In this document: piece by piece, positions 1 to 64,000 of the stretch
Numbering within the stretch: the stretch's first letter is position 1
How the letters are laid out: each line of letters starts with the position of its first letter
Origin: Sphingobacterium sp. HMA12
Lineage (GTDB): Bacteria; Bacteroidota; Bacteroidia; Sphingobacteriales; Sphingobacteriaceae
Length of the DNA stretch: 64,000 bases
NCBI RefSeq assembly: GCF_002933815.1
Contig: NZ_BEYR01000001.1
Location: 2,783,765 to 2,847,764 of the forward strand
Direction of reading: 5' to 3'
Translations under genes and position numbers: made by a program
Notes under the pieces: generated by a model
Database searches by the model: none
Told to the model about the DNA's origin: nothing
The model's input: only the letters and a program-made list of their open reading frames with translations

Positions 1-9
1 TCTAGAAAA

Positions 10-44
10 AGCAGACAAAACTCGATTTTAAAGAGTTGTCTGCT
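10..44. terminator. Hairpin at the left edge
   Basis: Arms AGCAGACAA and TTGTCTGCT flank a short AACTC/GAGTT inner stem with a two-base bulge. It lies downstream of the minus-strand lysis-like cassette and is a plausible terminator for it. No strong U-tract is visible. Confidence 0.4.
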
Positions 45-102
45 AAAATGCCCAACGGCAGATTCAATTACTCAGTATCCTACACCATCTTTCCATGACC
101 AG

Positions 103-549
103 CTATGGGGACAGACGGGATCTAAACCATTTCCAAAGGAGAAACAAGACTAAGACAAAGCCGAAGGGCCATAGGTACTCCGCAGATAGCAGCTTTTTGC
201 TATTCCGTTGTTGCTTACTGGCCTTTAACCTTCCCTGCTCATCTGTTTCGGACCGATCCCGCGATTGTGTGCTGATGCTTCCTTGCAGCTCTTGCCCCAG
301 TAAACTTCCCGACTGTGCGAACAATCCACTATCCGGATGGAAGCGGAAAGCACTATCCGTCCAAAAATACCATAAGCGGGAAAGCGTATCCTTCCGGAAG
401 GTATATTGCCGCTGACGCTGCTGGAGATGCTGCCAGTCCATTTCAAATTCTTTCCGTTTATCGCGCTGTTTATTTTCATAGATCTTACATGAAGTCAGCG
501 TAAGCAAGCCAATGAGTATAGACAAAATACAAGTTGGTTTTATTTCCAT
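103..549 (-). CDS. Lipoprotein with C-terminal membrane helix, u-spanin-like
   Basis: A 148-residue protein. The N-terminus is a lipoprotein signal with lipobox LTSC (Cys21). Residues about 25-120 are hydrophilic and rich in Gln, Arg and Ser. A single strongly hydrophobic helix lies at about 126-142, followed by a short basic tail. A lipid anchor at one end and a membrane helix at the other is the architecture of phage unimolecular spanins (T1 gp11 type), which bridge outer and inner membranes and fuse them at lysis. It follows a CHAP-type peptidase gene by 13 bp, the usual order endolysin then spanin. I see no sequence-level homology, so the role rests on topology and context. A lipoprotein of a conjugative or domesticated element is the alternative. 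Confidence 0.6.
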   Translation of the reverse strand: MEIKPTCILSILIGLLTLTSCKIYENKQRDKRKEFEMDWQHLQQRQRQYTFRKDTLSRLWYFWTDSAFRFHPDSGLFAQSGSLLGQELQGSISTQSRDRSETDEQGRLKASKQQRNSKKLLSAEYLWPFGFVLVLFLLWKWFRSRLSP

Positions 550-562
550 AGCCTCTATCCTC

Positions 563-1153
563 TCAGTCTAACCAATTTGAAAATGCATAGATCGTCACGA
601 TTGGTCGTCGCTTGGACAATACCCTGTTTGCAACATTTCCCTCCACCGTCAGCAACCAGTTCCCCTCGATTTTCCGAACTATGCCCACATGGTTGATTCG
701 TCCCTGCTGCTGGCTATAGATCGCAAAGAGATCTGCCGGCCGAATGCTATCCCGCTTTATCTGCGGTTCGGTATAACGCCGGATTAAGGGAAAGAGCGCC
801 GGACTCCAGGCATTGCGCGGCGCAGCAAGTCCGGCCTTTCCGTAGCACCAGGACACAAACGCCGCACACCAGGCATAACCTTTGCCTAGACCTGTGTAGG
901 CCAGGTATTCCTCCACCTTAGCGCCATCATTCTTGCCTGTTGCTTCGTGGATACCGATCTCCCCTAGGGCGATATCCACAATGCGTTCGCGAACGCGTGT
1001 TATTGATCCGTCATGCCCAGGTCTGACCCAAATAGCTATAGCCCTGGGCTGATTGCCAAAGATTCCCCGCTTTACAGCAGGATGGCCAAAATCACCAAGA
1101 AAGAGAACATTGAAAAAAAGAACACCGAAAAATAAATAATGCATTGTTGCCAT
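563..1153 (-). CDS. CHAP/TIGR02594-like peptidoglycan hydrolase
   Basis: A 196-residue cysteine peptidase or amidase predicted to cut cell-wall peptides. A hydrophobic N-terminus (residues 4-20) suggests a signal peptide or signal anchor. The domain spans about 55-196: an EIGIHE stretch near 65-70, the catalytic-cysteine motif WCAAF (Cys96), the histidine motif INHVGIV (His155), and a polar third position around Glu171-Asn173. The start overlaps the end of the upstream membrane-protein gene by about 80 bp out of frame, so the same DNA encodes hydrophobic segments of both. Its place between a small multi-helix membrane protein and a lipoprotein with a terminal helix fits an endolysin in a lysis cassette. 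A wall hydrolase of a conjugative element is also possible. Confidence 0.7.
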   Translation of the reverse strand: MATMHYLFFGVLFFNVLFLGDFGHPAVKRGIFGNQPRAIAIWVRPGHDGSITRVRERIVDIALGEIGIHEATGKNDGAKVEEYLAYTGLGKGYAWCAAFVSWCYGKAGLAAPRNAWSPALFPLIRRYTEPQIKRDSIRPADLFAIYSQQQGRINHVGIVRKIEGNWLLTVEGNVANRVLSKRRPIVTIYAFSNWLD

Positions 1154-1515
1154 GATGTCAATTGATTAAAGTGATAACTGAAATTTTCCCGAAAGAATTT
1201 AAACGGTTGCCAAAGGATCTCCTGTAGCCAATAGCAGCAGTAAATGACCAGCAATCCGGACAATATACCGAATAGCAGCACGGACAATATGCCGATATCC
1301 AATACACCAGCCGTAGGATCAATTGCCTGGAGCAATAGCCCCGCGGCAATAAAAAAGAAGCATAGACAGGCCAATATAATACCCAGTAATTGCTTGTTTG
1401 TCAAAGGCCAGTAGATATCCTCGATATCTGAGACCAGTTGTTTTTGTACTATTTTCATTTTTGATTTCTGAAATAAGCTACGGTAGTAACATTTGATATT
1501 ACCGTAGCTATTCAT
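1072..1515 (-). CDS. Small membrane protein, holin-like by context
   Basis: A 147-residue protein, or 128 if translation starts at the MKIVQK methionine at 1458. It has three predicted helices (about 40-60, 70-92 and 120-145), the last running to the C-terminus. No family was recognised. Size, helix count and position directly upstream of a peptidoglycan hydrolase resemble holins, but this is inference from context. The 3' end overlaps the hydrolase gene, implying tight co-expression. The DUF6266 gene ends 4 bp before this reading frame. Confidence 0.5.
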   Translation of the reverse strand: MNSYGNIKCYYRSLFQKSKMKIVQKQLVSDIEDIYWPLTNKQLLGIILACLCFFFIAAGLLLQAIDPTAGVLDIGILSVLLFGILSGLLVIYCCYWLQEILWQPFKFFRENFSYHFNQLTSWQQCIIYFSVFFFSMFSFLVILAILL

Positions 1516-1519
1516 GTTA

Positions 1520-2161
1520 TTAACTTAATGTGAGTTCACCAATGTATTCGCTTGACGAGGTTTTCACACCATCCCGGTGTCCTGTAAATACCCATCCCAC
1601 GATTGTATCTCCAGCATATATCGACGGAAAAGTCAATGTCAATGTTTCGTCATCTCGCGTTGCCGATTCCATCAAATTAAAATATTTCTTATCTTTATTA
1701 TAGACCAGAAGAATCACAGAGTCATCGTTGTATCCCATGAGGTCACTTGTAGATTTCATCCACGTCAATGTGATTTCCTGGGGTGCACTTTCTGTCCATT
1801 GTGGGACAAAAAGATTTGCCAAGGCCCCTCTACTGATGCGAACCCTGCTGTAATCGATCTCAAAGTCAGGATATATCCCAGTGATCGCAAATTTGAGCAC
1901 ATCACGCAACGCCTGGTTGTACCCTGTCGATTTACCCTGTTGTACATCAGAGTAGCCCAGGTTCAAGAGTTCCTTTAACGGCCCTAAAAAAGCCGTCGAT
2001 AATGCAAACTTCTCACGCTGTGCAAGTTGCTTTAACGAAGCTGGCTTATTGGTCGGCCTCGCCACCGACCTAACATAATCAACTGAACGCCAATTACTTC
2101 CTACGATATTACCCACTTTACCACTGTATGCGCCGTGGATACCTTTTAAAAATGTTGCCAT
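1520..2161 (-). CDS. DUF6266 family protein
   Basis: A 213-residue protein without a signal peptide. The N-terminal block (GIHGAYSGKVGNIVGSNWR, then a VDYVRS-like stretch and PASLKQLAQREKF) matches my recollection of the DUF6266 family, common and often multi-copy in Sphingobacteriaceae. The C-terminal half (about 100-213) is beta-rich and Ig-like, with LTWMKS, VILLVYN and DTIVGWVFTGH strands. Function is unknown. It is the first gene of the four-gene minus-strand cassette ending with the hydrolase and lipoprotein, and a repeat-rich spacer lies upstream. A structural or phage-derived surface role is inference. Confidence 0.65.
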   Translation of the reverse strand: MATFLKGIHGAYSGKVGNIVGSNWRSVDYVRSVARPTNKPASLKQLAQREKFALSTAFLGPLKELLNLGYSDVQQGKSTGYNQALRDVLKFAITGIYPDFEIDYSRVRISRGALANLFVPQWTESAPQEITLTWMKSTSDLMGYNDDSVILLVYNKDKKYFNLMESATRDDETLTLTFPSIYAGDTIVGWVFTGHRDGVKTSSSEYIGELTLS

Positions 2162-2264
2162 AATTACTATTTTTTAATTTTGTTTAATACTATGTCCGCA
2201 TGCAGGACTATTTTGATATATCAACAGCTAAACTAAGCGGGATCCCCGCCGATTTAAATCAATG

Positions 2265-2600
2265 GGATAATTCAGGATAATACGAGATAGAAAAGGATAA
2301 AAAAGGGGATAACAGGGTAATGAAATTGGGATAACAAAAGGGACAAAGTGGGACAGGATAAGAGATCCTCGGGAGCCATTCGACAAGCGTTCGGGTTTCG
2401 TTGCCGAGCTATTCGAGACTGCTTCGGGTCACATTCGACTGTTGTTCGACTGCGCTTCGACTGGGCTTCGGGAACGAGTCGAAGCACTCCCGAAGCCCAG
2501 TCGAAGAATTGCCGAAGCAGCCCCCTCTCAGTCTGGGAGCAGTCCCGAACAGCAGTCGAAACCTTTTCGAAGGGCTGTCGAAGACAGCATCAGCGCTTGA
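2265..2600. repeat. GGATAA run followed by TTCG/CGAA repeat field
   Basis: Two kinds of short repeat fill this gene-free spacer. From about 2268 to 2360 the motif GGATAA recurs several times. From about 2375 to 2590 TTCG/CGAA motifs recur roughly every 10-20 bases, mostly TTCG-oriented on the left and CGAA-oriented on the right, so the field is roughly self-complementary. Its core is a perfect 19-bp inverted repeat (2455-2473 with 2488-2506). No convincing coding frame crosses it. It separates an excisionase-like gene from the DUF6266 cassette and could be a recombination, transfer or structured-RNA element. Confidence 0.6.
2455..2506. repeat. 19-bp perfect inverted repeat
   Basis: The left arm CTTCGACTGGGCTTCGGGA (2455-2473) is exactly complementary to the right arm TCCCGAAGCCCAGTCGAAG (2488-2506) around a 14-base loop. 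Neither side has a U-tract, so a simple intrinsic terminator is unlikely. Confidence 0.85.
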
Positions 2601-2604
2601 CAAG

Positions 2605-2898
2605 CTAATTCAGGCCACCCCTTTCACGATATTTTCGCTTCACTAATAGCGATTGGATATCATCCCGACGATGATAATGCTTTCCTCCGATAATAATTGG
2701 GTCTAACCATTTTCGGTCGATCCACCGATAATAGGTACTATGAACTATTCCAAAGAGAGACTGTACTTCTTTGGATGTCAATAGGTCTTCAGCCTGGAGC
2801 TTTTCTTTTTGGGGTAAAACGCCTCCATTTAATAGCTTTTCCAACATATTTTTAATTGCTTCAATCAGGAGTAATAATCGGTCAAATCTTTTCATCAT
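2605..2898 (-). CDS. Helix-turn-helix (MerR/excisionase-like) protein
   Basis: A 97-residue DNA-binding protein. Residues about 42-92 form a winged HTH of the excisionase (HTH_17) type: LTSKEVQSLFG, then STYYRWIDRKWLDPIIIGGKHYHRRDDIQSLL. The N-terminal 40 residues look helical. Such proteins are directionality factors of mobile elements or small activators. No integrase is nearby, so an excision role cannot be shown. The repeat-rich spacer immediately downstream is a candidate target. Confidence 0.65.
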   Translation of the reverse strand: MMKRFDRLLLLIEAIKNMLEKLLNGGVLPQKEKLQAEDLLTSKEVQSLFGIVHSTYYRWIDRKWLDPIIIGGKHYHRRDDIQSLLVKRKYRERGGLN

Positions 2899-2962
2899 AC
2901 ATTCAGATTAATTACTAAAACCGTATCGATTATCGCACTGCAACTGTCCGCAGACTAATTCA

Positions 2963-3727
2963 TTAGCATCTGTTCTTTTTACGGTATCTGCCGATGCTGT
3001 CTTTAAAGCGGTTCCGATAAGTTTTCCCGATCGGCACAAACACATCGGTACCCTTGATCACAATATGATCTATAGAATAGTGCTCTACATACGCCATATT
3101 AACCAAATAACTTCGGTGTACACGTACAAATTGTTTTTTATCCAATAGACTTTCCAATAAGTCCATTGTGATATTTCCATTTTTAGTAAAATACATCTTG
3201 TTTCCCAGCCTGTTTGTATTCTCCTTGTAAAAACACATTGTTTTATCCTCAATAACCGCTAGCATCATACGGTCGGTATTTACCTGAATGTGATAGCCAG
3301 CAGATTTTGATGTCTTTATATCTAAAACATTATCATTCAGGTCAATGAAATCTTCGGGAACATCAACGAATGCCTTAACCCTTTCTATAGTTTCATTAAA
3401 GGCCGCTCTTCCAATTGTTTTACGGATAAATGCCGATTGATAAGGCGATGTTTCATAGATATATTCAGGGTGATTGGAACAGACGATGACTTGGGGCATC
3501 ACCTTTAGCGCTTCCAGGAACTGTACGCCATTCAGTGGCTGCATGTTCATATCCAATATTAGTATATCTACCTCCTGATGCTCCATCAGGCTTAATGCCT
3601 GCACCGGATCAGAAGTACAGAAAGCAATCTTTAAGCTGGGATCATCTGCTATATATCGCTGGATCAGAAGTAGTTCATCCAATTGATCATCTACTATTCC
3701 TATTCGATAAATCATACTAGTTTCCAT
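2963..3727 (-). CDS. LytTR-family response regulator
   Basis: A 254-residue regulator, if started at METSMIYRIG; the methionine at 3715 is an alternative, and the longer frame back to 3844 lies inside the kinase gene. The receiver domain spans about 6-125, with acidic pocket Asp13/Asp14 and phospho-acceptor Asp59 (LILDMN). The C-terminal LytTR DNA-binding domain spans about 150-250, with the family's FVRVHRSYLVN stretch. LytTR regulators bind direct repeats upstream of peptide, exopolysaccharide or cell-envelope genes. The start overlaps the kinase stop codon by a few bases, indicating translational coupling. Confidence 0.9.
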   Translation of the reverse strand: METSMIYRIGIVDDQLDELLLIQRYIADDPSLKIAFCTSDPVQALSLMEHQEVDILILDMNMQPLNGVQFLEALKVMPQVIVCSNHPEYIYETSPYQSAFIRKTIGRAAFNETIERVKAFVDVPEDFIDLNDNVLDIKTSKSAGYHIQVNTDRMMLAVIEDKTMCFYKENTNRLGNKMYFTKNGNITMDLLESLLDKKQFVRVHRSYLVNMAYVEHYSIDHIVIKGTDVFVPIGKTYRNRFKDSIGRYRKKNRC

Positions 3728-4778
3728 CCGCATTAAATTTATTCTGGACAATCCGCACAATAAATTCATTGCCAGATTCTTCAATATGTAATATGCCACA
3801 TTGCTCATCTTTGCACAGGCGTTGCCGCAAATTGCCAAGACCAAAATTGGAAGATTTCATCATCACGCGTTGCACAGGATCGAAAAGATTTCTACATTCA
3901 AATACAAACCCATAACGGCTCACGACCAAGCTAATAACGATCGCACCTTCAAATTGGAAAACGGCATACTTGATCGCATTTTCGAGGACCGTCACCAAAG
4001 ACATCGGAATAATATGATGACGACATTTTTCCCAGTCAGCATCCACCTGCAACTCCACTGTAGCATCGCCATATTTCCATTGCAGAATATCAGTCAAGTC
4101 AATAAAATAATCCCATTCAATCTTTAATGGGACAGCTTTCATCCCGGCAATATCCTGGTCCAGCACATAGCGTAGCACCTGGTTAAATCGGATTAACATA
4201 TCAGCGCTTTCCCTACCCTTTCCCATAAGCGATCTGCCGATGCCTGTAGATAAGATACTTTCAACAAAATGCGGGTTGATATCACGCAACGAAAGCTGAT
4301 AACGCAAATTGTCAATTTCATGTTTTGCATTGCTATTATCAGCTTCCAATAAAGATTGTTTGAATTTACGCTTTCTAAAAAAAACATTGCCTATGGTAAA
4401 CAATAGAATGGAACTAAAACTTGAGCCCACTCTTAGTTTAAACTGTACCGCATCAAACTCTGAATTTATCTTAAAAAGAAAAATGCCTACAAGGGGATAG
4501 AAATCATATATGACCCATTTCGAAAAAGGAATAAAGGTATACAAGACAAAAAGAAAAAGTAAGGTTCCGATACCACGTTTTGACCAAGATGAACTTATGA
4601 CCAACCTTAGATTAAGGTCCAAAAACTTAAAATAGAGCACAAATAACAACATAATACCGATGATCTGCATGACATTTAGCAGTCGTTGATAACGTAACAG
4701 ATTTCCGATGATCAAGATTAGTACAATGCTAAAAAATAATATAATTGGCGATCGATATCTCTTTAAAATCTTAATCAT
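3717..4778 (-). CDS. LytS-type sensor histidine kinase
   Basis: A 353-residue inner-membrane kinase. The N-terminal 135 residues contain about four helices and no large periplasmic domain. A short coiled segment (about 140-165) leads to the His_kinase (PF06580) domain, with the phospho-acceptor in INPHFVESIL (His170) and the ATP-binding N-box in VLENAIKYA (Asn267). The usual NPHFLFN motif is altered to NPHFVES. It is the partner of the LytTR regulator just downstream. The acyltransferase gene ends 69 bp upstream on the same strand, and the peptide-like gene lies beyond that, which suggests a signal-sensing locus. Confidence 0.9.
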   Translation of the reverse strand: MIKILKRYRSPIILFFSIVLILIIGNLLRYQRLLNVMQIIGIMLLFVLYFKFLDLNLRLVISSSWSKRGIGTLLFLFVLYTFIPFSKWVIYDFYPLVGIFLFKINSEFDAVQFKLRVGSSFSSILLFTIGNVFFRKRKFKQSLLEADNSNAKHEIDNLRYQLSLRDINPHFVESILSTGIGRSLMGKGRESADMLIRFNQVLRYVLDQDIAGMKAVPLKIEWDYFIDLTDILQWKYGDATVELQVDADWEKCRHHIIPMSLVTVLENAIKYAVFQFEGAIVISLVVSRYGFVFECRNLFDPVQRVMMKSSNFGLGNLRQRLCKDEQCGILHIEESGNEFIVRIVQNKFNADGN

Positions 4779-4847
4779 AATTGGTTATATGATAGGTTTA
4801 CAATTATAAATTTACCATTATTTTATTTAATAAATACAATAATAACC

Positions 4848-5714
4848 TTAAATAACAAAAATATTATAATTCAATCTATCTAAGATAAAAGTTTTCGACT
4901 CTACATGAAACGAAAAGGTATGCTCTGGATTCAGTAATTCGATCGATGCATCTTCAGAGTCATTTAAACACAGCATTCCATTGCGATGCAAGTAGTCCCA
5001 ACAGGCCCAGTCTGCCCATTTACCGTTTAACCTATCCGATAGTAAGTCAAAAAGTTGTTGCATGCAGTCCTGAATATAGTCAGTCCGTCCTACTTCAAAA
5101 GTAGGATAGATAGGCTGTTGAATAGCTATGTTGACATTATCGCCGGCTAGCTTATCCAGTATCGGATATATTGGTACCTGTAGTAAATGGGAAATAAAAG
5201 CAATCCCACGTCGCACATAAAGCTTCTCATTAAAAAAAGATACGGGCACAAGAAGACCATCTATATCTCCAGTTCCAAGATTGCCGTCCGCAAATACCAG
5301 AATATGTCTACCTGAATATAGCGCTCTCTTCATTTGAAGCACGATATATTTGTCTTCGGCAAAGAGAAAATCAAAATGCCTATCTGCTACTTCAAGAGAT
5401 GTCCGGTGCAGATTTAAGCTATGTCTGTACTTTTGATAAACTTTTTTGCTTATCAAAATATCAAAATCTATTCCCGCTCCAGCGAGATAGAGTGGCAAAA
5501 GCTCATGTTGTCCTAGATGGAAGCCAGTCAATATTCCAGCTCGCGTCATCTTATCAAGGCCTGTTATCGTAGCGCCATAAAGCGCTGGATTACGTGGGAT
5601 ATGATACTTTTTAAATATTGAGTACAGCGCATTATGCTCTTCCCAGGGTATTGACGGAACATAGTGATGTAAGTTGGCGCTGAAAAACGCATAGTTCATG
5701 TGGTCATTAGTCAT
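4848..5714 (-). CDS. LpxL/HtrB-like acyltransferase
   Basis: About 288 residues from MTNDH; starts at 5699 and 5735 are also open. The lysophospholipid-acyltransferase core is recognisable: HLGQHE gives the HX4E catalytic pair. The second block has the order seen in lipid A late acyltransferases: VFADG, then LLVPVSFFNE, then VRRGIAFISHLLQVPIYPI, the equivalent of the family's G-x-A-x-LA-x-x-TGAPVxP block. It lacks the usual N-terminal membrane helix and is somewhat short. The substrate is unknown: lipid A, another lipid, or the 46-residue peptide encoded just upstream. A hairpin with a T-run lies between the peptide stop and this start, so expression may depend on read-through. Confidence 0.7.
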   Translation of the reverse strand: MTNDHMNYAFFSANLHHYVPSIPWEEHNALYSIFKKYHIPRNPALYGATITGLDKMTRAGILTGFHLGQHELLPLYLAGAGIDFDILISKKVYQKYRHSLNLHRTSLEVADRHFDFLFAEDKYIVLQMKRALYSGRHILVFADGNLGTGDIDGLLVPVSFFNEKLYVRRGIAFISHLLQVPIYPILDKLAGDNVNIAIQQPIYPTFEVGRTDYIQDCMQQLFDLLSDRLNGKWADWACWDYLHRNGMLCLNDSEDASIELLNPEHTFSFHVESKTFILDRLNYNIFVI

Positions 5715-5732
5715 ATATAATTGGATTAAAAA

Positions 5733-5760
5733 CAATCCCCGGCGTCGTAGCCGGAGATTG
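5733..5760 (-). terminator. Terminator or attenuator hairpin
   Basis: In the minus-strand RNA an 11-bp stem (CAATCTCCGGC with GCCGGGGATTG, one G-U pair) closes a 6-base loop and is followed at once by TTTTTAATCC. It sits between the 46-codon gene and the acyltransferase start. It should end most transcripts after the small gene and leave read-through for the downstream genes. Confidence 0.75.
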
Positions 5761-5780
5761 CAGATTAGTAGTTGCAGTTG

Positions 5781-5921
5781 TCAGAAGGCCCAGATTTCGC
5801 ACTTATCCGCTTCATCTTCACCAGCTCGTGAAAAGATAGCCAGAAAGTCTGCCAATCTCACGACCTGCAGCGCTGTGCTATTATTCAGGACCAAAATCTT
5901 ATTCGATACTATTTCAGTCAT
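5781..5921 (-). CDS. 46-residue peptide, possible precursor or signal
   Basis: An open frame of 46 codons begins MTEIVSNKILVLNN and ends DKCEIWAF. The middle is hydrophobic and amphipathic, with an acidic segment GEDEAD before the C-terminal Cys-Glu-Ile-Trp-Ala-Phe. It is followed within about 20 bp by a strong hairpin and T-run. Short gene, own terminator, then acyltransferase and LytTR two-component system on the same strand resembles peptide-pheromone or modified-peptide loci. I recognise no precursor family, and only position and the terminator support coding. It could be a chance frame. Confidence 0.45.
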   Translation of the reverse strand: MTEIVSNKILVLNNSTALQVVRLADFLAIFSRAGEDEADKCEIWAF

Positions 5922-6198
5922 TGTTTACAATTTTTCAATTCTAAAAGTCCAAAAATCGCAGGGTTGGAAATCCCAGACTCTTGTCGACAGAGTTTGCTGA
6001 ATCAGTACTACAAATATCCAATCCAATACACCGAAAAGGCGAATAAAAGCGTACTCAGCCTATTTTTGCGTCAACTTTCCTATTCACGCCAGTTTTGCCA
6101 TTCGCGCGACGTTCGCGCAAAGAATCGGCTGTCTACGGTTAAATTCTTCCAATAGTTATCGCTGCTTCGATATTGCTCTTTTTATTAAAAATCTGACC

Positions 6199-7200
6199 AT
6201 GCAAAAAAGCCTATTTATTGCGCTGGAGGAACACTATACTTCGACCAGCAACACCTCAGCCTTACGCCATATACTGGGCGTACAGCTTATGCAGATCGCC
6301 AAACCATCCTATTTTCAGAACGAACATGGAGATGAGGCGCTACTACAGGAGTTTGATGGGTTCTTGAGCTATCTGACCTCCTTGCATCGCTATGGACAAC
6401 AAAGAAATAGCATCAGACTACGGATCGAGCGGGGCGACCTGCATGCTTTCTATGTATTGGAGTCTGCTGAGCCCATTCTATTAATAAAAGATCATCAACG
6501 GTTTGATCTTCATCCCAAACGGGGTTGTTACTGTTATCTTCCGCCAGGAGAATATATCTTGGAATTTCCTAAAGGGCATACCCAACTATTTTCCTTTTAC
6601 TTCCGTGGCAAGATGTTCCGTAAAAACCATGAGCGACATTTCAATTTTTTGCACGAACTCGTTGCCGCTTTTCGCAATAAGAGTACACGACCATTTCAGA
6701 GCATTGATTTCAGAATTGGCCCACGTACCCGAGTGATGATCGGGCGCCTACTCGAACATTTGCGGTTTATCGATCTGGATACCGAGCTATTTCTACATCG
6801 GCAGATCCTCGAACTGCTCAAGCTCAGTAAAGAAAAAATTTTTGAGGAGTATGAAAAGGTTTATGACGGGAGTATCCTAGCGCTCCAGGTACGGGAAGAG
6901 ATACGGCGGAGCATAGCGGTAGATGGCCAGGAATTTAGGCTGGATGAGCTGCCACCCCTATTCAAAAAAAGCCAGCAATATATTGGACGGGTATACAAGG
7001 CTGTATTTGGCCATTCACTAAGGCAATGCCGTAAAGACTTTTTAGTCGAATTGGCAAAGGAAAACCTGATCAGATTATCCAATAGCACACAAGCTGCTTA
7101 CGCCTGTAGCTTTAACAGTGTGCAGCAATTTGATAAGTTTTTTAAGAACACTACCGGAATGACACCCTCTGAATACTTAGAAAAAATTCGGGGAGAGTAG
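6199..7200 (+). CDS. AraC-family transcriptional regulator
   Basis: A 333-residue regulator. An N-terminal ligand or oligomerisation region (about 1-220) precedes a C-terminal AraC DNA-binding domain (about 235-333), ending in the family signature FNSVQQFDKFFKNTTGMTPSEYLEKIR. It is divergent from the peptide/acyltransferase genes across 277 bp that must hold both promoters, and lies upstream of the MauE-like and DUF6520-like genes on the same strand. It may control either side; no operator is obvious. Confidence 0.88.
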   Translation: MQKSLFIALEEHYTSTSNTSALRHILGVQLMQIAKPSYFQNEHGDEALLQEFDGFLSYLTSLHRYGQQRNSIRLRIERGDLHAFYVLESAEPILLIKDHQRFDLHPKRGCYCYLPPGEYILEFPKGHTQLFSFYFRGKMFRKNHERHFNFLHELVAAFRNKSTRPFQSIDFRIGPRTRVMIGRLLEHLRFIDLDTELFLHRQILELLKLSKEKIFEEYEKVYDGSILALQVREEIRRSIAVDGQEFRLDELPPLFKKSQQYIGRVYKAVFGHSLRQCRKDFLVELAKENLIRLSNSTQAAYACSFNSVQQFDKFFKNTTGMTPSEYLEKIRGE

Positions 7201-7306
7201 CTTGAGGTTTCGATTTCGACAACAGTGCTGTTTCTAGTTTGACACGTCTTAGCTCCTTTGCTGACCTAACTTTGCTTTACACAGTATGTAAGTAAAAGAC
7301 AGCAAC

Positions 7307-7894
7307 ATGAACATTAAAGCCAAACATATCATTACACAAAGTATCCGCATCTTTCTGATGGTATTTTGGCTCTATGTGTCTGTCGACAAATTGCTCGAGC
7401 TGGATGCTTTCCACGCGGCTCTACAGCGCCAGCCACTCGCTACGTTTCTGACTGACCTATTGTATTGGCTTCTACCATTGACTGAGCTGCTTCTTGGCTT
7501 ATTGTTTATCGGAAGATATAGACATTACGCTTACTTACTTTCCGCTATTCTACTGTTTTCATTTAGTGTATTCATTGCTCTGGGACTCGTGGGTTTCTAT
7601 CCAAACCGACCATGCGGCTGTGCCTCTGTTTTCAGCCGCTTATCCTGGTCTTGGCACTTGGTCGTCAATCTGATTCTGTTGATCCTGTCCATACTGGGAT
7701 GGTACTTGACTGGCCCAACCAGCCCCATGCACAAAGAGGAACAACACGGCAAAGAAAACGCCAAAGATCCCCTCCTTTCTATCGTACTTTTGGTGCCGCT
7801 ATACCACTTCCTAATGGTGGTCAGGAAGCGATTTCCAGAGAAATTTGCCTTGTTCCCGGCTTGGGCCGGTATAGCTTTAAATTATGACACGTGA
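7307..7894 (+). CDS. MauE/DoxX-like membrane protein
   Basis: A 195-residue protein with about four membrane helices in the first 150 residues (about 12-30, 48-68, 74-96, 112-134) and a cytoplasmic tail. The pattern resembles MauE/DoxX-type proteins, some of which pass electrons to periplasmic thiol systems. A Cys-Gly-Cys pair (Cys103, Cys105 in RPCGCASVF) at the third helix is the likely redox site. The next gene encodes a small exported protein with two cysteines, and a TlpA-like thioredoxin lies in the convergent operon, so a thiol-redox role is a reasonable inference. Confidence 0.65.
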   Translation: MNIKAKHIITQSIRIFLMVFWLYVSVDKLLELDAFHAALQRQPLATFLTDLLYWLLPLTELLLGLLFIGRYRHYAYLLSAILLFSFSVFIALGLVGFYPNRPCGCASVFSRLSWSWHLVVNLILLILSILGWYLTGPTSPMHKEEQHGKENAKDPLLSIVLLVPLYHFLMVVRKRFPEKFALFPAWAGIALNYDT

Positions 7895-8056
7895 GCTGTG
7901 CCACGTAAAAAGCACAGCCGAGATACTTATTGATAGAGACATCTCGTTAAAGCAAAGTCTTGATCGCTATATATTCAACCAAAGTTTTTTGAGGTAATCT
8001 TTTTTTGATCAAACGCAATATAAAAAACTTGATTGCGTAAAATAAAAGGCCATAAA

Positions 8057-8389
8057 ATGAGAACTATACAGCTCATAAAAAATAATGCAATGCTTTTGAT
8101 CGCAGGCTTAGCAATCATAGGTTTCAGTTCATTTAAGATGATCGACAAATTCGAAGCAAAATCAGGTGCAGTTACCAAATGGTATCCAGTTGCTGCAAAC
8201 GGGCAAACTATCGACACATCAAATCCGCAAGATAATCCCCCCGCAGATAGCGAATGTCAAGAAGAAAATCCTGGTAATACCTGTTTTATTAAAATGACAA
8301 CTACAGCTTCTGTTCCGACGTCAGTGAATGATGCACTATCAGATCCTACAGTTTCTGAGATTGAACAATATCATCGCGATGTAGAATAA
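8057..8389 (+). CDS. Small exported protein, DUF6520-like
   Basis: A 110-residue protein starting at MRTIQLIKNN; an in-frame ATG at 8033 is less likely. It has a hydrophobic export signal (about 10-30), then a WYPVAANGQTID segment and a C-terminal part with two cysteines (SEC and NTC). This resembles the DUF6520-type small proteins that Bacteroidota encode beside MauE-like genes. Function is unknown; the two cysteines could form a disulfide. A clear terminator follows within 10 bp. Confidence 0.6.
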   Translation: MRTIQLIKNNAMLLIAGLAIIGFSSFKMIDKFEAKSGAVTKWYPVAANGQTIDTSNPQDNPPADSECQEENPGNTCFIKMTTTASVPTSVNDALSDPTVSEIEQYHRDVE

Positions 8390-8396
8390 AAATGTG

Positions 8397-8423
8397 AAAG
8401 GCCCGATCTAACTCGGGCCTTTT
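8397..8423. terminator. Bidirectional terminator
   Basis: AAAGGCCCGA and TCGGGCCTTT form a perfect 10-bp stem with a 6-base loop, with A- and T-runs on both sides. It lies between the convergent DUF6520-like and SusD-like genes and can serve both. Confidence 0.9.
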
Positions 8424-8426
8424 ACT

Positions 8427-9791
8427 TTAACGTTCATTTTGTGCTATTCCTGTTATCCGAATCACCTCGTTCGGAATCGGAAACACATAACGCCTACTTT
8501 GAGGCTCCAAAGTATAATCTTTACCATCAATAGACCTTTTTAACATTACCTGCGTATCGCTATGCCGATTATATCGTTTAAGATCCATCCATCTAATACC
8601 TCGAAAGACCAGCTCTCGACGCCTTTCATCCCTTAGGTATGCTAATAGATTATTCTTGGCAGTTGGTACATCCTGCTCCGTATTATATCTAAATTTTGCA
8701 AACTGTTTGAAAGTTTCAATTGCATCCTGAAGCTTACCCTGCTGTGCCAAAGCTTCAGCTTTATTTAGCCATATTTCATTAACCGCTAATCCCATAAAAA
8801 AGGAAGCTGATCCATTATAAGAGCCCTTGTATTGAAAATCACTACCAGAAGCTTTGAAAAACAAGCTTTTCCTCAGATCACCTTCGTTGTAAAGTGAATA
8901 TAGTTCTTTTGACACATTTAACCTTGTAGCGTTTAAAATAGTATAAATGGTCATATTGGTATGGAAAATCACTTCCTTATTAAACAGTCCAAAGGAATAA
9001 TTTAACGAGGTAGAAAGTGAAGCATAATCAAGGAGATCTGATTGCAATGAAAGACTTTCCGATGCCGTATTTTCTGCCTGAGGATAATTCTCCATAAACA
9101 GGTAAAACCGAGAAAGAAAGGCCAATGCAGCAGCCTTTGATGGCCGTGTTTTTACCAGAGGCAGCCCCTGCAAGAGATCTACGCTTTCCTTCATGTCGTT
9201 TTCAATTTGTGTCAGCGTTTCCCGTACCGTACTCCTAGTTGTTGGCAAAGTAATATCGGAGGCCAATCTTAAGGGGATTCCCAATTCGGTATCCCATGTC
9301 TTTGGATCGTATAGTGCGCCAAAACAATTGTATAATTCCCAGAAAGACCACGCACGGATAAACAATGCACTTCCCTTGATATCGTTAAATTCCTGAACAT
9401 CATAAGGCTCTGTTACAGCCTTCAGACGCTCCAATATCAAATTACAATATAAGATCCGCTGGTAAGGAGCATTCCAATCATCTATCCCCTCAAAATTCCC
9501 ATAGATATCCGCAGCCCATGTATACATATTTTTTTGTTCGGCTCGAGATAAAGCCGCCCAAATATTCAGATTGACATAGTAGTCATCCGTAGACATTTCG
9601 GGCATCCCATATCCAGCCAGTTTACTGATGATGGACGAGTTATCCAATAGTGCCCTCAAATCCGTAAGCGTTGTTGGGATCGATCGGGCGCGATCAGGAA
9701 TTGCATCCAAGAAATCCTTTTTACAGGCATTTGTTATTAAGGTGAGCAAGCCAAACATGGTGTAGCAAGCAATACATTTTATTTTTTTCAT
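8427..9791 (-). CDS. SusD/RagB-family outer-membrane lipoprotein
   Basis: A 454-residue surface lipoprotein. The lipobox cysteine is Cys23 (LITNAC). The body follows the SusD plan: an N-terminal TPR-like helical region, then the C-terminal block DERRRELVFRGIRWMDLKRYN and a final PIPNEVIRITGI. SusD proteins form the lid over the SusC channel and bind the nutrient. It starts 11 bp downstream of susC, the usual partner order. The absence of carbohydrate-active enzymes and the presence of a TlpA-like gene upstream argue against a glycan locus. Confidence 0.92.
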   Translation of the reverse strand: MKKIKCIACYTMFGLLTLITNACKKDFLDAIPDRARSIPTTLTDLRALLDNSSIISKLAGYGMPEMSTDDYYVNLNIWAALSRAEQKNMYTWAADIYGNFEGIDDWNAPYQRILYCNLILERLKAVTEPYDVQEFNDIKGSALFIRAWSFWELYNCFGALYDPKTWDTELGIPLRLASDITLPTTRSTVRETLTQIENDMKESVDLLQGLPLVKTRPSKAAALAFLSRFYLFMENYPQAENTASESLSLQSDLLDYASLSTSLNYSFGLFNKEVIFHTNMTIYTILNATRLNVSKELYSLYNEGDLRKSLFFKASGSDFQYKGSYNGSASFFMGLAVNEIWLNKAEALAQQGKLQDAIETFKQFAKFRYNTEQDVPTAKNNLLAYLRDERRRELVFRGIRWMDLKRYNRHSDTQVMLKRSIDGKDYTLEPQSRRYVFPIPNEVIRITGIAQNER

Positions 9792-9802
9792 TATTCAAAT
9801 CA

Positions 9803-12800
9803 TTAAAAATCAATCTTCAAAAGCATTGACGCCCGTAAAGGGAGTGCATAAAAACTCAATGGCATATCGGGATCTATATGTTCCTTGGATTTGGACCAGA
9901 GTATCCCCAAGTTTTTTACATTGAAACTTAAATCTACCTTTTTAAACAGCCTGTTTTTCCAAGGAAAGGTATAGGCAAACTGAATATCCTCCATACGAAT
10001 ATTAGCGGCGGATGCTATTGTCTGTTCACTCATTTGATACACCATATCCCGCTGTGACATCGACGCTAGGTCTTTGGGTATACCCGGCACTGATGTATGG
10101 TTTTCGTCTCCCGATTGCTGCCAACGATCCACCATCTCAATGTGGCCCATCCAGTTGTTCAGTAAGCTATAGTAAGACAATGAGGGTCTACGATACACAT
10201 AGCCTGCTTTAAAACTCAGCAGAAAACTAACGTTAAACCTACCAGCAATATTAAATGAGTTTCGCCACGAACCGAACCATGTCGGCACTGTACTACCTGC
10301 ATACACAAGATCCGACAACTCCAGTCCCTGTAGGTAAGCTGCATAATTTTTGGAAACCGTACCATCAGTCAGGTAAACAACCGGATCTCCCTCATTATCC
10401 AGACCATTCCATTTGTAGCTATACAGATAATTTTGAGGCTTACCAACTTGAGGCGGTGAGAATACCTGCTCCTGACCAAGGTAAGTAGCAATAGCCCAGC
10501 CGTTCTGACCATCATCATATTGTGTGACTTTATTGTTTACATAGCTGAGAATCACATTGCCCGTCCAACTGAACTGATTACGCTTAATCGCCTGTACAGT
10601 CAGGTCAACATCAAGACCTCTGGTCAAAGCATTCGCATAATTAATCCGGTTCCGTAAAATTTGATTATCAATTCCTGTTGTCGGATCCACAATCGCATCA
10701 CCGATCAGGTCACGCCCCCATTTATTATAAAATTCAACCTGCCCGACAATCCTGCTGTTAAATAGACCGAAATCCAGCCCCAAATTAAGTGTTCTTATTT
10801 TCTCCCACCGTAAAGATGGATTACCTGTATTGGCAAGCGTACCACGAGTAAGGCCGTTAAAGGAATCATTGCCGTATGTAGCAATAGGATATGCCGTCAA
10901 TGTCTTATCCACATTTCCATTTTCGCCAATTGTAGCCCGTAGCTTTAAGGCTGAAAGCAGATCGCTTTTAAACCAATGCTCTGCTTTCACATTCCACATT
11001 AAACCAGTAGACCAAAGCGGAACGCGCTTTTGATTGAAGTTTACACCAAACAGATTACTTTGGTCTACACGTACGCTAGCTGTAGCAGTATACCGACGAT
11101 CAAAGGTGTAGCCCACATTGGCATAGTATGCCTCATATCGATCCGTTTTCAACATCGATCTACTATCAGGTGCAGGAATATATCCCCAATTTCCTTGCGG
11201 ACTCATCTGTACTGGATTTTTATAGTCAATTGATGATGCTCCCACCAACGTTTGATCGTTAATACCATACACGGTCATTGTCGGAGTCCCCTCGATGATA
11301 TTTTCATTCCTTTCTACTCCAGCAAATAGATTCAGCTGGTGAAGGTCCTCGAAATTACGGTCAAAAGAAAGGAAGAATCTAGTCGCATATCCCCTTTGCG
11401 AATCACTTGATGTATGAGATAGACCACCTTTCGGTATAGCACGCGTGCCGTCTGGTGAAGTATACTGATTAATCAGGTTTCTACTCTCATAAGAATTTGA
11501 TAAATAATATTTTCTCGATGCAGAGCTGCCTACCGTATATAATTGCTTAAATCCGATATCAAGACCGAAAGGAAATTTATAGCGCAAGCCTCCATTAAAT
11601 CGAAATGATAAATCACGGTCTCTGTTTTCCCGCCATAGATAATCCCGCTCAGGATAGAAGCGCCAATCAAGATAGCCATTTGATTCTGCCGATTCAATAT
11701 ACGGCAGACTATAACGCTTCTGGATGCCATATTCATCTCCAAAAGAAGCATATGGAAGAAGGTAGGATTTGCCTGTGGCAATGATATTGCTTATACCCAT
11801 GCCATCGTTTTTGATGACATTATGCATCACCTGCGTTTCGATATCCAGTGTCAACGCATCAGTCAGTCGGTAATCTATATTGGCGACGACATTGGTTTTA
11901 GCATTCGAATTATGGCGAATGGTAATTTGGTCCGCCTGATTCGCTATAGAAAAGTAATAAGAACCCTTCGCAAACCCACCGGTACTATTTATACCATATC
12001 GCAACAGAATGGGCACTTGGTATAATTCCTTACGCATCTCATTGACGAAATCCCTTTGCCGCATCACTGTAGTCCATGAATTTAAATCCGTTTCGAATAT
12101 TTTTCCATTTTTAAGATCAAATAACCGATCGACATACGGAGAGTTCAGTGTCCAGTCGTTCTGCTCATACCATCCTTTATCAAAGAAAGTCTTCTCCATG
12201 TCCATAAATGTACCCGCATTAATATGATAAGGTGATCTGTCAAAATTTGGTTTTGAAGCCGCTTCAAGTCCTGTATAAAACTGGAAACTTTGTGGTTTTT
12301 GACTTCCTTTTTTTGTTGTCAGCACGATCACACCGTTCCCAGCCCGTGCTCCCCAGATACTTGCCGCCGAGGCATCACGCAAAACCGAAACCGTGGCAAT
12401 ATCTTCCGGATTGATATCTGTGATACTTCCATTAAAAGGGAAATTATCGAGGATAATCAGTGGTGAGCCGTCACCAAATATGGTGGTCATTCCCCGCAAT
12501 CGCAGCTTGGGAGTTCCCTCGCCCTCTCCATTATTATCCTTACGGATAAAAGCTAGTCCCGTGGTTATATTTTCCAGTCTACTGAGAAGGTTCGCTGAAT
12601 TGGAACGCTCCAATTGTTCCTTTCCTAACACCTGAAATGAGCCTGCCGACCGTTCTTTGGATATCGACTGATAACCTGTTTGTACCAATACCTCTTCGAT
12701 CTTTCTGACAAGCGGTTGAAGTACAATGGTCCTCTCCGCCAAAAGCCGACTGCCAGCAAGCGTATCCGTACGATAGTTTAAATGCGACACCACATAGCGA

Positions 12801-12997
12801 TCGGCAAGCGACACTGTTATCAAAGCAAATCCATTCTGATCCGACATCACGGCATTACTGCTCCCCAACATCTTTAGGGAAGCACCTTTGATTGGTCTTG
12901 ATTCGTCATCTGCGATCCGGATATTTAACTTTGTCTGTGCAAGACTACTTAAACAGATTATTTGCAGGAGCAAAAAGATTAGAGCATTAATTTTCAT
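9803..12997 (-). CDS. SusC/RagA TonB-dependent receptor
   Basis: About 1064 residues from MKINALIFLL at 12997, with a signal peptide ending near SSLAQ. A carboxypeptidase-regulatory-like domain (about 25-100) precedes a TonB box/plug region (IEEVLVQTGYQSISKERSAGSFQVLG, given as two blocks around residue 125) and a 22-strand barrel to the C-terminus. It imports a ligand across the outer membrane using TonB energy. No STN domain is present. Its start overlaps the end of the TlpA-like gene by 11 bp, so the three genes TlpA-SusC-SusD form an operon. Confidence 0.93.
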   Translation of the reverse strand: MKINALIFLLLQIICLSSLAQTKLNIRIADDESRPIKGASLKMLGSSNAVMSDQNGFALITVSLADRYVVSHLNYRTDTLAGSRLLAERTIVLQPLVRKIEEVLVQTGYQSISKERSAGSFQVLGKEQLERSNSANLLSRLENITTGLAFIRKDNNGEGEGTPKLRLRGMTTIFGDGSPLIILDNFPFNGSITDINPEDIATVSVLRDASAASIWGARAGNGVIVLTTKKGSQKPQSFQFYTGLEAASKPNFDRSPYHINAGTFMDMEKTFFDKGWYEQNDWTLNSPYVDRLFDLKNGKIFETDLNSWTTVMRQRDFVNEMRKELYQVPILLRYGINSTGGFAKGSYYFSIANQADQITIRHNSNAKTNVVANIDYRLTDALTLDIETQVMHNVIKNDGMGISNIIATGKSYLLPYASFGDEYGIQKRYSLPYIESAESNGYLDWRFYPERDYLWRENRDRDLSFRFNGGLRYKFPFGLDIGFKQLYTVGSSASRKYYLSNSYESRNLINQYTSPDGTRAIPKGGLSHTSSDSQRGYATRFFLSFDRNFEDLHQLNLFAGVERNENIIEGTPTMTVYGINDQTLVGASSIDYKNPVQMSPQGNWGYIPAPDSRSMLKTDRYEAYYANVGYTFDRRYTATASVRVDQSNLFGVNFNQKRVPLWSTGLMWNVKAEHWFKSDLLSALKLRATIGENGNVDKTLTAYPIATYGNDSFNGLTRGTLANTGNPSLRWEKIRTLNLGLDFGLFNSRIVGQVEFYNKWGRDLIGDAIVDPTTGIDNQILRNRINYANALTRGLDVDLTVQAIKRNQFSWTGNVILSYVNNKVTQYDDGQNGWAIATYLGQEQVFSPPQVGKPQNYLYSYKWNGLDNEGDPVVYLTDGTVSKNYAAYLQGLELSDLVYAGSTVPTWFGSWRNSFNIAGRFNVSFLLSFKAGYVYRRPSLSYYSLLNNWMGHIEMVDRWQQSGDENHTSVPGIPKDLASMSQRDMVYQMSEQTIASAANIRMEDIQFAYTFPWKNRLFKKVDLSFNVKNLGILWSKSKEHIDPDMPLSFYALPLRASMLLKIDF

Positions 12998-14426
12998 CCG
13001 ATACCTCCTCTCCAACTGTTGCGGCTTGTGTGAGATGAATACTGAGCAAAGGATGCTCACAAAGCTCTACATGGATTCCATGCTTTTTCAGTATAGCGAA
13101 TACAGTGGGCAGATCCTGTAATGAACAGGCAAAGTCGATGCTGTACAGTTGCTCTGTATAGGCTTTATCCCATACGATCGGTATAGGATTATGCTTGTTT
13201 TGTTCTGCAATAATGCCAAGGATATTTTCTAGTGGAATATTGACAAATCGAGCCTTTCGTGTATTGGGATCAAAAAAGTTTTCCGTTTTTAATCCTTTCA
13301 ATGTTTTGTTTGACGGATAAACAGTAATCAAGTATTGTTTTCTCAGCATAGGCTGCAACGAGAAGGACACACCAAACTTTTCCAGTAAAAATGAACGAAG
13401 ATCTTCCCTGAATATCGTCTTCGGATCAAGATCAGTTGTACTATCTATATTGATAAATTCATAACAATAATAATGATCCTTTTTCCATTGAAAATTCCAC
13501 TTAGATCGCTCTACAATCGGCATACTCGCAAACTTCTCATAATCGTAGCACAAGCGTTCTCTAACCGAATCAGGAATATCATACACCAATCTGTTGAATC
13601 GGCCGTAATGCGGTATATCTCTGCTATAAAGTTTGTAGAGCATATCTTCAATAGCTCCATTGAGATAGCGTAAGTAAGATTTAGTTGTTTTCAATCGACC
13701 AATATGCCAATTGAACGAGCGATAAAAAGCCCGGTTTGAACCATATTGAGTAATGACCTTTTCCTTGAGGAAATTCTTTAAATTGATACTGTCTTCATAA
13801 TCGGCGAATGCAGGCTTTTTAAATTCTGCTATTGTTTTTCTTTGAATAGCCTTTTGGATATTGCTATCCGTAATGTAATCGCTGGAATTTGACAACAGGA
13901 GCTTACCATCCGCTATCCATATCGAATGCGGTAAGGAGTGGCGCGGAAAGTACCTCTTTAAAATCTGATCTTCATAGACAGTAAAGACTGGATTATTGCT
14001 TCTAGCACTAAAGGTCTGTATCTTTTCTTTGGATTCATCTGTTACAGCAAGTATCGCGATGTCTTGACCATATATGGATCGGTATCCCTCTAGTTTGGGG
14101 AGCATCTTAATGCAAGGAGCACACCATGTCGCCCAGAAATCAATGATAATCAGTTTTTTGCTTTTAAAATTTGAGAGCTTAATCGTATTATTTCCCTTGT
14201 GGTCATTTATAACTGTCAACGGCAAATTCCATAGGTCTGTAGGAATAGAATCCCCTACTTTGAGCGATTTAATAGAAAGCCCATCGGCCCCGCTGTCCTT
14301 GCGGGGCGTCTGAGCTGATAAACTAAACATAGAAACTAGAAAGTATAAGATGACGAGTACCGCGATCTTTAATATCTGAATATTTAGCAATACGCTGTTA
14401 TTGGATTGTAGTTTTAATCTTTTCAT
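12987..14426 (-). CDS. TlpA-like thioredoxin with DUF3738-like C-terminus
   Basis: A 479-residue exported thiol-disulfide protein. A signal helix lies at about 18-38. The thioredoxin fold (about 58-200) carries WCAPC (Cys102, Cys105). After a helical linker, residues about 330-470 resemble DUF3738 (TIGR03435): LRSFLLEKFGVSF, a PIVWDK segment in place of the usual PVVDKTGL, then TVFAILKKHGIHVEL and a final IHL strand. The domain call is from memory of the family pattern. The gene overlaps susC by 11 bp and follows a 122-codon gene by 4 bp. It probably acts on disulfides in the periplasm; what it contributes to SusCD uptake is unknown. Confidence 0.8.
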   Translation of the reverse strand: MKRLKLQSNNSVLLNIQILKIAVLVILYFLVSMFSLSAQTPRKDSGADGLSIKSLKVGDSIPTDLWNLPLTVINDHKGNNTIKLSNFKSKKLIIIDFWATWCAPCIKMLPKLEGYRSIYGQDIAILAVTDESKEKIQTFSARSNNPVFTVYEDQILKRYFPRHSLPHSIWIADGKLLLSNSSDYITDSNIQKAIQRKTIAEFKKPAFADYEDSINLKNFLKEKVITQYGSNRAFYRSFNWHIGRLKTTKSYLRYLNGAIEDMLYKLYSRDIPHYGRFNRLVYDIPDSVRERLCYDYEKFASMPIVERSKWNFQWKKDHYYCYEFINIDSTTDLDPKTIFREDLRSFLLEKFGVSFSLQPMLRKQYLITVYPSNKTLKGLKTENFFDPNTRKARFVNIPLENILGIIAEQNKHNPIPIVWDKAYTEQLYSIDFACSLQDLPTVFAILKKHGIHVELCEHPLLSIHLTQAATVGEEVSDEN

Positions 14427-14430
14427 AATT

Positions 14431-14799
14431 CTAGGAATTTTTATTGGAAGGTGATACCCGTTGGAAGAAATCCGAGATCGTTTTAGAAGTCTCTATCTCC
14501 TCTTTGTTTACCTCTACTGAAATTGACACTTTACCTAGATCCATTTGATGCGTGTGGATCATTAGATAAGCTATCAATGTGCGGAGAAGATCGACGGAGA
14601 ATTCAGACAATTGTGGATTACTCTTTATCTTTTCCTTATCGCTCGTGTTGGGATGTAAAGCAACGATATAGTTTTTAATTGTGCTTAGAGGATACTTATC
14701 CCAAAAGTCTTGAACATTTTTAACAGGATCATATCCTGATCGATGGGTCTCGTAAATCACCATATCAAGGAGGACTAGGTGAGCATAATTGGATCTCAT
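14431..14799 (-). CDS. Hypothetical protein, first gene of TlpA-SusCD operon
   Basis: A 122-residue soluble protein of no recognised family. It is largely helical and has no signal peptide or cysteine pair. It ends 4 bp before the TlpA-like gene, so it is co-transcribed. Upstream is 650 bp of non-coding DNA. A frame-disrupted remnant (MKKQTTKNIFK, then in another frame SRVARYDSASNDLVTSAME and so on to a stop near 14911) may represent a lost small gene. Confidence 0.6.
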   Translation of the reverse strand: MRSNYAHLVLLDMVIYETHRSGYDPVKNVQDFWDKYPLSTIKNYIVALHPNTSDKEKIKSNPQLSEFSVDLLRTLIAYLMIHTHQMDLGKVSISVEVNKEEIETSKTISDFFQRVSPSNKNS

Positions 14800-15064
14800 T
14801 TTTTAGATTTTTAATCTCAAGCTTAGGGCATAGCTATTCCAGTCCGACTGAATCAGCTACTTTTTCAGGCCATAAGCCATGTGTAATAAAATTGATTAAT
14901 TGGGGTAGCTAGAATTCTTCTGAATGAGTATCACTAGGTAAATAATTGGGCGTCTCGAATTCCATAGCTGATGTGACCAGATCATTGCTGGCTGAATCAT
15001 ACCGAGCTACTCGGGAGATTTGAAAATGTTTTTTGTGGTTTGTTTTTTCATTTGATATAAAATA

Positions 15065-15111
15065 AAAAAGCATTGATTACACTGTAACAATACATGTAAT
15101 CAATGCTTTTT
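15065..15111. terminator. 17-bp perfect hairpin with T-tracts
   Basis: AAAAAGCATTGATTACA pairs exactly with TGTAATCAATGCTTTTT around 13 bases. T-runs follow on both strands, the longer one (TTTTTTATTTT) on the minus strand. It could end a minus-strand transcript covering the inverted-repeat element at 15.14-15.30 kb. Confidence 0.85.
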
Positions 15112-15134
15112 GTAGTATTTATACAACAAAAGTT

Positions 15135-15300
15135 GGGTGATCGCTTACTGTCGCCGTAACAAAAGCCCTGGCGAGGCCCCCAACCTCTGAGGAGCGATTG
15201 GGATGACAATACGGCGCTGATAAGTAAGCGTCAACCCTACCTCAGGAAATATTTTCCAAAGATAATGAATTGACGCATTACCCACACTCGTATTGTCATT
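15135..15300 (-). ncRNA. Candidate structured RNA with alternative stems
   Basis: Two sets of nested inverted repeats share a middle segment. Set A: ATGACAATACG (15203-15213) with CGTATTGTCAT (15289-15299), enclosing GTAAGCGTCAA (15224-15234) with TTGACGC-A-TTAC (15270-15281). Set B: CGCTTACT (15142-15149) with AGTAAGCG (15223-15230), enclosing CGCCGT (15152-15157) with ACGGCG (15211-15216). A and B use the same bases at 15211-15230, so they exclude each other. A terminator hairpin follows on the minus strand. No match to tmRNA, RNase P or SRP RNA was seen. It could instead be a DNA element of a mobile unit. Confidence 0.4.
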
Positions 15301-15416
15301 AATTAAATCGCCAGATTTGTTACGAGTATTGTTATGAGTCTATATTTATTAGCTTATGTTCTTATTAATGTCTTTTCTATAATTTCATTTTTAATACAAT
15401 AACAAAGATAAAATTA

Positions 15417-15442
15417 AAATGTAATACATGCAATACATTTTA
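15417..15442. promoter_or_regulatory. Possible operator of the XRE-type gene
   Basis: AAAATGTA and TACATTTT are inverted around ATACATGCAA, and AATACAT is repeated directly inside. The site lies about 10-30 bp upstream of the HTH gene, where an autoregulatory operator would be expected. Confidence 0.35.
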
Positions 15443-15452
15443 ATAATATTTT

Positions 15453-15716
15453 TTGAAGTCTTTAGCTTTTATGGAGAGTAAAGCAAAAATTAGTAAAATT
15501 GAACAATATATTATTGACTTTATTTATAAGCTAAGGAAAGAGAAAAACTTAAATCAAGCTGATATCGCCACAATTATTGGAGTAAGCCGAGTTTTTGTAA
15601 CCAATGTAGAAAATCCATCAAATAGAGCAAAATATAATATCGATCATATCAATGCCTTAGCTGACCATTTTGGAATGTCTCCAAGAGATTTTTTGCCAGA
15701 AAAAGCTATAATGTAA
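15453..15716 (+). CDS. XRE-family HTH protein
   Basis: An 87-residue protein, or 81 from the methionine at 15471. Residues about 20-80 form a Cro/C1-type HTH: LRKEKNLNQADIATIIGVSRVFVTNVENP followed (with the limit on quoted length, as two blocks) by HINALADHFGMSPRDF. It has no effector domain, so it acts as a small regulator or antitoxin-like protein. No toxin partner adjoins it on the same strand. It converges with the LPO_1073-like gene. Confidence 0.8.
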   Translation: MKSLAFMESKAKISKIEQYIIDFIYKLRKEKNLNQADIATIIGVSRVFVTNVENPSNRAKYNIDHINALADHFGMSPRDFLPEKAIM

Positions 15717-15784
15717 AATAAAAATCGACGAATTTGGACAAGAATCCAAAAGGAAATAGTGTCAAATATCTAATCCTTCCCTAA

Positions 15785-16654
15785 TTAATGAATCCACCTT
15801 TCTGGTGTTTCTTTATAATAATTTTGGATCTTATTGAAAAAAGTAATAGCGACTATCTTTCCAACTGGAGTTAAAGCGATGTTCCCCCCAGCCTTATTTT
15901 CATATATCTGCCAATACGAATAAAACGATGGGCAAACAACCCTTAAATGTTCTTTAAATGAATCTTTTGAGATATTAGAAAAAATCTCGTATTTGCGACG
16001 AATATTCTCCAAAGTATGATCTTCCATAATCACTTCGGAATGTTTTATCAGCCCGTATAATTCCAACACTTGTACATCTGTATTGTTAATTTCCTTCACT
16101 AAATCCAAACCTCCTAAAATAAGTCTCTTTCCAACGTCAAGAGATTCAGCTAAAGTATCCCGTACAAAATGAAAATGCTTTATCCCGAATAATAATGTTA
16201 AAAATTGTATTTGTCTAGTGTTTAAATACTGTACAGCATTTAGACTTTCAGAGGCCATCATAGAAACAACTTCGGTAGTAGCAACTTCCAATCTCTTAGT
16301 CAAAAGTTCCGCTAATAAATCTAGATTTCCCTTTTCACCTTTTCGAGCTGCTCCTCTGATTGCATCATTGAGATCTGCTTGAATATCCGGTTCGCTAAGT
16401 TTCTCAACATCTATTTTATCAGCTTTTTCCCTCAATTTAGTTTCGAATTGCGTATAAAACAGTTGAACATGCTCTTCCGCTTGTTTCAAGGCTTTTTCCT
16501 GCAATTTTGGAAAATTTTTATCAAACAACAATTCAACGATTTCCTTAACATCCTTAAATTCTAGCCCATATGTATTAATTACCACATCCTTGCCTGCTTG
16601 AACATTAGTTGAATTATCACCAGCATTCTGATCTAATTTATTAGATGACCCCAT
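15785..16654 (-). CDS. LPO_1073/Vpar_1526-like protein
   Basis: A 289-residue protein from MGSSNKLDQ; the longer frame to 16687 adds 11 residues. The N-terminus holds GDNSTNVQAGKDVVIN (residues about 12-27). The rest is helical and soluble, with a charged coiled-coil-like region (about 40-110). It resembles the sporadically distributed LPO_1073/Vpar_1526 proteins, whose function I do not know. The QAGKD motif closely matches the C-terminal tail of the small membrane protein encoded 39 bp upstream, suggesting the two interact by like-with-like pairing of the motif. The setting among an ImmA-type regulator and unknown genes is that of an accessory or defence module. Confidence 0.6.
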   Translation of the reverse strand: MGSSNKLDQNAGDNSTNVQAGKDVVINTYGLEFKDVKEIVELLFDKNFPKLQEKALKQAEEHVQLFYTQFETKLREKADKIDVEKLSEPDIQADLNDAIRGAARKGEKGNLDLLAELLTKRLEVATTEVVSMMASESLNAVQYLNTRQIQFLTLLFGIKHFHFVRDTLAESLDVGKRLILGGLDLVKEINNTDVQVLELYGLIKHSEVIMEDHTLENIRRKYEIFSNISKDSFKEHLRVVCPSFYSYWQIYENKAGGNIALTPVGKIVAITFFNKIQNYYKETPERWIH

Positions 16655-16693
16655 AATATATTTAATTACTATTTCAAAAATCTTCAAAACATA

Positions 16694-16879
16694 TTATTTA
16701 CTATTTATCTTTATATCTCTCCCCGCTTGGTACCCTTTAGAATTATTACCTAATTTTTGCTTTTGGCTCGCCCCATTATTCTTATTCTTGATAAAGATCC
16801 CGATAATCGCAACTAGAATAATACCTATACTTCCAGAAAGCATTTGGTGCTCTTTAACAAATTTTAAAACCTCTTCCAT
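16694..16879 (-). CDS. Small membrane protein with C-terminal QAGRD motif
   Basis: A 61-residue protein from MEEVLKFVKE; an upstream ATG at 16897 is possible. It has one membrane helix (about 15-30), a basic linker, then the tail LGNNSKGYQAGRDIKIN (about 43-59). The tail matches the start of the next protein at K-L-x(3-5)-N-S-x(4)-QAG-[RK]-D-[IV]-x-I-N. That pattern recalls short self-assembling adhesion motifs of the RHIM/amyloid-signalling kind; this is a comparison, not a recognised family. It would place the motif on the cytoplasmic face as a membrane anchor. Confidence 0.6.
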   Translation of the reverse strand: MEEVLKFVKEHQMLSGSIGIILVAIIGIFIKNKNNGASQKQKLGNNSKGYQAGRDIKINSK

Positions 16880-16942
16880 AATATAACTTAATATCAATCA
16901 CTATTTAATTTTTATGCCCCAATACTTAAAATTGCTTGTTTA

Positions 16943-17497
16943 TTACAAGTTATCTCCCAATGTTAACATTGCTTTTGCCACGCTCGCAGTAGTATCATCA
17001 TAATCTTCGTGTTGATATTCATGTCTTTCGTTGAGCATATAGAAATCACGATAAAGTTCAAAAGGATTTTGCGAGCTACCTACCCATTTTATAATGATAT
17101 CCAAGATCTCATTCATAACTGGTTGAAAAGTCATACGTCCATCAGACCCGCGAACTCCTGCTCCATCTGACTTACGCTTGCCGAGATTTAAAAAGATATT
17201 TTTCTCATCATAAATAATATCACGCATCTCCTTAGCTTCATCTCCTTTTGGTAAATGATCCATTAATAGCTTCCGAATTCCTTTGTAGTAAATGTTATAC
17301 TTTTCTTCGGGATTCTCCAGTTGTTTACCAACTAACTCACGTAGTTCGTCGATTTCCCTCAAGCTTCCAGATTCACCATCGATAGTTAATTGCTTGCCTT
17401 TTTTCTCATGTGCACGCCGCAATAATTCCAGACGCTCTAAATCTGCTTGACCGACAGCTTCGTCCTGTTGTGCTTTCTTTTTATTATTATTCTCCAT
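16943..17497 (-). CDS. Hypothetical helical protein of the ImmA-type operon
   Basis: A 184-residue, highly charged, probably all-helical protein without signal peptide or recognised domain. The N-terminus is Lys/Gln-rich and coiled-coil-like. It lies 11 bp downstream of the HTH/ImmA-type gene and 63 bp upstream of the small membrane protein, all on the minus strand, so one operon is likely. No catalytic motif is evident. Confidence 0.6.
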   Translation of the reverse strand: MENNNKKKAQQDEAVGQADLERLELLRRAHEKKGKQLTIDGESGSLREIDELRELVGKQLENPEEKYNIYYKGIRKLLMDHLPKGDEAKEMRDIIYDEKNIFLNLGKRKSDGAGVRGSDGRMTFQPVMNEILDIIIKWVGSSQNPFELYRDFYMLNERHEYQHEDYDDTTASVAKAMLTLGDNL

Positions 17498-17508
17498 AAA
17501 ATAGTTTA

Positions 17509-18702
17509 TTAATTGATTTCAAATACAGCTTTTATTTTTTCACTCGCAACCCGTACACTCTCCTCATTCCATGCAATTGGATTCAGCCGAGCAACTGCAA
17601 TTTTATAATCGGGATAGAACTCCTTGAAGGCTCCATAATAATTCTTACCATAAAGGTCCTTTTGGTACCAAGCATAGAACGAATAAACTAACGATGGGTG
17701 AATCTCCTTGTCCTTAGCAAACCGCTCGACAACATATGCATTTTTGATATAGGTCTTGATATAATCAAAATCTGCTTTTGGCATAAAGTATTCACGCGCA
17801 AAAGTATTCGCTTTCTCCTCTATCAAAAATAGATCTTCATCATCCGACAAATGATAACGATTGGTACTAATTGCATCATAATCAAACAAAACATGGTGTA
17901 ACTCATGAAGTAATGTAAACCAGATTGTAGGATATTTTCTTGGATTGTCTGTCAATACAATGCATGGCTTACCATTGATAATAAAAGTCGCCCCTTTAAC
18001 CTGCGTTGTGGTCAAATACTCCTGAAATATAACTGTAACCCCAATATTGTATAGGGCTCTACATACCGTATAAAGACCGTTTTTAACATCTTGCGAATAT
18101 GGCTTCATATTAACGATAACGTCCTTCAATCGCTCACGTTCGTACTCATTCGAATTGTCAATCAGCTTGAATGTTTGATAAGCTGAACGTACCCAAAAAT
18201 CTTTCATCTTATCCGAGAACTTACGTTTGACTCTGCTATACAACGGTGTAACAAGTTCCTCTTCAAACGACCGAATGGAATCATAACCAAAGTAATGTAA
18301 AACCCGCTCCACAAGTAAATCTACATCATCAACATTCTCAAAAAAACCTTCCTTTGTAAGTGCTTTTACATCAAAGTTTTTCATTAAGAATTTCACCTTG
18401 CGTGCACGATCTATCGAAGCTATATTTTCAACATTCTGGTTTCTAAGCACCATTTGGATAAAGTCATCTACATCAACATCTAAAAACTCGGCGATTTTAA
18501 CGACATGAATAAGATTCGGCTGCTTGGCTGTACCATTAATGATATCTTCAAACACATCTTTATCTATACTCAATAACTTAAGCGCTTTGGTCTTTGTGAT
18601 CCCATATTCTTCTATCTTCTCATCAAAACGTGCTTTCAAATCGAAGGACACCTCGTCATTGAATATTTCCTGAAGAAGCTTATCTACATCTATATTTTTC
18701 AT
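17509..18702 (-). CDS. HTH plus ImmA/IrrE-type metallopeptidase regulator
   Basis: A 397-residue protein. An XRE-like helix-turn-helix lies at about 30-90 (TKTKALKLLSIDKDVFEDI, then HVVKIAEFLDVDVDDF). The C-terminal half holds an ImmA/IrrE domain with zinc motif HELHH (266-270) and a downstream Glu in EEKANTFA (about 296). ImmA-type proteases cleave phage or ICE repressors, and HTH-fused forms are sensors controlling mobile elements or toxin-antitoxin operons. Its promoter is flanked by matching half-sites, so it probably represses itself and the three downstream genes. Confidence 0.85.
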   Translation of the reverse strand: MKNIDVDKLLQEIFNDEVSFDLKARFDEKIEEYGITKTKALKLLSIDKDVFEDIINGTAKQPNLIHVVKIAEFLDVDVDDFIQMVLRNQNVENIASIDRARKVKFLMKNFDVKALTKEGFFENVDDVDLLVERVLHYFGYDSIRSFEEELVTPLYSRVKRKFSDKMKDFWVRSAYQTFKLIDNSNEYERERLKDVIVNMKPYSQDVKNGLYTVCRALYNIGVTVIFQEYLTTTQVKGATFIINGKPCIVLTDNPRKYPTIWFTLLHELHHVLFDYDAISTNRYHLSDDEDLFLIEEKANTFAREYFMPKADFDYIKTYIKNAYVVERFAKDKEIHPSLVYSFYAWYQKDLYGKNYYGAFKEFYPDYKIAVARLNPIAWNEESVRVASEKIKAVFEIN

Positions 18703-18710
18703 TTCTGAAA

Positions 18711-18777
18711 GTATTTACCCTCAAATATACAGCAATTTTATAATAAAAAAACAAAAATAAAGGGTAAATACCCTTTA
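18711..18777 (-). promoter_or_regulatory. Promoter with flanking operators
   Basis: A Bacteroidota-type -7 box TATATTTG (plus-strand 18722-18729) and a TTTG -33 element (18752-18755) precede the HTH/ImmA gene. An exact palindrome TAAAGGGTAAATACCCTTTA (18758-18777) lies just upstream of the -33 box. The same 11-mer AGGGTAAATAC recurs inverted as GTATTTACCCT at 18711-18721, just downstream of the -7 box. Three half-sites bracketing a promoter are a typical autorepression layout. Confidence 0.7.
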
Positions 18778-18861
18778 TTTTTGTTGTAAAAAAATCTAAT
18801 CAATATCCATTTATTTAGACTTGCAGGATGATTTAAAGTTAATTTACTGGTCATTCATCCA

Positions 18862-19173
18862 TTATAGTGATTCATTATCTAAAAATTGTTTTACCCTAAT
18901 TAATACGCTAACATGTGTTGTCATTCCTGACTTAATAGCATTTAGCATCATACTTGAATTTTCTGAGAGTCTTTCCAGTTTCAAAAGCATTTTAATTTTA
19001 TCTTTTTCGTATTGGGCTAAATCCTCTAACCTATTTTTCGCATTTGTTTTACGATCTAAATGGGTAATAATTAGTGTAATAAAAATAGGGATTGCAATAG
19101 CCAAAGATGGTATGATAAAATCTTTCCAATTTTCTCTTGAAAGAAAAAAATCTATAATTAATTCTATGTTCAT
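18862..19173 (-). CDS. Small membrane protein with coiled-coil tail
   Basis: A 103-residue protein with one hydrophobic helix (about 20-40) and a charged helical C-terminus (LEDLAQYEKDKIKMLLKLERL). It is not recognised. A competing frame on the other strand (18821-19180) exists, but the minus frame has the better protein character and starts well. It lies between a strong terminator and the ImmA-type promoter as a single gene. Confidence 0.45.
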   Translation of the reverse strand: MNIELIIDFFLSRENWKDFIIPSLAIAIPIFITLIITHLDRKTNAKNRLEDLAQYEKDKIKMLLKLERLSENSSMMLNAIKSGMTTHVSVLIRVKQFLDNESL

Positions 19174-19203
19174 TAAATAAGTTTAACAAAATATCCACTA
19201 CAA

Positions 19204-19248
19204 ATAAATTAGATCACGCCATTTAGAGAATGGCGTGATCTAATTTAT
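19204..19248. terminator. 20-bp perfect terminator hairpin
   Basis: Twenty perfectly complementary bases (19204-19223 with 19229-19248) around loop TAGAG, AT-rich at the base with a GATCACGCC core. It overlaps the stop of the 210-residue gene and ends its transcript. Confidence 0.9.
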
Positions 19249-19877
19249 CCAATCTCTTTCAATTCAATTTCGACCCTTGTAATAACTTCACTGGATCGAT
19301 CCAACACATATTGTATCCTTTCATCGGAATACGAAATAGTTTGATAAGAATGATCACTAGTGTTGTAAACAAATACCCGCACAGCAGAAAGACTAGTTGC
19401 TTTCATCTTCCAAGCTATCCAATATTGTTCAATAGGCAATCGCAAAGTATTTCCGAAGTCAAACTCACTCTCTGTCAAAACGACTCCGACTGGATTTCCA
19501 TATGAGTCCTTAAATACAGCGCAACTTTGTCCTCCTATTGTATGTCCATCTTTTAATTTCACGTTCATCTGTGAATAATTGAGTACACAAGAAAGACCTT
19601 CTTCGGTCAAAAATGTATAAAAATTCTCAAGCACAGCCAGGCACAATTCTCTACGTTTTCGATTTTTCCTATTATCGGCAAATTCGTCTCTCAATCTAAT
19701 TTCAAGGAATGTCTTAGCTTCCTGAAAATTGATATTTCCCTTTGCTAAAGAATAACAAATCTCGTGAGTTACTTTATTAAACCCACCTCGAACAATTGCC
19801 ACTGTCTTTAGTAACTGCGCCATCCCTTTTGGATTCTCCTGTGCAAAATCTAGCTGTCTACATGACAATCTCATCAC
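19245..19877 (-). CDS. Hypothetical 210-residue protein
   Basis: A soluble protein with no recognised family. Residues about 1-90 are helical and basic; about 95-210 form beta strands (CVLNYSQMNVKLKDG, AVFKDSYGNPVGVVLTESEF, VEIELKEI). The beta part has a vaguely nuclease-like pattern but no PD-(D/E)xK signature I can place. It is a monocistronic gene at the edge of the accessory cluster. Confidence 0.55.
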   Translation of the reverse strand: MMRLSCRQLDFAQENPKGMAQLLKTVAIVRGGFNKVTHEICYSLAKGNINFQEAKTFLEIRLRDEFADNRKNRKRRELCLAVLENFYTFLTEEGLSCVLNYSQMNVKLKDGHTIGGQSCAVFKDSYGNPVGVVLTESEFDFGNTLRLPIEQYWIAWKMKATSLSAVRVFVYNTSDHSYQTISYSDERIQYVLDRSSEVITRVEIELKEIG

Positions 19878-20095
19878 AACCTCCTTTTCTACAGTATCCT
19901 ACCATCAAACTTGCTGCAATTCTGGCATGCAGACTCCTCCCATTTCCTCCAAAACCTAGTTTTGAAAGTTCCGTTGTATTCTTACGAATCATCTTTGAAT
20001 AATATGAGTTAAGAGGTCACTAAACTCATTAAATTAGGGGAGCCAAACCAATTGTCATTTTTTCAATTAAATTATTACGAATTAGCGTAAATATT

Positions 20096-20172
20096 TACAT
20101 TTGAAAACCAAATATGAAGACGGGTTTGGACCTGTCCCAAAGATTTTAAGCCACATTCGCAGTGTGGCTTTT
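20096..20172 (+). terminator. Terminator of a possible short plus-strand RNA
   Basis: A perfect 8-bp stem AAGCCACA/TGTGGCTT (20148-20170) is followed by TTATCTTTCT. A TACATTTG box at about 20096-20103 could start a transcript of some 50-60 bases ending here. In the 19.9-20.5 kb gene-free stretch I see no convincing coding frame. Confidence 0.5.
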
Positions 20173-20522
20173 ATCTTTCTACAACAAATATCAGGGATTT
20201 TTTTGCGAAGCGGTAGTTTGACTTTTACACATTTTGGACAAAAGATTGTCATAGGATGCGTTTGCTGCTTATTACTAACATTAACTACCTGACATACTGA
20301 AGTGTATGAATGTGGATAACTTTAAATTATAAAATATTACGTTATTGTTACGAAGAAAGTACTCAATCATAAAACAGTCATTTTTACCCACTTAAACTTT
20401 TAAATATTACTATTTATCCTACTTTTGCACCACTCTGACGGAAAAGGGGATTACCTCTTCCCTAGGTGCCTTCAGGATTATATATTCACCTATCGGAAAG
20501 TTACCTACTTCCCATGTAAAAA

Positions 20523-21023
20523 CTATCGAAAATTCAATAGCGTTTCTTTTGTACTTTCCAGAAATTCATCCATGTTAAAACAGTATCGTTTATATACTTT
20601 TTGTTCGCGACAAAAATAGGAAAGCTCACCTTCTCCATTATTCAATCCAATATAATATATCTGTGTAGGTGTGCCTCTCAAATGAAATTTATAATCAGAA
20701 AAGCACTCTTCCAACTCTTTGTAGTACAAATACTGCTCATCCTCACTGAAGAAAAAGAATCGCTCGTAACCGAGATTTCGCAATTCGGCAATGGATTTAT
20801 TCCCATCATTTAAGACGTTTAAGTTTTTGATAGCTAGTATACCCTCAGCCTCATCAAACCATTCTATAACTTCATTAATATCCCACTCCCAATCAAGTAT
20901 ATTTTCGGTTAAACCTAAATATTCATAGTTTATCTGAATACTCCCCCAAAGTCCATTGAGTTGATCTTCTTCGTATGGATTCGCTTTCCTTTCAAGAGTA
21001 AAATACAATTTCCCGCAATTCAT
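20523..21023 (-). CDS. Hypothetical protein, immunity-like by context
   Basis: A 166-residue acidic, aromatic-rich soluble protein (many Tyr, Trp, Glu) with no signal peptide. It is not recognised. Composition and size match the diverse immunity proteins that protect against contact-delivered toxins, and the next gene upstream resembles a colicin immunity protein. No toxin gene is present in the window. Function is inference from context. Confidence 0.5.
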   Translation of the reverse strand: MNCGKLYFTLERKANPYEEDQLNGLWGSIQINYEYLGLTENILDWEWDINEVIEWFDEAEGILAIKNLNVLNDGNKSIAELRNLGYERFFFFSEDEQYLYYKELEECFSDYKFHLRGTPTQIYYIGLNNGEGELSYFCREQKVYKRYCFNMDEFLESTKETLLNFR

Positions 21024-21042
21024 TTTTTCGAAATTTAGTTAT

Positions 21043-21360
21043 TTACGATATCAATTCTTCAAGCAATACTAAATGAGCTCCTAGCCGTCTTTTAAGTTCA
21101 GATTCACTAATATTAAATTGATCCCTCTCATCATACAATTCATCAGGAGCATATTCGTCCACATCCAAGAATAGCGTATCCAAAATTCGGTAGATTCCAT
21201 TGTCAGAAACAGATGCCATCCAGTGGATATCTTCCCTCCTAAGCTGAAGAAAGCTCGTCTCAAAAACTGAAACTGCGATCTCGTTATTTAGGAAAGCACG
21301 TAGTAAATAAAGATATTTCCGAAGCTGGATCTTTTCCATTTGGGTTAAACTTGTGCTCAT
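21043..21360 (-). CDS. Colicin-immunity-domain-like protein
   Basis: A 105-residue acidic helical protein. The pattern LLRAFLNNEIAVSVFETSFLQL, then (after a gap) LFLDVDEYAPDELYDERDQF and ISESELKRRLGAHLVLLEEL follows small colicin D/E-type immunity proteins annotated in Bacteroidota. Such proteins bind and neutralise nuclease toxins. It is 20 bp upstream of another small acidic gene. No cognate toxin lies nearby, so it would be an orphan immunity gene. Confidence 0.55.
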   Translation of the reverse strand: MSTSLTQMEKIQLRKYLYLLRAFLNNEIAVSVFETSFLQLRREDIHWMASVSDNGIYRILDTLFLDVDEYAPDELYDERDQFNISESELKRRLGAHLVLLEELIS

Positions 21361-21400
21361 ATCAGACTTGAAGTTAAATAGTTCATACGAGGGCTGTCAT

Positions 21401-21931
21401 TTATAAAATTACATCACAAGTTTCAACTCGAATCATCCCTCCTGTGGACGTCATTTCTGACCACAACCAATTGAAATAGTCTATCACCTGCCGGGCAGGG
21501 ATTATGGGGCTGTCAGCGGTGGTATGTCCATCGGCAGCTACAGTAATAGAATAGTCCTTCGTCAAGGCCGATTTTATTGTAGCATCCACACAAAAATCTG
21601 TGGCACATCCGGTCAAGACCAATTCCGTCACGCCGCTGCTGGTCAATAACGTTTGAAGTTCTGTTTCATAAAACGAATCATTTACTGTTTTAGAGACAAA
21701 TATATCTGTGGGTCCTCTGATCAGCTCTGGTAATAACGACCAATCTTCTGTCCCCGGCAGAAAACAGTTTTCCTTTGTCCCATCATGCTGTATAAAAATG
21801 ACCAGATCCCCGTTCTTTCTGAACGCCTCAGAAAGTCTGTTGATCCGATCAATAACAGCAAAGGTATCATACCGCAGCTCATAGGGCCTGAAACTCCCCA
21901 ATTGCATATCTATTATTAGTAAGGCTCTCAT
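21401..21931 (-). CDS. Isochorismatase-family cysteine hydrolase
   Basis: A 176-residue enzyme of the isochorismatase/nicotinamidase fold. Catalytic Asp lies in LLIIDMQ (Asp8), Lys in FVSKTVNDSF and the nucleophile in LTGCATDFCVDAT. Members hydrolyse amides or vinyl ethers; the substrate cannot be told. It sits among immunity-like genes and lies 10 bp downstream of one, but its role there is unclear. Confidence 0.88.
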   Translation of the reverse strand: MRALLIIDMQLGSFRPYELRYDTFAVIDRINRLSEAFRKNGDLVIFIQHDGTKENCFLPGTEDWSLLPELIRGPTDIFVSKTVNDSFYETELQTLLTSSGVTELVLTGCATDFCVDATIKSALTKDYSITVAADGHTTADSPIIPARQVIDYFNWLWSEMTSTGGMIRVETCDVIL

Positions 21932-21941
21932 TAACGCAAAA

Positions 21942-22307
21942 TTATCGACTAATATAATCTCTATATTCTTCCTGAATCACTCCTGCTGAAATATATTTAT
22001 TAGGAGAGGCTTTATAAGTGACTTCTGCAAAACTTAATGCATCAGCAATCGAATTAAAAACATGTATCACGCCAAATGGCTCATCTGGATCAACCAATGA
22101 AAACGAATATATGTCCAAGAAATCTTCATTTCCCTCATTAAAGGATTCAAAATAGGCTACAGAAAAGCTTTCGTCCTTCTCCATGTTAATACTTAACCAC
22201 TTGAGTATAGTATAATCCTCCTCCTGGACATCACCCAACCATTGCTCCACAGACTTTCCAAGCCTCAATCTGGATTGAATTTCATCTTCGTTTAAATACC
22301 GCATCAC
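21942..22307 (-). CDS. Hypothetical acidic protein
   Basis: A 121-residue acidic soluble protein of unknown family. It has a SMI1/immunity-like feel (strand-rich middle FSVAYFESFN, DIYSFSLVDPDEPFG, VIHVF, then a helix). Its start overlaps the stop of the DUF6984-like gene by four bases (ATGA type), so the two are co-translated. Immunity or toxin-resistance function is only inferred. Confidence 0.55.
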   Translation of the reverse strand: MMRYLNEDEIQSRLRLGKSVEQWLGDVQEEDYTILKWLSINMEKDESFSVAYFESFNEGNEDFLDIYSFSLVDPDEPFGVIHVFNSIADALSFAEVTYKASPNKYISAGVIQEEYRDYISR

Positions 22308-22645
22308 ACATTTATTGAGACATCTGGAATCTTTATCAAAGGAGAAAAATCACCTTTGAAAATATCCAGTTCGTAAAAATTATCGTCAGTATCTAAAATA
22401 ACTGTTATTACTAATAGCATATCGTCAGCGTCATGGAATTCCATATCATTTAAGATACCTCCTGTACGGCGCTTATCCTCCCCTTCAACAACAACTTTCA
22501 GACTCCCCATACCGCCATCGTTCATTTCCTCAACAAATAGGTCTTTCAATGAAGCAATAATTGCGGCTCCTTCCGGTGTATAATAAACCAAATAAGAAAT
22601 CAGCTTTATTTCCGCAGAGGTCAGTCTTCTCTTCATATTTCGCAT
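22304..22645 (-). CDS. DUF6984-like protein
   Basis: A 113-residue protein starting RRLTSAEIKLISYLVYYTPEG, which resembles the DUF6984 family (recalled pattern), followed by a beta-rich half with VVEGEDKRRTGGILNDMEF and LLVITVILDTDDNFYELDI. Function is unknown; the family often occurs among immunity genes. It overlaps the next gene by four bases and is divergent from the leucine-rich-repeat gene. Confidence 0.55.
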   Translation of the reverse strand: MRNMKRRLTSAEIKLISYLVYYTPEGAAIIASLKDLFVEEMNDGGMGSLKVVVEGEDKRRTGGILNDMEFHDADDMLLVITVILDTDDNFYELDIFKGDFSPLIKIPDVSINV

Positions 22646-22738
22646 AGTTCTATTGGCTTATCGACGATTCATCTATATAAAGATCAATAATCACTTACAC
22701 AAAACAAACTTTTACTATATTTATTTACCAAACCTTTT

Positions 22739-23788
22739 ATGATGAGCATACAAAGTATAAATAGAGGATCTGGATACTATACTATTTCAACAGGTTTTGA
22801 AGAGACTGATTTACGGGCTCTGGCGGTGGATAGCAGTACAAAATATATCCAATTTTCCACTCCGCTATCAAATGATGAAATAGATTTATTGGAAAAGGTT
22901 ATTTTCTCCCAAAGGGAGGATATTGCATTACGGATATTTGGACATTACTCCACAGCTTGTGACCTGACTTTTCTGGAACGTATTCCCTCCCTGAAGAAGG
23001 TTTCAATAGATTGTTTAATTGAGGCAACTGGAATCAATACGGTTAACAAGTTAAAAAACTTAGAAACGTTAGCTGTCGGTATTCTAACTTTGGACAATTT
23101 TGACTTTTTACAAAAAATCAACCCCAATCTAAAAGAGCTATTCTTGTATCAAACCAGATCCAAAAAACCGGATATTAAAGGTATTGAAAGATTCGAAAAC
23201 CTGGAATACCTCTATCTTGAAGGGCAACAAAACGGAATCAATGCGATCAGTAAACTAAAGGATCTAAAAAAAATTGTTCTACGTTCGATCTCAACCCCTA
23301 ACATTGATTATCTTGAGGGACTAAAACACTTATGGTCGGTGGACATTAAACTCGGTGGAATAAAAAGTTTTGAAGCTCTAAAAAACTTACCCTCAATTAA
23401 ATACCTGGAACTTTGGCAGGTACGTGGGCTTTCTGATCTCTCATTTATTTCAGCACTGTCATCTCTGCAAAATCTATTTATTCAATCACTTAAACAGGTA
23501 ACTGCATTGCCTGATCTTTCTACAAGTAAATTATTGCGACGGATTTCACTAGAAAACATGAGTGGATTGACAGATGTATCTTCATTAAAAGATGTTCCAA
23601 ATCTGAAAGAATTCATAATCTGGGATGGAAGCCAAAATGCAGAAGTTTTTTTACCTGTATTTGAAAACTCTAATGTAGAAAGTGTAAGTGGTTTTTTGGG
23701 CAGTAACAAGCGGAACGAGCGATTTGCTGAACTAGCCAGGCAGCATCATAAAAAGGCGTTTGAGCATAGTGATTTTATGTACGAATAG
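22739..23788 (+). CDS. Leucine-rich-repeat protein
   Basis: A 349-residue protein without signal peptide. From about residue 75 to 310 it carries roughly ten LRR units of 20-23 residues (for example LKNLETLAVGILTLDNFDFL and NLEYLYLEG). The C-terminus is charged. Cytoplasmic LRR proteins mediate protein-protein contacts. It is divergent from the immunity-like genes. The next frame begins inside its 3' end, so the downstream secreted-protein gene is likely co-transcribed. Confidence 0.75.
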   Translation: MMSIQSINRGSGYYTISTGFEETDLRALAVDSSTKYIQFSTPLSNDEIDLLEKVIFSQREDIALRIFGHYSTACDLTFLERIPSLKKVSIDCLIEATGINTVNKLKNLETLAVGILTLDNFDFLQKINPNLKELFLYQTRSKKPDIKGIERFENLEYLYLEGQQNGINAISKLKDLKKIVLRSISTPNIDYLEGLKHLWSVDIKLGGIKSFEALKNLPSIKYLELWQVRGLSDLSFISALSSLQNLFIQSLKQVTALPDLSTSKLLRRISLENMSGLTDVSSLKDVPNLKEFIIWDGSQNAEVFLPVFENSNVESVSGFLGSNKRNERFAELARQHHKKAFEHSDFMYE

Positions 23789-23813
23789 TTTCTCAAAACA
23801 GCGAAATATTGAC

Positions 23814-25031
23814 ATGATACATATTCGAGCAGCGATCTTATTGGTAGGTTTTCTCTTGCAGCTACAGGATGTATATGCACAATCTAAAAAGATGGAGGAT
23901 AATACGGCTACAATTGATATTCACCAAGAATCGCTGTCGAAAAAATTAGGACTGCCAGATCTGAAAAAGTCTAATCATGAATTTGCTTTTAGATTTTGGG
24001 TTCGCGGACAGGCAATCGATATCACTGCAGACAGCACACGTATTATAGGTACCGTAACGAACTATATATACCATCAAAAAAAATCCACTGATTACAGAAC
24101 AGATACCTTATTCAATAAAGCGACCCTTTCCTCTGATCAGGCAAAGGCCGCTTATGAACTTTTTCTGAATCTTAAGTTGCTAAATATACCTACAGGTGAA
24201 AAGATAAAGGGATGGAGCAAGGGGGCTGACGGTATAACCTATATCATAGAACAGGCATACAATGGGAATTACAGTGCAAAAAGCTATTGGACACCCTCCA
24301 TTCAACATGGGCTGTCGGAAGCAAGAGCAATTTCGGATTTCGTGAATAACTTATCGGATACGCTAAGACTGGAAGAAGCCTTCCAGTCATTCAAAAACAC
24401 ATTACCCCGTAAAGGGTGTTATCATACTGGTGGAATGGCAGTAATCTGCTATGTTTCGAACAGTTTTTGGGCGGGCTATAGCGCTGCGACAAAACTACCC
24501 TATGGTTTTTACACCGGTTATAATGCAGGATACATAGGAAGTACAAAAGTGAATTTGGGTGCATCACTGCAATATAATTTCAGCGGGAATGGTTTTTACC
24601 ATTTGCACACCGCCCTAGCTAAGAGTAAAATCTTCTATGAAAAGACTAACCTTACTGATTATATCGCCTATAACTACCAGAAGAGAAAGATCACTATAGA
24701 GAATGCTACCAAGAAGTTTGAAAATCATCAGCTCATGTACGGCTTGCTGCTTAAGAACAATTTTAAAGTTGGAGGCGGTATAGATTATCTGAGGAAAGAA
24801 GGTAACCTAGGTGGTGTCTATCTTTCTGCATCAAAAGGATTTACGAAACCTAATATCAATGCCGGAATATCGGCATCCTTATTCGAAGGTCGAACCAATT
24901 ATAAAATTGATCTGTCAAAGTCTATCTATTTTAATAGCAGATTTTTTGCAAAAGGATTGTCGCTTGGTGTCAACTATGAAGATTTTATGAGGTATAAAGA
25001 TGTTTATTTTAATATCGCACTGTTGTTATAG
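23814..25031 (+). CDS. Secreted, barrel-like hypothetical protein
   Basis: About 405 residues from MIHIRAAILL at 23814. A signal peptide ends near VYAQS. The first half is mixed alpha/beta; the second half (about 240-405) alternates short amphipathic strands with Gly/Tyr/Asn (GFYTGYNAGYIG, VNLGASLQYNFSG, YFNIALLL with a terminal hydrophobic residue), as in outer-membrane barrels. No family was recognised. It starts 25 bp after the LRR gene stop. Confidence 0.6.
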   Translation: MIHIRAAILLVGFLLQLQDVYAQSKKMEDNTATIDIHQESLSKKLGLPDLKKSNHEFAFRFWVRGQAIDITADSTRIIGTVTNYIYHQKKSTDYRTDTLFNKATLSSDQAKAAYELFLNLKLLNIPTGEKIKGWSKGADGITYIIEQAYNGNYSAKSYWTPSIQHGLSEARAISDFVNNLSDTLRLEEAFQSFKNTLPRKGCYHTGGMAVICYVSNSFWAGYSAATKLPYGFYTGYNAGYIGSTKVNLGASLQYNFSGNGFYHLHTALAKSKIFYEKTNLTDYIAYNYQKRKITIENATKKFENHQLMYGLLLKNNFKVGGGIDYLRKEGNLGGVYLSASKGFTKPNINAGISASLFEGRTNYKIDLSKSIYFNSRFFAKGLSLGVNYEDFMRYKDVYFNIALLL

Positions 25032-25185
25032 TGATTATCATCGCGTTATCATCCTCATTATCAACCGCTCTTTTTTATTTACTTTTTGCCATTAATAGAT
25101 AACTCAGAACAAAGAAAGTAAGTACAAACATAGCTGCTTGAATGATAAATACCCGGTAAAGTAGATCTCCTTCGGCATACTTACA

Positions 25186-25659
25186 TTAAAATCTAGTTTC
25201 AAGCTTATAGCCTTTACCACGCACCACAACAATATTGATATCGGGAACTGTTTCCAATTTTTTCCTGAGTTTGGAAATAAACATATCCAAGCTGCGCCCA
25301 ACAATCACCCCCTCATCTTCCCATATCTCTTTTTGCAACCGACTCCTAGATATCGTCTCATTAGGGGATAGAGCAAAAATATGCATTAGCCTTGCTTCCG
25401 TCCGAGTCAGATCTATATTTTCATTATTTATCCTCAATAGCTTTTCATGGGGATAAAATTGGATCGAGCCAAAATGGACTACCTCTGCAGGCTGATCGTC
25501 TTTGGGTATTTTTTGTAATGCACGTGGTCTAAAAACAACAAAACAGATAAAAGCCAACGCTGATAGACTCCCCAATATATAAACATTCTTCGCTTCATGT
25601 TCTATTGGTCTGAATTTGATGTCAATGATATAACACCCACTAGGTTGGTCTTGGGATTT
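25186..25659 (-). pseudogene. N-terminally truncated membrane-anchored winged-helix regulator
   Basis: The open frame begins without ATG after a TAA and reads SQDQPSGCYIIDIKF, a membrane helix (ILGSLSALAFICFVVF), then an OmpR-type winged helix (FGSIQFYPHEKLL, LTRTEARLMHIF, SRSRLQKEIWED, LRKKLETVPDINIV, GKGYKLETRF). Full-length relatives in Bacteroidota carry a 100-150 residue periplasmic sensor before the GC-containing segment; only its end remains. A TTG at 25575 could start a 129-residue anchored wHTH. Loss of the 5' half next to the GNAT gene points to a deletion. Confidence 0.6.
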
Positions 25660-25696
25660 TTATCTATATTAGCTTAACACAAATAGCCATTATCCA

Positions 25697-26266
25697 ATGA
25701 CTTTAGAAAAATTTTTCTCATCCGAGTTGATTCTTGAAAATGATTCGATCATATTACGCCCTTTGACTATAAATGATATTGACAGCATTGAGTCTATTAG
25801 TTTTCACAAAGAATTGGGCGAATTTGGAGCGAGGGTGAAGAACAGAAATGATTTAATGGAATATTTCAACTTCAATCTAGGTGCAAGGACAGAAAAAGAA
25901 CTTTACCCGTTAATTATCATAAACAAAAAAACGAAGGATCCAATCGGAATAACAATGTTCGGAAATATTAGCTTTCAACATAAAAGATTGGAAATAGGCT
26001 GGACATGGATTGGAAAAAAATTTCAGGGAACGGGTATCAATGCTAGCTGCAAAAGCCTTCTTCTCGATTATTGCTTTGACAGTCTGGACCTAAGAAGAGT
26101 AGAATTTAAAGTCGATATCAAAAACCTCAAATCACAAAAAGCTATAGAAAAGATCGGCGCCATCAAGGAGGGATTTTTAAGAAACTACAACATTCAATCT
26201 TATGGAGAAAGTGAAGGAACTTACGTGTATAGTATCCTCAGGGAGGATTGGAAAAAAAGCATATAA
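25697..26266 (+). CDS. GNAT N-acetyltransferase (RimJ/RimL-like)
   Basis: A 189-residue acetyl-CoA-dependent transferase. Motif A region is WTWIGKKFQGTGINASCKSLL (about 108-128), with RRVEFKVDIKNLKSQKAIEKIGA and EGFLRNY typical of the RimJ/RimL branch that modifies protein N-termini, amino acids or drugs. The Q/RxxGxG/A loop reads FQGTGIN. Substrate is unknown. Monocistronic, with 30 bp to the deleted end of the winged-helix remnant. Confidence 0.88.
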   Translation: MTLEKFFSSELILENDSIILRPLTINDIDSIESISFHKELGEFGARVKNRNDLMEYFNFNLGARTEKELYPLIIINKKTKDPIGITMFGNISFQHKRLEIGWTWIGKKFQGTGINASCKSLLLDYCFDSLDLRRVEFKVDIKNLKSQKAIEKIGAIKEGFLRNYNIQSYGESEGTYVYSILREDWKKSI

Positions 26267-26321
26267 AGTATTTGATCAAATTAATAATCCACATCTAGCC
26301 AGATGTGGATTATTATTTATT

Positions 26322-27396
26322 CTAAGCCTGCTGCCCACTAGCCCGATCAGATGCCAGTTTTAAATTAAACTGTGTTTTTAATTCATTGACTAAGGTTAAA
26401 GCTGTCAGCAAGTCCGTTGCATTTTGGGAAGCCACATCAGCTACTGCCCCAGATTTTTTCACTGCACCAACGGCATCGACAGATGCTTCATTTTCTGATG
26501 TTATTATCGTTAGCCATTCACCAGCAACATTACGCGAAATTTTCTGAATATAGATATTACTGTTACCTATCGATCTATAAGGCATGTAATAACGTGTCGC
26601 AACAAGATTAGCCACCTCAACTTTTAATGTTCCGGCTACTCCAATTGGAAGGCCGATCGTGCTTGCTGCAATGGTATCATTGGTAATATTATATAAACCA
26701 GAGATACTGAAAGTCTCGCTACTTGCATCGCCAATATTCTCCCCCGAAACGATATTACGCCTAAAGCTTACCGATTGGGACAATTTAAAATTTGGCGTAT
26801 TGAACAGAGCTGTCAAAGTTGCCTGGGATTCCAACCGGATCCGGTTACCATTTCCCCAGAAATTGTTTGTATCGAAGGTACCTGATTCCAATAGATATCC
26901 GCCAACTTTCAATGTATTATAAAAGGTATTTCCATCAATTTCATTGCCATAGCTTTTAGAGAGAGTATTCGCACCTGAGTCCAATACGATACAGGCAACG
27001 GCTGCCGCTTTGGCTACTCCCCACCGATTAAAGATATTGCCCTGGATTTTGGAATTCGTGAGTCCCTCGGACAAGATGGAAGATCCGGAACTGATCGTGA
27101 AATTATTGTTGCTAATAATTGTTTTATCAAATCGATCAGCATGAACAGCACCTTTGGAATTGTAAGAAGGATTGGTTCCGGTATCGGAATAACGCTGCGC
27201 ATGATCGACATTATTCGATGTAATGTTGCTATTAATAATATGACCTCCTTTAACAAAAGGACCTAAAAGTGTATAATCAATATTACTACCGACAAGACTA
27301 TTGACAAGATTACCTAGTCTGGGCAGGTAAATACTGTACTGAGAACAGCAATAAAACAAGGAGACTGTAAAATCTATAATTAGGTTTAATTTTCAT
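26322..27396 (-). pseudogene. Frameshifted secreted beta-helix protein
   Basis: An ATG at 27396 starts a good signal peptide ending YLPAQ that stops after 28 codons (TAA at 27310-27312). In the next frame the protein continues as LGNLVNSLVGSN and runs 330 residues: Asn/Gly-rich repeats (IINSNITSNNVDH, ISNNNFTISSGSS, IQGNIFNRWG) typical of a right-handed beta-helix, then a C-terminal domain ending in a helix. The 345-codon frame alone has only a TTG start and no signal. A one-base shift, or a deletion joining the signal to mid-gene, explains this. Confidence 0.6.
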
Positions 27397-27527
27397 TTTT
27401 ATGTATTTGGGGCATGTCAAACAAATTAAATATATCCAATTGAAGAATTTTTACTATTTTCATTAATAATATTTTATCTACATTGACAAGAATATGCATC
27501 AATTGTGGAATTTTTAAAATATAAAGC

Positions 27528-28142
27528 TTGAAAGATACTCAATTATATCATTTAATTAAAATTATTAGGCAGTTGTTCCCTTTGAATGATAAGGAGATTT
27601 TACTCTTGAAGGATGGTATCAGCATTTTTTCCGCAGAAAAGGAAAATAACCTGATCAGACCGCTGCGTGTTGCCGATCGGCTTTTTTTTCTAGAAAAGGG
27701 AACTGTTAGAAGTTTTTATCAGAAAGATTATAAAGAAATCAATACCGAATTCTTTTTTGAAAATGATTTTTTTACTGCGTTTACAAGTTATCTGACCCAG
27801 GAAAAAACCAATTTGCATTTTCAATGCATTGAACAATGTGATTTAATAAGCATACCAAAGGAAGTCATTGATAAATTGCTCCGGGAGGATACCAAATGGA
27901 ATATTTTATTGAATAATATTTTAGCCAAAGAATATATCAAAAAATGCCGAAGAGAGAGTTCCTTTCTGCTTTTGGATGCCAATGAACGATATCACTATTT
28001 TCTAAAACAGTTCCCGGATGCAGATAATCGGATACCGCTTTTCCATATCGCGTCATACCTTGGGATGAGTCCTGAAACACTCAGTAGAATCAGGAGTAAA
28101 AAACTCAATCAAATTGATCTAAGTCAAGTAAACAATATTTAG
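27528..28142 (+). CDS. Crp/Fnr-family regulator
   Basis: A 204-residue regulator from a TTG start (no ATG nearby). A cyclic-nucleotide-binding-like fold (about 20-125) and a C-terminal HTH (FHIASYLGMSPETLSRIRSK, about 168-187) place it in the Bacteroidota Crp/Fnr group. The cAMP-binding signature is degenerate, so the effector is unknown. The cyclase-like and SRPBCC genes follow on the same strand within 26 bp and are the likely targets. Confidence 0.85.
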   Translation: MKDTQLYHLIKIIRQLFPLNDKEILLLKDGISIFSAEKENNLIRPLRVADRLFFLEKGTVRSFYQKDYKEINTEFFFENDFFTAFTSYLTQEKTNLHFQCIEQCDLISIPKEVIDKLLREDTKWNILLNNILAKEYIKKCRRESSFLLLDANERYHYFLKQFPDADNRIPLFHIASYLGMSPETLSRIRSKKLNQIDLSQVNNI

Positions 28143-28180
28143 ATTTCCACACTTTTGTCATAGTAAAATTGAAATATCCT

Positions 28181-29128
28181 ATGGAAAAAAGAGTAAAATT
28201 TGACTTCGAGATATTCTTTACTAACGGTGGTAGTATCAAGGGGGAAGATTTCAGATTAGATATATCCGGAGACGATATCATTGACAGTGCCCTGGCGGAC
28301 TACATCGTTGAAGATATGCAGTTGCTAATGGTAGGAAAAGTTAATATCCTTAACAAAGAAATCCTCATTGAATCTCATAAACGTAAGCCAATTGATGAAA
28401 GTGTGGTGGAAGATGTCTTAATAGATTTAAGTCATACAATCGAAGATGGCCTGATAACTTACAAGGGGCTACCCGCACCGATTATTTGCGACTATCTCTC
28501 CAGAGAACAATCAAAACAGAACTATGACAGCGATACATCTTTTCAAATTGGAAAAATAGAGATGATCTCTAACACCGGAACTTATATCGATTGTCCATTT
28601 CATAGATTTGCGGATGGCAAAGACACAGCTCAAACAGCATTAAAGGATTTTGTACAGCTGGATGCAGTGATGATCCATATACCATTTACAGAAACCCTGA
28701 AAATTACGGAAGATCATCTTAAAAATAGAGAAATCAGGAATAAGGCTGTATTAATACAGACCGGCTGGGATAAACATTGGAATACGGAGCTATATTATCA
28801 GAACCATCCATTTCTTACCGAACAGGCGGCAATGTATCTTCGGGACTGTAAGGTCAAACTTGTAGGTATTGATTCCCATAATATAGATGACACGGATGGG
28901 AGAAGAAGACCTGTCCATACGGTGCTATTGGGTGCCGGGATTTTAATCGTTGAACATCTCTGCAATTTAAATAAATTACCGGCTGAGAATTTTACGTTTA
29001 CAGCCGTTCCACCAAAATTTAAAGGTGTGGGGACTTTTCCGGTCAGGGCATTTGCTTCCGTTAAAAGAAATAATTATATTCAAATACGAAATTGCTTTCA
29101 GCAAGAAACACAATTACATGAAAAATAA
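28181..29128 (+). CDS. Cyclase-family hydrolase (KynB-like fold)
   Basis: About 315 residues from MEKRVKF. An N-terminal part (1-85) of unknown nature precedes a cyclase domain: DVLIDLSHTIEDGL, then ISNTGTYIDCPFHRFADGKD, then IDSHNIDDTDGRRRPVHTVLL. The family motif HxGTHxDxPxH binds two metals; here the first and second histidines read Asn and Tyr, while Asp and the last His remain. Some cyclase-family members show this GTYxDxPxH form, so the active site may be of that subtype. It overlaps the SRPBCC gene by 11 bp. Confidence 0.8.
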   Translation: MEKRVKFDFEIFFTNGGSIKGEDFRLDISGDDIIDSALADYIVEDMQLLMVGKVNILNKEILIESHKRKPIDESVVEDVLIDLSHTIEDGLITYKGLPAPIICDYLSREQSKQNYDSDTSFQIGKIEMISNTGTYIDCPFHRFADGKDTAQTALKDFVQLDAVMIHIPFTETLKITEDHLKNREIRNKAVLIQTGWDKHWNTELYYQNHPFLTEQAAMYLRDCKVKLVGIDSHNIDDTDGRRRPVHTVLLGAGILIVEHLCNLNKLPAENFTFTAVPPKFKGVGTFPVRAFASVKRNNYIQIRNCFQQETQLHEK

Positions 29129-29483
29129 CGTAGGATTAACAAAAGATGCAGGCTGGCAGTTCGGAATCAGAAAAACTATGCCAGCGAACCTGGAAACACT
29201 GTGGAATATCGTTTTTTCAGACCGGGGATTAAGTTATTGGTCTGAAGGCGTAGACCAGGGTTTTTCAACTTTTAATAAATATTCACATATCCGGACAAAG
29301 TGGAGGCACAAAGATTTCACAGAAGATGCCAATTTACAGATCAGATTTATTCCTTCGAAAAATCAAGATAAAACAACAATTTCATTTCATGTTGATAAAT
29401 TAAAAAATGAAAGTCAGCGTGAAGTGACGAGAGAATATTGGTCAAAAGTGATTGAAGATCTAAAGCTGTTGCTGGACTCTTAA
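29118..29483 (+). CDS. SRPBCC-domain protein
   Basis: A 121-residue protein from MKNNVGLTKDAGWQFGIRKTM. It has the START/Bet v1-like pattern of SRPBCC proteins (WNIVFSDRGLSYWSEGVD, LQIRFIPSKNQDKTTISFHVDKL, then a long C-terminal helix). Such folds bind hydrophobic ligands or assist small-molecule chemistry. Its start lies within the 3' end of the cyclase gene, which indicates translational coupling and a shared pathway. Confidence 0.75.
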   Translation: MKNNVGLTKDAGWQFGIRKTMPANLETLWNIVFSDRGLSYWSEGVDQGFSTFNKYSHIRTKWRHKDFTEDANLQIRFIPSKNQDKTTISFHVDKLKNESQREVTREYWSKVIEDLKLLLDS

Positions 29484-29515
29484 ATCCCATGTGAATAGGG
29501 ATTGTTTTATCTTCC

Positions 29516-29749
29516 CTAATCTTCCAAAACTAATTCAAATAGACCGGGATAGCTCTTTACAATGCCTTTCTGATCGACTGTGATCGACGAGGAAAATACT
29601 GTATCGAGATTGTCATACAGATATTCATCCTTCTTCTTTCTGCTATAAAGCTGCTTAACTGGCTTTATTTCATTTTCAAGAATGTTGATGTATATCACAT
29701 CAATAGACTTTGATTGCCCTATATCCAGTAACAGATTGTTGATTGGCAA
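29516..29749 (-). pseudogene. C-terminal fragment, glycolipid-binding-like family
   Basis: The 77 codons match only the last third of the putative glycolipid-binding family (PF06475-like), usually about 190 residues: LPIN-like start, SIDVIYINILENEIKPVKQLY, then VDQKGIVKSYPGLFELV, where the family has a YPGLFRRV ending. The N-terminal two thirds are absent. Upstream to 30049 nothing coding is seen, and a hairpin near 29770-29800 may be an old terminator. Confidence 0.55.
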
Positions 29750-30049
29750 TAAAAGGAGCCAATAAAAAAAACCAAGGGCTTTGGAGGCCCTGGCAATTCT
29801 TAAATAAACATCGGAATATCATCACGACATGCCACATATGAAATGAAACTAGTATTACTAACTGTTGACAAATATCGTCGTCCTGTGGTTAGGATGCTGA
29901 TCTTTTCGATAAGACGCACATATCGGTAGACAAACGACATAAAAACCGTTACGGGGGAATAGCTCTTTTGGTCTTATCCACGGAATGATAAAAAAAAGCC
30001 GGTCTGGAATAAATTGTTGTTATCAGAGCACACCAAAATTCAAGGCAGT
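29750..30049. other. Gene-free spacer
   Basis: About 300 bases with no recognised coding frame. A hairpin with GGGC and GCCC arms around 29775-29795 is the only structure seen. It separates the glycolipid-binding-like remnant from the sensor-kinase gene. Confidence 0.5.
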
Positions 30050-31099
30050 CTAGCTCTGCCTAGCCGGAAGAGCAAAGGATACCGCGACCGCACCATTTTC
30101 GTCGAGCTCAATATGAAGATTTTCTCCGAACTGGTTCGATAGACGTTTGGCCGTATTTGAAAGCCCGACTCCATCTGCATTAAACATTTCCCGAACCGTT
30201 CCGGCATAAGGAGCACCCGTATTTCGAATGCAAAAATGGATAAATCCACGGTCAAGTTTACAGGTAATATTTACCTGTCCTCCATATACCGCAGGTTCTA
30301 TACCATGCTTAATCGCGTTCTCCACCAGAGGTTGCAGCAGCATCGGGGGAATGTTGACCTGCCGGCATCCGTCGTCGGCCAAAATTTCAAATTCAAGTCT
30401 TTTTCCGAACCTGCTCTGCTCCAGCAGCAGGTAATTTTTCAAAAAATCGAGTTCCTGCCAGAGCGGAACCAGCTCCTCCCTTGTAGACCGCAGCGCGTAC
30501 CTAAAGGTATCTGCCAGCTGAGCAATCAACACTCGGGTGTGCTCATTTTCTGCTGGTACCGATGCACTTATACTATTCAGCGTATTGAACAGGAAATGGG
30601 GCTGGATCTGTGCCTTAAGGCTTTCGATCTCTGCTCGATGGGCAAATTCACGTAATTCTCTTTCCCTGTTCTGCTGATACTCCCGTTCGCGGAAGAACAG
30701 ATCAATATGCAGCGAGCTGAATACCTGGATATAAAAAAGGAGATTGGGACCGATATTCTGTATCATCTGTCTGCCCGTCATGACCGGTACCCCTATCCAT
30801 CGGTTGTAGAACTGATAAAGAATCACCCAGCTGGCATAATACAAAATGCCAGTAAGCAGATGCAGGGCAAAGCGCGTTTTCATCGGAAGCGTCGTCCATT
30901 TGCGGAAATGTAACCACCAGACCGGAAAGCAGGCCACCGCCATGATCAGACAATCAACCAGCAGTTCTTTTAAGAAACCGAGCGAAAAGCCGCCCGCAAA
31001 GAGACGCGGTGTGGCATAAAGCGCGCTCATCACCAGCAAAACGAATATAAAAAGCAATATTTCCCTTTTGGGGTTACCTAAATGCCCCGGATATGTCAT
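30050..31099 (-). CDS. LytS-type sensor histidine kinase
   Basis: A 349-residue membrane kinase. Helices lie at about 15-33, 40-60, 78-98 and 110-130. The His_kinase domain has IQPHFLFNTLNSI with the phospho-acceptor histidine, and an N-box LVENAIKHGIEP; the C-terminal ATPase has DGVGLSNTAKRLSNQFG. It is divergent from its LytTR response-regulator partner across about 150 bp. This pair is separate from the one at 3-4.8 kb. Confidence 0.92.
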   Translation of the reverse strand: MTYPGHLGNPKREILLFIFVLLVMSALYATPRLFAGGFSLGFLKELLVDCLIMAVACFPVWWLHFRKWTTLPMKTRFALHLLTGILYYASWVILYQFYNRWIGVPVMTGRQMIQNIGPNLLFYIQVFSSLHIDLFFREREYQQNRERELREFAHRAEIESLKAQIQPHFLFNTLNSISASVPAENEHTRVLIAQLADTFRYALRSTREELVPLWQELDFLKNYLLLEQSRFGKRLEFEILADDGCRQVNIPPMLLQPLVENAIKHGIEPAVYGGQVNITCKLDRGFIHFCIRNTGAPYAGTVREMFNADGVGLSNTAKRLSNQFGENLHIELDENGAVAVSFALPARQS

Positions 31100-31250
31100 A
31101 AATTTCTAAATTATACCTTAATTTATGTTTTTTTTACCTACTATGTTGATTCAGCACTACATTTTTAACCTTCATCTGTCTATAATGCCGTCTGTCGAAA
31201 AATAAGGACAACACAATAATTCTGTTTATCTTGCATAAAAGTATGATCCC

Positions 31251-31979
31251 ATGGCAAAAAAGTCAGTTTTAATCATCGATGATGAAGAGCACGGCAGGGT
31301 GCTGGTCAGGCAGTATCTGAAACCATTTGAAACGTATTATGTGGCGGGTGAATGTGCCAATGGGCTGGAAGCCATCGGGCAGATAGACCGGCTTGAGCCT
31401 GATCTCATCTTTCTTGACATTCAGATGCCGGGGGCCAATGGCTTTGAAGTCCTGCAGAAGATCGGCCATGTGCCGCAGATAATCTTTACCACTGCATACG
31501 ACAAATATGCCCTTCAGGCGTTTGAAACGAATGCGACCGATTACCTCCTAAAGCCATATACCAAGGAACGGTTTGAAAGGACCATGGAAAAACTGCATAC
31601 CCACTCTGTTCAATCTTCTTTTATGCTGGGGGAAACCTTCGGAAAAAAATCAGCCTTTCCCGAAAGGATCCTTGTAGAGTTCAAGAAAAGATACCGCAAC
31701 ATCGATGTATCCGATATTATTTTCCTCCGGGCATTCGGTGACTACACCGAGCTTCATACGTCATCCGAGATGTACCTAAGTTCGTCAGGTATCAGCTCCC
31801 TGGCATCGAGACTTGATCCAGAGAAGTTTCTCCGTATCCACCGATCCGTCGCCATTAATGTGCAGCACATTTCGGAACTCTACCGGGATATCGGAAAAAC
31901 TTTTCTTCTCATGGACAACGGCACAGAACTCACCGTAGGGAGAAGTTATCTCCCCACCATTAAACACCTTATCTTCTAA
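31251..31979 (+). CDS. LytTR-family response regulator
   Basis: A 242-residue regulator. The receiver (about 3-120) has Asp10/Asp11, phospho-acceptor Asp56 (IFLDIQMP), Thr80 and Lys100 (LLKPY). The LytTR domain (about 140-240) carries FLRIHRSVAINVQHI and VGRSYLPTIKHL. A sequence near TTATCTTGC, about 30 bp upstream, could be the -7 region. Its 3' end overlaps the lipocalin-like gene by 11 bp, tail to tail. Confidence 0.92.
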   Translation: MAKKSVLIIDDEEHGRVLVRQYLKPFETYYVAGECANGLEAIGQIDRLEPDLIFLDIQMPGANGFEVLQKIGHVPQIIFTTAYDKYALQAFETNATDYLLKPYTKERFERTMEKLHTHSVQSSFMLGETFGKKSAFPERILVEFKKRYRNIDVSDIIFLRAFGDYTELHTSSEMYLSSSGISSLASRLDPEKFLRIHRSVAINVQHISELYRDIGKTFLLMDNGTELTVGRSYLPTIKHLIF

Positions 31980-32454
31980 CCCGATAGACAGCAGTAAGCA
32001 CATGTTCCTCGCCTTTGGTGCTTTTGAAATGATGTTCCAGAATAAGGCTTTCCGAATTTGATTTAAGAACTTTTGATACCTCCTGCTTTCCTTCCTTTAA
32101 GAAGGTCAGCATGCTGGTCGCCCCATCATACTTCCAGGTGCCATCTTCCCACTGCAAGTCTTCGTCCTCGTCACATTTTTCTGCTCCCCCCTCGCGGATG
32201 ACAATGCCGCCCTCCCGCAGGATCAAAAAGTCGTCTTTGTCGCAGGGTTCGAGCAACGCAAAGATGTCAGTGTCCTTGCCGCCATCAAGATCCCAATCAA
32301 TACTTGGCGATACCGTGAATTTTTCCATCTGCCATTTTTTGCCTACAAAAGAGGTACTGTTCGGCCGCCCGCCCCCACTGGCTTGGCATGCCGCGCTCAA
32401 CAGGGCCAATAGGCCCAGCGAAAGAATGAATACGTTTAATCTGATCATTTTCAT
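31969..32454 (-). CDS. Lipocalin-like lipoprotein
   Basis: About 161 residues from MKMIRL; an earlier ATG at 32490 is less likely. Lipobox LLSAAC, then GKKWQMEKFTVSP, DFLILREGGIVIREGG, WEDGTWKYDGATSMLTF and a final VLTAVYRVRR strand. The order of strands is that of lipocalin-like domains, which many Bacteroidota lipoproteins carry. Ligand is unknown. Convergent with the LytTR regulator. Confidence 0.72.
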   Translation of the reverse strand: MKMIRLNVFILSLGLLALLSAACQASGGGRPNSTSFVGKKWQMEKFTVSPSIDWDLDGGKDTDIFALLEPCDKDDFLILREGGIVIREGGAEKCDEDEDLQWEDGTWKYDGATSMLTFLKEGKQEVSKVLKSNSESLILEHHFKSTKGEEHVLTAVYRVRR

Positions 32455-32673
32455 GTCGTATATTTTTTTCAAAGATCGCCCGGTCAGCAATACCTTATCC
32501 CAATAAACGATGAACAGCCTGTCAGGGAGACAAACGGTATATTCTGACCCCTGAACTGATGCGGTGAATTTCGTTTACCCTTATTTTACGCCGCTCGGCA
32601 CCTGTAATGCGCCATTCATCGAAAAAGGTGCCGCCCTAAAGGTCCGCTGGATAACTTAGCAAAAAAATTAGCT

Positions 32674-33684
32674 ATGAACAAACTTATCAACCCTAGAAAA
32701 ACCGTACGGATGGCCTCTCTATTTTTCAGCTGTCTGATGGTTTCAGCCTGTTCAAAAGGCAATAACCCGCCGAATGCCGGCGAGGATCCCCATCCTCAAG
32801 AAGAAATAAGACCACAGCTGCCCTTTTCGCAGCTTCCCGCACGGAACAAGAGCATGAATGTTTCCGGAAACCGGCGGTATGTCAACGTTATGGAAAAACA
32901 ACGCCCCAAATTACCAAAGTTCGCGCCCCTGGACGTGAAACCGGGCATACTGCGCGGATATGTAAAAGATGTCTTTGGCCGTCCAGTCCCCAACGCGGAG
33001 ATCGGCGTCCGCTCCTCTATCGCCGGGGGACTTTACAGCTCGGCCACTGCCAAAAGTGATTCCAAAGGCTACTACGAAGTAAAGATTCCCGTTGGCCATA
33101 CCGAAATCTGGGGAGCCAAATTAAATATGCTACATGAGGGTGGCCGGGCGTTTGTCTCTCTATTTCCTGCCGACAGTACGTTGAATGAGTTTGCCTCCAG
33201 CAGCGGGGCTGTAAAGAATTTTGCCCTGCTCCCATATGGCGAGGGCAGGCCCGATCAGATCGCCGAATCGCCCCAATGGCCCTCGAGCTATATGGGAGGC
33301 TCAGTGCACCTCTCCTATAGCCTGCGAACAGAGACCCTTCCGTTGCCGGGAAGTTTCCCCATCGGCACCGTCATTGTCGTCAAATTGACTCCGCTCGACC
33401 TGGTACATGCAGACGAAAAGGTCACATTCGTCATCAAAAAACAGGTACTGAACAGTGAGCTTTACATCAATAACATTCCCCTGGGACGTTACTCGATCGA
33501 AATAGAAACCGGCGACGGAGCGCCCATTTTCATGAAGGAAGGAATCAACCTGAAAGATGAATTTGGCCTGACGCCGAAGCAAGCGTTACGAAAAGCAGAA
33601 TTTACCTTTATTCCCGGCGATCCCGAGTGTCTGGTCTGGTTTGGCAACTGGAAAGAAGTGCCTCTAAATATTGAAATGAACTGA
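32674..33684 (+). CDS. Lipoprotein with carboxypeptidase-regulatory-like domain
   Basis: A 336-residue lipoprotein; lipid anchor Cys26 (VSAC). Residues about 93-150 form a CarboxypepD_reg-like Ig fold (ILRGYVKDVFGRPVPNAEIG then SDSKGYYEVKIPVG). The rest is beta-rich and unassigned. It starts a plus-strand group of four genes running to 36513 with short spacers, so they may be one operon for an exported complex of unknown purpose. Confidence 0.7.
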   Translation: MNKLINPRKTVRMASLFFSCLMVSACSKGNNPPNAGEDPHPQEEIRPQLPFSQLPARNKSMNVSGNRRYVNVMEKQRPKLPKFAPLDVKPGILRGYVKDVFGRPVPNAEIGVRSSIAGGLYSSATAKSDSKGYYEVKIPVGHTEIWGAKLNMLHEGGRAFVSLFPADSTLNEFASSSGAVKNFALLPYGEGRPDQIAESPQWPSSYMGGSVHLSYSLRTETLPLPGSFPIGTVIVVKLTPLDLVHADEKVTFVIKKQVLNSELYINNIPLGRYSIEIETGDGAPIFMKEGINLKDEFGLTPKQALRKAEFTFIPGDPECLVWFGNWKEVPLNIEMN

Positions 33685-33694
33685 GCAGACATCA

Positions 33695-34369
33695 ATGAAA
33701 TTCATCACATCAGCGACATGCGGTAGTAAGCCCCTAAGTAAGCTTAGCCCAATCGTACTCCTATTATTTGCAAATGCACTCATGTTTAATCCCTATCTCC
33801 CGTATTGGCAGTCGACGCTATTGGTCACCTTAATCGTTGTAGCCGGTCTAAACCTGCAAAAAGGAGCTTTTCAGACCGTGAATTTCAGACTCGCTTCGCT
33901 GTTGGATATCAACAGAACGATGTTGATTTACTTTTTCGCCGTCTGCATCATGGGAGCGTTACAGTCCATGGACAATACCTGGCTAGTGGAAAAACAGCTA
34001 AAATACACTTTGACCATACCGCTATCCAGCGACCGGACTGAATTAATCACGCTGTTGCTTCAGACTGCCGTTATCACCGCCATAGGCGAGGAACTATACT
34101 TCAGATCCTTTGTCTATACGCAATTGCAACGGGCCGGCATCAAGGGAAAATGGATTTTTATCAGCATTAGCGCCCTTCTTTATTGCATGCTTTCCGGTCA
34201 TTTGGCGGTTAATGGGATTATGTCCAGTTTTTGCTGGGGTATCATGATGGCACTCGTGTACCACAGGTATACCAATATCACGATAAATATCCTCCTGCAT
34301 AGCACTGTCGAAGGTACTTTAATTTTTATGGGATACCATAACTTACTACCGTTCAAACTAGCGATTTAA
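33695..34369 (+). CDS. CPBP-family intramembrane protease
   Basis: A 224-residue integral membrane protein with about seven helices. The first active-site motif EExxxR is GEELYFRSF (Glu132, Glu133, Arg137); later motifs are a histidine in SGHLAVNG and ILLHSTVEG. CPBP (Abi) proteases cleave membrane-linked substrates or protect against bacteriocins. It is 10 bp after a lipoprotein gene and precedes two lipoprotein genes, so their processing is a possible role. Confidence 0.85.
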   Translation: MKFITSATCGSKPLSKLSPIVLLLFANALMFNPYLPYWQSTLLVTLIVVAGLNLQKGAFQTVNFRLASLLDINRTMLIYFFAVCIMGALQSMDNTWLVEKQLKYTLTIPLSSDRTELITLLLQTAVITAIGEELYFRSFVYTQLQRAGIKGKWIFISISALLYCMLSGHLAVNGIMSSFCWGIMMALVYHRYTNITINILLHSTVEGTLIFMGYHNLLPFKLAI

Positions 34370-34387
34370 TTAAAAAGGAAAAAATTT

Positions 34388-35195
34388 ATGAACAATCGGA
34401 ATCGTTTAAGAAGCATAGCCTTTATGGGGGCTCCTTCACCTTTTTTTGATGAGCTGTGACAAGGGAAACAAGCCTAAGGGAGATAGCTTGCCTTTTGAGC
34501 AGATAGGCAGTGTCCAGTCTGTTGCGGGCTTTGGTAAGCAGGAAGGGAATCCTGAAGGTATCCCCTTTCAGCTACCGAAAGGACTCAGGTTTGTCTCGCG
34601 GGACAGTTATCCGTTCGATCCCTCGATCGAGCGGTTATTTGGCAACATGAATACCTTCTATGCTGACATTAATATAGTCAGCGATCCTACCTGGGATGGC
34701 GGACATGTTGAATTCCCCCCGGGCCTCATCATGTTAAATATCTCCCCCAGTGGTATACAAAACGGCATGCTTATGGGCAGAGTAGGTATTAATGTACCGC
34801 CAAATATACATGATACCGAGGGAGACACGACCACTGTATATTTAGGTGTTGCATGTATGAATGCCACCCGGGGCTTTCCGTGGGAAGATAACTTCGCTGA
34901 TGACACAAAGAACTACGTGATCGGTAAAGGCAAGTACCGGCCTTCGGTTGTTACTACTGAGCCCGAAGTGTTAAAATTCATTTCGCTGCTCAATGACAGG
35001 CCAGGTCTGAAACTTGTTCAACATCAAAACCCCTGGGATGCTTTTGACGAAGACTACATAGAACCCGAATGGATGAAACCTTACAACGCCATCCAATTGG
35101 CATTCTGGAAGATGACCGATGGTGATGGCTTGTCAGCACCCGACCTGAACGAACTTTTAACAACACTCGACCAATATTCACCTAAACAATACTGA
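34388..35195 (+). pseudogene. Lipoprotein gene with frameshift in signal peptide
   Basis: The ATG at 34388, after AAAGGAAA-like spacing, reads MNNRNRLRSIAFMG and then stops after 23 codons. If one G is removed from the GGGGG run at 34426-34430 the frame becomes MNNRNRLRSIAFMGLLHLFL followed by MSCDKGNKPKGDS, a perfect lipoprotein signal, and continues about 240 residues. The frame as it stands has only a TTG at 34446 or ATG at 34449 and no signal peptide. The body is a beta-rich protein of no recognised family. A sequencing indel, a true frameshift, or slippage at the G-run could explain it. Confidence 0.65.
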
Positions 35196-35199
35196 TTCA

Positions 35200-36513
35200 A
35201 TGAAAAGAAGAATACTTTTAATTTGGGCCATCCCCCTTTTGCTGCTCGGCATCTGCTGCAGCAAAGGGCCGAAAGAAATTGACGGCCGTTCCGATGACGG
35301 AACAGGAATTCCAGCTGTGAAACCGAAGGGTACACCAGCCGGAGCTCCCATAGTCAAAATGATAGGCAAAAATGGAGGCGTGATCGAAACCACCGATAAA
35401 GCCGTGCGTATCACCATACCTGAGGGAAGCATTGAAGTCCCCACCGAGATCAGCATCCTTCCAATAACGAATACGCTGGAGGAAGGAATAGATCGGCCTG
35501 CCTTCCGGATTTTACCGGAAGGAATCCGTTTTACGAAACCGGTGACGATCAGCTTCCGTTATGCAGAAATGAAGGTTACGGAAGGTGCCGAGAAAGGATT
35601 GCTCATCGCCTACCAGCGCGCAGATGGGGTCTGGTGTGCTTTGCCCACTATGCTGGACCAACAGGCGGGTACGCTCTCTGTTACAAGTGACCATTTCAGT
35701 GACTGGATTTTCTTTGAAGAAATAACCCTTCGGAAAGATCGCGAAATAATCGAAAAAAATGACCAGGTGACACTGGATCTTTTTCAGACCAGCCTATTGG
35801 CTCCGCAGGCTACCAAAGACGTCGATCAATGGCCGCTCAGCGCGCTTGAGGATCTACATCCTAGGACTGTAGCATCCATCACCTGGAAGATCGTTGAGGG
35901 GCCGGGCAAGCTCGAAATCAAGAAAAATGTACACGGCCTACCTGCAAAAGCAGTCTATATTGCACCAGAATCAGTCCCTGTTTCCAGGACGGTCACGGTG
36001 CAGGTGGAGATCACTGCCAAAGGTAGCCTACCCGACCCCCGATATCCGGGTGGTAAGCTACCAATAGGTAAAATGATTTTTCTTACCCCGCTCCAACTGA
36101 CAGCAGACGCCTACTTCAAAGGGATCGTGGGCGGGCAGCCTTTTGAGAGCAGCAAAATGGGGGTACGGGTCAGAGACTTATCCTTATTGTTGGAAGGTGT
36201 AGATGTAAAATCAGGTAAAAGTGTCCATATTTATTGCAACGGCTTAACAGGCAAGACCTACCCTGCAGGCCGCGGGCCAGGAGAATTTTACATGACATTC
36301 AGCGAAGGTAATCCCCGGGTCATGTTGTGGAACTTTTATAGGCCCTGCTCGGGGACCGAGCAATTCAGCGGCAAAGTAACGATCATGGAGTCTGGCGATG
36401 ATTACATCGCAGGAACGGTAACCGGTACATTTTACTTGCTAAAAGACTGCGGATTTACTGAAAACAAGGATATTTCGGCCACATTTAAATTACCGTTTTA
36501 TGAGCAGCCTTAA
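35200..36513 (+). CDS. Large lipoprotein with ZU5-like domain
   Basis: A 437-residue lipoprotein with lipobox LLLGICC at about 16-20. Residues about 50-170 resemble ZU5-type beta domains (GGVIETTDKAVRITIPEGSI, ILPEGIRFTKPVTISFRY, SDHFSDWIFF). The rest is beta-rich, with no enzyme motif. It starts 5 bp after the frameshifted lipoprotein gene. Function is unknown; a surface or adhesive role is inference. Confidence 0.7.
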   Translation: MKRRILLIWAIPLLLLGICCSKGPKEIDGRSDDGTGIPAVKPKGTPAGAPIVKMIGKNGGVIETTDKAVRITIPEGSIEVPTEISILPITNTLEEGIDRPAFRILPEGIRFTKPVTISFRYAEMKVTEGAEKGLLIAYQRADGVWCALPTMLDQQAGTLSVTSDHFSDWIFFEEITLRKDREIIEKNDQVTLDLFQTSLLAPQATKDVDQWPLSALEDLHPRTVASITWKIVEGPGKLEIKKNVHGLPAKAVYIAPESVPVSRTVTVQVEITAKGSLPDPRYPGGKLPIGKMIFLTPLQLTADAYFKGIVGGQPFESSKMGVRVRDLSLLLEGVDVKSGKSVHIYCNGLTGKTYPAGRGPGEFYMTFSEGNPRVMLWNFYRPCSGTEQFSGKVTIMESGDDYIAGTVTGTFYLLKDCGFTENKDISATFKLPFYEQP

Positions 36514-36549
36514 TTCACCGATTGAAGCCGTCCATCCCAGCAGGTTGGA

Positions 36550-37246
36550 ATGTTGAACTGGTGGATTATTATTGGCATCGTTCTGGGCGCTCTTTTTAGT
36601 TACTACTGGTTTTTTACGAATAAATGGTTCTTTCAAAATATTTTTTATGATCGCCTTTGCTTCGCTGACAGGTTATTATCTTATGATCTTTTTCACGTTG
36701 GGAAACTATACTGAGGCCGGAATCCTTACACTCCCCTACTTGTTACGAGGTTTCGGAAATATGCTCGTTTTTGCCGGTGTAGGAAAATATGTGACCAGGA
36801 ATGTTGAACTTGATATTTTTACACAGGTACTCTATTATCTTGCTATGGTCAGAAATGCATTGGGAAGTCTCATACCGAGCTCGCTCATAGGTTATGCGGA
36901 GTATTGGCGGACTTTAGATTATCAAAATAAGTTAGCGACGAAGATAGGCCAATTTAACCAATTAGCCTCAGACTTACATCGGAGTACATGTAGCAAAATA
37001 CTGGGAATGGGACATACCAGTACAGACGCCGCTAAAATTGCCGGGAAAGCGCTATATGCAAAGGTAAATCAGCAGGCTCTGCTATTGGCCGGCCGCGAGA
37101 GATTCGGATTGATGACAATTGTAGGAATTATAGTGGTTTTGTTATTGATGGACATCCACTTTGGCAAACCGTTCATCAGTAGAATTCCTCCATGGAGAAA
37201 ATTACGCCATGTACCGTCGAAAAAAGTACCAGTAGACAAATTCTAA
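36550..37246 (+). pseudogene. C-terminal half of an MFS-type transporter
   Basis: The fragment has two frames. The ATG at 36550 reads MLNWWIIIGIVLGALFSYYW, a membrane helix, and then loses similarity. In the next frame (from about 36640) it continues FFMIAFASLTGYYLMIFF, LLRGFGNMLVFAGVGKYV, and a C-terminal pattern with YWRTLDYQNKLA and LLAGRERFGLMTIVG typical of the last helices of 14-helix MFS transporters in Bacteroidota. The N-terminal half is missing, so this is a remnant. Confidence 0.6.
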
Positions 37247-37306
37247 CATGGGAACAAAAATAGTATATTTAACATTAAGATATAATTTTAGCGCTAAAAC
37301 ACAATC

Positions 37307-37921
37307 ATGTTGGAACAGATACAGCCTACTGAAGATCCATTACAAATGCTAATTGATAATTTCAAGCAATTTTTTCCGCTCAGTACGAACGAACAGGATG
37401 AGGTAAAACGTCTCTTTACACAAAGAATAGTCAAGCGAAAAGTTTTTTTGCTTCAGGAAGGGGAAGTTTGCCGCCATTATTATTTCGTTGTCTCTGGCTG
37501 CTTTAAGATGTTTGCTATAGACACTAATTTTAGGGAACATAATCTACAGTTTGCTGCGGAAGGTGATTGGATCGCAGATTTTCAAAGTTTTTATAATGAA
37601 GAGCCAAGCAGACTATACATCGAAGCGGTAGAGCCGGCTATCGTACTACAGATCCAACACAAAGATCTTTTGTATCTATATACTAATTACCATAAATTTG
37701 ACCGCAACTTTAGGATCATCATTGAACGGAAGCTAATGGAATATCAAAACCGTATTCTTCTGAATATTAGTACCAACGCAGATGAACGCTATGTTGTCTT
37801 TCAGAAACAATACCCTCAATTGATCAACCGACTTCCGAGCACACAGATCGCCTCCTACCTGGGCATCACGTCTGAATTTCTGAGCAAGATCCGAAAAAAG
37901 GCTTCGGGTAAAAAACAGTGA
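37307..37921 (+). CDS. Crp/Fnr-family regulator
   Basis: A 204-residue regulator. A cyclic-nucleotide-binding-like domain (about 30-130, EGEVCRHYYFVVSGCFKMF, WIADFQSFYNEEPS) precedes an HTH (TQIASYLGITSEFLSKIRKK, about 180-200). It belongs to the same Bacteroidota group as the regulator at 27.5 kb. It is 115 bp upstream of an exported protein gene whose promoter region has a perfect 18-bp palindrome. Confidence 0.88.
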   Translation: MLEQIQPTEDPLQMLIDNFKQFFPLSTNEQDEVKRLFTQRIVKRKVFLLQEGEVCRHYYFVVSGCFKMFAIDTNFREHNLQFAAEGDWIADFQSFYNEEPSRLYIEAVEPAIVLQIQHKDLLYLYTNYHKFDRNFRIIIERKLMEYQNRILLNISTNADERYVVFQKQYPQLINRLPSTQIASYLGITSEFLSKIRKKASGKKQ

Positions 37922-37939
37922 GCATGATCTAAATTCAAT

Positions 37940-38009
37940 CCTTAAACTAGTTTAAGGGTATTTCTTAAGATTGTTCATGCATCCTAAAGGACTAAGTTGG
38001 GTAACTTTG
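37940..38009 (+). promoter_or_regulatory. Promoter region with 18-bp palindrome
   Basis: CCTTAAACTAGTTTAAGG (37940-37957) is a perfect palindrome. A Bacteroidota-type -7 box TAACTTTG lies at 38002-38009, about 30 bp before the start codon at 38037. The palindrome is a likely operator, perhaps for the adjacent Crp/Fnr regulator. Confidence 0.5.
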
Positions 38010-38036
38010 TACGAGTTTTTAATCAAAGAATAATAT

Positions 38037-38738
38037 ATGAAGAAGGTTAAGCTTTACAAAATGGGTTACGCGCGATTTTATACAATCGTTCTATTAATAG
38101 GGTTAATTGTAAATACAGTATCTGCACAAAAAATAAAACTGGAAGAAAAGCGGCTTACTCCGGTGCAAACCTCCATGTCAATGACACGTATCAATGGAAA
38201 AAGAGCTGTTAGCGTAATCAAATCGCCAAAAGTACTTGCTGATGATGAAGCAACCTATGTTAGGATCAATGATCTGGACTTTAAAGATGGTATGATAGAG
38301 GTAAAAGTTTTGTCAAGACTGCTGCCCGATGCGCCTGCTCATGCCAGAGGTTTTATCGGTCTGGCTTTTCGGATCAATGAAGATAATTCCCGATTTGAAA
38401 GTATCTATGTACGTCCAACAAATAGTATCGCCAATGACCAGCTGAGAAGAAACCGGACTGTTCAATACTTTTCCTATCCAAATTTTAAATTTACGGATTC
38501 ACGTGCCACCGCTCCAGGTCAATACGAATCCTACGCGCCTATTGCGCTCAATCAGTGGATCAAATTAAAAATCGAGGTAAAGGGCCAAACAGCTCAGTTA
38601 TTTATTGATGACGCCAAAGAGCCCAATCTGATTGTCAATGATCTCAGAATGGGTCCCGATAAAACTGGGGCTATTGGTCTTTTTGTGGATATCGGAACGG
38701 AAGGATTTTTTAGGGATTTGAAAGTGACAAATAAATAA
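38037..38738 (+). CDS. Exported LamG/DUF1080-like protein
   Basis: A 233-residue protein with signal peptide (cut near TVSAQ). The pattern (YVRINDLDFKDGMIEVKVLS, RGFIGLAFRINEDNSRFESI, YVRPTN, LKIEVKGQTAQLFIDDAKEP, GAIGLFVDIGTEGFFRDLKV) is that of jelly-roll domains such as LamG and DUF1080 (3-keto-disaccharide-hydrolase-like). Carbohydrate binding is likely; activity is not established. A strong terminator follows 11 bp downstream. Confidence 0.72.
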   Translation: MKKVKLYKMGYARFYTIVLLIGLIVNTVSAQKIKLEEKRLTPVQTSMSMTRINGKRAVSVIKSPKVLADDEATYVRINDLDFKDGMIEVKVLSRLLPDAPAHARGFIGLAFRINEDNSRFESIYVRPTNSIANDQLRRNRTVQYFSYPNFKFTDSRATAPGQYESYAPIALNQWIKLKIEVKGQTAQLFIDDAKEPNLIVNDLRMGPDKTGAIGLFVDIGTEGFFRDLKVTNK

Positions 38739-38749
38739 TGAATATTCAT

Positions 38750-38796
38750 AAAAATAGAAGGATCCAGTTTTTTGATAACTGGATCCTTCTATTTTT
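38750..38796. terminator. 20-bp perfect terminator hairpin
   Basis: Twenty matching bases (38750-38769 with 38777-38796) around a 7-base loop, AT-rich base with GGATCC core and T-run after it. It ends the exported-protein gene and overlaps the stop of the cupin remnant on the other strand. Confidence 0.9.
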
Positions 38797-38926
38797 ATGT
38801 GCGATATTTTTCATCTGTCACTTCGTGAAGCCAGACGGTCTCTCCTTTCTCACGTCCTGTAACTGCCACCTGCACAAAATGAGAATCAACGCTTGCTCCA
38901 TGCCAATGGGGAACATTTTTGGAAGC
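38795..38926 (-). pseudogene. Cupin-domain protein, C-terminal remnant
   Basis: A 43-codon open stretch reads ASKNVPHWHGASVDSHFVQ and then VAVTGREKGETVWLHEVTDEKYRT. It matches the end of the cupin proteins whose family pattern is P-x-HWHGA-x-x-DSWF-x-H-I-A-I, then x-x-WLEPVTDEQY. The metal-binding HWHGA is kept, but the rest of the barrel is gone; a TGA precedes. Confidence 0.6.
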
Positions 38927-39098
38927 TCATCTCGATTTCCTTTTCAAGGTCTGCTGGGCTGTCATACCTCAGTAACATAAGCATAATTAAAGAAATTTAT
39001 TGATGGTTAGATCGAACTAACCTTTTATTCTCGTTACAGTCATTTGGGGAAGCGTTCTCCCATTTCATTTCCTTCTCATTCAATTTTTTTATCAGATA

Positions 39099-39356
39099 CT
39101 ATTCTGTATATATCTTGCGTTCATCGTAGAGCGTAACCAAAATCTTATCATTGCTCAATACATAAGTTCTGTTAATGGTAGTATCTCGATTTGAAAGCGC
39201 ATTATAGATATTCTTAATACAGGTCATATCTGAGTTGAATTTGTACGTAACGGAACCATCGACGGCCATTCTAGGATCGTCATTTGCCACGGTCCATTTC
39301 CCGATAAGGTTATCGATGGCTGGAAGTAGGATTCTGTAATTTCTTTTCGTAACTCC
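39099..39356 (-). pseudogene. Lipocalin-like protein, 5'-truncated remnant
   Basis: An open stretch without ATG (GTG at 39290 only) reads LIGKWTVANDDPRMAVDGS, then VTYKFNSDMTCIKN and TYVLSNDKILVTLYDERKIY. The G-K-W-T start and the strand order suggest the end of a lipocalin-like lipoprotein; no signal peptide is present. A real small gene cannot be excluded. Confidence 0.4.
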
Positions 39357-39474
39357 TTAATTATTTATTATTGATATATCAATGGTATGAATAAATTTGA
39401 TGATCTGCTACAATACTGCTTATAATCTCGAACCTGTCCATGCAAATACATTTTACCATGTTTATTATCAACAG

Positions 39475-39517
39475 TATATTAGACCACGAACGAGATGCAA
39501 TACGTTATATATGCAGT
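39475..39517. repeat. Dispersed repeat copy, type 1
   Basis: Forty-three bases beginning TATATTAGAC match 58926-58968 with 5 differences and no gap. The surrounding 39291-39724 stretch holds no convincing gene. Confidence 0.75.
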
Positions 39518-39656
39518 CCATGTTCCAGCACTGATGTAAACCGGAGAAAGTAAACCTCCCGGCTACGCAGCAATGGCCAGGTGGTTTCGACCTTAAATTC
39601 AGGTCTTCTAAGTTCGGTGAATCTGCTCTGATGCCGATCATTGAAAGATAACAGTT

Positions 39657-39696
39657 GGAAAAAAATAGCCGCTTAGGATGCAATCCCAAGCGGCTT
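39657..39696 (-). terminator. Terminator of the SusC/SusD operon
   Basis: AGCCGCTT and AAGCGGCT, with inner GGAT/ATCC pairs, form a stem directly after susD. On the minus strand TATTTTTTT follows. Confidence 0.85.
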
Positions 39697-39724
39697 AATA
39701 TTACGCAAAAAATCATATTCCGCA

Positions 39725-41608
39725 CTAGTTCCATCCAGGATTCTGTACCAAATTTGGATTCTTGTCTATTTCAGCTTGCGGGACTGGAAACCAATAGTTT
39801 TTAGCAGTAAAAATGCGCTTTTGATAGACCGAACGTTTGAAAAAAGCCTTGGGATTAGCCTCATTATCGTCCTTTTCAGTTCCGGAAAAATTCATCCCAT
39901 AAAAATTTCCATTCAGTGTGGTCTCTCCTATCTTCCAGCGTCGAATATCGCGATAGCGGATACCTTCATTGTTGAGCTCTACACGACGTTCATTCCTGAT
40001 GGCCTTGCGCATCGCCTCTTGCGAAGCTGGTACGGGCAGTGCATCCTTTCCGTTGCCATATTGTGGAACTCCGCCACGCACGCGGATCAAATTAACATAC
40101 TTTAAGATATCCGGATGATTGGGTTCCGTCTCGTTGAGGGATTCGGCATAATTCAGATAAGCCTCTCCCAAACGATAAAGTATACCCGGCCGGTAAGGAT
40201 TTGTGTTATTGCGGGGGTCATGGTCTGGATGAACTTTCTTCCGGATGAGATAGCCATTCTGTGGCGCATCGTGGGTAGGCCCTCCATCCCAGTTGCCGCT
40301 ATAAAACTGGGTGGTGCGATTTTCCCTCCTATACCAAGCTCCATTGTATAATACAGAAATATAGAAGCGCGGCTCGCGATGGGTATACATGTTATAAGTT
40401 CCCTCCAACGTAACCTTGCCATTGCCCTGGGACTCGGCCCAACGTGTATTTCTGACTTCTGCAGTTTTTGAAAAACCTTTCTCCTGATAGCCGGACAATG
40501 GATCGTCGATGGTCCGGCCATCCTCCATAAAGAAGGCATCGACCAATGATTGCGTAATCCCCAATCCCCCATTGCCACCAGTTCCTCTAGGCTGCGCATG
40601 GCGGTCATACTCCCCGAAATTACAGTCGGGCCGGGCAAAAAGAATCTCTTCGTTGCCGTCCTGTGGCCTGCGGAATAACATGTTCTGATAGGATAGAAAT
40701 GGATCAACAGAACCGTCACTGTTATATTCTATATACAATTTGTGCCCGACTGCCTCAGCCTTTTCGATAAGGAGCTTGGACGCTGCCACTGCGGATTTCC
40801 ATTTATCTGCCGTATAAGTAGCATTAAATATCGCCTCACCTTTGTTATTGGTAAAACCGGCATAGGATGTATTTCCATTGACCAATGGACTTGCTGCAAA
40901 TAAAAGAAGACGTGCCCTGACCGCCAGACACATAATGGAAGTTACCCGACCATACTTTTGTGCCGCACTATACCTTGCGGGCAGAACTTCCGATAAATCC
41001 AATAGTTCTTTATCTGCCCATTGTACCACCTGATCAAAGGGAGTCTGTCCAATCATCAGTTCCTCAGCAGGCGCACTGGGATCTGTCAAACCAAGATGGA
41101 ATGGTATCGCACCATAGGTTTCAAGTAGAAGTGTATAATAATAGGCGATCATAAAGCGGGCTTCTCCCTTCATTAGGTTGACCTCTTCTTCGGTCACCAA
41201 TTGCGCAGGGTTGGGCTTGACATTGTCAAGGAAAATATAGGCCGAACGAATACGTTTGGGAAGCTCCACCCAATAATTGGGGTCCCAGGATGTACTCGGA
41301 TTCCAGTTCCCGGTCTGCATACCAATAACAGACCAGCCAAACTGCTCCCAACCGGTAGACGGAGCCATATCATCAGAGAGAGGATCCCAGCCCAATGTCC
41401 GCGTATTTCCCCAATAGGGATCGGGCACATTGCTGTATATACCCGCCAGCCAATCCTCCGTTCTGGTCTTATCTTTAAAAATCATTTCAAGGGTAAGCTG
41501 ATCATCAGGGCTTTTGTCAAGATATTTCGAACAGGCCCCCACTGTGATACCCAAAGCCGCCAGTACTATTACCCGGGTAATCTTATGTTGTATTTTCATC
41601 TTCATCAT
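39725..41608 (-). CDS. SusD/RagB-family lipoprotein
   Basis: A 627-residue SusD protein, longer than usual (about 500-600). Lipid anchor Cys26 (VGACSKYLDKSPDD). N-terminal TPR-like part and the C-terminal block AIRNERRVELNNEGIRYRDI, then AKNYWFPVPQAEIDKNPNLV, are family hallmarks. It starts 10 bp after susC and forms the lid of that transporter. It belongs to the sigma/FecR-controlled operon. No adjacent glycoside hydrolase is present, so the ligand cannot be told. Confidence 0.93.
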   Translation of the reverse strand: MMKMKIQHKITRVIVLAALGITVGACSKYLDKSPDDQLTLEMIFKDKTRTEDWLAGIYSNVPDPYWGNTRTLGWDPLSDDMAPSTGWEQFGWSVIGMQTGNWNPSTSWDPNYWVELPKRIRSAYIFLDNVKPNPAQLVTEEEVNLMKGEARFMIAYYYTLLLETYGAIPFHLGLTDPSAPAEELMIGQTPFDQVVQWADKELLDLSEVLPARYSAAQKYGRVTSIMCLAVRARLLLFAASPLVNGNTSYAGFTNNKGEAIFNATYTADKWKSAVAASKLLIEKAEAVGHKLYIEYNSDGSVDPFLSYQNMLFRRPQDGNEEILFARPDCNFGEYDRHAQPRGTGGNGGLGITQSLVDAFFMEDGRTIDDPLSGYQEKGFSKTAEVRNTRWAESQGNGKVTLEGTYNMYTHREPRFYISVLYNGAWYRRENRTTQFYSGNWDGGPTHDAPQNGYLIRKKVHPDHDPRNNTNPYRPGILYRLGEAYLNYAESLNETEPNHPDILKYVNLIRVRGGVPQYGNGKDALPVPASQEAMRKAIRNERRVELNNEGIRYRDIRRWKIGETTLNGNFYGMNFSGTEKDDNEANPKAFFKRSVYQKRIFTAKNYWFPVPQAEIDKNPNLVQNPGWN

Positions 41609-41617
41609 TGGTTAATG

Positions 41618-44600
41618 CTATTTAAAATTTAACTCTAGACCCATCGATACCGATTTCATTATTGGGTATCGCATGCCGTTATTTGAACCCAGTTCGGGAT
41701 CCCAAAGCTTAAAATCACTGATTGTTAACAAATTATTTCCACGTAAGAATATTCTAAAATTTCGGATGGAAAGATGATCCAGCAATTGTGACGGTAAGCT
41801 ATACCCCACCTCAACATTGCGCAAACGAACAAAGCTCATATCGCGTAACCACCAAGTAGACGCCAGATTGTTATTGGCACTTTGGTAATCCGACAGCCGA
41901 GGGTAAAAGACATCCTGGCTGGGGTTGCTCACAGTCCATCTGTCTGAAACATTGTCAAACATATTTCCCATGGCACCATTGGCACTTCCGGGAATAAAAT
42001 TAGAACCACCGATAATGCGGTAGGTCCGCGAAATTCCCTGGAAAAAGAAGCCAAAATCAATGGCCTTGTACCGCAGATTGGAGCCAAAACCGAATACGAT
42101 CTGTGGATCTTCGGTACCGCCAATTGCTGTTCTGTCAAGTGCATCGACGACTCCATCATTATTCAGGTCGCGGTAGCGGATATCGCCGGGGCGCACTGGC
42201 CCGAAGGTATGCCGCGGGATATCGGGACGTAGTGTACCAGTGGACACATCTGAAAAATCAGCATCAGTAAACAGTCCCTCATCAATAAAGCCAAACAGCT
42301 GCCCAATCGGCTTGCCGGTAGAGGAACGTGCGCTTCCAACCACTGCAATAGGCTCATCTTGCTCTAGGATCTTATTACGGGCATAGGTAAAGGTGCTGCG
42401 CACGGAAAGGAAGAAATTTGGATTCAGCTGTTTGTTCAACTCAAGTGACATATATATACCTTTATTGTTGACGCGCCCAAAATTTGCCCATGGTGCATTG
42501 GTAAAACCACTGGAACCGGGAATGGAGCGGCGCTGCATAAAAATGTCTTCGCGATTCTCATTAAATAGATCAAGCTGGAATTCTAATGCTCGCCATAAAC
42601 CGAGTTCGACACCGATATTGGATTTGGCTACTGTCTCCCAAGTAAGGTTACTATTCCCCTGATCGCCTTCCATACGGCCTGCACGCTTAAAGTCGTTGTT
42701 TAAGCCCCAGGAGTAACCGCCAGTCTCATTAATGGTCGTGATATAAGCGAACCGACGGCCATCAAGCTTGTCGTTACCGACAAGTCCATACGAACCGCGA
42801 AGTTTGAGTTTGGAGAATGTACTTTTCAGCTGTTGCATAAATGGTTCTTCAGATATGTACCAACCCAAGGCAAAGGAAGGAAAGAAACCGTAACGTTTGC
42901 CGGGAGCAAAGTTTTCGGATCCGTTATAACCAAAGTTGAACTCAGCGATATACCTATTGTTATAGTTGTAGGAAAACCTGCTGGCTATTCCTTGATTCCG
43001 ATAAGGCAACAGATCACCATTATCGTAGTTACGCTGATTGTACAGGAACATACCTTCTACATTGTGATTGCCAAAAGACTGGGTATAGTTGATGGCTCCT
43101 TCGAGGTACATGCTTTTATCGCCCCAGTCTGAGTTTTTTTCATAACCTAAAAACTCTTGTCCATAGCTGTCAATCACAAGCTGTAGTTTTCCGTTTTCGT
43201 CCCTCCCGATCGCTGGATTATAATAATCGGGACTTTTACTTCTTACAACGGACGTGTTTGAATACCTGTCGAACGAGAAAAGCCCCCTTGCTTTTAATCC
43301 CTTGAGCCAAAATGAAAGATCCTGCTCTACAGCAAATAAAGATTCGATTTTGCTAGCGCTGATGCGTTCATAGCCACGTTGCGTGGCCAAAGCCCAGGGA
43401 TTTGTGCGCTGTGGCGTACGTGGTATCTCACCTGAAGAATAAATGGTGGGATGGACATATGGAGGAATCGTAAATGCTTCCTGAAATAGGTCATCCACAC
43501 TTTGCGGCGCACGGGTCCGATCCTGCAGATAGCCTCCAATATTGAGCCGGAAGAGTGTGGTCGGACTGACATTAATGTCCACATTGGAGCGTACATTATA
43601 ACGGTTTAAACGGGAGGAAGAATTCCATGCCTGTTTCTCATCACGTTCGATCAAACCACCCTCGCGATAATAGGAGGTAACCAAGGAATAACGCAAGATA
43701 TCCGAGCCCCCATTGACGCTCACGTTGCCTCTTGAATTGCCAGCGCGATCGCGGAGTACAGCATCGAGCCAATTGACATCTGGATAAAGATCTGGATCAG
43801 TTTGGTTCCGGATATTTTCGATTCGCTCTTTAGAATATAATCCCTGTTCACCCCGCTCCTCCCGGATACTGTTCATGACTTCCAGATAATCAGCAGCCCC
43901 AACAAATTTAGGGAGCTGGACGGGAGATGTGATGCCCTGCTCAAAACGGGCAGAAACATTGGGCTTTCCCACCTTTCCTCTTTTGGTGTTGATCAGGATC
44001 ACTCCATTTGCGCCACGAACACCATAGACCGCACTTGCTGCGGCATCTTTTAAGATCGAAAATGACTCGATCTCTTCGGGATCCATATTGTCCAACGAAC
44101 GTTCTACTCCATCGACAAGGATCAATGGGCTACGGCTTCCCCCGAAAGTGCTGATACCACGTATCCAAAAATTCGAGTTATCATACCCTGGTTCGCCGGA
44201 GCGCTGTACCGCGATGATGCCCGCCAGTTGTCCAGCAAGATTATTGCTCATAGAACGGGAAGTTCCAATCTGCAGTCGTTTGGGTTCAATAGTTGTGATG
44301 GCCCCTACCACAGAAGCTCGCCGTTGTGTACCAAAACCGACGACGACAACTTCATCCAGCGCGCTAACGCTGTCGGCGAGCACTACAGTATAATCTCCAC
44401 TTGCCTTTAGCGCCACGCGTTGACTTACATAGCCGACCAAACTCACTATAAAATAGCTATCCTGAGGGTCCAATTTGAGCGTAAACTGACCATCCTCATC
44501 AGTAGAAGTTGTATTTTTACCTTGGCCGCTGCTCACAGTCGCCCTGGCGAGGGCGACCTGGCGCTTGTTGACCACACGGCCGACTGCCACACGCTCCTCC

Positions 44601-44968
44601 TGTAATGTAGCTTGCCTAGCAAAACGCTTTACGATGATCGTATTGTCGTTTATGGTATAAGAAACTCTTAAAGTTGAAAAAATCCGATCCAGAACCACCT
44701 TTATCGGCTGATCTCTGAACGTCATCGAAATACGTTTAGAATCGTCAATATCGTTTGGCGAATAAATAAATTTTAATCCCGTTTTGGAATTTAGCTCTTT
44801 AAATACCTGCTTTACTGACAGGTTGTTAAAATCTAGGGTAATGTTTTTTTGGATATCAAAGTATGGCCTGGCTGAACTAAATAACCAGACAAGACAGCCC
44901 AAAAAAAGGCATAAAAAGTTTCGCGCAAACTTAATTTGTTTGCGGGATGTCATAAGTAATTTATACAT
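41618..44968 (-). CDS. SusC-type TonB receptor with STN domain
   Basis: About 1116 residues from MYKLLMTSRK; starts at 45001 or 44953 are alternatives. A signal helix (to SSARP) is followed by an STN domain (about 35-105; LDFNNLSVKQVFKELNSKTG, IKVVLDRIFS), a carboxypeptidase-regulatory domain, the plug (LDEVVVVGFGTQRRASVVGA) and barrel to a terminal MGLELNFK. The STN domain passes a ligand signal to the FecR anti-sigma factor encoded just upstream. A hairpin lies between the two genes. Confidence 0.95.
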   Translation of the reverse strand: MYKLLMTSRKQIKFARNFLCLFLGCLVWLFSSARPYFDIQKNITLDFNNLSVKQVFKELNSKTGLKFIYSPNDIDDSKRISMTFRDQPIKVVLDRIFSTLRVSYTINDNTIIVKRFARQATLQEERVAVGRVVNKRQVALARATVSSGQGKNTTSTDEDGQFTLKLDPQDSYFIVSLVGYVSQRVALKASGDYTVVLADSVSALDEVVVVGFGTQRRASVVGAITTIEPKRLQIGTSRSMSNNLAGQLAGIIAVQRSGEPGYDNSNFWIRGISTFGGSRSPLILVDGVERSLDNMDPEEIESFSILKDAAASAVYGVRGANGVILINTKRGKVGKPNVSARFEQGITSPVQLPKFVGAADYLEVMNSIREERGEQGLYSKERIENIRNQTDPDLYPDVNWLDAVLRDRAGNSRGNVSVNGGSDILRYSLVTSYYREGGLIERDEKQAWNSSSRLNRYNVRSNVDINVSPTTLFRLNIGGYLQDRTRAPQSVDDLFQEAFTIPPYVHPTIYSSGEIPRTPQRTNPWALATQRGYERISASKIESLFAVEQDLSFWLKGLKARGLFSFDRYSNTSVVRSKSPDYYNPAIGRDENGKLQLVIDSYGQEFLGYEKNSDWGDKSMYLEGAINYTQSFGNHNVEGMFLYNQRNYDNGDLLPYRNQGIASRFSYNYNNRYIAEFNFGYNGSENFAPGKRYGFFPSFALGWYISEEPFMQQLKSTFSKLKLRGSYGLVGNDKLDGRRFAYITTINETGGYSWGLNNDFKRAGRMEGDQGNSNLTWETVAKSNIGVELGLWRALEFQLDLFNENREDIFMQRRSIPGSSGFTNAPWANFGRVNNKGIYMSLELNKQLNPNFFLSVRSTFTYARNKILEQDEPIAVVGSARSSTGKPIGQLFGFIDEGLFTDADFSDVSTGTLRPDIPRHTFGPVRPGDIRYRDLNNDGVVDALDRTAIGGTEDPQIVFGFGSNLRYKAIDFGFFFQGISRTYRIIGGSNFIPGSANGAMGNMFDNVSDRWTVSNPSQDVFYPRLSDYQSANNNLASTWWLRDMSFVRLRNVEVGYSLPSQLLDHLSIRNFRIFLRGNNLLTISDFKLWDPELGSNNGMRYPIMKSVSMGLELNFK

Positions 44969-45016
44969 TTGAAAATTGATTAATAGTTGATCATTATCCA
45001 AAGCCTTTACGGCACG

Positions 45017-45042
45017 ATTAGGAATGTAGCAGCATTCCTAAT
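45017..45042 (-). promoter_or_regulatory. Hairpin between fecR-like and susC genes
   Basis: ATTAGGAATG and CATTCCTAAT form a 10-bp stem with a 6-base loop. On the minus strand an A-run precedes it and no T-run follows, so it is more likely an mRNA processing or stability element than a terminator. On the plus strand a T8 run follows. Confidence 0.5.
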
Positions 45043-45047
45043 TTTTT

Positions 45048-46178
45048 TTACGGATTTGCTTGTGTTACATATATCTTTCCTTTCTTTTCTGAATAGTTTA
45101 TATTATTGGTCATTTTAATGATATTTAGGACTTCCCGAATATCTTCATATCTGCTGATCATACCCGTGATCGGAAGATTTGCGATCGCTGGCTCGATATC
45201 AATCTCAGCTCCATACCACTGTTCAAATTCAAGCACGACATCCGCAAAGTTTTCATTGTCGAAGTAAAATAAGCCTTTTCGCCAAGCATTGGCTTTTTCG
45301 ATATCCTTGGACTGGATCAGTAAAATCTTCGGTTTATCTTTCTGTATGAAAGCCTGTTGACCGGGCTTAATCAGCACCTGGGTGCCGTAGTGATTGTGTG
45401 TAAGTCGGATACTGCCTTCGCTCAACAGTACATTTTCCTCCAAGCCGTTGGCGGTATTAACGTTGAATTTGGTACCGAGAACTTCAATGGTCTGTATGGA
45501 AGAGTGAACCAAAAAGGGAACTTTCCGTCCCATAGCATACTGCTTATGCACATCAAAGAAAACCTCTCCCCTAACATGTACAGAGCGGTTGCCCTGATTG
45601 AAGTTGGGATCAAGCTCTAGTGATGCCATATAGTTGAGCCATACCTGTGTACTATCGTCCAACAAAACTGAAAAGACTCGTCGCGAAGGATTCTCAATCC
45701 GTAGTTTACTGTTACCGACCGTTTGCGCGAGTGTGCCAAGTGCCAGTACTTTTTCCTTGTTTATTGTCGTGTAATGACTACCTGGAGGCAATGTATCCAA
45801 TAGATCAAAATGTTCTTGACTGCCGACGAATAAGGATGGATTTTGGAGATTTGCCTGTTTCGGCCTGTCATCGGTATTGTAATGGTCGATAATCCGAAAA
45901 GATATATATATGCCCAGCACCACAAATAGACTTGCGGCTGTGTACCAGGCTGTATGTAAGCGGAAATCAGATACCCTACGTTTTCCAATGCGCTGCTGCA
46001 CACCTGCTTTGATTTCTTCACCGATACGCACTAGATCTTCAGACTCAGATTTGCCCCTGTCCATGGCATCATACAGATGTTCGACAAGCTTTTGCTCCTT
46101 ATGATTCGTACTCCCCGAAATATATCGGTCGAGAAGATCTTTTAAAACTGCACGAACATGACGTTTCCTTTCAGACAT
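45048..46178 (-). CDS. FecR-family anti-sigma factor
   Basis: A 376-residue inner-membrane regulator. The cytosolic N-terminus (1-80) binds sigma; one helix lies at about 82-102; the periplasmic FecR domain (about 130-270) has VLLDDSTQVWLNYMASLELD, VRGEVFFDV and IEVLGTKFNV, and is followed by a DUF4974-like C-terminus (FADVVLEFEQWYGAEI, ITGMISRYEDIREVLNIIKM). It pairs with the STN receptor and the ECF sigma gene upstream. With that sigma gene interrupted, its regulatory target is uncertain. Confidence 0.92.
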   Translation of the reverse strand: MSERKRHVRAVLKDLLDRYISGSTNHKEQKLVEHLYDAMDRGKSESEDLVRIGEEIKAGVQQRIGKRRVSDFRLHTAWYTAASLFVVLGIYISFRIIDHYNTDDRPKQANLQNPSLFVGSQEHFDLLDTLPPGSHYTTINKEKVLALGTLAQTVGNSKLRIENPSRRVFSVLLDDSTQVWLNYMASLELDPNFNQGNRSVHVRGEVFFDVHKQYAMGRKVPFLVHSSIQTIEVLGTKFNVNTANGLEENVLLSEGSIRLTHNHYGTQVLIKPGQQAFIQKDKPKILLIQSKDIEKANAWRKGLFYFDNENFADVVLEFEQWYGAEIDIEPAIANLPITGMISRYEDIREVLNIIKMTNNINYSEKKGKIYVTQANP

Positions 46179-46245
46179 ATCAGATGGTTTATAATGGTCC
46201 CTTTCCTATATGTCGTTGTCACCCCTGGTAATTCCCAAAAAAAAA

Positions 46246-46797
46246 TTAAAAAAAAATGAAAAGAATTTTATGGATCAGATCTTTTAACGTGTTTGTTGTG
46301 TTGAGCAATTGATTTTGAACGGTTTTGGTAGATATTCCAAGCAATTTAGCGATCTCCTTGACCGTTTTATCTTCGTTGTATCGTAATTGGAATATAGCTC
46401 TACGCTTGTGCGGCATACGTGCGATCCATCCGTTGAGCATGGTTTGGAGTTCAACTTATATATATCGCTCATCGGCAGTTGATCCGTCACTCAACTTTTC
46501 GACCAGTGTTTCCAGTTCGTCAAAATACTTTTTCTCCTTTCTAAACTTGTCAATCACTTTAAAACGTACAGCTTGACAAAGATAATGGTCTATATCTTGG
46601 ATCGTTTTGCGATCACGTTTCTCCCATAGGTCAATGTATATATCTTGAACAATTTCTTTTGCGATATTTTCATCTTGTAGCCTTCTAAAAGCGATTTCAT
46701 ACAACTTCTTCCAGCTACGGTGATAAAGTTCGTCAAATGCGCCTTCATTTGATTCTTTCACCAAAAGAAAAAGATCCTCTAGACTCATACTACGCAT
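46246..46797 (-). pseudogene. ECF sigma factor interrupted by in-frame TAA
   Basis: From 46797 the frame encodes sigma region 2 (AFDELYHRSWKKLYEIAFRR, EIVQDIYIDLWEK, HYLCQAVRFKVIDKFRKEKK) and reaches a TAA at 46456-46458. The same frame then continues VELQT and MLNGWIARMP, with region 4 (HKRRAIFQLRYNEDKTVKEI, ISTKTVQNQLLNTTNTLKDL) to 46246. The two parts are exactly in frame, so a single C-to-T change (CAA to TAA) would suffice. A restart ATG at 46440 lies six codons past the stop, so separate region-2 and region-4 peptides could be made. Otherwise the gene is dead. It heads a FecR-SusCD operon. Confidence 0.75.
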
Positions 46798-46923
46798 AGC
46801 TAACGGTTTATAATGTTGCGAAATTATAGTGGCTTAAAATTGATTGATGCAATATATAAATTCTGAGGGGAACTTCCTATAAAAGTTACACATTCAACAA
46901 ACTTATAAAGCCATTAAATAGTT

Positions 46924-47385
46924 TTACCCCAAGCATAGGATATATATTCTTAATAACAAAAAAAGAACCTTTAAATATAAATTGAAGCCAAAGCATAAAG
47001 CACCATAATTCAGAAAATCATTATCTTTTATTTTTTGCAACAGCGAAGCCTTACTAAGAGTTTCGAGATAAACATATAGATTTGGAATGGTCTGAAAATA
47101 ACGTTCAAAAGCTGAAAAAGCTTTCGTATAGATCTTGCTGGCAACAACTTCCTGAATAGCATTTGTCGCCGGCTGCTTGGTATAGTAACTTTCAAGATTT
47201 GCAAAAAATTGCTGTTCCTTGATAAAATGCTTTGTGACGTCGTTGCTTGATGCATCAATCCCAAGCAAACGTAAGATACCGCTTTCAACAAAGAGAATCT
47301 CAGAGGCTACTTCATGGAGCTCTTCGATATAGGTTCCTGCTTTTACCTGAGGTAATTTAAAACTCTGCAAGCAGATCAATATCAC
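46924..47385 (-). pseudogene. Crp/Fnr-family regulator, damaged
   Basis: The 153 codons match the middle of Crp/Fnr proteins: EILFVESGILRLLGI, KHFIKEQQFFANLESYYTKQP, then AFERYFQTIPNLYVYLETLSKASLLQKIKDND (in family order, given as two adjoining blocks of about 16). The N-terminal strand and the DNA-binding HTH are missing; the C-terminus is a run of hydrophobic residues unlike the family. This is a truncated, probably inactive copy. Confidence 0.5.
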
Positions 47386-47433
47386 TTGCTGTAAGTATTC
47401 CTCTAAAAGAAAGTGCAGCCTTGAGCTTTTCTA

Positions 47434-47603
47434 TTATTTTACGATTTGTAGTTCCAATAGTCTGTTTGCGCAGGTGATTACAGCTTCCTTAACAGGAACG
47501 GCCTGCCATCCCAGTTCTTTCTGCGCTATACGGAGGTCTTTTTGCCTTCTGACCACCTCCAATAAAACGGATTTGAGCTCTGGGTTAAGAAATACGGCTT
47601 TTT
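47434..47603 (-). pseudogene. SDR/NAD-dependent epimerase, C-terminal remnant
   Basis: Fifty-odd codons without a start read AVFLNPELKSVLLEVVRR, QKDLRIAQKELGWQAVPVKE and AVITCANRLLELQ before TAA. This matches the C-terminal end of NAD-dependent epimerase/aldehyde-reductase proteins (RRELGW and PVEEAI pattern). An in-frame TAA lies just upstream. Confidence 0.55.
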
Positions 47604-47809
47604 ACATCTTTTGTGATTAGTTGCACTACTTCACCTATCTCTGAGCAGATATAAACAGTTTTATCCATCTTTTCCAGATAAAGGGCAAACTCGTCGAGTA
47701 CCTCAACGTCATTCCCGACAAGAACAAAACAGTCGAAAATATTACCCAGGTTCCCAAGGGTTTCGATTTTCAAGCCTAACATTTTTTCAAAAAAAATCAT
47801 AGCAATCAT
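47585..47809 (-). CDS. Doubtful short frame
   Basis: A 74-codon frame with mixed alpha/beta character (FDCFVLVGNDVEVLDEFALY) but no recognised family. It lies downstream of the heme-oxygenase gene and overlaps the dehydrogenase remnant. It may itself be a remnant; heme oxygenases of this type are often followed by a phytochrome gene, none of which I could identify here. Confidence 0.25.
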   Translation of the reverse strand: MIAMIFFEKMLGLKIETLGNLGNIFDCFVLVGNDVEVLDEFALYLEKMDKTVYICSEIGEVVQLITKDVKSRIS

Positions 47810-47880
47810 AACACATAATTTTTAGAATACTTAAATGGCGCCCCGCTGACACCAAAAAACAACGGGGACACCATAGATAA

Positions 47881-48429
47881 TCAGATTTGAAATGCATCAG
47901 CAAATCGGGCAAACGTGTCTCTTGCTGCATAAATGGCATCTGCAGCATGTTCTTCCGAAATATTTGCACCCAAAGCATCAATAAAGGCATTCCATTTCTG
48001 ACCTGTTTCTGACCCGTAGCCGGAGAAGAACGAGACTCCTTCAGTTATTCCGTATTTCGCCAGCATTCGAACAATGACCATCCCTCCCATCACGGAACCT
48101 TCCATTACGTAAAGTGCACCGAGCGCCTTCGCAGTACTATCGATGAAAGGAACGGGCACTTCGGTAAGGTCGTTCAGATCTCCGCCAAGTTCTACAATAT
48201 CTTCTGCAAGACTAACAGCATGTCGCCTTTCGGGATAATCTGCCAATATATTTTTAGTGATATATGGAGCAATGGCCTCTTCTAAATTCTTGAAATAGCT
48301 ATAAAATATTTTCAACAGATCTGCGTATTCCGCATTGCTACGGATCGGCTTTAATCTGGCGACAACCAATTTCTCCAGTTGTTGGTGCGGTGAGGCGGTT
48401 TGATTTCTTAATTCTTCTTGTATCATCAT
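47881..48429 (-). CDS. Biliverdin-producing heme oxygenase
   Basis: A 182-residue helical enzyme. The proximal heme ligand is His15 in ASPHQQLEKL; GALYVMEGSVMGGMVIVRML (about 108-127) is the conserved distal-helix glycine region. It opens heme to biliverdin, iron and CO, usually as chromophore source for a bacteriophytochrome (BphO type) or for iron. No phytochrome gene was found next to it. It lies 37 bp downstream of the efflux outer-membrane gene on the same strand. Confidence 0.85.
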   Translation of the reverse strand: MMIQEELRNQTASPHQQLEKLVVARLKPIRSNAEYADLLKIFYSYFKNLEEAIAPYITKNILADYPERRHAVSLAEDIVELGGDLNDLTEVPVPFIDSTAKALGALYVMEGSVMGGMVIVRMLAKYGITEGVSFFSGYGSETGQKWNAFIDALGANISEEHAADAIYAARDTFARFADAFQI

Positions 48430-48466
48430 TATTGTTTTTTATTGTAAAAGGGTGATTTTTGTTCTA

Positions 48467-49891
48467 TCATTCTACACCGCCACCCAGACTGCGATACAGG
48501 TCGGCAATGGCAGAAAGCTCCTGACGTCGGACAGATGCAAGATCGAGTTCGCTCTGCAATACATTAACCTGTGCTGTAATCACTTCGAGATAGTTTGCCA
48601 TGCCATTCACGAAAAGGGTATTGGCATTTGCAGTGGCCTGCTGAAGTGTATTGACACGTTGGGCTGTAATGTACTGCTGTTGTTTCAGCTTCTCGATCTT
48701 TACTATGGCATCGGATACCTCTCCAACCGCTCCCAATACTGTTTTTCGAAACGCAACAATTGTTTTCTCTCTTTCAATAGCAGCTATCTTATACTGTGTG
48801 CTAAGTTCCTTATGTTGAAGTAATGGCTGTAAGATAGTTCCGCCCACAGTACCAAAGAGTGCCCCCGGAATATTGAACCAATCGCTTGCTTTCAGTGCTC
48901 CCACTCCGCCGGCGGCAGTAATGCGAAGTGCAGGATACATCTGTGCTTTGCTAATGCCCACTTTTGCATTCGCAATCACCAGCTCCAGCTCGTGGCTCCG
49001 AACATCTGGTCGTCGCCGGACTATAGCAATGGGTACACCGGTCGACAGCTGCTCCGGAAATTTAATCTCTTCGAGCATAGCACGCCTGTGCTGTATACCC
49101 GGCAATTCACCAGCAAGCACATGTAGCGCATTCTCCTGCAATATGATTTCCTTTTCGAGTTGCGGGATCAGCTCCGCCACTGCCAGTCGTTGTGCCTCGG
49201 CTTGCTGGACAGCCAAATAGGTTGCCTGCCCCATCCTATACTGAACGTTTGTGATACGCAAAGTACTATCATTTAATGCCATATTCGCTACTGCGACACG
49301 ACGTTGCTGATCTAGCATGAGAAGATTATAATAACCTTTTGAAACACTGATTATCAGATCGGTCTGCAAGGCTTTACGAACCTCGTCACTTTGTAAATAA
49401 GCTGCGAGCGCCACTTTGTTGGTATTACGTATCTTTCCCCAGATATCGGCTTCCCAAGACAGACTGGCTCCTAAGGAATAATCCTCGATATGATTGGCCC
49501 CTAAAAACTGGCTTGCCGTCATCCCATTAAGGCTATAGTTGGAAGGATTACTTGTATTTCCCATTACATTGAGACCAATAACAGGTAGATTGTTCCACTT
49601 TGACTGCCGCACAAGCAGATGTGCTGATTCAATATTTTTCAGCGCGACCTGCATATCTAAGTTTTTCTTCAGGGTACTATCAATCAATACCTGCAACATT
49701 TTATCCGTAAAAAAACTCTTCCAGGGCAGCATAGCAATACCCAGCGTATCTTGCTCGGTCTCGCCACGGAAAGTCGCAGGTAGCTCCGGTTTGGGCAGCT
49801 GGACGTCTTTAGTGATTGCACAGCCAACCAAGGTGCCTAGTAATGCTGTGATTGGAATAATTTGACGATAGTTTTTAATTAAATAGCTCAT
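48467..49891 (-). CDS. Efflux outer-membrane lipoprotein, NodT/TolC family
   Basis: A 474-residue outer-membrane channel. Lipid anchor Cys24 (GTLVGC). Two repeats of the outer-membrane-efflux fold follow (helical LLDSTLKKNLDMQVALKNIE, then SWEADIWGKIRN and ATYLAVQQAEAQRLA; in the second half RRRPDVRSHELELVIANAKV). It forms the exit duct of the tripartite pump encoded with it. It lies 21 bp after the RND gene and is the last gene of the efflux operon. Confidence 0.95.
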   Translation of the reverse strand: MSYLIKNYRQIIPITALLGTLVGCAITKDVQLPKPELPATFRGETEQDTLGIAMLPWKSFFTDKMLQVLIDSTLKKNLDMQVALKNIESAHLLVRQSKWNNLPVIGLNVMGNTSNPSNYSLNGMTASQFLGANHIEDYSLGASLSWEADIWGKIRNTNKVALAAYLQSDEVRKALQTDLIISVSKGYYNLLMLDQQRRVAVANMALNDSTLRITNVQYRMGQATYLAVQQAEAQRLAVAELIPQLEKEIILQENALHVLAGELPGIQHRRAMLEEIKFPEQLSTGVPIAIVRRRPDVRSHELELVIANAKVGISKAQMYPALRITAAGGVGALKASDWFNIPGALFGTVGGTILQPLLQHKELSTQYKIAAIEREKTIVAFRKTVLGAVGEVSDAIVKIEKLKQQQYITAQRVNTLQQATANANTLFVNGMANYLEVITAQVNVLQSELDLASVRRQELSAIADLYRSLGGGVE

Positions 49892-49912
49892 AAATTGTCT
49901 CTTTTATATTTC

Positions 49913-52900
49913 TTAAGCTTCGATAGCAGGTTGGATTGCTGCAGTTGGTTGTGTTTTCCGACCCGAGATTCTTTCCTGTAGGGCCTGAAACACAACGAAG
50001 AGCACCGGTATGATAAACAATCCCAGAATGACACCGCTGATCATTCCGCCGGCAGCGCCTATACTGATCGAATGGTTTCCCATCGCTGATGGCCCTGTGG
50101 CCCGCATCATAGGAGAAATACCCGCTACGAACGCGATTGAAGTCATAATAATGGGCCGGATACGCAGTTTGGCAGCCTCTAGTGCCGATTGCAGCAATGT
50201 ACGACCTGCATGTCTGCGCTGTACGGCAAATTCGACGATCAGGATTGCATTTTTGGCCAGCAGTCCAATCAGCATAATCAATGCAACTTGGATATAGATA
50301 TTATTGTCAATGCCTGCCATGCCAATAGCTGCAAAAACACCAATGATACCTGTTGGAACTGAAAAAACGACGGCCAAAGGAAGGATATAGCTGTTATACT
50401 GGGCGCACAGCAGGAAGTAAACAAATAGTAGAGAGAGAGAAAAAATAATCACGGATTGTCCGCCGGACGAGATCTCTTCCCGAGTCATTCCCGAAAATTC
50501 ATAAGAGTAACCTGATGGCAATACATCAGCTGCGACTTCCCGGACAGCTTGGATAGCGTCACCGGTACTATAGCCCGGTTTGGGCACAGCATTGACACCG
50601 ATCGAGTTGAAAAGGTTATATCGTGTAATCACTTCTGGGCCAAAGACTCTTTTCAAACTGACCATGGTTTTTATGGGAACCATCTTGCCAGATCTGTTCT
50701 TGACATAGACTTCATTCATTGAAGCCGGATCTGCACGCTCTTGCTTTTCGGCTTGTACCATGACCCGATAATACTTACCAAAGCGATTGAAATCGGAAAC
50801 TTGCGCACTACCGAAGAAAGATTGCATAGTTCCCAGAACATCTTTTTCATCCACCTCCAATTGTTCGATTTTTTCGTGGTCAAGAATCATCTCGTACTGC
50901 GGATAATCTGCGCGGAAGGTGGTAAACGCAACAGCTATTTCTTTGCGTTTGCTCAACTCGGTGATAAATTTATTGGCAATTCCACCAAATTTGTCCAGCT
51001 TGCCGCCGGCTTTGTCTTCGAGGACAAGATCCAACGCATCCACATTGCTGAATCCCGGCACGGTAGGAAAAGAAAATACAAAGCACTGGGCACCTTTTAT
51101 CGTATTGAGTCGTTTTTGAATTTCAGCAATATTAGCAGAAACATCGTTCATCTCTCCACGCTCACCATCTTTTTTCATCCTGAAAAAGGCTACTCCGGAT
51201 GATGGACTGGTGGAATTTGTCAACACATTGAAGCCTGCTACCTCATTGAATGCAAATTTCGCTTTCATATCCCGCACCTTATCGGCCGCTTCATCGAGGA
51301 CTGCCTGCGTCCTATTCATGGACGAACCCGGAGGAAGATTGACCGAAATAGCAATAAAACCCAGGTCTTCTGACGGGATAAATCCTGTCGGAGTCCGACG
51401 AATAAGCCAGCCCGTAATAACAACAACGAGTGCTAGCCCCGCAAGACTTACCCATTTAAACTTGATCAGCTTTTTCACTGCGCCAACATACTTCGCAGTT
51501 ACATTTTCAAAGCCTTTATTGAAAGCGTAGAAAAAACGCTGTTTAAAATTGGTAGGCTCTCTATGATGATCATGATTGACATCTTTCAACAACAAGGCAC
51601 ATAATGCGGGACTGAGGGTCAAAGCATTCAAGGCAGAAATAACAATTGCAATAGCTAAAGTAAAGGCAAACTGACGGTAGAACACACCTGCAGACCCTTT
51701 CATAAAACCAACAGGAAGAAACACTGCTGCCATGACCAAGGTAATCGATATAATGGCGCCAGTGATCTCATGCATCGCGGACATAGTCGCTTTTTTGGCT
51801 GTCATATTTTTATCCTCCAGTTTGGAATGTACAGCCTCAACAACAACAATGGCATCATCTACGACTATACCTATGGCCAGTACGAGTGCAAATAGCGTGA
51901 GCAAGTTAATGGAGAATCCGAAAACGGACATAAAGAAAAAGGTACCTATGACCGCCACCGGAACAGCGATGGCTGGAATCAATGTGGACCGGAAATCCTG
52001 TAAAAATATATATACAACGATAAAAACTAAAATGAAGGCTTCCAGAAGTGTATGCTCTACCTGATTAATGGATTGATCAAGCATATCCTTGGTATTGTAG
52101 AGTATCTGCTGCTTGATCCCTGGAGGGAAATCTTTTTCTGCTTTTTTCAAAAATTCGGCCACCTTCGTCTGTATTTCTCTCGAATTGGTGCCCGGCAACT
52201 GTATAACCTGGAATAGCACACTTTTTTTATCGTGTACGGTATTTACTGAATTGTAGGTGTAACTACCCAATTCAACTTTGGCGATATCTTTAAGTTTGAG
52301 CATACTGCCATCGCTATTCGCCCTGATGATCATGTTCCCATAGTCCTCGGGTCTGGTATACTTACCTGCATATTTGAGTACATACTCGAAAGACCTGTCA
52401 CTTGATTCACCAAATCTCCCCGGGGCAGCTTCTTGATTTTTACTTTTGACAGCGGCCATCACTTCTGTAGGTGTGATATTGTAAGCAGCCATTTGTGCCG
52501 GATTGAGCCATATGCGCATCGAATAATCTCTATTACTGCCATAGAAATTGACCTGGCCAACGCCCTGTATACGTTTTAACTCCGGAATGATGTTTATCTG
52601 CGCATAATTGGTCAAATAGGTCGCGTCATACAATTCGGGCTTATCACTCATCAAATTGATCGCCATAATAAGTGAATTTTGCACCTTTTGGGTGGTAATA
52701 CCGGCTTGCACAACTTCGGGCGGAAGCAACCCCGTAGCAGATGAAACCCGGTTCTGTACATTGACAGCGGCCTGGTCGGGATCTGTGCCCAGCTTAAAGT
52801 ATACAGATATGATGAGTGTACCATCGTTGCTCGAAGTGGAACTCATATAGGTCATATTTTCAACCCCATTAATGGCTTCCTCTAGCGGTGGCGCTACCGC

Positions 52901-53077
52901 ACGCACCATCGTTTCGGCATTTGCCCCGGGATAATTGGCCGAAACCTGAACCACTGGAGGTGCTATATCTGGAAACTGTTGTATAGGTAGATCCATCAGA
53001 CCTACCGCGCCGAGAATGACCAACATGATGGAAACCACAGTAGCAATAACTGGCTTATCAATAAAAATTTTTAACAT
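49913..53077 (-). CDS. RND efflux permease (HAE1/AcrB-like)
   Basis: A 1054-residue proton-driven pump with 12 membrane helices and two large periplasmic loops. The start (MLKIFIDKPVIATVVSIMLV), the helix-4 charged residues in LVLAIGIVVDDAIVVVEAVH, and GFMKGSAGVFYRQFAF are typical of HAE1 pumps that expel drugs, dyes or detergents. It lies 36 bp after the adaptor gene. The drug range cannot be read from sequence; control by the nearby TetR regulator is likely. Confidence 0.97.
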   Translation of the reverse strand: MLKIFIDKPVIATVVSIMLVILGAVGLMDLPIQQFPDIAPPVVQVSANYPGANAETMVRAVAPPLEEAINGVENMTYMSSTSSNDGTLIISVYFKLGTDPDQAAVNVQNRVSSATGLLPPEVVQAGITTQKVQNSLIMAINLMSDKPELYDATYLTNYAQINIIPELKRIQGVGQVNFYGSNRDYSMRIWLNPAQMAAYNITPTEVMAAVKSKNQEAAPGRFGESSDRSFEYVLKYAGKYTRPEDYGNMIIRANSDGSMLKLKDIAKVELGSYTYNSVNTVHDKKSVLFQVIQLPGTNSREIQTKVAEFLKKAEKDFPPGIKQQILYNTKDMLDQSINQVEHTLLEAFILVFIVVYIFLQDFRSTLIPAIAVPVAVIGTFFFMSVFGFSINLLTLFALVLAIGIVVDDAIVVVEAVHSKLEDKNMTAKKATMSAMHEITGAIISITLVMAAVFLPVGFMKGSAGVFYRQFAFTLAIAIVISALNALTLSPALCALLLKDVNHDHHREPTNFKQRFFYAFNKGFENVTAKYVGAVKKLIKFKWVSLAGLALVVVITGWLIRRTPTGFIPSEDLGFIAISVNLPPGSSMNRTQAVLDEAADKVRDMKAKFAFNEVAGFNVLTNSTSPSSGVAFFRMKKDGERGEMNDVSANIAEIQKRLNTIKGAQCFVFSFPTVPGFSNVDALDLVLEDKAGGKLDKFGGIANKFITELSKRKEIAVAFTTFRADYPQYEMILDHEKIEQLEVDEKDVLGTMQSFFGSAQVSDFNRFGKYYRVMVQAEKQERADPASMNEVYVKNRSGKMVPIKTMVSLKRVFGPEVITRYNLFNSIGVNAVPKPGYSTGDAIQAVREVAADVLPSGYSYEFSGMTREEISSGGQSVIIFSLSLLFVYFLLCAQYNSYILPLAVVFSVPTGIIGVFAAIGMAGIDNNIYIQVALIMLIGLLAKNAILIVEFAVQRRHAGRTLLQSALEAAKLRIRPIIMTSIAFVAGISPMMRATGPSAMGNHSISIGAAGGMISGVILGLFIIPVLFVVFQALQERISGRKTQPTAAIQPAIEA

Positions 53078-53113
53078 GGTATAATAGTCTTTAGCATAAG
53101 TAAAATAAGGTGA

Positions 53114-54250
53114 CTAGTTGCTCGCCATTTTATCGGATGATATTTCGGGTTTAACAGCCATTCCATCTTTAAGGGACTCCAGCCCTTTTAAAATAAGTCT
53201 GTCCCCACTAGCCAGGCCGCTGGAGATGTAATAGCTGTTTCCGGCAGCTCCGGTAACCGTTAATGCGACCTGTCGGGTTTTGTTGTGCTGGTCAACGACA
53301 TAGGCAAAGAGCTTGTCCTGCATTTCGAACGTCGCTGCCTGGGGTACAGCAACTACACCATGTTGCCTCAGGCCAAGTCTAATACGGCCAGAATTGCCGG
53401 AACGAAGTAAACCTTGCTTATTGGGAAAAGTAGCCCTTAGGGTGATTGCTCCTGTAGACCTGTCAAATGCTGCATCAACCATATCAAGTCTACCTGTTAC
53501 GGGATAATCAGTTCCACCAGAAAGCACCAAATTTACCTCAGCGCTGTTCTTTAATTTTTCGTCGATTGAACGACCTTGAAGGCCATCTTTGAAGGCGACA
53601 AAATCAGCTTCTCCAACAGAAAAATAAGCGTGTACCTCCCTGTTGTCGGAAAGATAGGTCAATGACTGGGCATCGGAAGGAGCAACAAGACTGCCGGTTT
53701 TCTTTCCCAGACGGCCGATGTAACCACTTACAGGAGCTTTAATGGTGGTAAAGTTTAAGGTGATTTTGGCATTTTCTATTTTTGCCATCGCTTTTCGCTC
53801 CCCAGCTACCGCTGCATCATAACTAGCCTGTGCAGTTTTCAACTGATAGTTTGATACGACTCGATTATCCACGAGCGCTTTTAGCTTTTCGACCTCAATT
53901 TTTGCTGTCTGTACTTCTGCTTGCGCAATGGACAGTTGCGCTTTCGCATCGTTGTAGGCTTCTTGGTATGGGCGTGAATCGATCAGGAAGAGCGCTTTGC
54001 CCTTTTCAACATAGGCTCCTTCCTGAACCAAAACCTTTTCCAGGATCCCATTTACCTGAGGGCGTATTTCGACATCCGTAAGCCCTTCCAACTGTGCGGG
54101 ATACTCTGTATAAACAACCGTATCGGTCTTGTTTAAAACCATTACGGGAACCTCAGGGATACTTAGCTCCTGAGCAGGTTGATGCCCAGATTTGCAGGAA
54201 GAAAATATGATAACTGGAATTGCTATTCCGAGTAACAGATTTTTTTTCAT
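53114..54250 (-). CDS. RND periplasmic adaptor lipoprotein
   Basis: A 378-residue adaptor. Lipid anchor Cys19 (IIFSSC). Barrel-sandwich halves (VRPQVNGILEKVLVQEGAYV-type at about 66-85 and APVSGYIGRLGKKTGSLV at about 170-190) flank a helical hairpin; a beta-barrel and membrane-proximal domain follow. It links the RND permease to the outer-membrane channel. First gene of the pump operon, after the DUF420 gene. Confidence 0.95.
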   Translation of the reverse strand: MKKNLLLGIAIPVIIFSSCKSGHQPAQELSIPEVPVMVLNKTDTVVYTEYPAQLEGLTDVEIRPQVNGILEKVLVQEGAYVEKGKALFLIDSRPYQEAYNDAKAQLSIAQAEVQTAKIEVEKLKALVDNRVVSNYQLKTAQASYDAAVAGERKAMAKIENAKITLNFTTIKAPVSGYIGRLGKKTGSLVAPSDAQSLTYLSDNREVHAYFSVGEADFVAFKDGLQGRSIDEKLKNSAEVNLVLSGGTDYPVTGRLDMVDAAFDRSTGAITLRATFPNKQGLLRSGNSGRIRLGLRQHGVVAVPQAATFEMQDKLFAYVVDQHNKTRQVALTVTGAAGNSYYISSGLASGDRLILKGLESLKDGMAVKPEISSDKMASN

Positions 54251-54315
54251 AAAATTTGATTTGATATTATTGAAATGTATGAGAATATGAGTGACTGTTG
54301 AGTTTCTTAAATTAT

Positions 54316-54843
54316 TTAGTGCTGGTAGTACGGATTAATCAGTAAGTATACGACCACTCCAGTAAAACTAACATACAACCAGATCGGCATAGTCCACCGG
54401 GCAATCTTGCGGTGCTGACTAATTCGATTATTTAGCGCAAAAGCCAGGGCTAAAAGCCCAAGGGGTACAATAATAGCAGCCAGCACAACGTGCGTGAGCA
54501 AAATAAAGTAGTAAACCCCTCGCAATAGGCCATCGCCTTTATAGTTAGTAGAGGGCATGGAAAAATGATAGAGCAAATAAGAAAACAGGAATAAGGAGGT
54601 AAAGGAGAAGGCAAGAAATATGGAACTTCGATGCAGGAGTATGTTTTTACGACGAACGGCAAACAATGCAAATAACAACGCAAAGAACGTTAAACCATTT
54701 AAAATTGCATTGAGCATGGGCAGGTTGGAATAATCACAGCCTGCTACCAAGCTTACTTTGGGCAAGAAAAAAGTAAGCAGGATTAAACCATTTATAGCAA
54801 TGGTGAGTATCCAGATAAGTAATATAGAATTTCTGTATGGCAT
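54316..54843 (-). CDS. DUF420 membrane protein
   Basis: A 175-residue protein with five helices (about 8-28, 42-62, 73-92, 112-132, 150-168). The pattern LNAILNGLTFFALLFALFAV with conserved histidines (LHRSSIFLAF, YHFS, LTHVVLA, QHRKIARW) is the DUF420 family, seen near cytochrome-oxidase and heme genes. It lies 65 bp upstream of the efflux adaptor and directly downstream of three TetR-type operators. Confidence 0.85.
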   Translation of the reverse strand: MPYRNSILLIWILTIAINGLILLTFFLPKVSLVAGCDYSNLPMLNAILNGLTFFALLFALFAVRRKNILLHRSSIFLAFSFTSLFLFSYLLYHFSMPSTNYKGDGLLRGVYYFILLTHVVLAAIIVPLGLLALAFALNNRISQHRKIARWTMPIWLYVSFTGVVVYLLINPYYQH

Positions 54844-54920
54844 TATTTTATAGATATTTTGGGATTGATGGGTGAGCTGGTATTAGTGCAAGCATAATTA
54901 AATGTTGACTCCAATAATTA

Positions 54921-54942
54921 AAACATACTATATGGTATGTTT
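54921..54942. promoter_or_regulatory. TetR-type operator 1
   Basis: Palindrome AAACATAC-N6-GTATGTTT, matching the consensus shared by six sites. It is the one nearest the DUF420/efflux operon start. Confidence 0.8.
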
Positions 54943-54983
54943 TTGAATACAAATAGGATTTCATCGTAGGTAATATTTTTTTT

Positions 54984-55005
54984 AAACATACTAATCAGTA
55001 TGTTT
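54984..55005. promoter_or_regulatory. TetR-type operator 2
   Basis: AAACATACT-AATC-AGTATGTTT, a perfect-armed palindrome in the region between the efflux operon and the TetR gene. A further half-site AAGTATGT follows. Confidence 0.85.
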
Positions 55006-55040
55006 AAGTATGTAAAAAGTAGATTTTAAGAAACTAACCA

Positions 55041-55062
55041 AAACATACTATAAAGTATGTTT
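55041..55062. promoter_or_regulatory. TetR-type operator 3
   Basis: AAACATACT-ATAA-AGTATGTTT, just downstream of the TetR stop codon and upstream of the efflux operon. Confidence 0.85.
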
Positions 55063-55076
55063 AAGTTTAAAAAAAT

Positions 55077-55670
55077 TTAATTCAATGAATCAAGGTATTG
55101 TCGGAATTCGCTCAGGAATGATACATAATAGGGTTTTCCCAATAATTTACCCATATTTCTGACTCCATGGTATAATGTTATGATATGAAGCGCTATCTGT
55201 TTGGCATCATGCGAACGCGCTAACTGTCCTGTCTCCTGCCCTCGTATGATCTCAGCTTCGATCGCTCTCTCCCATTTATTCAACGATTTTTTCAATGCCA
55301 ACCGAAATGCTTCATTCAGCGGTGCCATCTCCTGGATAAGATTTACAGCCGGACAACCATGCTCAACCGTCATAAACGGATGTTTAAAGAGAAGTTTATC
55401 CATCATTTTATAAATGTTATCTCTAAAATTTGAGCTTGATGACAATGAACTTTGAATGCCAGGCCAAATCTCCGTATGCATAGCTTCTTCTATCAACGCT
55501 ATACCCATCTCTTCTTTATTTTTGAAATGATAGTAAAAGGCTCCTTTGGTCACTTGTGTTGTAGCCAAGATGTCATCAATACTGGTCGATTGAAAACCTT
55601 GCTTGTATATTAATTCCATCGCTCTTGTGAGAATATCAGATCTTGTTGCCTGCGCTTTTGACATAAACAT
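55077..55670 (-). CDS. TetR/AcrR-family repressor
   Basis: A 197-residue repressor (195 from the ATG at 55664). The N-terminal HTH (ILTRAMELIYKQGFQSTSID, TKGAFYYHFKNKEEM) is canonical; the C-terminal ligand domain is helical (TetR_C-like). An AAACATAC/AGTATGT operator covers its own start codon, and five more flank it on both sides, so it should repress itself, the DUF420/RND operon and the rhodanese/cytochrome operon. Confidence 0.93.
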   Translation of the reverse strand: MFMSKAQATRSDILTRAMELIYKQGFQSTSIDDILATTQVTKGAFYYHFKNKEEMGIALIEEAMHTEIWPGIQSSLSSSSNFRDNIYKMMDKLLFKHPFMTVEHGCPAVNLIQEMAPLNEAFRLALKKSLNKWERAIEAEIIRGQETGQLARSHDAKQIALHIITLYHGVRNMGKLLGKPYYVSFLSEFRQYLDSLN

Positions 55671-55686
55671 ACCAATTAGTATGTCG
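55665..55686. promoter_or_regulatory. TetR-type operator 4 (autoregulatory)
   Basis: AAACATACC-AATT-AGTATGTCG overlaps the TetR start codon. The two outer arms carry mismatches relative to the consensus, which suggests weaker self-repression. Confidence 0.75.
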
Positions 55687-55874
55687 CAAATATACAGAGC
55701 AAATGCACTGCTTGTACACCTCGCTTGTCATTCTTAAGTAAAACTGAAAAATTAAAAGAAATAGTCACTTCACCACTATTACTGGGCTATTTAGCGCTAA
55801 TTGTATATAAGATGTTTTTGACTGTAAAATGACCCTAACAAAATCGAAACACTAGATTCTTTTAATATGTTTGC

Positions 55875-55896
55875 AAACATACTACATAGTATGTTA
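55875..55896. promoter_or_regulatory. TetR-type operator 5
   Basis: AAACATACT-ACAT-AGTATGTTA, in the 337-bp region between the TetR gene and the rhodanese gene. Confidence 0.8.
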
Positions 55897-55961
55897 TTTT
55901 ATTTCCATAACATTGAAGCAGTTTTTAAGTTAGAAATTTCATCATTTAAGCATTTAGACAA

Positions 55962-55983
55962 AAACATACTAGTTAGTACTTTT
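55962..55983. promoter_or_regulatory. TetR-type operator 6
   Basis: AAACATACT-AGTT-AGTACTTTT, with a degenerate right arm, about 25-45 bp upstream of the rhodanese start and so well placed for repression. Confidence 0.7.
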
Positions 55984-56007
55984 TTTTTATAATTCATTGT
56001 TTATAAT

Positions 56008-56388
56008 ATGATATACCGCGGTTTTTTTCTCCTATTATTTGTATCCATATTAAGCCTTTACAAATTATTTAGTTTATCAACAACTGATAGCACATTGGAC
56101 CGCGTACTTCTTAGTAATCCCATCATACTAGACGTTCGCAGCCCCACAGAATTTGAAAAGGGGCATATAGTGGCTGCGATCAATATGCCGATAGACAGTA
56201 TTGAATTTGTCTCCTTGAATCAATTCGATTCCACGCGTCCCATCATAACCTATTGTTCACACGGTGTGAGGAGCATCAGGGCTATAGGTTTATTGAAATC
56301 TAGAGGTTTAAAGCATGTTTACAATGGTGGATCCCGGGAAGATTTGGTCACACGACTAGAAGACCATAAACATCGGTCAGCAAAATAA
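56008..56388 (+). CDS. Membrane-anchored rhodanese-like protein
   Basis: A 126-residue protein with an N-terminal helix (about 4-20) and one rhodanese domain (VRSPTEFEKGHIVAAINMPI, active loop YCSHGVRS with the nucleophile cysteine). The CxxGxR loop is intact, so sulfur transfer is plausible, probably in the periplasm. It opens a plus-strand operon with two membrane proteins and a di-heme peroxidase, just downstream of TetR-type operators. Confidence 0.85.
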   Translation: MIYRGFFLLLFVSILSLYKLFSLSTTDSTLDRVLLSNPIILDVRSPTEFEKGHIVAAINMPIDSIEFVSLNQFDSTRPIITYCSHGVRSIRAIGLLKSRGLKHVYNGGSREDLVTRLEDHKHRSAK

Positions 56389-56423
56389 CGAGCTTTTATC
56401 TATTATCACTAAAAAAACATGTT

Positions 56424-56885
56424 ATGTATTACTTTTTTCTTGTTTGTCATTCGGCTATTCGATGGCTTGTCTTAGGTAGTTTAATTTATGCCATATTCAC
56501 TGCCTTGAGCGGATTGAGATTGAAAAAAAAATTTAGTCCCAAGACCAACGCCGTTCGTCACTGGACTGCAACCATTGCCCATATTCAGTTATTGATCGGA
56601 ATGGCACTTTATATCCAAAGCCCTATTGTGCTGGCCAACACGAATGACGCATTGGATTCGATGACTAATCCGCATGTTTTCTTCAAATATGTCCATATTT
56701 CACTTGCAGTATTGGCAATCGTGTTGATTACTATCGGGTCAGCTAAGGCTAAACGGATACAAGATGATCAGGCCAAATATCGAACCATGTTATGCTGGTT
56801 TACCCTAGCATTATTTCTTATACTAATCGCAATTCCATGGCCGTTTTCCCCGCTGTCAGCACGCCCCTATCTACGCTCATTCTAA
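56424..56885 (+). CDS. Four-helix membrane protein, cytochrome b-like
   Basis: A 153-residue protein with four helices (about 5-27, 48-68, 84-104, 122-142). Histidines near helix ends (VCHSAIRW, VRHWTATIAHIQ, PHVFFKYVHIS) suggest heme or quinone binding as in small cytochrome b-type proteins of Bacteroidota. No firm family was assigned. It is 35 bp after the rhodanese gene. Confidence 0.6.
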   Translation: MYYFFLVCHSAIRWLVLGSLIYAIFTALSGLRLKKKFSPKTNAVRHWTATIAHIQLLIGMALYIQSPIVLANTNDALDSMTNPHVFFKYVHISLAVLAIVLITIGSAKAKRIQDDQAKYRTMLCWFTLALFLILIAIPWPFSPLSARPYLRSF

Positions 56886-56922
56886 ATCAATTTATTATAC
56901 GCTACAAATTTTCAATGTACAA

Positions 56923-57240
56923 ATGTTAAATCAAATTCTTAAAACACAGTTAGGCCGTCTGCGCCTGATCAGTTATCTGGAAGGTATTTCGCTACTTATC
57001 CTTGTCTTTATTGCGGTACCACTAAAATATTGGGGACAACAGCCCATGCTAGTTAAAGCGCTTGGACCGATTCATGGTATCCTCTTTTTATGGTTTGTTA
57101 TATCAACCCTCAGTGTGGGGGTCGAAAGGCACTGGAAATTCAGGCAAACAACTTGGAAAGTATTGCTTGCTTGCCTTATCCCCTTCGGCACACTTTATAT
57201 CGACAGACGTATTCTCAAACCTATCATGGAGGCGGAATGA
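56923..57240 (+). CDS. DUF3817 membrane protein
   Basis: A 105-residue protein with three helices. The pattern LRLISYLEGISLLILVFIAV, PLKYW, LGPIHGILFLWFV and FGTLYIDRRIL is DUF3817, often fused to or beside transporters. Function is unknown. It overlaps the next gene by four bases (ATGA). Confidence 0.82.
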   Translation: MLNQILKTQLGRLRLISYLEGISLLILVFIAVPLKYWGQQPMLVKALGPIHGILFLWFVISTLSVGVERHWKFRQTTWKVLLACLIPFGTLYIDRRILKPIMEAE

Positions 57241-58298
57241 ATAAGAAAACGATAATCGTAGCTAGTATAGCGTTCATAAATCTGATCATTATTTTTGTGG
57301 GATACCATATCCGGCCTTCCACCTTAAATTATGACGCAGCGTTGGTAAAGCTAGACTTTACTGTACCAGCCAACTTTCCCCATCCTAATGCCGCATTTGA
57401 TCAAAAACAGATAACCCCGGCTGGATTTCAACTTGGAAGGCTTCTCTTCTATGATCGGGTGCTCTCCCTAAACAATTCCATTTCATGTGCAAGCTGCCAT
57501 CAGGCAGCTGCAGCTTTTTCAGACGAAAATAAGGCGTTGAGTCAAGGGATGAAACAATGTACCGGAACAAGAAATGCTCCGACATTATTTAATCTTGCCT
57601 GGCAAAAGGAATTTATGTGGGATGGACGCATCAAAGAATTGCAACTATCGTCTCACAACGCCATTACCAATCCTTGTGAAATCGCCAACAGCATGAAGGG
57701 CGCAGTTGACAAACTTCAGTCGAACAGCAATTATAAAGGATTTTTTAAAACTGCTTTTGGTTCAACAGCTATAGATTCGACAAAAGTGCTGAACGCACTT
57801 GCACAGTTCATGACTATGCTCGTGTCCGCAAATTCACGGTACGACAAATATACAAGGCATGAAAATGGTGGCATCTTTACGGATACGGAGAAACAGGGGT
57901 ATACCTTATTTAAAAAAAATTGCAGCGTATGCCACCAGGAGCCATTATTCACAGATATGAGTTATCGTAATAATGGCCTAGACCTTATATCAAGAGATCC
58001 CGGAAAAAGTAGCTGGACGCATTTAGCAACTGATGTTGGAAAGTTTCGTGTGCCCTCACTCCGAAATATTGAAGTCACGGCGCCCTACATGCATGATGGG
58101 AGACTCGGGACACTGGAAGAGGTGCTAGACCATTATACAGCAGGCATAAAGCAGAATTCTAATCTGGATGGAGAGTTACAGCAAAATGGCAAAATAGGCA
58201 TTACGCTTTCTGCCAGTGAAAAAAGCAAAATTATCGCATTTTTAAAAACGCTAACAGACAAGGAATTTTTAACTGATCCAAGATTTCAACGGCCATGA
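57237..58298 (+). CDS. Di-heme cytochrome c peroxidase
   Basis: A 353-residue periplasmic enzyme starting at the ATGA overlap. An N-terminal helix (about 5-22) anchors or exports it. Two c-type heme motifs, CASCHQ (about 83-88) and CSVCHQ (about 230-235), with the bacterial peroxidase pattern FDQKQITPAGFQLGRLLFYD, RNAPTLFNLAW, MHDGRLGTLEEVLDHY. It reduces hydrogen peroxide with electrons from a membrane donor, plausibly the two small membrane proteins encoded upstream. Confidence 0.92.
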   Translation: MNKKTIIVASIAFINLIIIFVGYHIRPSTLNYDAALVKLDFTVPANFPHPNAAFDQKQITPAGFQLGRLLFYDRVLSLNNSISCASCHQAAAAFSDENKALSQGMKQCTGTRNAPTLFNLAWQKEFMWDGRIKELQLSSHNAITNPCEIANSMKGAVDKLQSNSNYKGFFKTAFGSTAIDSTKVLNALAQFMTMLVSANSRYDKYTRHENGGIFTDTEKQGYTLFKKNCSVCHQEPLFTDMSYRNNGLDLISRDPGKSSWTHLATDVGKFRVPSLRNIEVTAPYMHDGRLGTLEEVLDHYTAGIKQNSNLDGELQQNGKIGITLSASEKSKIIAFLKTLTDKEFLTDPRFQRP

Positions 58299-58462
58299 AC
58301 AGGTATAATATTAGGATAAATATTCATAGGAATCATGCACAGCACCCTGCATTTCTCTATGTTTGAATTAAATGGAACTCATATCTTATCTATTTACGCA
58401 CACCAATTGAACAATTTTAGCTTTTCAATCCATTAGTAGACAGGGTACAAATTGCCTTCTTC

Positions 58463-58606
58463 TTACCAAGAAATTAGCAAAATGGCAATTAAGCCTCCCA
58501 TACAGCTAACAAGCAACAAGGCAAGCAGACAATAAAGAATGCAAGAAAAACAAAACTTAAAAAAACTGAACTCACCCCTTAACATTTGCATGATTCTTCT
58601 TTTCAT
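58463..58606 (-). CDS. 47-residue membrane peptide
   Basis: Opens MKRRIMQMLRGEFSFF and has one Cys-rich, Leu-rich helix (about 18-45) ending LLISW before TAA. Seven bases separate it from the 36-codon frame upstream on the same strand. No family recognised; chance is possible, but the composition is typical of small membrane proteins. Confidence 0.3.
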   Translation of the reverse strand: MKRRIMQMLRGEFSFFKFCFSCILYCLLALLLVSCMGGLIAILLISW

Positions 58607-58613
58607 AAGATGC

Positions 58614-58724
58614 TCATCCTATTTTGATCTCGTTGATGTCATCGTACTCATTGAACCATTTAATATAGGTATACCAAAAGAATGTATTGTCTTTTAAGTT
58701 TTTTTGTGTAATTTGTCTATTCAT
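58614..58724 (-). CDS. 36-residue peptide
   Basis: Opens MNRQITQKNLKDNTFFWYTY and is rich in Asn, Lys, Trp and Tyr, ending before a TGA. It lies directly before the 47-residue membrane peptide gene. No family recognised; support is only the start, composition and pairing. Confidence 0.3.
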   Translation of the reverse strand: MNRQITQKNLKDNTFFWYTYIKWFNEYDDINEIKIG

Positions 58725-58925
58725 ATTTAGCTAATGATATTTAAAATTGGTCCAACGAGCCGATTTATTTATATTACCTCCACTTCATCTCATATAGTTG
58801 AAATATCTTCTGGTTAAACCACCATAAATTTTAATATTTTATCCATCAAACTTGAGGTACTTCCGGCAGTTTGACCCAGGGCGAAAAATCCGTTTTCAGA
58901 ATATCTCGTTCGAAAAATTATCCGG

Positions 58926-59050
58926 TATATTAGACTATCAACGAGATGCAATGCGTTAGATATGCAGTTCTATTTCTTATCCTATGCCAAGTCGATCGAA
59001 GAACAAATCTGTTAGATTTGTAAGACTGCAAATGATCAACATCCAGATAG
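58926..59050. repeat. Dispersed repeat copy, types 1 and 2
   Basis: The first part (58926-58968) matches 39475-39517 (38 of 43 bases). The second (58971-59050) matches 63543-63622 without gaps (69 of 80). Both type-2 copies lie within 20-70 bases of a plus-strand start codon. Confidence 0.8.
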
Positions 59051-59070
59051 AATAGATAAATGTTCCTAAT

Positions 59071-59520
59071 ATGAAATCAATATTTGAGAAAAACATAAGA
59101 GAAGCGGTCATCGAAAGAATTAATTTATTACACCAGGACAGCGATGCTCTTTGGGGAAAAATGACAGTAACACAAATGGTCAGGCATTGTATATTATGTG
59201 AACAATATTACCAAGGATCCATAAAGGTTAAGCGTTCATTTTTAGGGCGAATGTTTGGTCAAAATGCGATAAAGGGGATATTGAAAGATGAAACAACAAG
59301 TTTTGGCAAAAATGCATCCACATCCTCTGTATTTATCGTAAATGAAGACATACATGATTTAGAAATGGAGAAACGAAATTGGAAATTATTAATCGAGAAA
59401 TATGAAACATTTGAAAAAGATACATTTGTACATTGGTTCTTTGGTAGAATGTCCAGAGCCCAATTAGGTCAGTTCATATACAAACATTGCAACCACCATT
59501 TAAAGCAGTTTGGAGCGTAA
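59071..59520 (+). CDS. DUF1569/DinB-like protein
   Basis: A 149-residue helical protein. LWGKMTVTQMVRHCILCEQY and QLGQFIYKHCNHHLKQFG are the DUF1569/DinB-superfamily blocks whose histidines bind a metal (M-x-RHC and H-x-x-HHLKQFG). Such proteins are often thiol-dependent S-transferases; the substrate is unknown. It is preceded by an 80-bp repeat also found before the VOC-type gene at 63.7 kb. Confidence 0.8.
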   Translation: MKSIFEKNIREAVIERINLLHQDSDALWGKMTVTQMVRHCILCEQYYQGSIKVKRSFLGRMFGQNAIKGILKDETTSFGKNASTSSVFIVNEDIHDLEMEKRNWKLLIEKYETFEKDTFVHWFFGRMSRAQLGQFIYKHCNHHLKQFGA

Positions 59521-59667
59521 CCCAAAAAGCCACGAAACCGCTACCCCCGAAAAGTCGAAGGAAGAATATACGCTCCATAGCATTTGTACTCTCCAGCAAC
59601 GATATATTTGTCTCTGCACCATAAAATGCACAAATTCTTTGGCCTGCAGACAATTAATAATATATAC

Positions 59668-60111
59668 TCACATTGCTCTAACTTCTTTCAACATCGCGAG
59701 AAGACTCTCATTATAGTCCTGAGACCCGCCATAAAGTTTCCCGAATGAAAGAAGTTCTGTAACTGCTCTTCCAAGTTCTTTTAAGATTTCTTCTTTTATT
59801 GAAGGATATTCATCTACTAAATGAAATAAGTAATAAATAACTCTCTTGAGCATCAGCTCAGCCTCCTCTAAATGGCCAAGAGCAATGTGGATATTGGAGA
59901 GGTTATTACACGAAATTATATATATCTGTATGCTTGGAATTGCGAGGTGTCTGCATTTTTCAGGTTGCTCATTTAAAGCTTCTGCTTTTGATAGAGCCTG
60001 CCGATATTGCGAGAGCGCACGATCATACTGTTTTTCTTCAAAGAATGTATTCGCGGAAAGCGTAAACTGCTTCCAGGTTGATTCAATAGCCACAAGTGAT
60101 TTTTGATTCAT
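59668..60111 (-). CDS. TPR-like protein
   Basis: About 147 residues from MNQKSLVAIE. A tetratricopeptide pattern (FFEEKQYDRALSQYRQALSK, NNLSNIHIALGHLEEAELML) spans residues 15-95. It is soluble, with no catalytic motif. It starts 13 bp after the ZIP transporter stop, so it is co-transcribed and may bind or regulate that transporter. Confidence 0.7.
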   Translation of the reverse strand: MNQKSLVAIESTWKQFTLSANTFFEEKQYDRALSQYRQALSKAEALNEQPEKCRHLAIPSIQIYIISCNNLSNIHIALGHLEEAELMLKRVIYYLFHLVDEYPSIKEEILKELGRAVTELLSFGKLYGGSQDYNESLLAMLKEVRAM

Positions 60112-60124
60112 TTTGTCTTTTCTC

Positions 60125-60943
60125 TTAAGCCAGTGCAACATCCAATACCATCATCAATATAAACCCCAATATAAATCCAGCTGTGGCCAAATCAGATCCT
60201 TTATTTTGCTGGGCCTCGGGAATTACTTCCTCCACGACGACAAAGATCATTGCTCCAGCTGCGAAAGCCAGAGCAAAAGGCAATATTGGAGTAAAAGTAG
60301 TTACCGCAATTGCACCGAGCATGCCTGCTACAGGCTCTACAATAGCGGATGATTGCCCATACATAAAACTTTTACGTCGGCTCATTCCCATCCGCCTGAG
60401 CGGCATTGCAACAGCAATACCTTCCGGAAAATTTTGAAGTCCAATACCGAATGCAAGCGCAACCGCTCCACCAACGGTTGCTTCGGGAATACCCGCAGCA
60501 ACTCCACCAAAAAGTACACCGACGGCCAAACCTTCGGGGATATTGTGCATGGTAATAGCAAGAACCATTAGGGTCGTTTTTTGCCAAGGTGTTTTTACAC
60601 CTTCTACCTGTTTAAAATTGGGATGCATATGCGGCAACAGCTTGTCCACTGCATAGAGAAAACCGGCTCCCACCAGAAAACCTACTGCCGCTGGAAAAAC
60701 CTGCGCAAACCCCTCCCCCTGGCTCATATCAATCGCCGGAATAAGTAGACTCCATATACTGGCAGCAACCATAACTCCACCTGTAAATCCCAACATCACA
60801 TCCATCACATTTCGGTTCAATTCTTTAAACAAAAAAACAAATGCGGCACCCAGCGCGGTGATCAGCCAGGTAAAAAGTGTAGCATACAGTGCCGCTAAAA
60901 CGGGATCTATGGTTCCGAGATAGTCTATGATATCATTAAGCAT
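60125..60943 (-). CDS. ZIP-family metal transporter
   Basis: A 272-residue divalent-metal importer with eight helices. The signature motifs in helices IV and V are AITMHNIPEGLAVG and FGIGLQNFPEGIAVAMPL, which form the metal site; a histidine-containing loop (PHMHPNFKQ) lies between helices III and IV. The neighbouring DtxR-like and TonB-receptor remnants suggest manganese, iron or zinc uptake. Intact here. Confidence 0.93.
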   Translation of the reverse strand: MLNDIIDYLGTIDPVLAALYATLFTWLITALGAAFVFLFKELNRNVMDVMLGFTGGVMVAASIWSLLIPAIDMSQGEGFAQVFPAAVGFLVGAGFLYAVDKLLPHMHPNFKQVEGVKTPWQKTTLMVLAITMHNIPEGLAVGVLFGGVAAGIPEATVGGAVALAFGIGLQNFPEGIAVAMPLRRMGMSRRKSFMYGQSSAIVEPVAGMLGAIAVTTFTPILPFALAFAAGAMIFVVVEEVIPEAQQNKGSDLATAGFILGFILMMVLDVALA

Positions 60944-60971
60944 AAAAATTCGATTTCAACATCATTATTTT

Positions 60972-61136
60972 TTAATTCAATTTCGCACGTAATATCTTGA
61001 TACCACGTTTCAGTTCCTTTATCTGCCTAAGCAAACGTGTTGCCTTGGGCATATTGTTCCTCAATAGATCCCCATCCCTGATTTCTTGCTCCAAGGATTT
61101 ACGTGTATACTCCAAGAGTGTGATTACATATTCCAT
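60972..61136 (-). CDS. 54-residue helical peptide
   Basis: An open frame from ATG at 61136 reads MEYVITLLEYTRKSLEQEIR, LLRNNMPKATRLLRQIKELK, ILRAKLN and stops. It is a charged amphipathic helix. It overlaps the start of the TonB-receptor remnant in another frame. No family recognised. Confidence 0.35.
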   Translation of the reverse strand: MEYVITLLEYTRKSLEQEIRDGDLLRNNMPKATRLLRQIKELKRGIKILRAKLN

Positions 61137-61541
61137 AGTTTGGTATTAATTTGTATCGGATTATCCAATTTGAAAATTTTCTTCATCGTACCTGACACCA
61201 CGACTTCGTCCAGGCTGTTGTACGGATTATTGAACTGTTTGATATCCTGTCTTTCATTCGCCCGGTCAATCTTGACTGCTCGGCTAAAAATCCCATACCT
61301 CACAAAAGTAGCCTCGAGCTGATAAGTATCAAACGGCACTGATTGCAAGATATAATTTGGCAAGACTGTTAGACTTAGTGTAAATTTTTAACTGGGGAAA
61401 GAATACTGTGGCGGCAGGCAGGGCTTTACTGTCAACGTCGATAATTTTCCCATGTAGCGTTCCCGTTTACGTGTAAACAGCTATCGATGCGATCCCTAAA
61501 ACAGCCGTAAGAAAAAATTGTTTTGATCTAACATCTACCAT
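61124..61541 (-). pseudogene. TonB-dependent receptor, N-terminal remnant
   Basis: The ATG at 61541 reads MVDVRSKQFFLTAVLGIASI then a TAA. Beyond it, in frame, come GTLHGKIIDVDSKALPAATV (a carboxypeptidase-regulatory start) and, after a frame change, PFDTYQLEATFVRYG and SLDEVVVSGTMKKIFKLDNPIQI (plug start; shown as the LDEVVVSGTM box). The 600-residue barrel is absent. It adjoins the intact ZIP gene and the damaged DtxR gene, so a former metal-uptake locus. Confidence 0.65.
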
Positions 61542-61575
61542 TGCAACTTCAAATTTATAAAAACAAAACTACAAA

Positions 61576-61627
61576 GTTAGAATCAACTAACAAAATTATT
61601 TGTATACTTTTTTTTAGTATGACCTAA
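61576..61627. promoter_or_regulatory. Two DtxR/MntR-like boxes
   Basis: GTTAGAATCAACTAAC (61576-61591) and TTAGTATGACCTAA (61614-61627) are imperfect palindromes with the TTAG..CTAA layout of DtxR-family operators. They lie between the divergent remnants of the TonB-receptor and DtxR genes. Confidence 0.45.
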
Positions 61628-61645
61628 CAATCTTATATTTGATTC

Positions 61646-61930
61646 ATGATCTCATATACAGAAGAGAACTATTTAAAAGTGCTGTTTGCCCTGACCCAGT
61701 AAAAGGGTGTTGCGACGGCAAATGCCCACTGTAAACAGTATAATGAAACGACTTGCAGAGAAGGGGCTTATTGTTTATGAAAGTTATAAATTGATAAGGT
61801 TAACCGAAAGTACACAAAAAGAAGCTGCCTTTGTCATTCGAAAACATCAATTGACTGAAGTGTATTTCGCTGCAAAAATGGGATTCCGATGGGAAGCGGT
61901 ACATGCTACCAGTCATTGCTCCACATACTT
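61646..61930 (+). pseudogene. DtxR/MntR-family metalloregulator, damaged
   Basis: The ATG at 61646 reads MISYTEENYLKVLFALTQ and then a TAA. Later and in another frame come MPTVNSIMKRLAEKGLIVYE, LIRLTESTQKEAAFVIRKHQ and LTEVYFAAKMGFRWEAVH, which match the DtxR N-terminal winged helix and start of the dimer domain. The rest is missing. At least one nonsense change and one frameshift make it inactive. Confidence 0.7.
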
Positions 61931-62067
61931 TCCTAATCGTAGTCTAGCTTTAATTTCATCTTCATTCAAATACCGAGGCATAAATAAAACGAAATAAATA
62001 TATGAATTTAGTAAATTATATTATGGAAAAGAGATAGCCTAGCAGTTGCGATCGGTGATGGACGCTG

Positions 62068-62625
62068 CTACTTTAAGTTATCGTTTATACTGATTTCTAT
62101 TGGGATATCAAAAAGCTTTTCAGGTCCTTGATCAATTTGTAATTTGAGCTGGACCGAACCTTTTAATTTAGAAAAAAATTGTCTCGTTTGTATCGTTATA
62201 CCCACATTTTGACAGAGTTTATGATCATGGTCCCAAAGACCAAAACGTTGCAGATACAATGGATTTTGAACGGTATCCAGCAAGCTCACTTCTTCGTTTT
62301 TTTCATTCCTAAGTTCAACACGTGTGAGCGTGCAATGTATTTCGTCCGCTAAATCCGTTGCGAAGCTGCCTGGCTGCTTAGAAGCGAGTTCCATGGCCTT
62401 AGTTTCCGCTGGAGTCAATGGATAATAGCTCGCCAATAAAAACTGATTGGCCGGAACACGCTTTGCTTCGGTGAGATCGGTAATGCTAGGGTGCATGTGA
62501 CTACCTAACGCATCCAAAACAGTTTGCTGTTCCGATACACTCATCCTATCAGGCTTATGTTTCGAATCGTTGTGACAATTTGAAAATAAAATCGCGGAAA
62601 CTAATATTGAAAACAGTCTATTCAT
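62068..62625 (-). CDS. Lipoprotein of unknown function
   Basis: A 185-residue lipoprotein; anchor Cys17 (ILFSNC). Residues about 30-60 carry a helical LDALGSHMHPSITDLTEAKRV segment followed by a beta-rich half (CTLTRVELRNEKNEEVSLLD, KLKGSVQLKLQIDQG). No family recognised. Monocistronic. Confidence 0.6.
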   Translation of the reverse strand: MNRLFSILVSAILFSNCHNDSKHKPDRMSVSEQQTVLDALGSHMHPSITDLTEAKRVPANQFLLASYYPLTPAETKAMELASKQPGSFATDLADEIHCTLTRVELRNEKNEEVSLLDTVQNPLYLQRFGLWDHDHKLCQNVGITIQTRQFFSKLKGSVQLKLQIDQGPEKLFDIPIEISINDNLK

Positions 62626-63452
<827 letters not shown>

Positions 63453-63542
63453 CACCCACCACCTAGTATTTATCTGTTTGGTAATTTAATAATCTCTCGC
63501 TAGATCTGTTTTTATTATAGCAATACGCTTTTCCTGCGATTT

Positions 63543-63622
63543 TATTTCTTATCCTACGCCAAGTTAATCTAGGAATAAATCTTTTAGCTTTGTAAGACTG
63601 CAAATGATCAAAACTCAGATAG
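63543..63622. repeat. Dispersed repeat copy, type 2
   Basis: Eighty bases match 58971-59050 without gaps (69 of 80). It lies upstream of the VOC-type gene, as the other copy lies upstream of the DUF1569 gene. Confidence 0.8.
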
Positions 63623-63690
63623 GGTGTAATAGAGGAGCATCAATTGTAGGCTATACTGAAAAAGAAAAAAATAACCAAAATATAAAAGCT

Positions 63691-64000
63691 ATGCAAAAGA
63701 TAATTCCAAACCTTTGGTTTGATAGCAACGCACAGGAAGCCGCAGAATTTTACTTGTCGGTTTTCAAAGATGGAAAAATAATCAATATTACGTATTACCC
63801 GAATTCAGAAGCCGAAGGACTGGCTGATTTCCAGAAGGATTTCGCTGGAAAAGTGCTTACCATTGAGTTTGAAATCCTGGGAATGCGTTTGATCGGGATC
63901 AATGCCGGACCGATATTCAAATTTAACGAAGCTATTTCTTTGATGATCCCCTGCAAAGACCAGACTGAAATAGACTACTATTGGGAAGCGCTTACATCTG
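63691..64000 (+). CDS. VOC-family (PhnB-like) protein, cut by window end
   Basis: The first 103 codons read MQKIIPNLWFDSNAQEAAEF, YLSVFKDGKIINI, then VLTIEFEILGMRLIGINAGP and FNEAISLMIPCKDQTEIDYY, the pattern of PhnB/3-demethylubiquinone-methyltransferase-like VOC proteins. These fold as paired beta-alpha-beta modules and bind metals or small molecules. Its stop lies beyond the window. The repeat at 63543-63622 precedes it. Confidence 0.8.
   Translation, partial: MQKIIPNLWFDSNAQEAAEFYLSVFKDGKIINITYYPNSEAEGLADFQKDFAGKVLTIEFEILGMRLIGINAGPIFKFNEAISLMIPCKDQTEIDYYWEALTS

Follow-up and report, generated by a model that had tools for sequence, protein, structure and literature searches.

Does a 46-codon gene that lies beside an acyltransferase and a LytTR two-component system belong to a peptide-signalling locus? 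We addressed this question for a locus in a 64,000-nucleotide stretch of Sphingobacterium DNA (the window). The cassette occupies the minus strand in the order 46-codon gene, terminator-like hairpin, acyltransferase (AT), LytS-type kinase (HK) and LytTR regulator (RR), and all frames named in the preliminary description were recovered at their positions on this one strand.

Features of the cassette and its neighbourhood in the window; fractions give the number of loci with the gene among the 45 compared
Feature	Position	Strand	Remarks
Candidate precursor peptide gene, 46 codons	5781..5921	-	ATG 5921, stop 5781; conserved frame
Terminator-like hairpin (5761-5732) with T tail, between peptide gene and AT	5727..5761	-	Hairpin scan, conservation
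AT, 288-aa LpxL-superfamily-like acyltransferase, proposed peptide acylase	4848..5714	-	ATG 5714, alternative start TTG 5735; ORF end 4848; H64 and D141 invariant
HK, LytS-type histidine kinase, proposed receptor	3717..4778	-	PF06580
RR, LytTR response regulator	2963..3715	-	PF00072, PF04397; the 293-aa ORF of the program-made list begins at a TTG earlier than 3715
Small HTH_17-like protein, downstream	2605..2898	-	16/45
DUF6266 protein (PF19781)	1520..2161	-	18/45
AraC-family regulator, divergent from peptide gene	6199..7200	+	26/45
MauE-like membrane protein	7307..7894	+	28/45
Small DUF6520-like protein, associated module	8033..8389	+	Assigned from position and likeness; window copy without Pfam match
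SusD-like lipoprotein	8427..9791	-	41/45
SusC-like TonB-dependent receptor	9803..12997	-	41/45
Thioredoxin-like (TlpA-type) protein	12987..14426	-	24/45

The encoded peptide has an acidic stretch followed by K-C-E-I-W-A-F at the C-terminus, matches no Pfam family and is present in a single copy in the window's genome. It is 85% identical to the versions of S. prati and of a Sphingobacterium MAG, which carry the nearest relatives of AT. Relative to S. prati, dN is 0.074 and dS is 0.579 (dN/dS of about 0.13), and 14 of the 20 nucleotide changes in the gene fall on third codon positions. Judged by these substitutions, the 46-codon frame is a real gene under purifying selection; the preliminary description had named non-conservation of this frame as grounds for giving up its reading, and the frame is conserved. 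The gene was also said to have its own terminator. The hairpin, with 12 pairs and a T tail, ranks first of 9 in a 9-kb scan where chance alone would give 7.8 such sites; the claim is backed by the retention of the hairpin in both near relatives and by the presence of a hairpin with T tail between peptide gene and AT, seen in 25 of 40 loci versus 60 of 400 mononucleotide shuffles.

Of 199 genomes sampled around that of the window, 72 have AT homologues, each with one to five matches; 68 of the 72, counting the window's own, belong to its genus. We compared 43 loci: 40 AT homologues, each taken with its surroundings as a stretch of at most 16 kb, two named loci and the window; this set includes the near-duplicates L033/L034 (the MAG and S. 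prati), L039/L040, L057/L060 and L042/L047. With L083 and L084 added, the set comprises 45 loci. By inspection, a short peptide with a Cys-x-[IFV] tail lies just upstream of AT in all 43 loci, a figure that is not a test, since the residue class was widened (Trp added, longer tail allowed) and one ORF per locus was chosen by hand-made rules. A formal C-terminal rule required an ORF of 28-110 codons that ends between -70 and 260 nt before AT, with Cys, one of thirteen listed residues, Ile/Val/Phe and then 1-14 residues to the end. It is satisfied by 41 of the 43 AT loci versus 18 of 328 other gene starts from the same stretches. A stricter form (C.[IFV].{2,6}$) retains 35/43 loci versus 9/328 controls. 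Our first and loosest rule, any Cys 3-9 residues from the end, accepts 37/43 loci but also 84/328 controls and for that reason is not evidence.

The C-terminal rule was written after looking at the 43 loci and was fixed before use on 20 previously unseen hold-out AT loci, of which 16 were positive. Two that fail the rule, L135 and L147, carry C-D-V and C-W-I tails by eye and are not counted among the 16. L140 and L148 have no recognisable Cys peptide, yet kinase and regulator are present; the candidate peptide of L148 ends in KKNDLVWL and has no Cys. An AT that occurred without the peptide in all relatives was the other outcome named as speaking against the locus, and this is not what the loci show. 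Within the 43 loci, the tail is mostly K/R-C-x-I: the residue before Cys is Lys or Arg in 34, position +1 is Pro in 24, position +2 is always Ile, Phe or Val (Ile in 38), and the stretch after Cys is exactly five residues long in 28.

The sensor genes travel with this pair. Of the 45 loci, 43 have HK and 42 have RR, directly after AT in nearly all of them; two genes intervene in L061, and L041 keeps peptide and AT without HK and RR. In the hold-out set, HK and RR lie downstream of AT on the same strand in 20/20 loci. The search for the peptide-AT-LytTR order with a conserved peptide C-terminus in relatives, suggested at the outset, thus found the pattern. In Pfam, HK matches PF06580 (2.3e-6), and RR matches PF00072 (4.3e-11) and PF04397 (1.8e-9). 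The H-box His of HK is kept in 43/43 and the phosphoacceptor Asp of RR in 42/42, so that the pair has the phosphorylatable His and Asp of a LytS/LytTR two-component system. The N-terminal region of HK is hydrophobic: a simple hydropathy scan shows three clear segments, a fourth is likely by eye, and no extracytoplasmic domain is evident. Of 861 pairs, not independent of one another, 690 show more variation in this region than in the catalytic part.

A second family (f58) carries a related arrangement. AT was found in 7 of 392 genomes of a phylum-wide sample and in 65 of 200 genomes of f58. In 25 of the 29 AT loci examined there, a short Cys peptide ends 83-111 nt ahead of the modelled AT start, and the same 25 loci have, in divergent orientation, a gene whose membrane protein product carries LytTR as its C-terminal domain; the remaining four have neither LytTR gene nor peptide. 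In the two proteins scanned, the domain matches PF04397 at 2.7e-22 (L083) and 7.7e-19 (L082). The f58 peptides run well beyond the Cys. Since Cys peptide, AT and a membrane LytTR protein occur together in both, two families pair these elements in differing architectures.

The AT of the window matches no Pfam family. Among 35 homologues, 13 match PF03279 (E-values up to 1), the best at 3.6e-6; support for the name 'LpxL-like' is weak and comes from these relatives. His64 and Asp141 are invariant in 96/96 AT sequences (35 + 20 + 25 + 16). The acid of the HX4(D/E) catalytic motif of LpxL/HtrB, a Glu in the window copy, is kept in only five of the 96 homologues and missing in 91, so AT may catalyse something other than classic O-acylation. 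A separate PF03279 LpxL is encoded in the window's genome, and our A1 profile aligns weakly to it (E 0.0063, probability 6, 91 columns). The AT profile search found no PDB sequence, and an AlphaFold2 prediction from three sequences (pLDDT 41, pTM 0.34) was not usable as a model.

Remote relatives of AT lie in RiPP clusters. L085 and L087 combine an AT homologue with radical SAM/SPASM genes and a daptide-type M50 protease, L086 with SagB, SagC-like and YcaO genes and an M50 protease, L156 with repeated Cys precursors and an M50 protease, and L154, L157 and L162 with an M50 protease. L159 holds a Pfam-scanned ketosynthase-FabZ-FabG-AT-LanB-AMP ligase-PPTase cluster, and genes in L151-L153, L155 and L158 resemble it by look only; such LanB and fatty-acid gene clusters resemble lipolanthine clusters. 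The link between the AT of the window and that of L087 rests on the A1 profile (8.1e-19), since BLASTP returned nothing significant. The company that these relatives keep makes AT look like a peptide maturase, and in the window, as in a RiPP cassette, a short precursor-like gene adjoins a member of such a family. This context supports the assignment of AT as a putative peptide acylase. The peptide that adjoins AT in L159 has no Cys; the acceptor may thus differ between AT subfamilies, and Cys need not be the acceptor.

That peptide and AT are partners we regard as very probable. Going by gene content and conservation, we lean, with some reserve, towards a self-contained peptide-signalling cassette in which AT would acylate the peptide, the membrane kinase would sense it and the LytTR regulator would respond. 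The 46-codon gene would give a ribosomal precursor whose business end is the constant C-terminus, K/R-C-x-I-x-x-hydrophobic. AT, as a RiPP-associated branch of the LpxL acyltransferase superfamily, would modify this precursor, most likely by acylation of the Cys thiol and possibly by N-acylation once a leader is removed. The modified peptide would leave the cell and be sensed in the membrane by the adjacent HK, with its N-terminal bundle of hydrophobic segments, and RR would alter transcription, possibly of the cassette together with the SusC/SusD-MauE-DUF6520 module. No exporter or leader protease for the peptide was identified among the gene families of the loci. The locus had been proposed to make a lipid-modified peptide pheromone or product: peptide signalling is the best reading, and the RiPP-cluster relatives back a maturase role for AT, whereas we infer lipidation and its acceptor residue, export, sensing by HK and the target genes. 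The cassette looks like an undescribed Gram-negative route for making and sensing a modified, probably lipid-tagged, peptide signal.

SusC and SusD adjoin most loci, and MauE, small DUF6520-like and thioredoxin-like proteins are also found nearby. The divergent regulator gene, AraC-type or Crp-like (the latter in 13/45 loci), belongs to these surroundings. We rejected the SusCD-MauE-DUF6520 module as part of the core of the cassette and treat it as associated but not specific, because it is also present without AT at no fewer than four MauE loci of the same genome. The SusD-like lipoprotein is a possible importer partner of the signal; import of the signal by SusCD is speculation.

The same neighbourhood bears on the rival that we take most seriously, although we consider it unlikely: that the product is a RiPP lipopeptide with an antimicrobial or a metal- or nutrient-scavenging function, made under kinase-LytTR control in response to another cue and recovered by SusC/SusD. 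The varied RiPP clusters of the AT relatives, some of them lanthipeptide-plus-fatty-acid clusters, would suit such a product, as would the 41/45 loci with adjoining SusC and SusD; the latter point is weakened by the copies of the module without AT. No recurring immunity gene, dedicated exporter or further maturase is among the gene families tabulated in the 45 loci, and what both families retain as the partner is a membrane LytTR sensor. With no immunity or export gene that recurs beside it, the peptide-AT-sensor core speaks for a signal more than for an antibiotic. We give distinctly less credence to a pheromone without a lipid, in which AT would have the LpxL fold but be inactive or repurposed, and would bind, escort or cyclise the peptide (as a thiolactone-like ring, in the manner of AgrB). 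The loss of the catalytic acid in most AT homologues and the likeness of the Cys-plus-five tail to AIP sequences fit this idea. Nevertheless, His64 and Asp141 are invariant, as in a working enzyme, the clustering of AT relatives with ketosynthase, FabZ and AMP ligase suggests real acyl transfer, and most peptides lack a tail whose removal by AgrB-type proteolysis could power the formation of a thiolactone.

It is very improbable that the short ORF is a regulatory leader with Cys-codon attenuation at the terminator and that AT is a membrane-lipid enzyme under the two-component system. The terminator does lie directly 3' of the ORF and a Cys codon is near its end, but conservation extends beyond that codon (Ile/Phe/Val at +2, the tail length fixed in 28/43 loci, low dN/dS), f58 peptides continue well past the Cys, and Rfam gave no leader match, its one hit being a mir-237 match below threshold, located elsewhere. 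Bacteroidota commonly have both LytTR pairs and acyltransferases, and a housekeeping lipid acyltransferase could in principle lie by chance beside a spurious ORF and a two-component system with which it has nothing to do. This we hold to be scarcely credible and already refuted by synteny and conservation: the order is the same in nearly all 45 loci and in all 20 hold-out loci, and the PF03279 LpxL of the genome is a separate gene. Defence and housekeeping readings of the cassette were dropped; PADLOC and PHROGs returned nothing useful.

Most known peptide quorum sensing is that of Gram-positive bacteria. We put forward, tentatively and as something that we rather doubt, a wider reading: a widespread, multi-copy peptide quorum sensing of Bacteroidota in which the LpxL-like enzyme would S-acylate a C-terminal Cys, membrane-embedded LytTR proteins would sense the product, and the enzyme family would lipidate other RiPPs too. 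If so, the sensor would be a kinase pair in Sphingobacterium and a one-component membrane LytTR factor in f58, the other RiPPs would include lanthipeptides with their own fatty-acid genes, and the system would be a bacterial counterpart of lipidated CaaX-type pheromones. A conserved cassette of this kind, of which a Sphingobacterium genome often has several divergent copies, would give the Bacteroidota a peptide-signalling language and would point to a new, directly minable family of RiPP-acylating enzymes. It also opens to experiment the question of how a modified peptide is sent and sensed across the outer membrane of a Gram-negative cell.

The preliminary description knew of no system with this peptide-acyltransferase-LytTR set, and we found none described in the full-text literature searched by title and abstract, subscription papers being mostly outside its scope. 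In ComQXPA of Bacillus, ComQ is a prenyl transferase that modifies Trp, and ComA is NarL-type. The cassette shares with it a small precursor, a modification near the C-terminus by a dedicated transferase (lipidation there, proposed here) and adjoining kinase and regulator genes; neither a ComQ polyprenyl transferase nor a NarL-type ComA was found in the cassette. Lipolanthines, selidamides and nostolysamides are lipidated RiPPs, and such systems use GNAT-type enzymes. A ribosomal peptide carrying a lipid would be common to them and, as we propose, to the cassette, which has an LpxL-like AT and a LytTR sensor instead. DAG-RiPPs, MNIO RiPPs of Bacteroidota, are lipidated through the lipoprotein pathway and differ in enzyme and peptide from the cassette; SusC/SusD are noted beside Bacteroidota examples (PMC12636315). 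With LpxL/HtrB, AT has distant sequence similarity and the invariant His and Asp in common; it differs in the acid missing from most homologues and in having a peptide gene as its genomic partner. Agr of the Firmicutes (AgrB-AgrD-AgrC-AgrA) consists of a short Cys peptide, a modifying enzyme, a membrane kinase and a LytTR regulator. No AgrB is present here, either as a Pfam match of AT or among its 35 homologues; the enzyme is an LpxL-like acyltransferase, the kinase is of the PF06580 type, the phylum is Bacteroidota, and most peptides are without the AgrD-like tail that AgrB cleaves. What the two share is one key Cys near the peptide C-terminus with hydrophobic residues after it (by inspection in all 43 loci), a dedicated modifying enzyme, a membrane-embedded kinase partnered by a LytTR response regulator, and the same operon logic.

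The module of SusC, SusD and thioredoxin genes with DUF6520-like, MauE and AraC genes (table) is present in several copies in the genome, both with and without the peptide cassette (peptide gene, LpxL-like acyltransferase, LytS-type kinase and LytTR regulator). Near-identical SusD, DUF6520-like and MauE genes lie at identical positions at the starts of two contigs of this genome (L128 on C7 and L129 on C3, first 12 kb), a likeness that suggests recent duplication at the contig ends or, alternatively, a repeat that has been collapsed.

In the intergenic region that separates the peptide gene from the AraC gene, GCGCGAA(T)-like words are repeated at about 6083–6120 of the window and are conserved in a Sphingobacterium MAG and S. 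prati (L033, L034); judged by sequence, they are a possible regulator site. Downstream of the cassette, a GC-rich stretch (about 2400–2600) with repeated TCGAC/CGAAGC-like words looks like a repetitive element.

In the hold-out locus L148, where kinase and regulator are present, the peptide-like ORF before the acyltransferase ends in KKNDLVWL and has no Cys; it is possibly a variant acceptor or a decayed copy.

Features of the module and of other acyltransferase loci
Feature	Location	Remarks
SusC-SusD-thioredoxin/DUF6520-like-MauE-AraC module	window 6199–14426; L126–L129	recurrent
Five repeated small ORFs	L156 3479–4852	endings ..AAYTSCVID/CVLD..; adjoin acyltransferase and daptide-type M50 protease
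Two near-identical precursors	L087 about 7100–7900	..EERLEMVQL..NGCCS..; between acyltransferase and TIGR04463-like radical SAM gene
Lanthipeptide-like cluster	L159 1918–12494	encloses acyltransferase homologue; own ketosynthases, FabZ, FabG, AMP ligase, PPTase

The repeated small ORFs of L156 are probably a RiPP precursor array. Genes resembling the lanthipeptide-like cluster of L159 are seen in L151, L152, L153, L155 and L158. As predicted from its genes, the L159-type cluster (family f58) is a candidate lipolanthine-like pathway.

Follow-up and report, generated by a model that had tools for sequence, protein, structure and literature searches.

A small membrane protein and an LPO_1073/Vpar_1526 family protein paired through a shared terminal motif: a candidate mobile phage-defence module without an NLR

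Within the window, that is, the whole stretch of 64,000 nucleotides that was analysed, two adjacent genes encode a 61-aa membrane protein and a 289-aa soluble protein of the LPO_1073/Vpar_1526 family, which carry the same short motif at the C-terminus of the former and the N-terminus of the latter. By computation, the two genes were found strictly paired in distant bacteria, with motifs concordant within pairs and reused with other soluble partners, a layout of membrane and cytosolic parts assigned by the charge rule, and a defence context. The pair is read here, at a probability of roughly 0.55, as a mobile two-gene phage-defence (abortive-infection) module that uses a RHIM/BASS-like homotypic motif without an NLR, with the LPO_1073 protein as sensor and the membrane protein as executioner. 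Coupling of the pair by the motif and the defence context are well supported, while the sensor and effector roles were assigned by analogy, because no enzymatic domain is known in the LPO_1073 family.

The locus and its shared motif

Four co-directional genes occupy positions 15785-18702 of the minus strand in the order ImmA gene, 184-aa gene, 61-aa gene and 289-aa gene, separated by gaps of 11, 63 and 39 nt. The features are as follows.

17509..18702, minus strand: HTH + ImmA/IrrE-type metallopeptidase gene, first of the control unit (Peptidase_M78 5.5e-8, HELHH)
16943..17497, minus strand: gene of a 184-aa protein, family unknown, second of the control unit
16694..16879, minus strand: 61-aa single-pass membrane protein (ORF with ATG start; a TTG start at 16897 is possible)
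16703..16759, minus strand: C-terminal shared motif QKLGNNSKGYQAGRDIKIN of the membrane protein (profile match E 5e-8, window rows left out)
15785..16654, minus strand: LPO_1073/Vpar_1526 family protein, 289 aa from ATG (NF045477; a TTG start at 16687 is possible)
16574..16630, minus strand: N-terminal shared motif QNAGDNSTNVQAGKDVVIN of the soluble protein, in a disordered region (profile match E 2.6e-4, window rows left out)

The motif spans about 19 residues, Q-x3-G-x-N-S-x2-[IV]-Q-A-G-x-[DN]-x2-I, and is found in the tail of the membrane protein (16694-16879, minus strand; GNNSKGYQAGRDIKIN) and in the head of the soluble protein read from its ATG (15785-16654, minus strand; GDNSTNVQAGKDVVIN). 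A QAG[RK]D-type pattern common to these two ends had been noticed in the first-pass annotation, and its presence there was borne out by a best 18-residue BLOSUM62 score of 49 between tail and head, which was reached by 0 of 5000 shuffled tails (maximum 40). Across the 6.5-Mb genome, a motif profile built without the window rows singled out these two genes (E 5e-8 and 2.6e-4), the next match lying at 0.47, and a profile including those rows gave no significant match in the 93 other genus genomes (best 0.095). The annotation had held that spread of the motif over unrelated positions would speak against its proposal, and no such spread was seen. These searches, together with one of 369 gammaproteobacterial genomes, ruled out a widespread low-complexity pattern. 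Recent DNA duplication as the origin of the likeness was ruled out as well: at the 9 identical residues of tail and head the codons differ at 4 positions, and the likeness has therefore been kept at the protein level.

No match of the 61-aa protein to Pfam, NCBIfam or PADLOC models was obtained; through its tail it matches phrog_27656, an unnamed phage family. Its AF2 model, of low overall confidence, shows a helix at residues 2-33 followed by an unstructured tail, and positive-inside charges follow the TM segment. This architecture of TM plus tail is kept in relatives, with 1-2 TM helices, and by the positive-inside rule the tails are cytosolic in 25 of 27 scored proteins (the other 2 are not positive). 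Within the membrane protein, conservation is highest in the motif (41% vs 22% identity). By analogy, the protein is predicted to be an effector or anchor with a cytosolic C-terminal tail.

The 289-aa protein belongs to NF045477 (2e-50, 171.8 bits vs a cut-off of 45, model 1-248 of 257), a model that starts downstream of the motif. Its AF2 model has an all-helical body with pLDDT of about 80-95 over most of the chain, and residues 1-30, the motif region, are disordered (pLDDT 43-49). A Pfam search of the protein found no NTPase and Foldseek against the PDB gave no match at E <= 0.001, while the best BFVD match had an E of 0.038. VIA-align matches (Z up to 6.8), to designed helical proteins and, against the C-terminal half, to some MarR-like winged helices, reached values that common helical arrangements also give, and were set aside. 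A literature search on LPO_1073/Vpar_1526 found no functional paper, the single text mention being a list of a Veillonella fraction. The role of sensor is predicted for this protein from comparison with known systems.

Pairing and motif concordance across bacteria

Loci of LPO_1073 were found through the protein body and not through the motif. Viral contigs and 84,980 genomes were scanned with body-derived patterns from three relatives, and a search with NF045477 covered about 1,100 genomes. Of the 29 LPO_1073 proteins obtained, all less than 80% alike, one was truncated at the end of its contig and another was the second member of a tandem duplicate; with these two set aside, 27 testable loci were left. 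A small TM protein with the motif at its end is encoded directly upstream in 27/27 of these non-redundant loci, at a distance of -73 to +15 nt to the LPO_1073 gene by longest ORF, and measures 61-98 aa, apart from one that would reach 139 aa when read as its longest ORF. Loss of the pair as neighbours had been named beforehand as the other outcome that would undo the proposal; the neighbourhood held at every testable locus. At two Burkholderiaceae loci (L028 1478-3370 and L041 4963-6855), tandem LPO_1073 duplicates stand behind one membrane gene, and both copies have the N-terminal motif.

Hosts of the pair include Bacteroidota (with Chlorobiaceae), Planctomycetes (Scalindua, Brocadiaceae) and alpha-, beta- and gammaproteobacteria. 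It is carried by P2-like prophages, by other prophages at terminase or lysis ends and by plasmids, and it occurs in regions adjoining integrase or conjugation-like genes, the gene identities being assigned partly by eye. LPO_1073 is rare, being present in 1/94 genus genomes, 2/395 phylum genomes and about 0.5-1% of two gammaproteobacterial samples. Since only the window's species has it among the 94 genus genomes, the pair was probably acquired by this species. Single-protein searches with the window proteins found no match in viral contigs or phages, nor did the window membrane protein match in plasmids; an Aeromonas match (E 3) was a chance match inside another gene. The family is divergent as well as rare.

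Over 26 pairs, the best 18-residue motif score was 47.7 within pairs vs 32.7 across pairs (permutation p < 5e-5). The tail resembles its own partner's head (47.7), although that head belongs to a non-homologous protein, more closely than the tails of distant systems, defined by soluble proteins less than 40% identical (36.0; Wilcoxon 3e-8); shared descent of the adjacent genes inflates the within-pair similarity, an effect that the distant-tail comparison lessens and does not remove. Concordance within pairs is not clean proof of co-evolution, yet closeness above that of homologous tails argues for it. Some variants are found in a single pair only, as ININSGRDT / ENINSGRDT (L021), GISGGKNSTN / GISSGDNSNT (L012) and QKAKNNAKQTQIG / QKAGKDSQQIQIG (L013), and the motif is conserved above the LPO body (43% vs 31% identity).

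Heads and tails are similar yet non-identical motif classes. The pattern GxQxGx[ND] was found in 18/26 tails (shuffle expectation 0.1) and matches 0/31 heads exactly, many heads being AxQxGx[ND] or further variants, with A before IQ in heads and G in tails. Because of this systematic difference, the contact between head and tail could be asymmetric and non-amyloid. This leads to the main rival reading, a docking tag, in which the motif would pair specifically in a non-amyloid way (e.g. by strand pairing) and the membrane protein would anchor an LPO_1073 effector at the inner membrane, as for superinfection exclusion. The two faces of a single interface would be expected to differ consistently, as heads and tails do; many of the pairs are morons carried by prophages; and Vpar_1526, after which the family is named, has been detected in Veillonella in a fraction enriched for outer membrane (PMC5491611). 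The high similarity of head to tail is, however, unneeded for a heterotypic interface. The motif's use by other soluble partners and its replacement by fused effectors, described below, fit a homotypic signalling tag better, so that docking was judged possible and rather unlikely.

Other soluble partners and the defence setting

A search of 369 gammaproteobacterial genomes with the motif profile gave four matches at E <= 0.01, three of them in LPO_1073 pairs and one elsewhere. This fourth match, at the G844 locus, is a TM protein of 76 aa; its gene shares 17 nt with that of a 1268-aa protein beginning MWKKSKQKISAGDDSTNIVAGRDFNLF. In the large protein, HTH_upst_double_PIN and PIN-TPR-GreABC domains were recognised, and the next gene is Permuted_GreAB-C (PF20698, PF24407, PF24388); the locus, unlike the window, is classed as a TPR-GreAB-C-PIN conflict system. 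The N-terminus of such proteins was described as a slot for many effectors or couplers in a predicted conflict system (PMC8195603). Homologues of the TPR/PIN protein hold other segments in the motif's slot, namely an alpha/beta-hydrolase-like stretch in Agrobacterium (own reading of the sequence) and a fused two-TM segment in Methylophaga. On the Agrobacterium plasmid pAtN33_94 (L116, 2101-6690), a type I restriction gene lies close to the gene of a TPR-HTH-PIN protein whose N-terminal domain was likewise read by eye as alpha/beta-hydrolase-like.

A second partner was found on the Azospirillum plasmid AbAZ39_p2 (L118), where an unannotated 56-aa membrane ORF ending GSNSTNIQSGNDTKINK (4492-4662) lies 9 nt before the gene of a 230-aa protein beginning MFNKENVNQNMFSGDNCVLVQAGRDVNLI; a Pfam search of the latter gave no match. 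Partner genes such as this 56-aa ORF can escape annotation. Motif pairs of the TPR/PIN and the 230-aa systems both score above all 300 shuffles, and the membrane segments of the proteins linked to them resemble the N-terminus of the PADLOC candidate PDC-M43A.

Because the same layout precedes the unrelated TPR/PIN and 230-aa proteins, the motif behaves like an interchangeable coupling piece that joins small membrane proteins to soluble proteins of different kinds. Where the motif is absent, the membrane segment or an enzyme may be fused directly. On the Vibrio plasmid pVPTW011 (L119, 4489-5391), a membrane segment of the WLFSGVGV type seen in the motif-tailed proteins is fused directly to an HTH protein without the motif, which suggests that the motif stands in for a covalent link; a scan of viral contigs for the WLFSGVGV segment gave no match.

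Upstream of the pair in the window lies a control unit that is shared more widely. Its HTH-ImmA gene matches PADLOC PD-Lambda-2_B (3.6e-22) and has HELHH at residue 266, and its 184-aa protein had no family match above cut-off. The 184-aa gene is present in 7/94 genus genomes and adjoins the ImmA gene in the five closest. Five further genus species (L082-L086) have the HTH-ImmA and 184-aa unit without LPO_1073 (69-81% identity for the 184-aa protein), followed by other cargo such as AbiTii, a DUF2806 protein, a 306-aa TM protein after a small ORF, a 419-aa protein and others. The pair thus takes a cargo position after a control unit that can be used again with other genes, and HTH-ImmA with the 184-aa protein is a possible general regulator of swappable defence genes. 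An ImmA-type regulator at the head of the operon, as first annotated, is real (Peptidase_M78 5.5e-8; HELHH), but it belongs to a separate swappable unit and is absent beside the pair in other organisms. Two small genes flank this region: an HTH gene, HipB/RstR-like, at 15453-15716 on the plus strand, convergent with the operon's end, and a 103-aa membrane ORF at 18862-19173 on the minus strand, upstream of the ImmA gene. The TM segment of this ORF resembles the 306-aa TM cargo protein of L082 (48% over 31 aa), and by this likeness the ORF is perhaps a leftover of earlier cargo.

Small genes that overlap or adjoin, next to a PD-Lambda-2B-like HTH-peptidase from a TA-like defence system (PMC9519451), bring to mind a toxin-antitoxin-like pair, in which one protein would be toxic, its co-translated neighbour would neutralise it through the shared motif, and upset by a phage would free the toxin. 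No known family of toxins or antitoxins was matched by either protein, a motif matched in both partners is atypical of TA pairs, and the PD-Lambda-2B-like gene is unlinked to the pair elsewhere; this reading was considered improbable.

A defence context was also observed in E. coli, where the pair occurs in 6/5,426 genomes (one copy at NZ_CP148400.1 12537-13649). It is located in P2-like prophages, flanked by their replication and portal genes and adjoining Hp1-Hp2-Hp3. This interval of P2-like prophages is a defence hotspot (PMC9122126). Hp1-Hp2-Hp3 is a PADLOC-listed three-gene system and, by an inferred correspondence, probably the three-gene system reported protective against P1 in the same work. 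Since the pair is not confined to P2 hotspots and resides in several other kinds of element, a role outside defence was weighed, in which it would serve its mobile element in housekeeping or stress, for example in plasmid or prophage upkeep or in envelope stress. The hotspot site beside Hp1-3, the TPR-GreAB-C-PIN partner and AbiTii, which is found at the corresponding cargo position in a sister species, make it highly improbable.

Proposed mechanism and comparison with known systems

Under the preferred reading of an abortive-infection module, infection would cause the LPO_1073 sensor to change state or multimerise, gathering its N-terminal motifs. The gathered heads would then template beta-stacking with the membrane-protein tails into a homotypic assembly of the RHIM/BASS-like kind, and the membrane protein, once clustered, would disturb the inner membrane so that the infected cell is stopped. 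This is the most economical model. The amyloid nature of the assembly, the direction of signalling, the membrane damage or killing and the trigger are proposed here by analogy with described systems. Expression of the pair in the window is probably regulated by the HTH-ImmA and 184-aa control unit.

The field of amyloid signalling asks whether signalling amyloids occur in NLR-independent bacterial pathways (PMC7889193). The pair is a compact candidate for such a pathway, made up of two small genes and a single motif, and natural variants of it exist in P2-like prophages of E. coli. The chances are about even that it represents an NLR-free bacterial RHIM-like signalling family with a minimal 1-2 TM executioner and sensors that can be exchanged (LPO_1073, TPR-PIN and others); prophages and plasmids would have distributed it among unicellular bacteria, where it would serve as phage defence. 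If so, this would be the simplest form of RHIM-like death signalling, on mobile elements and in unicellular bacteria, and a function could be given to LPO_1073/Vpar_1526 and to its partner genes, which often lack annotation.

The layout of bacterial amyloid signalling places the motif C-terminally in a membrane effector and N-terminally in a sensor (PMC7889193). The pair, characterised here by computation, resembles BASS systems (BASS3 and others; PMC7889193, PMC8086366, PMC12261475) in its adjacent or overlapping genes and in a short, Q/G/N-rich, beta-prone motif common to the membrane-protein C-terminus and the soluble-sensor N-terminus and concordant within gene pairs. It differs in having no NLR (NB-ARC/NACHT plus repeats), the soluble partner being a 289-aa protein with a helical body; its membrane proteins have 1-2 TM helices and a tail without a recognisable Bell helical bundle; and it resides on mobile elements of unicellular bacteria, whereas BASS was described in multicellular actinobacteria and cyanobacteria. 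Because NLR and Bell domain are absent, the LPO_1073 pair is not a BASS system as published. The initial proposal is partly supported and is extended here: a conserved defence or signalling pair with matched terminal motifs is well supported by the strict pairing, within-pair concordance, other partners and hotspot, and the amyloid nature of the motif and protection against phage are putative.

The RHIM and fungal PP motif core is NxGxQxGxN (PMC9815663). Tails come near the PP core, with GxQxGx[ND] in 18/26, but none of the 31 heads has this pattern and no Pfam match to a RHIM family was obtained. Within LPO_1073/Vpar_1526 (NF045477) the soluble protein is a clear member, and the family description contains neither the motif nor the partner gene. 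TPR-GreAB-C-PIN systems and effector-associated domains (PMC8195603) likewise use interchangeable N-terminal modules joined by homotypic contacts, and a gammaproteobacterial member has the motif at its N-terminus and a motif-tailed membrane gene upstream; the couplers described in the literature, EAD10 for example, are small domains of mostly helical structure, in contrast to the motif of about 19 residues. PD-Lambda-2 is TA-like and comprises a HigB-like A, an HTH-peptidase B and a P4-antitoxin-like C (PMC9519451). The first gene of the window operon encodes an HTH-peptidase resembling PD-Lambda-2B (3.6e-22), but no match to the HigB-like A or to C was found among the operon proteins, and the B-like gene belongs to the control unit and not to the pair.
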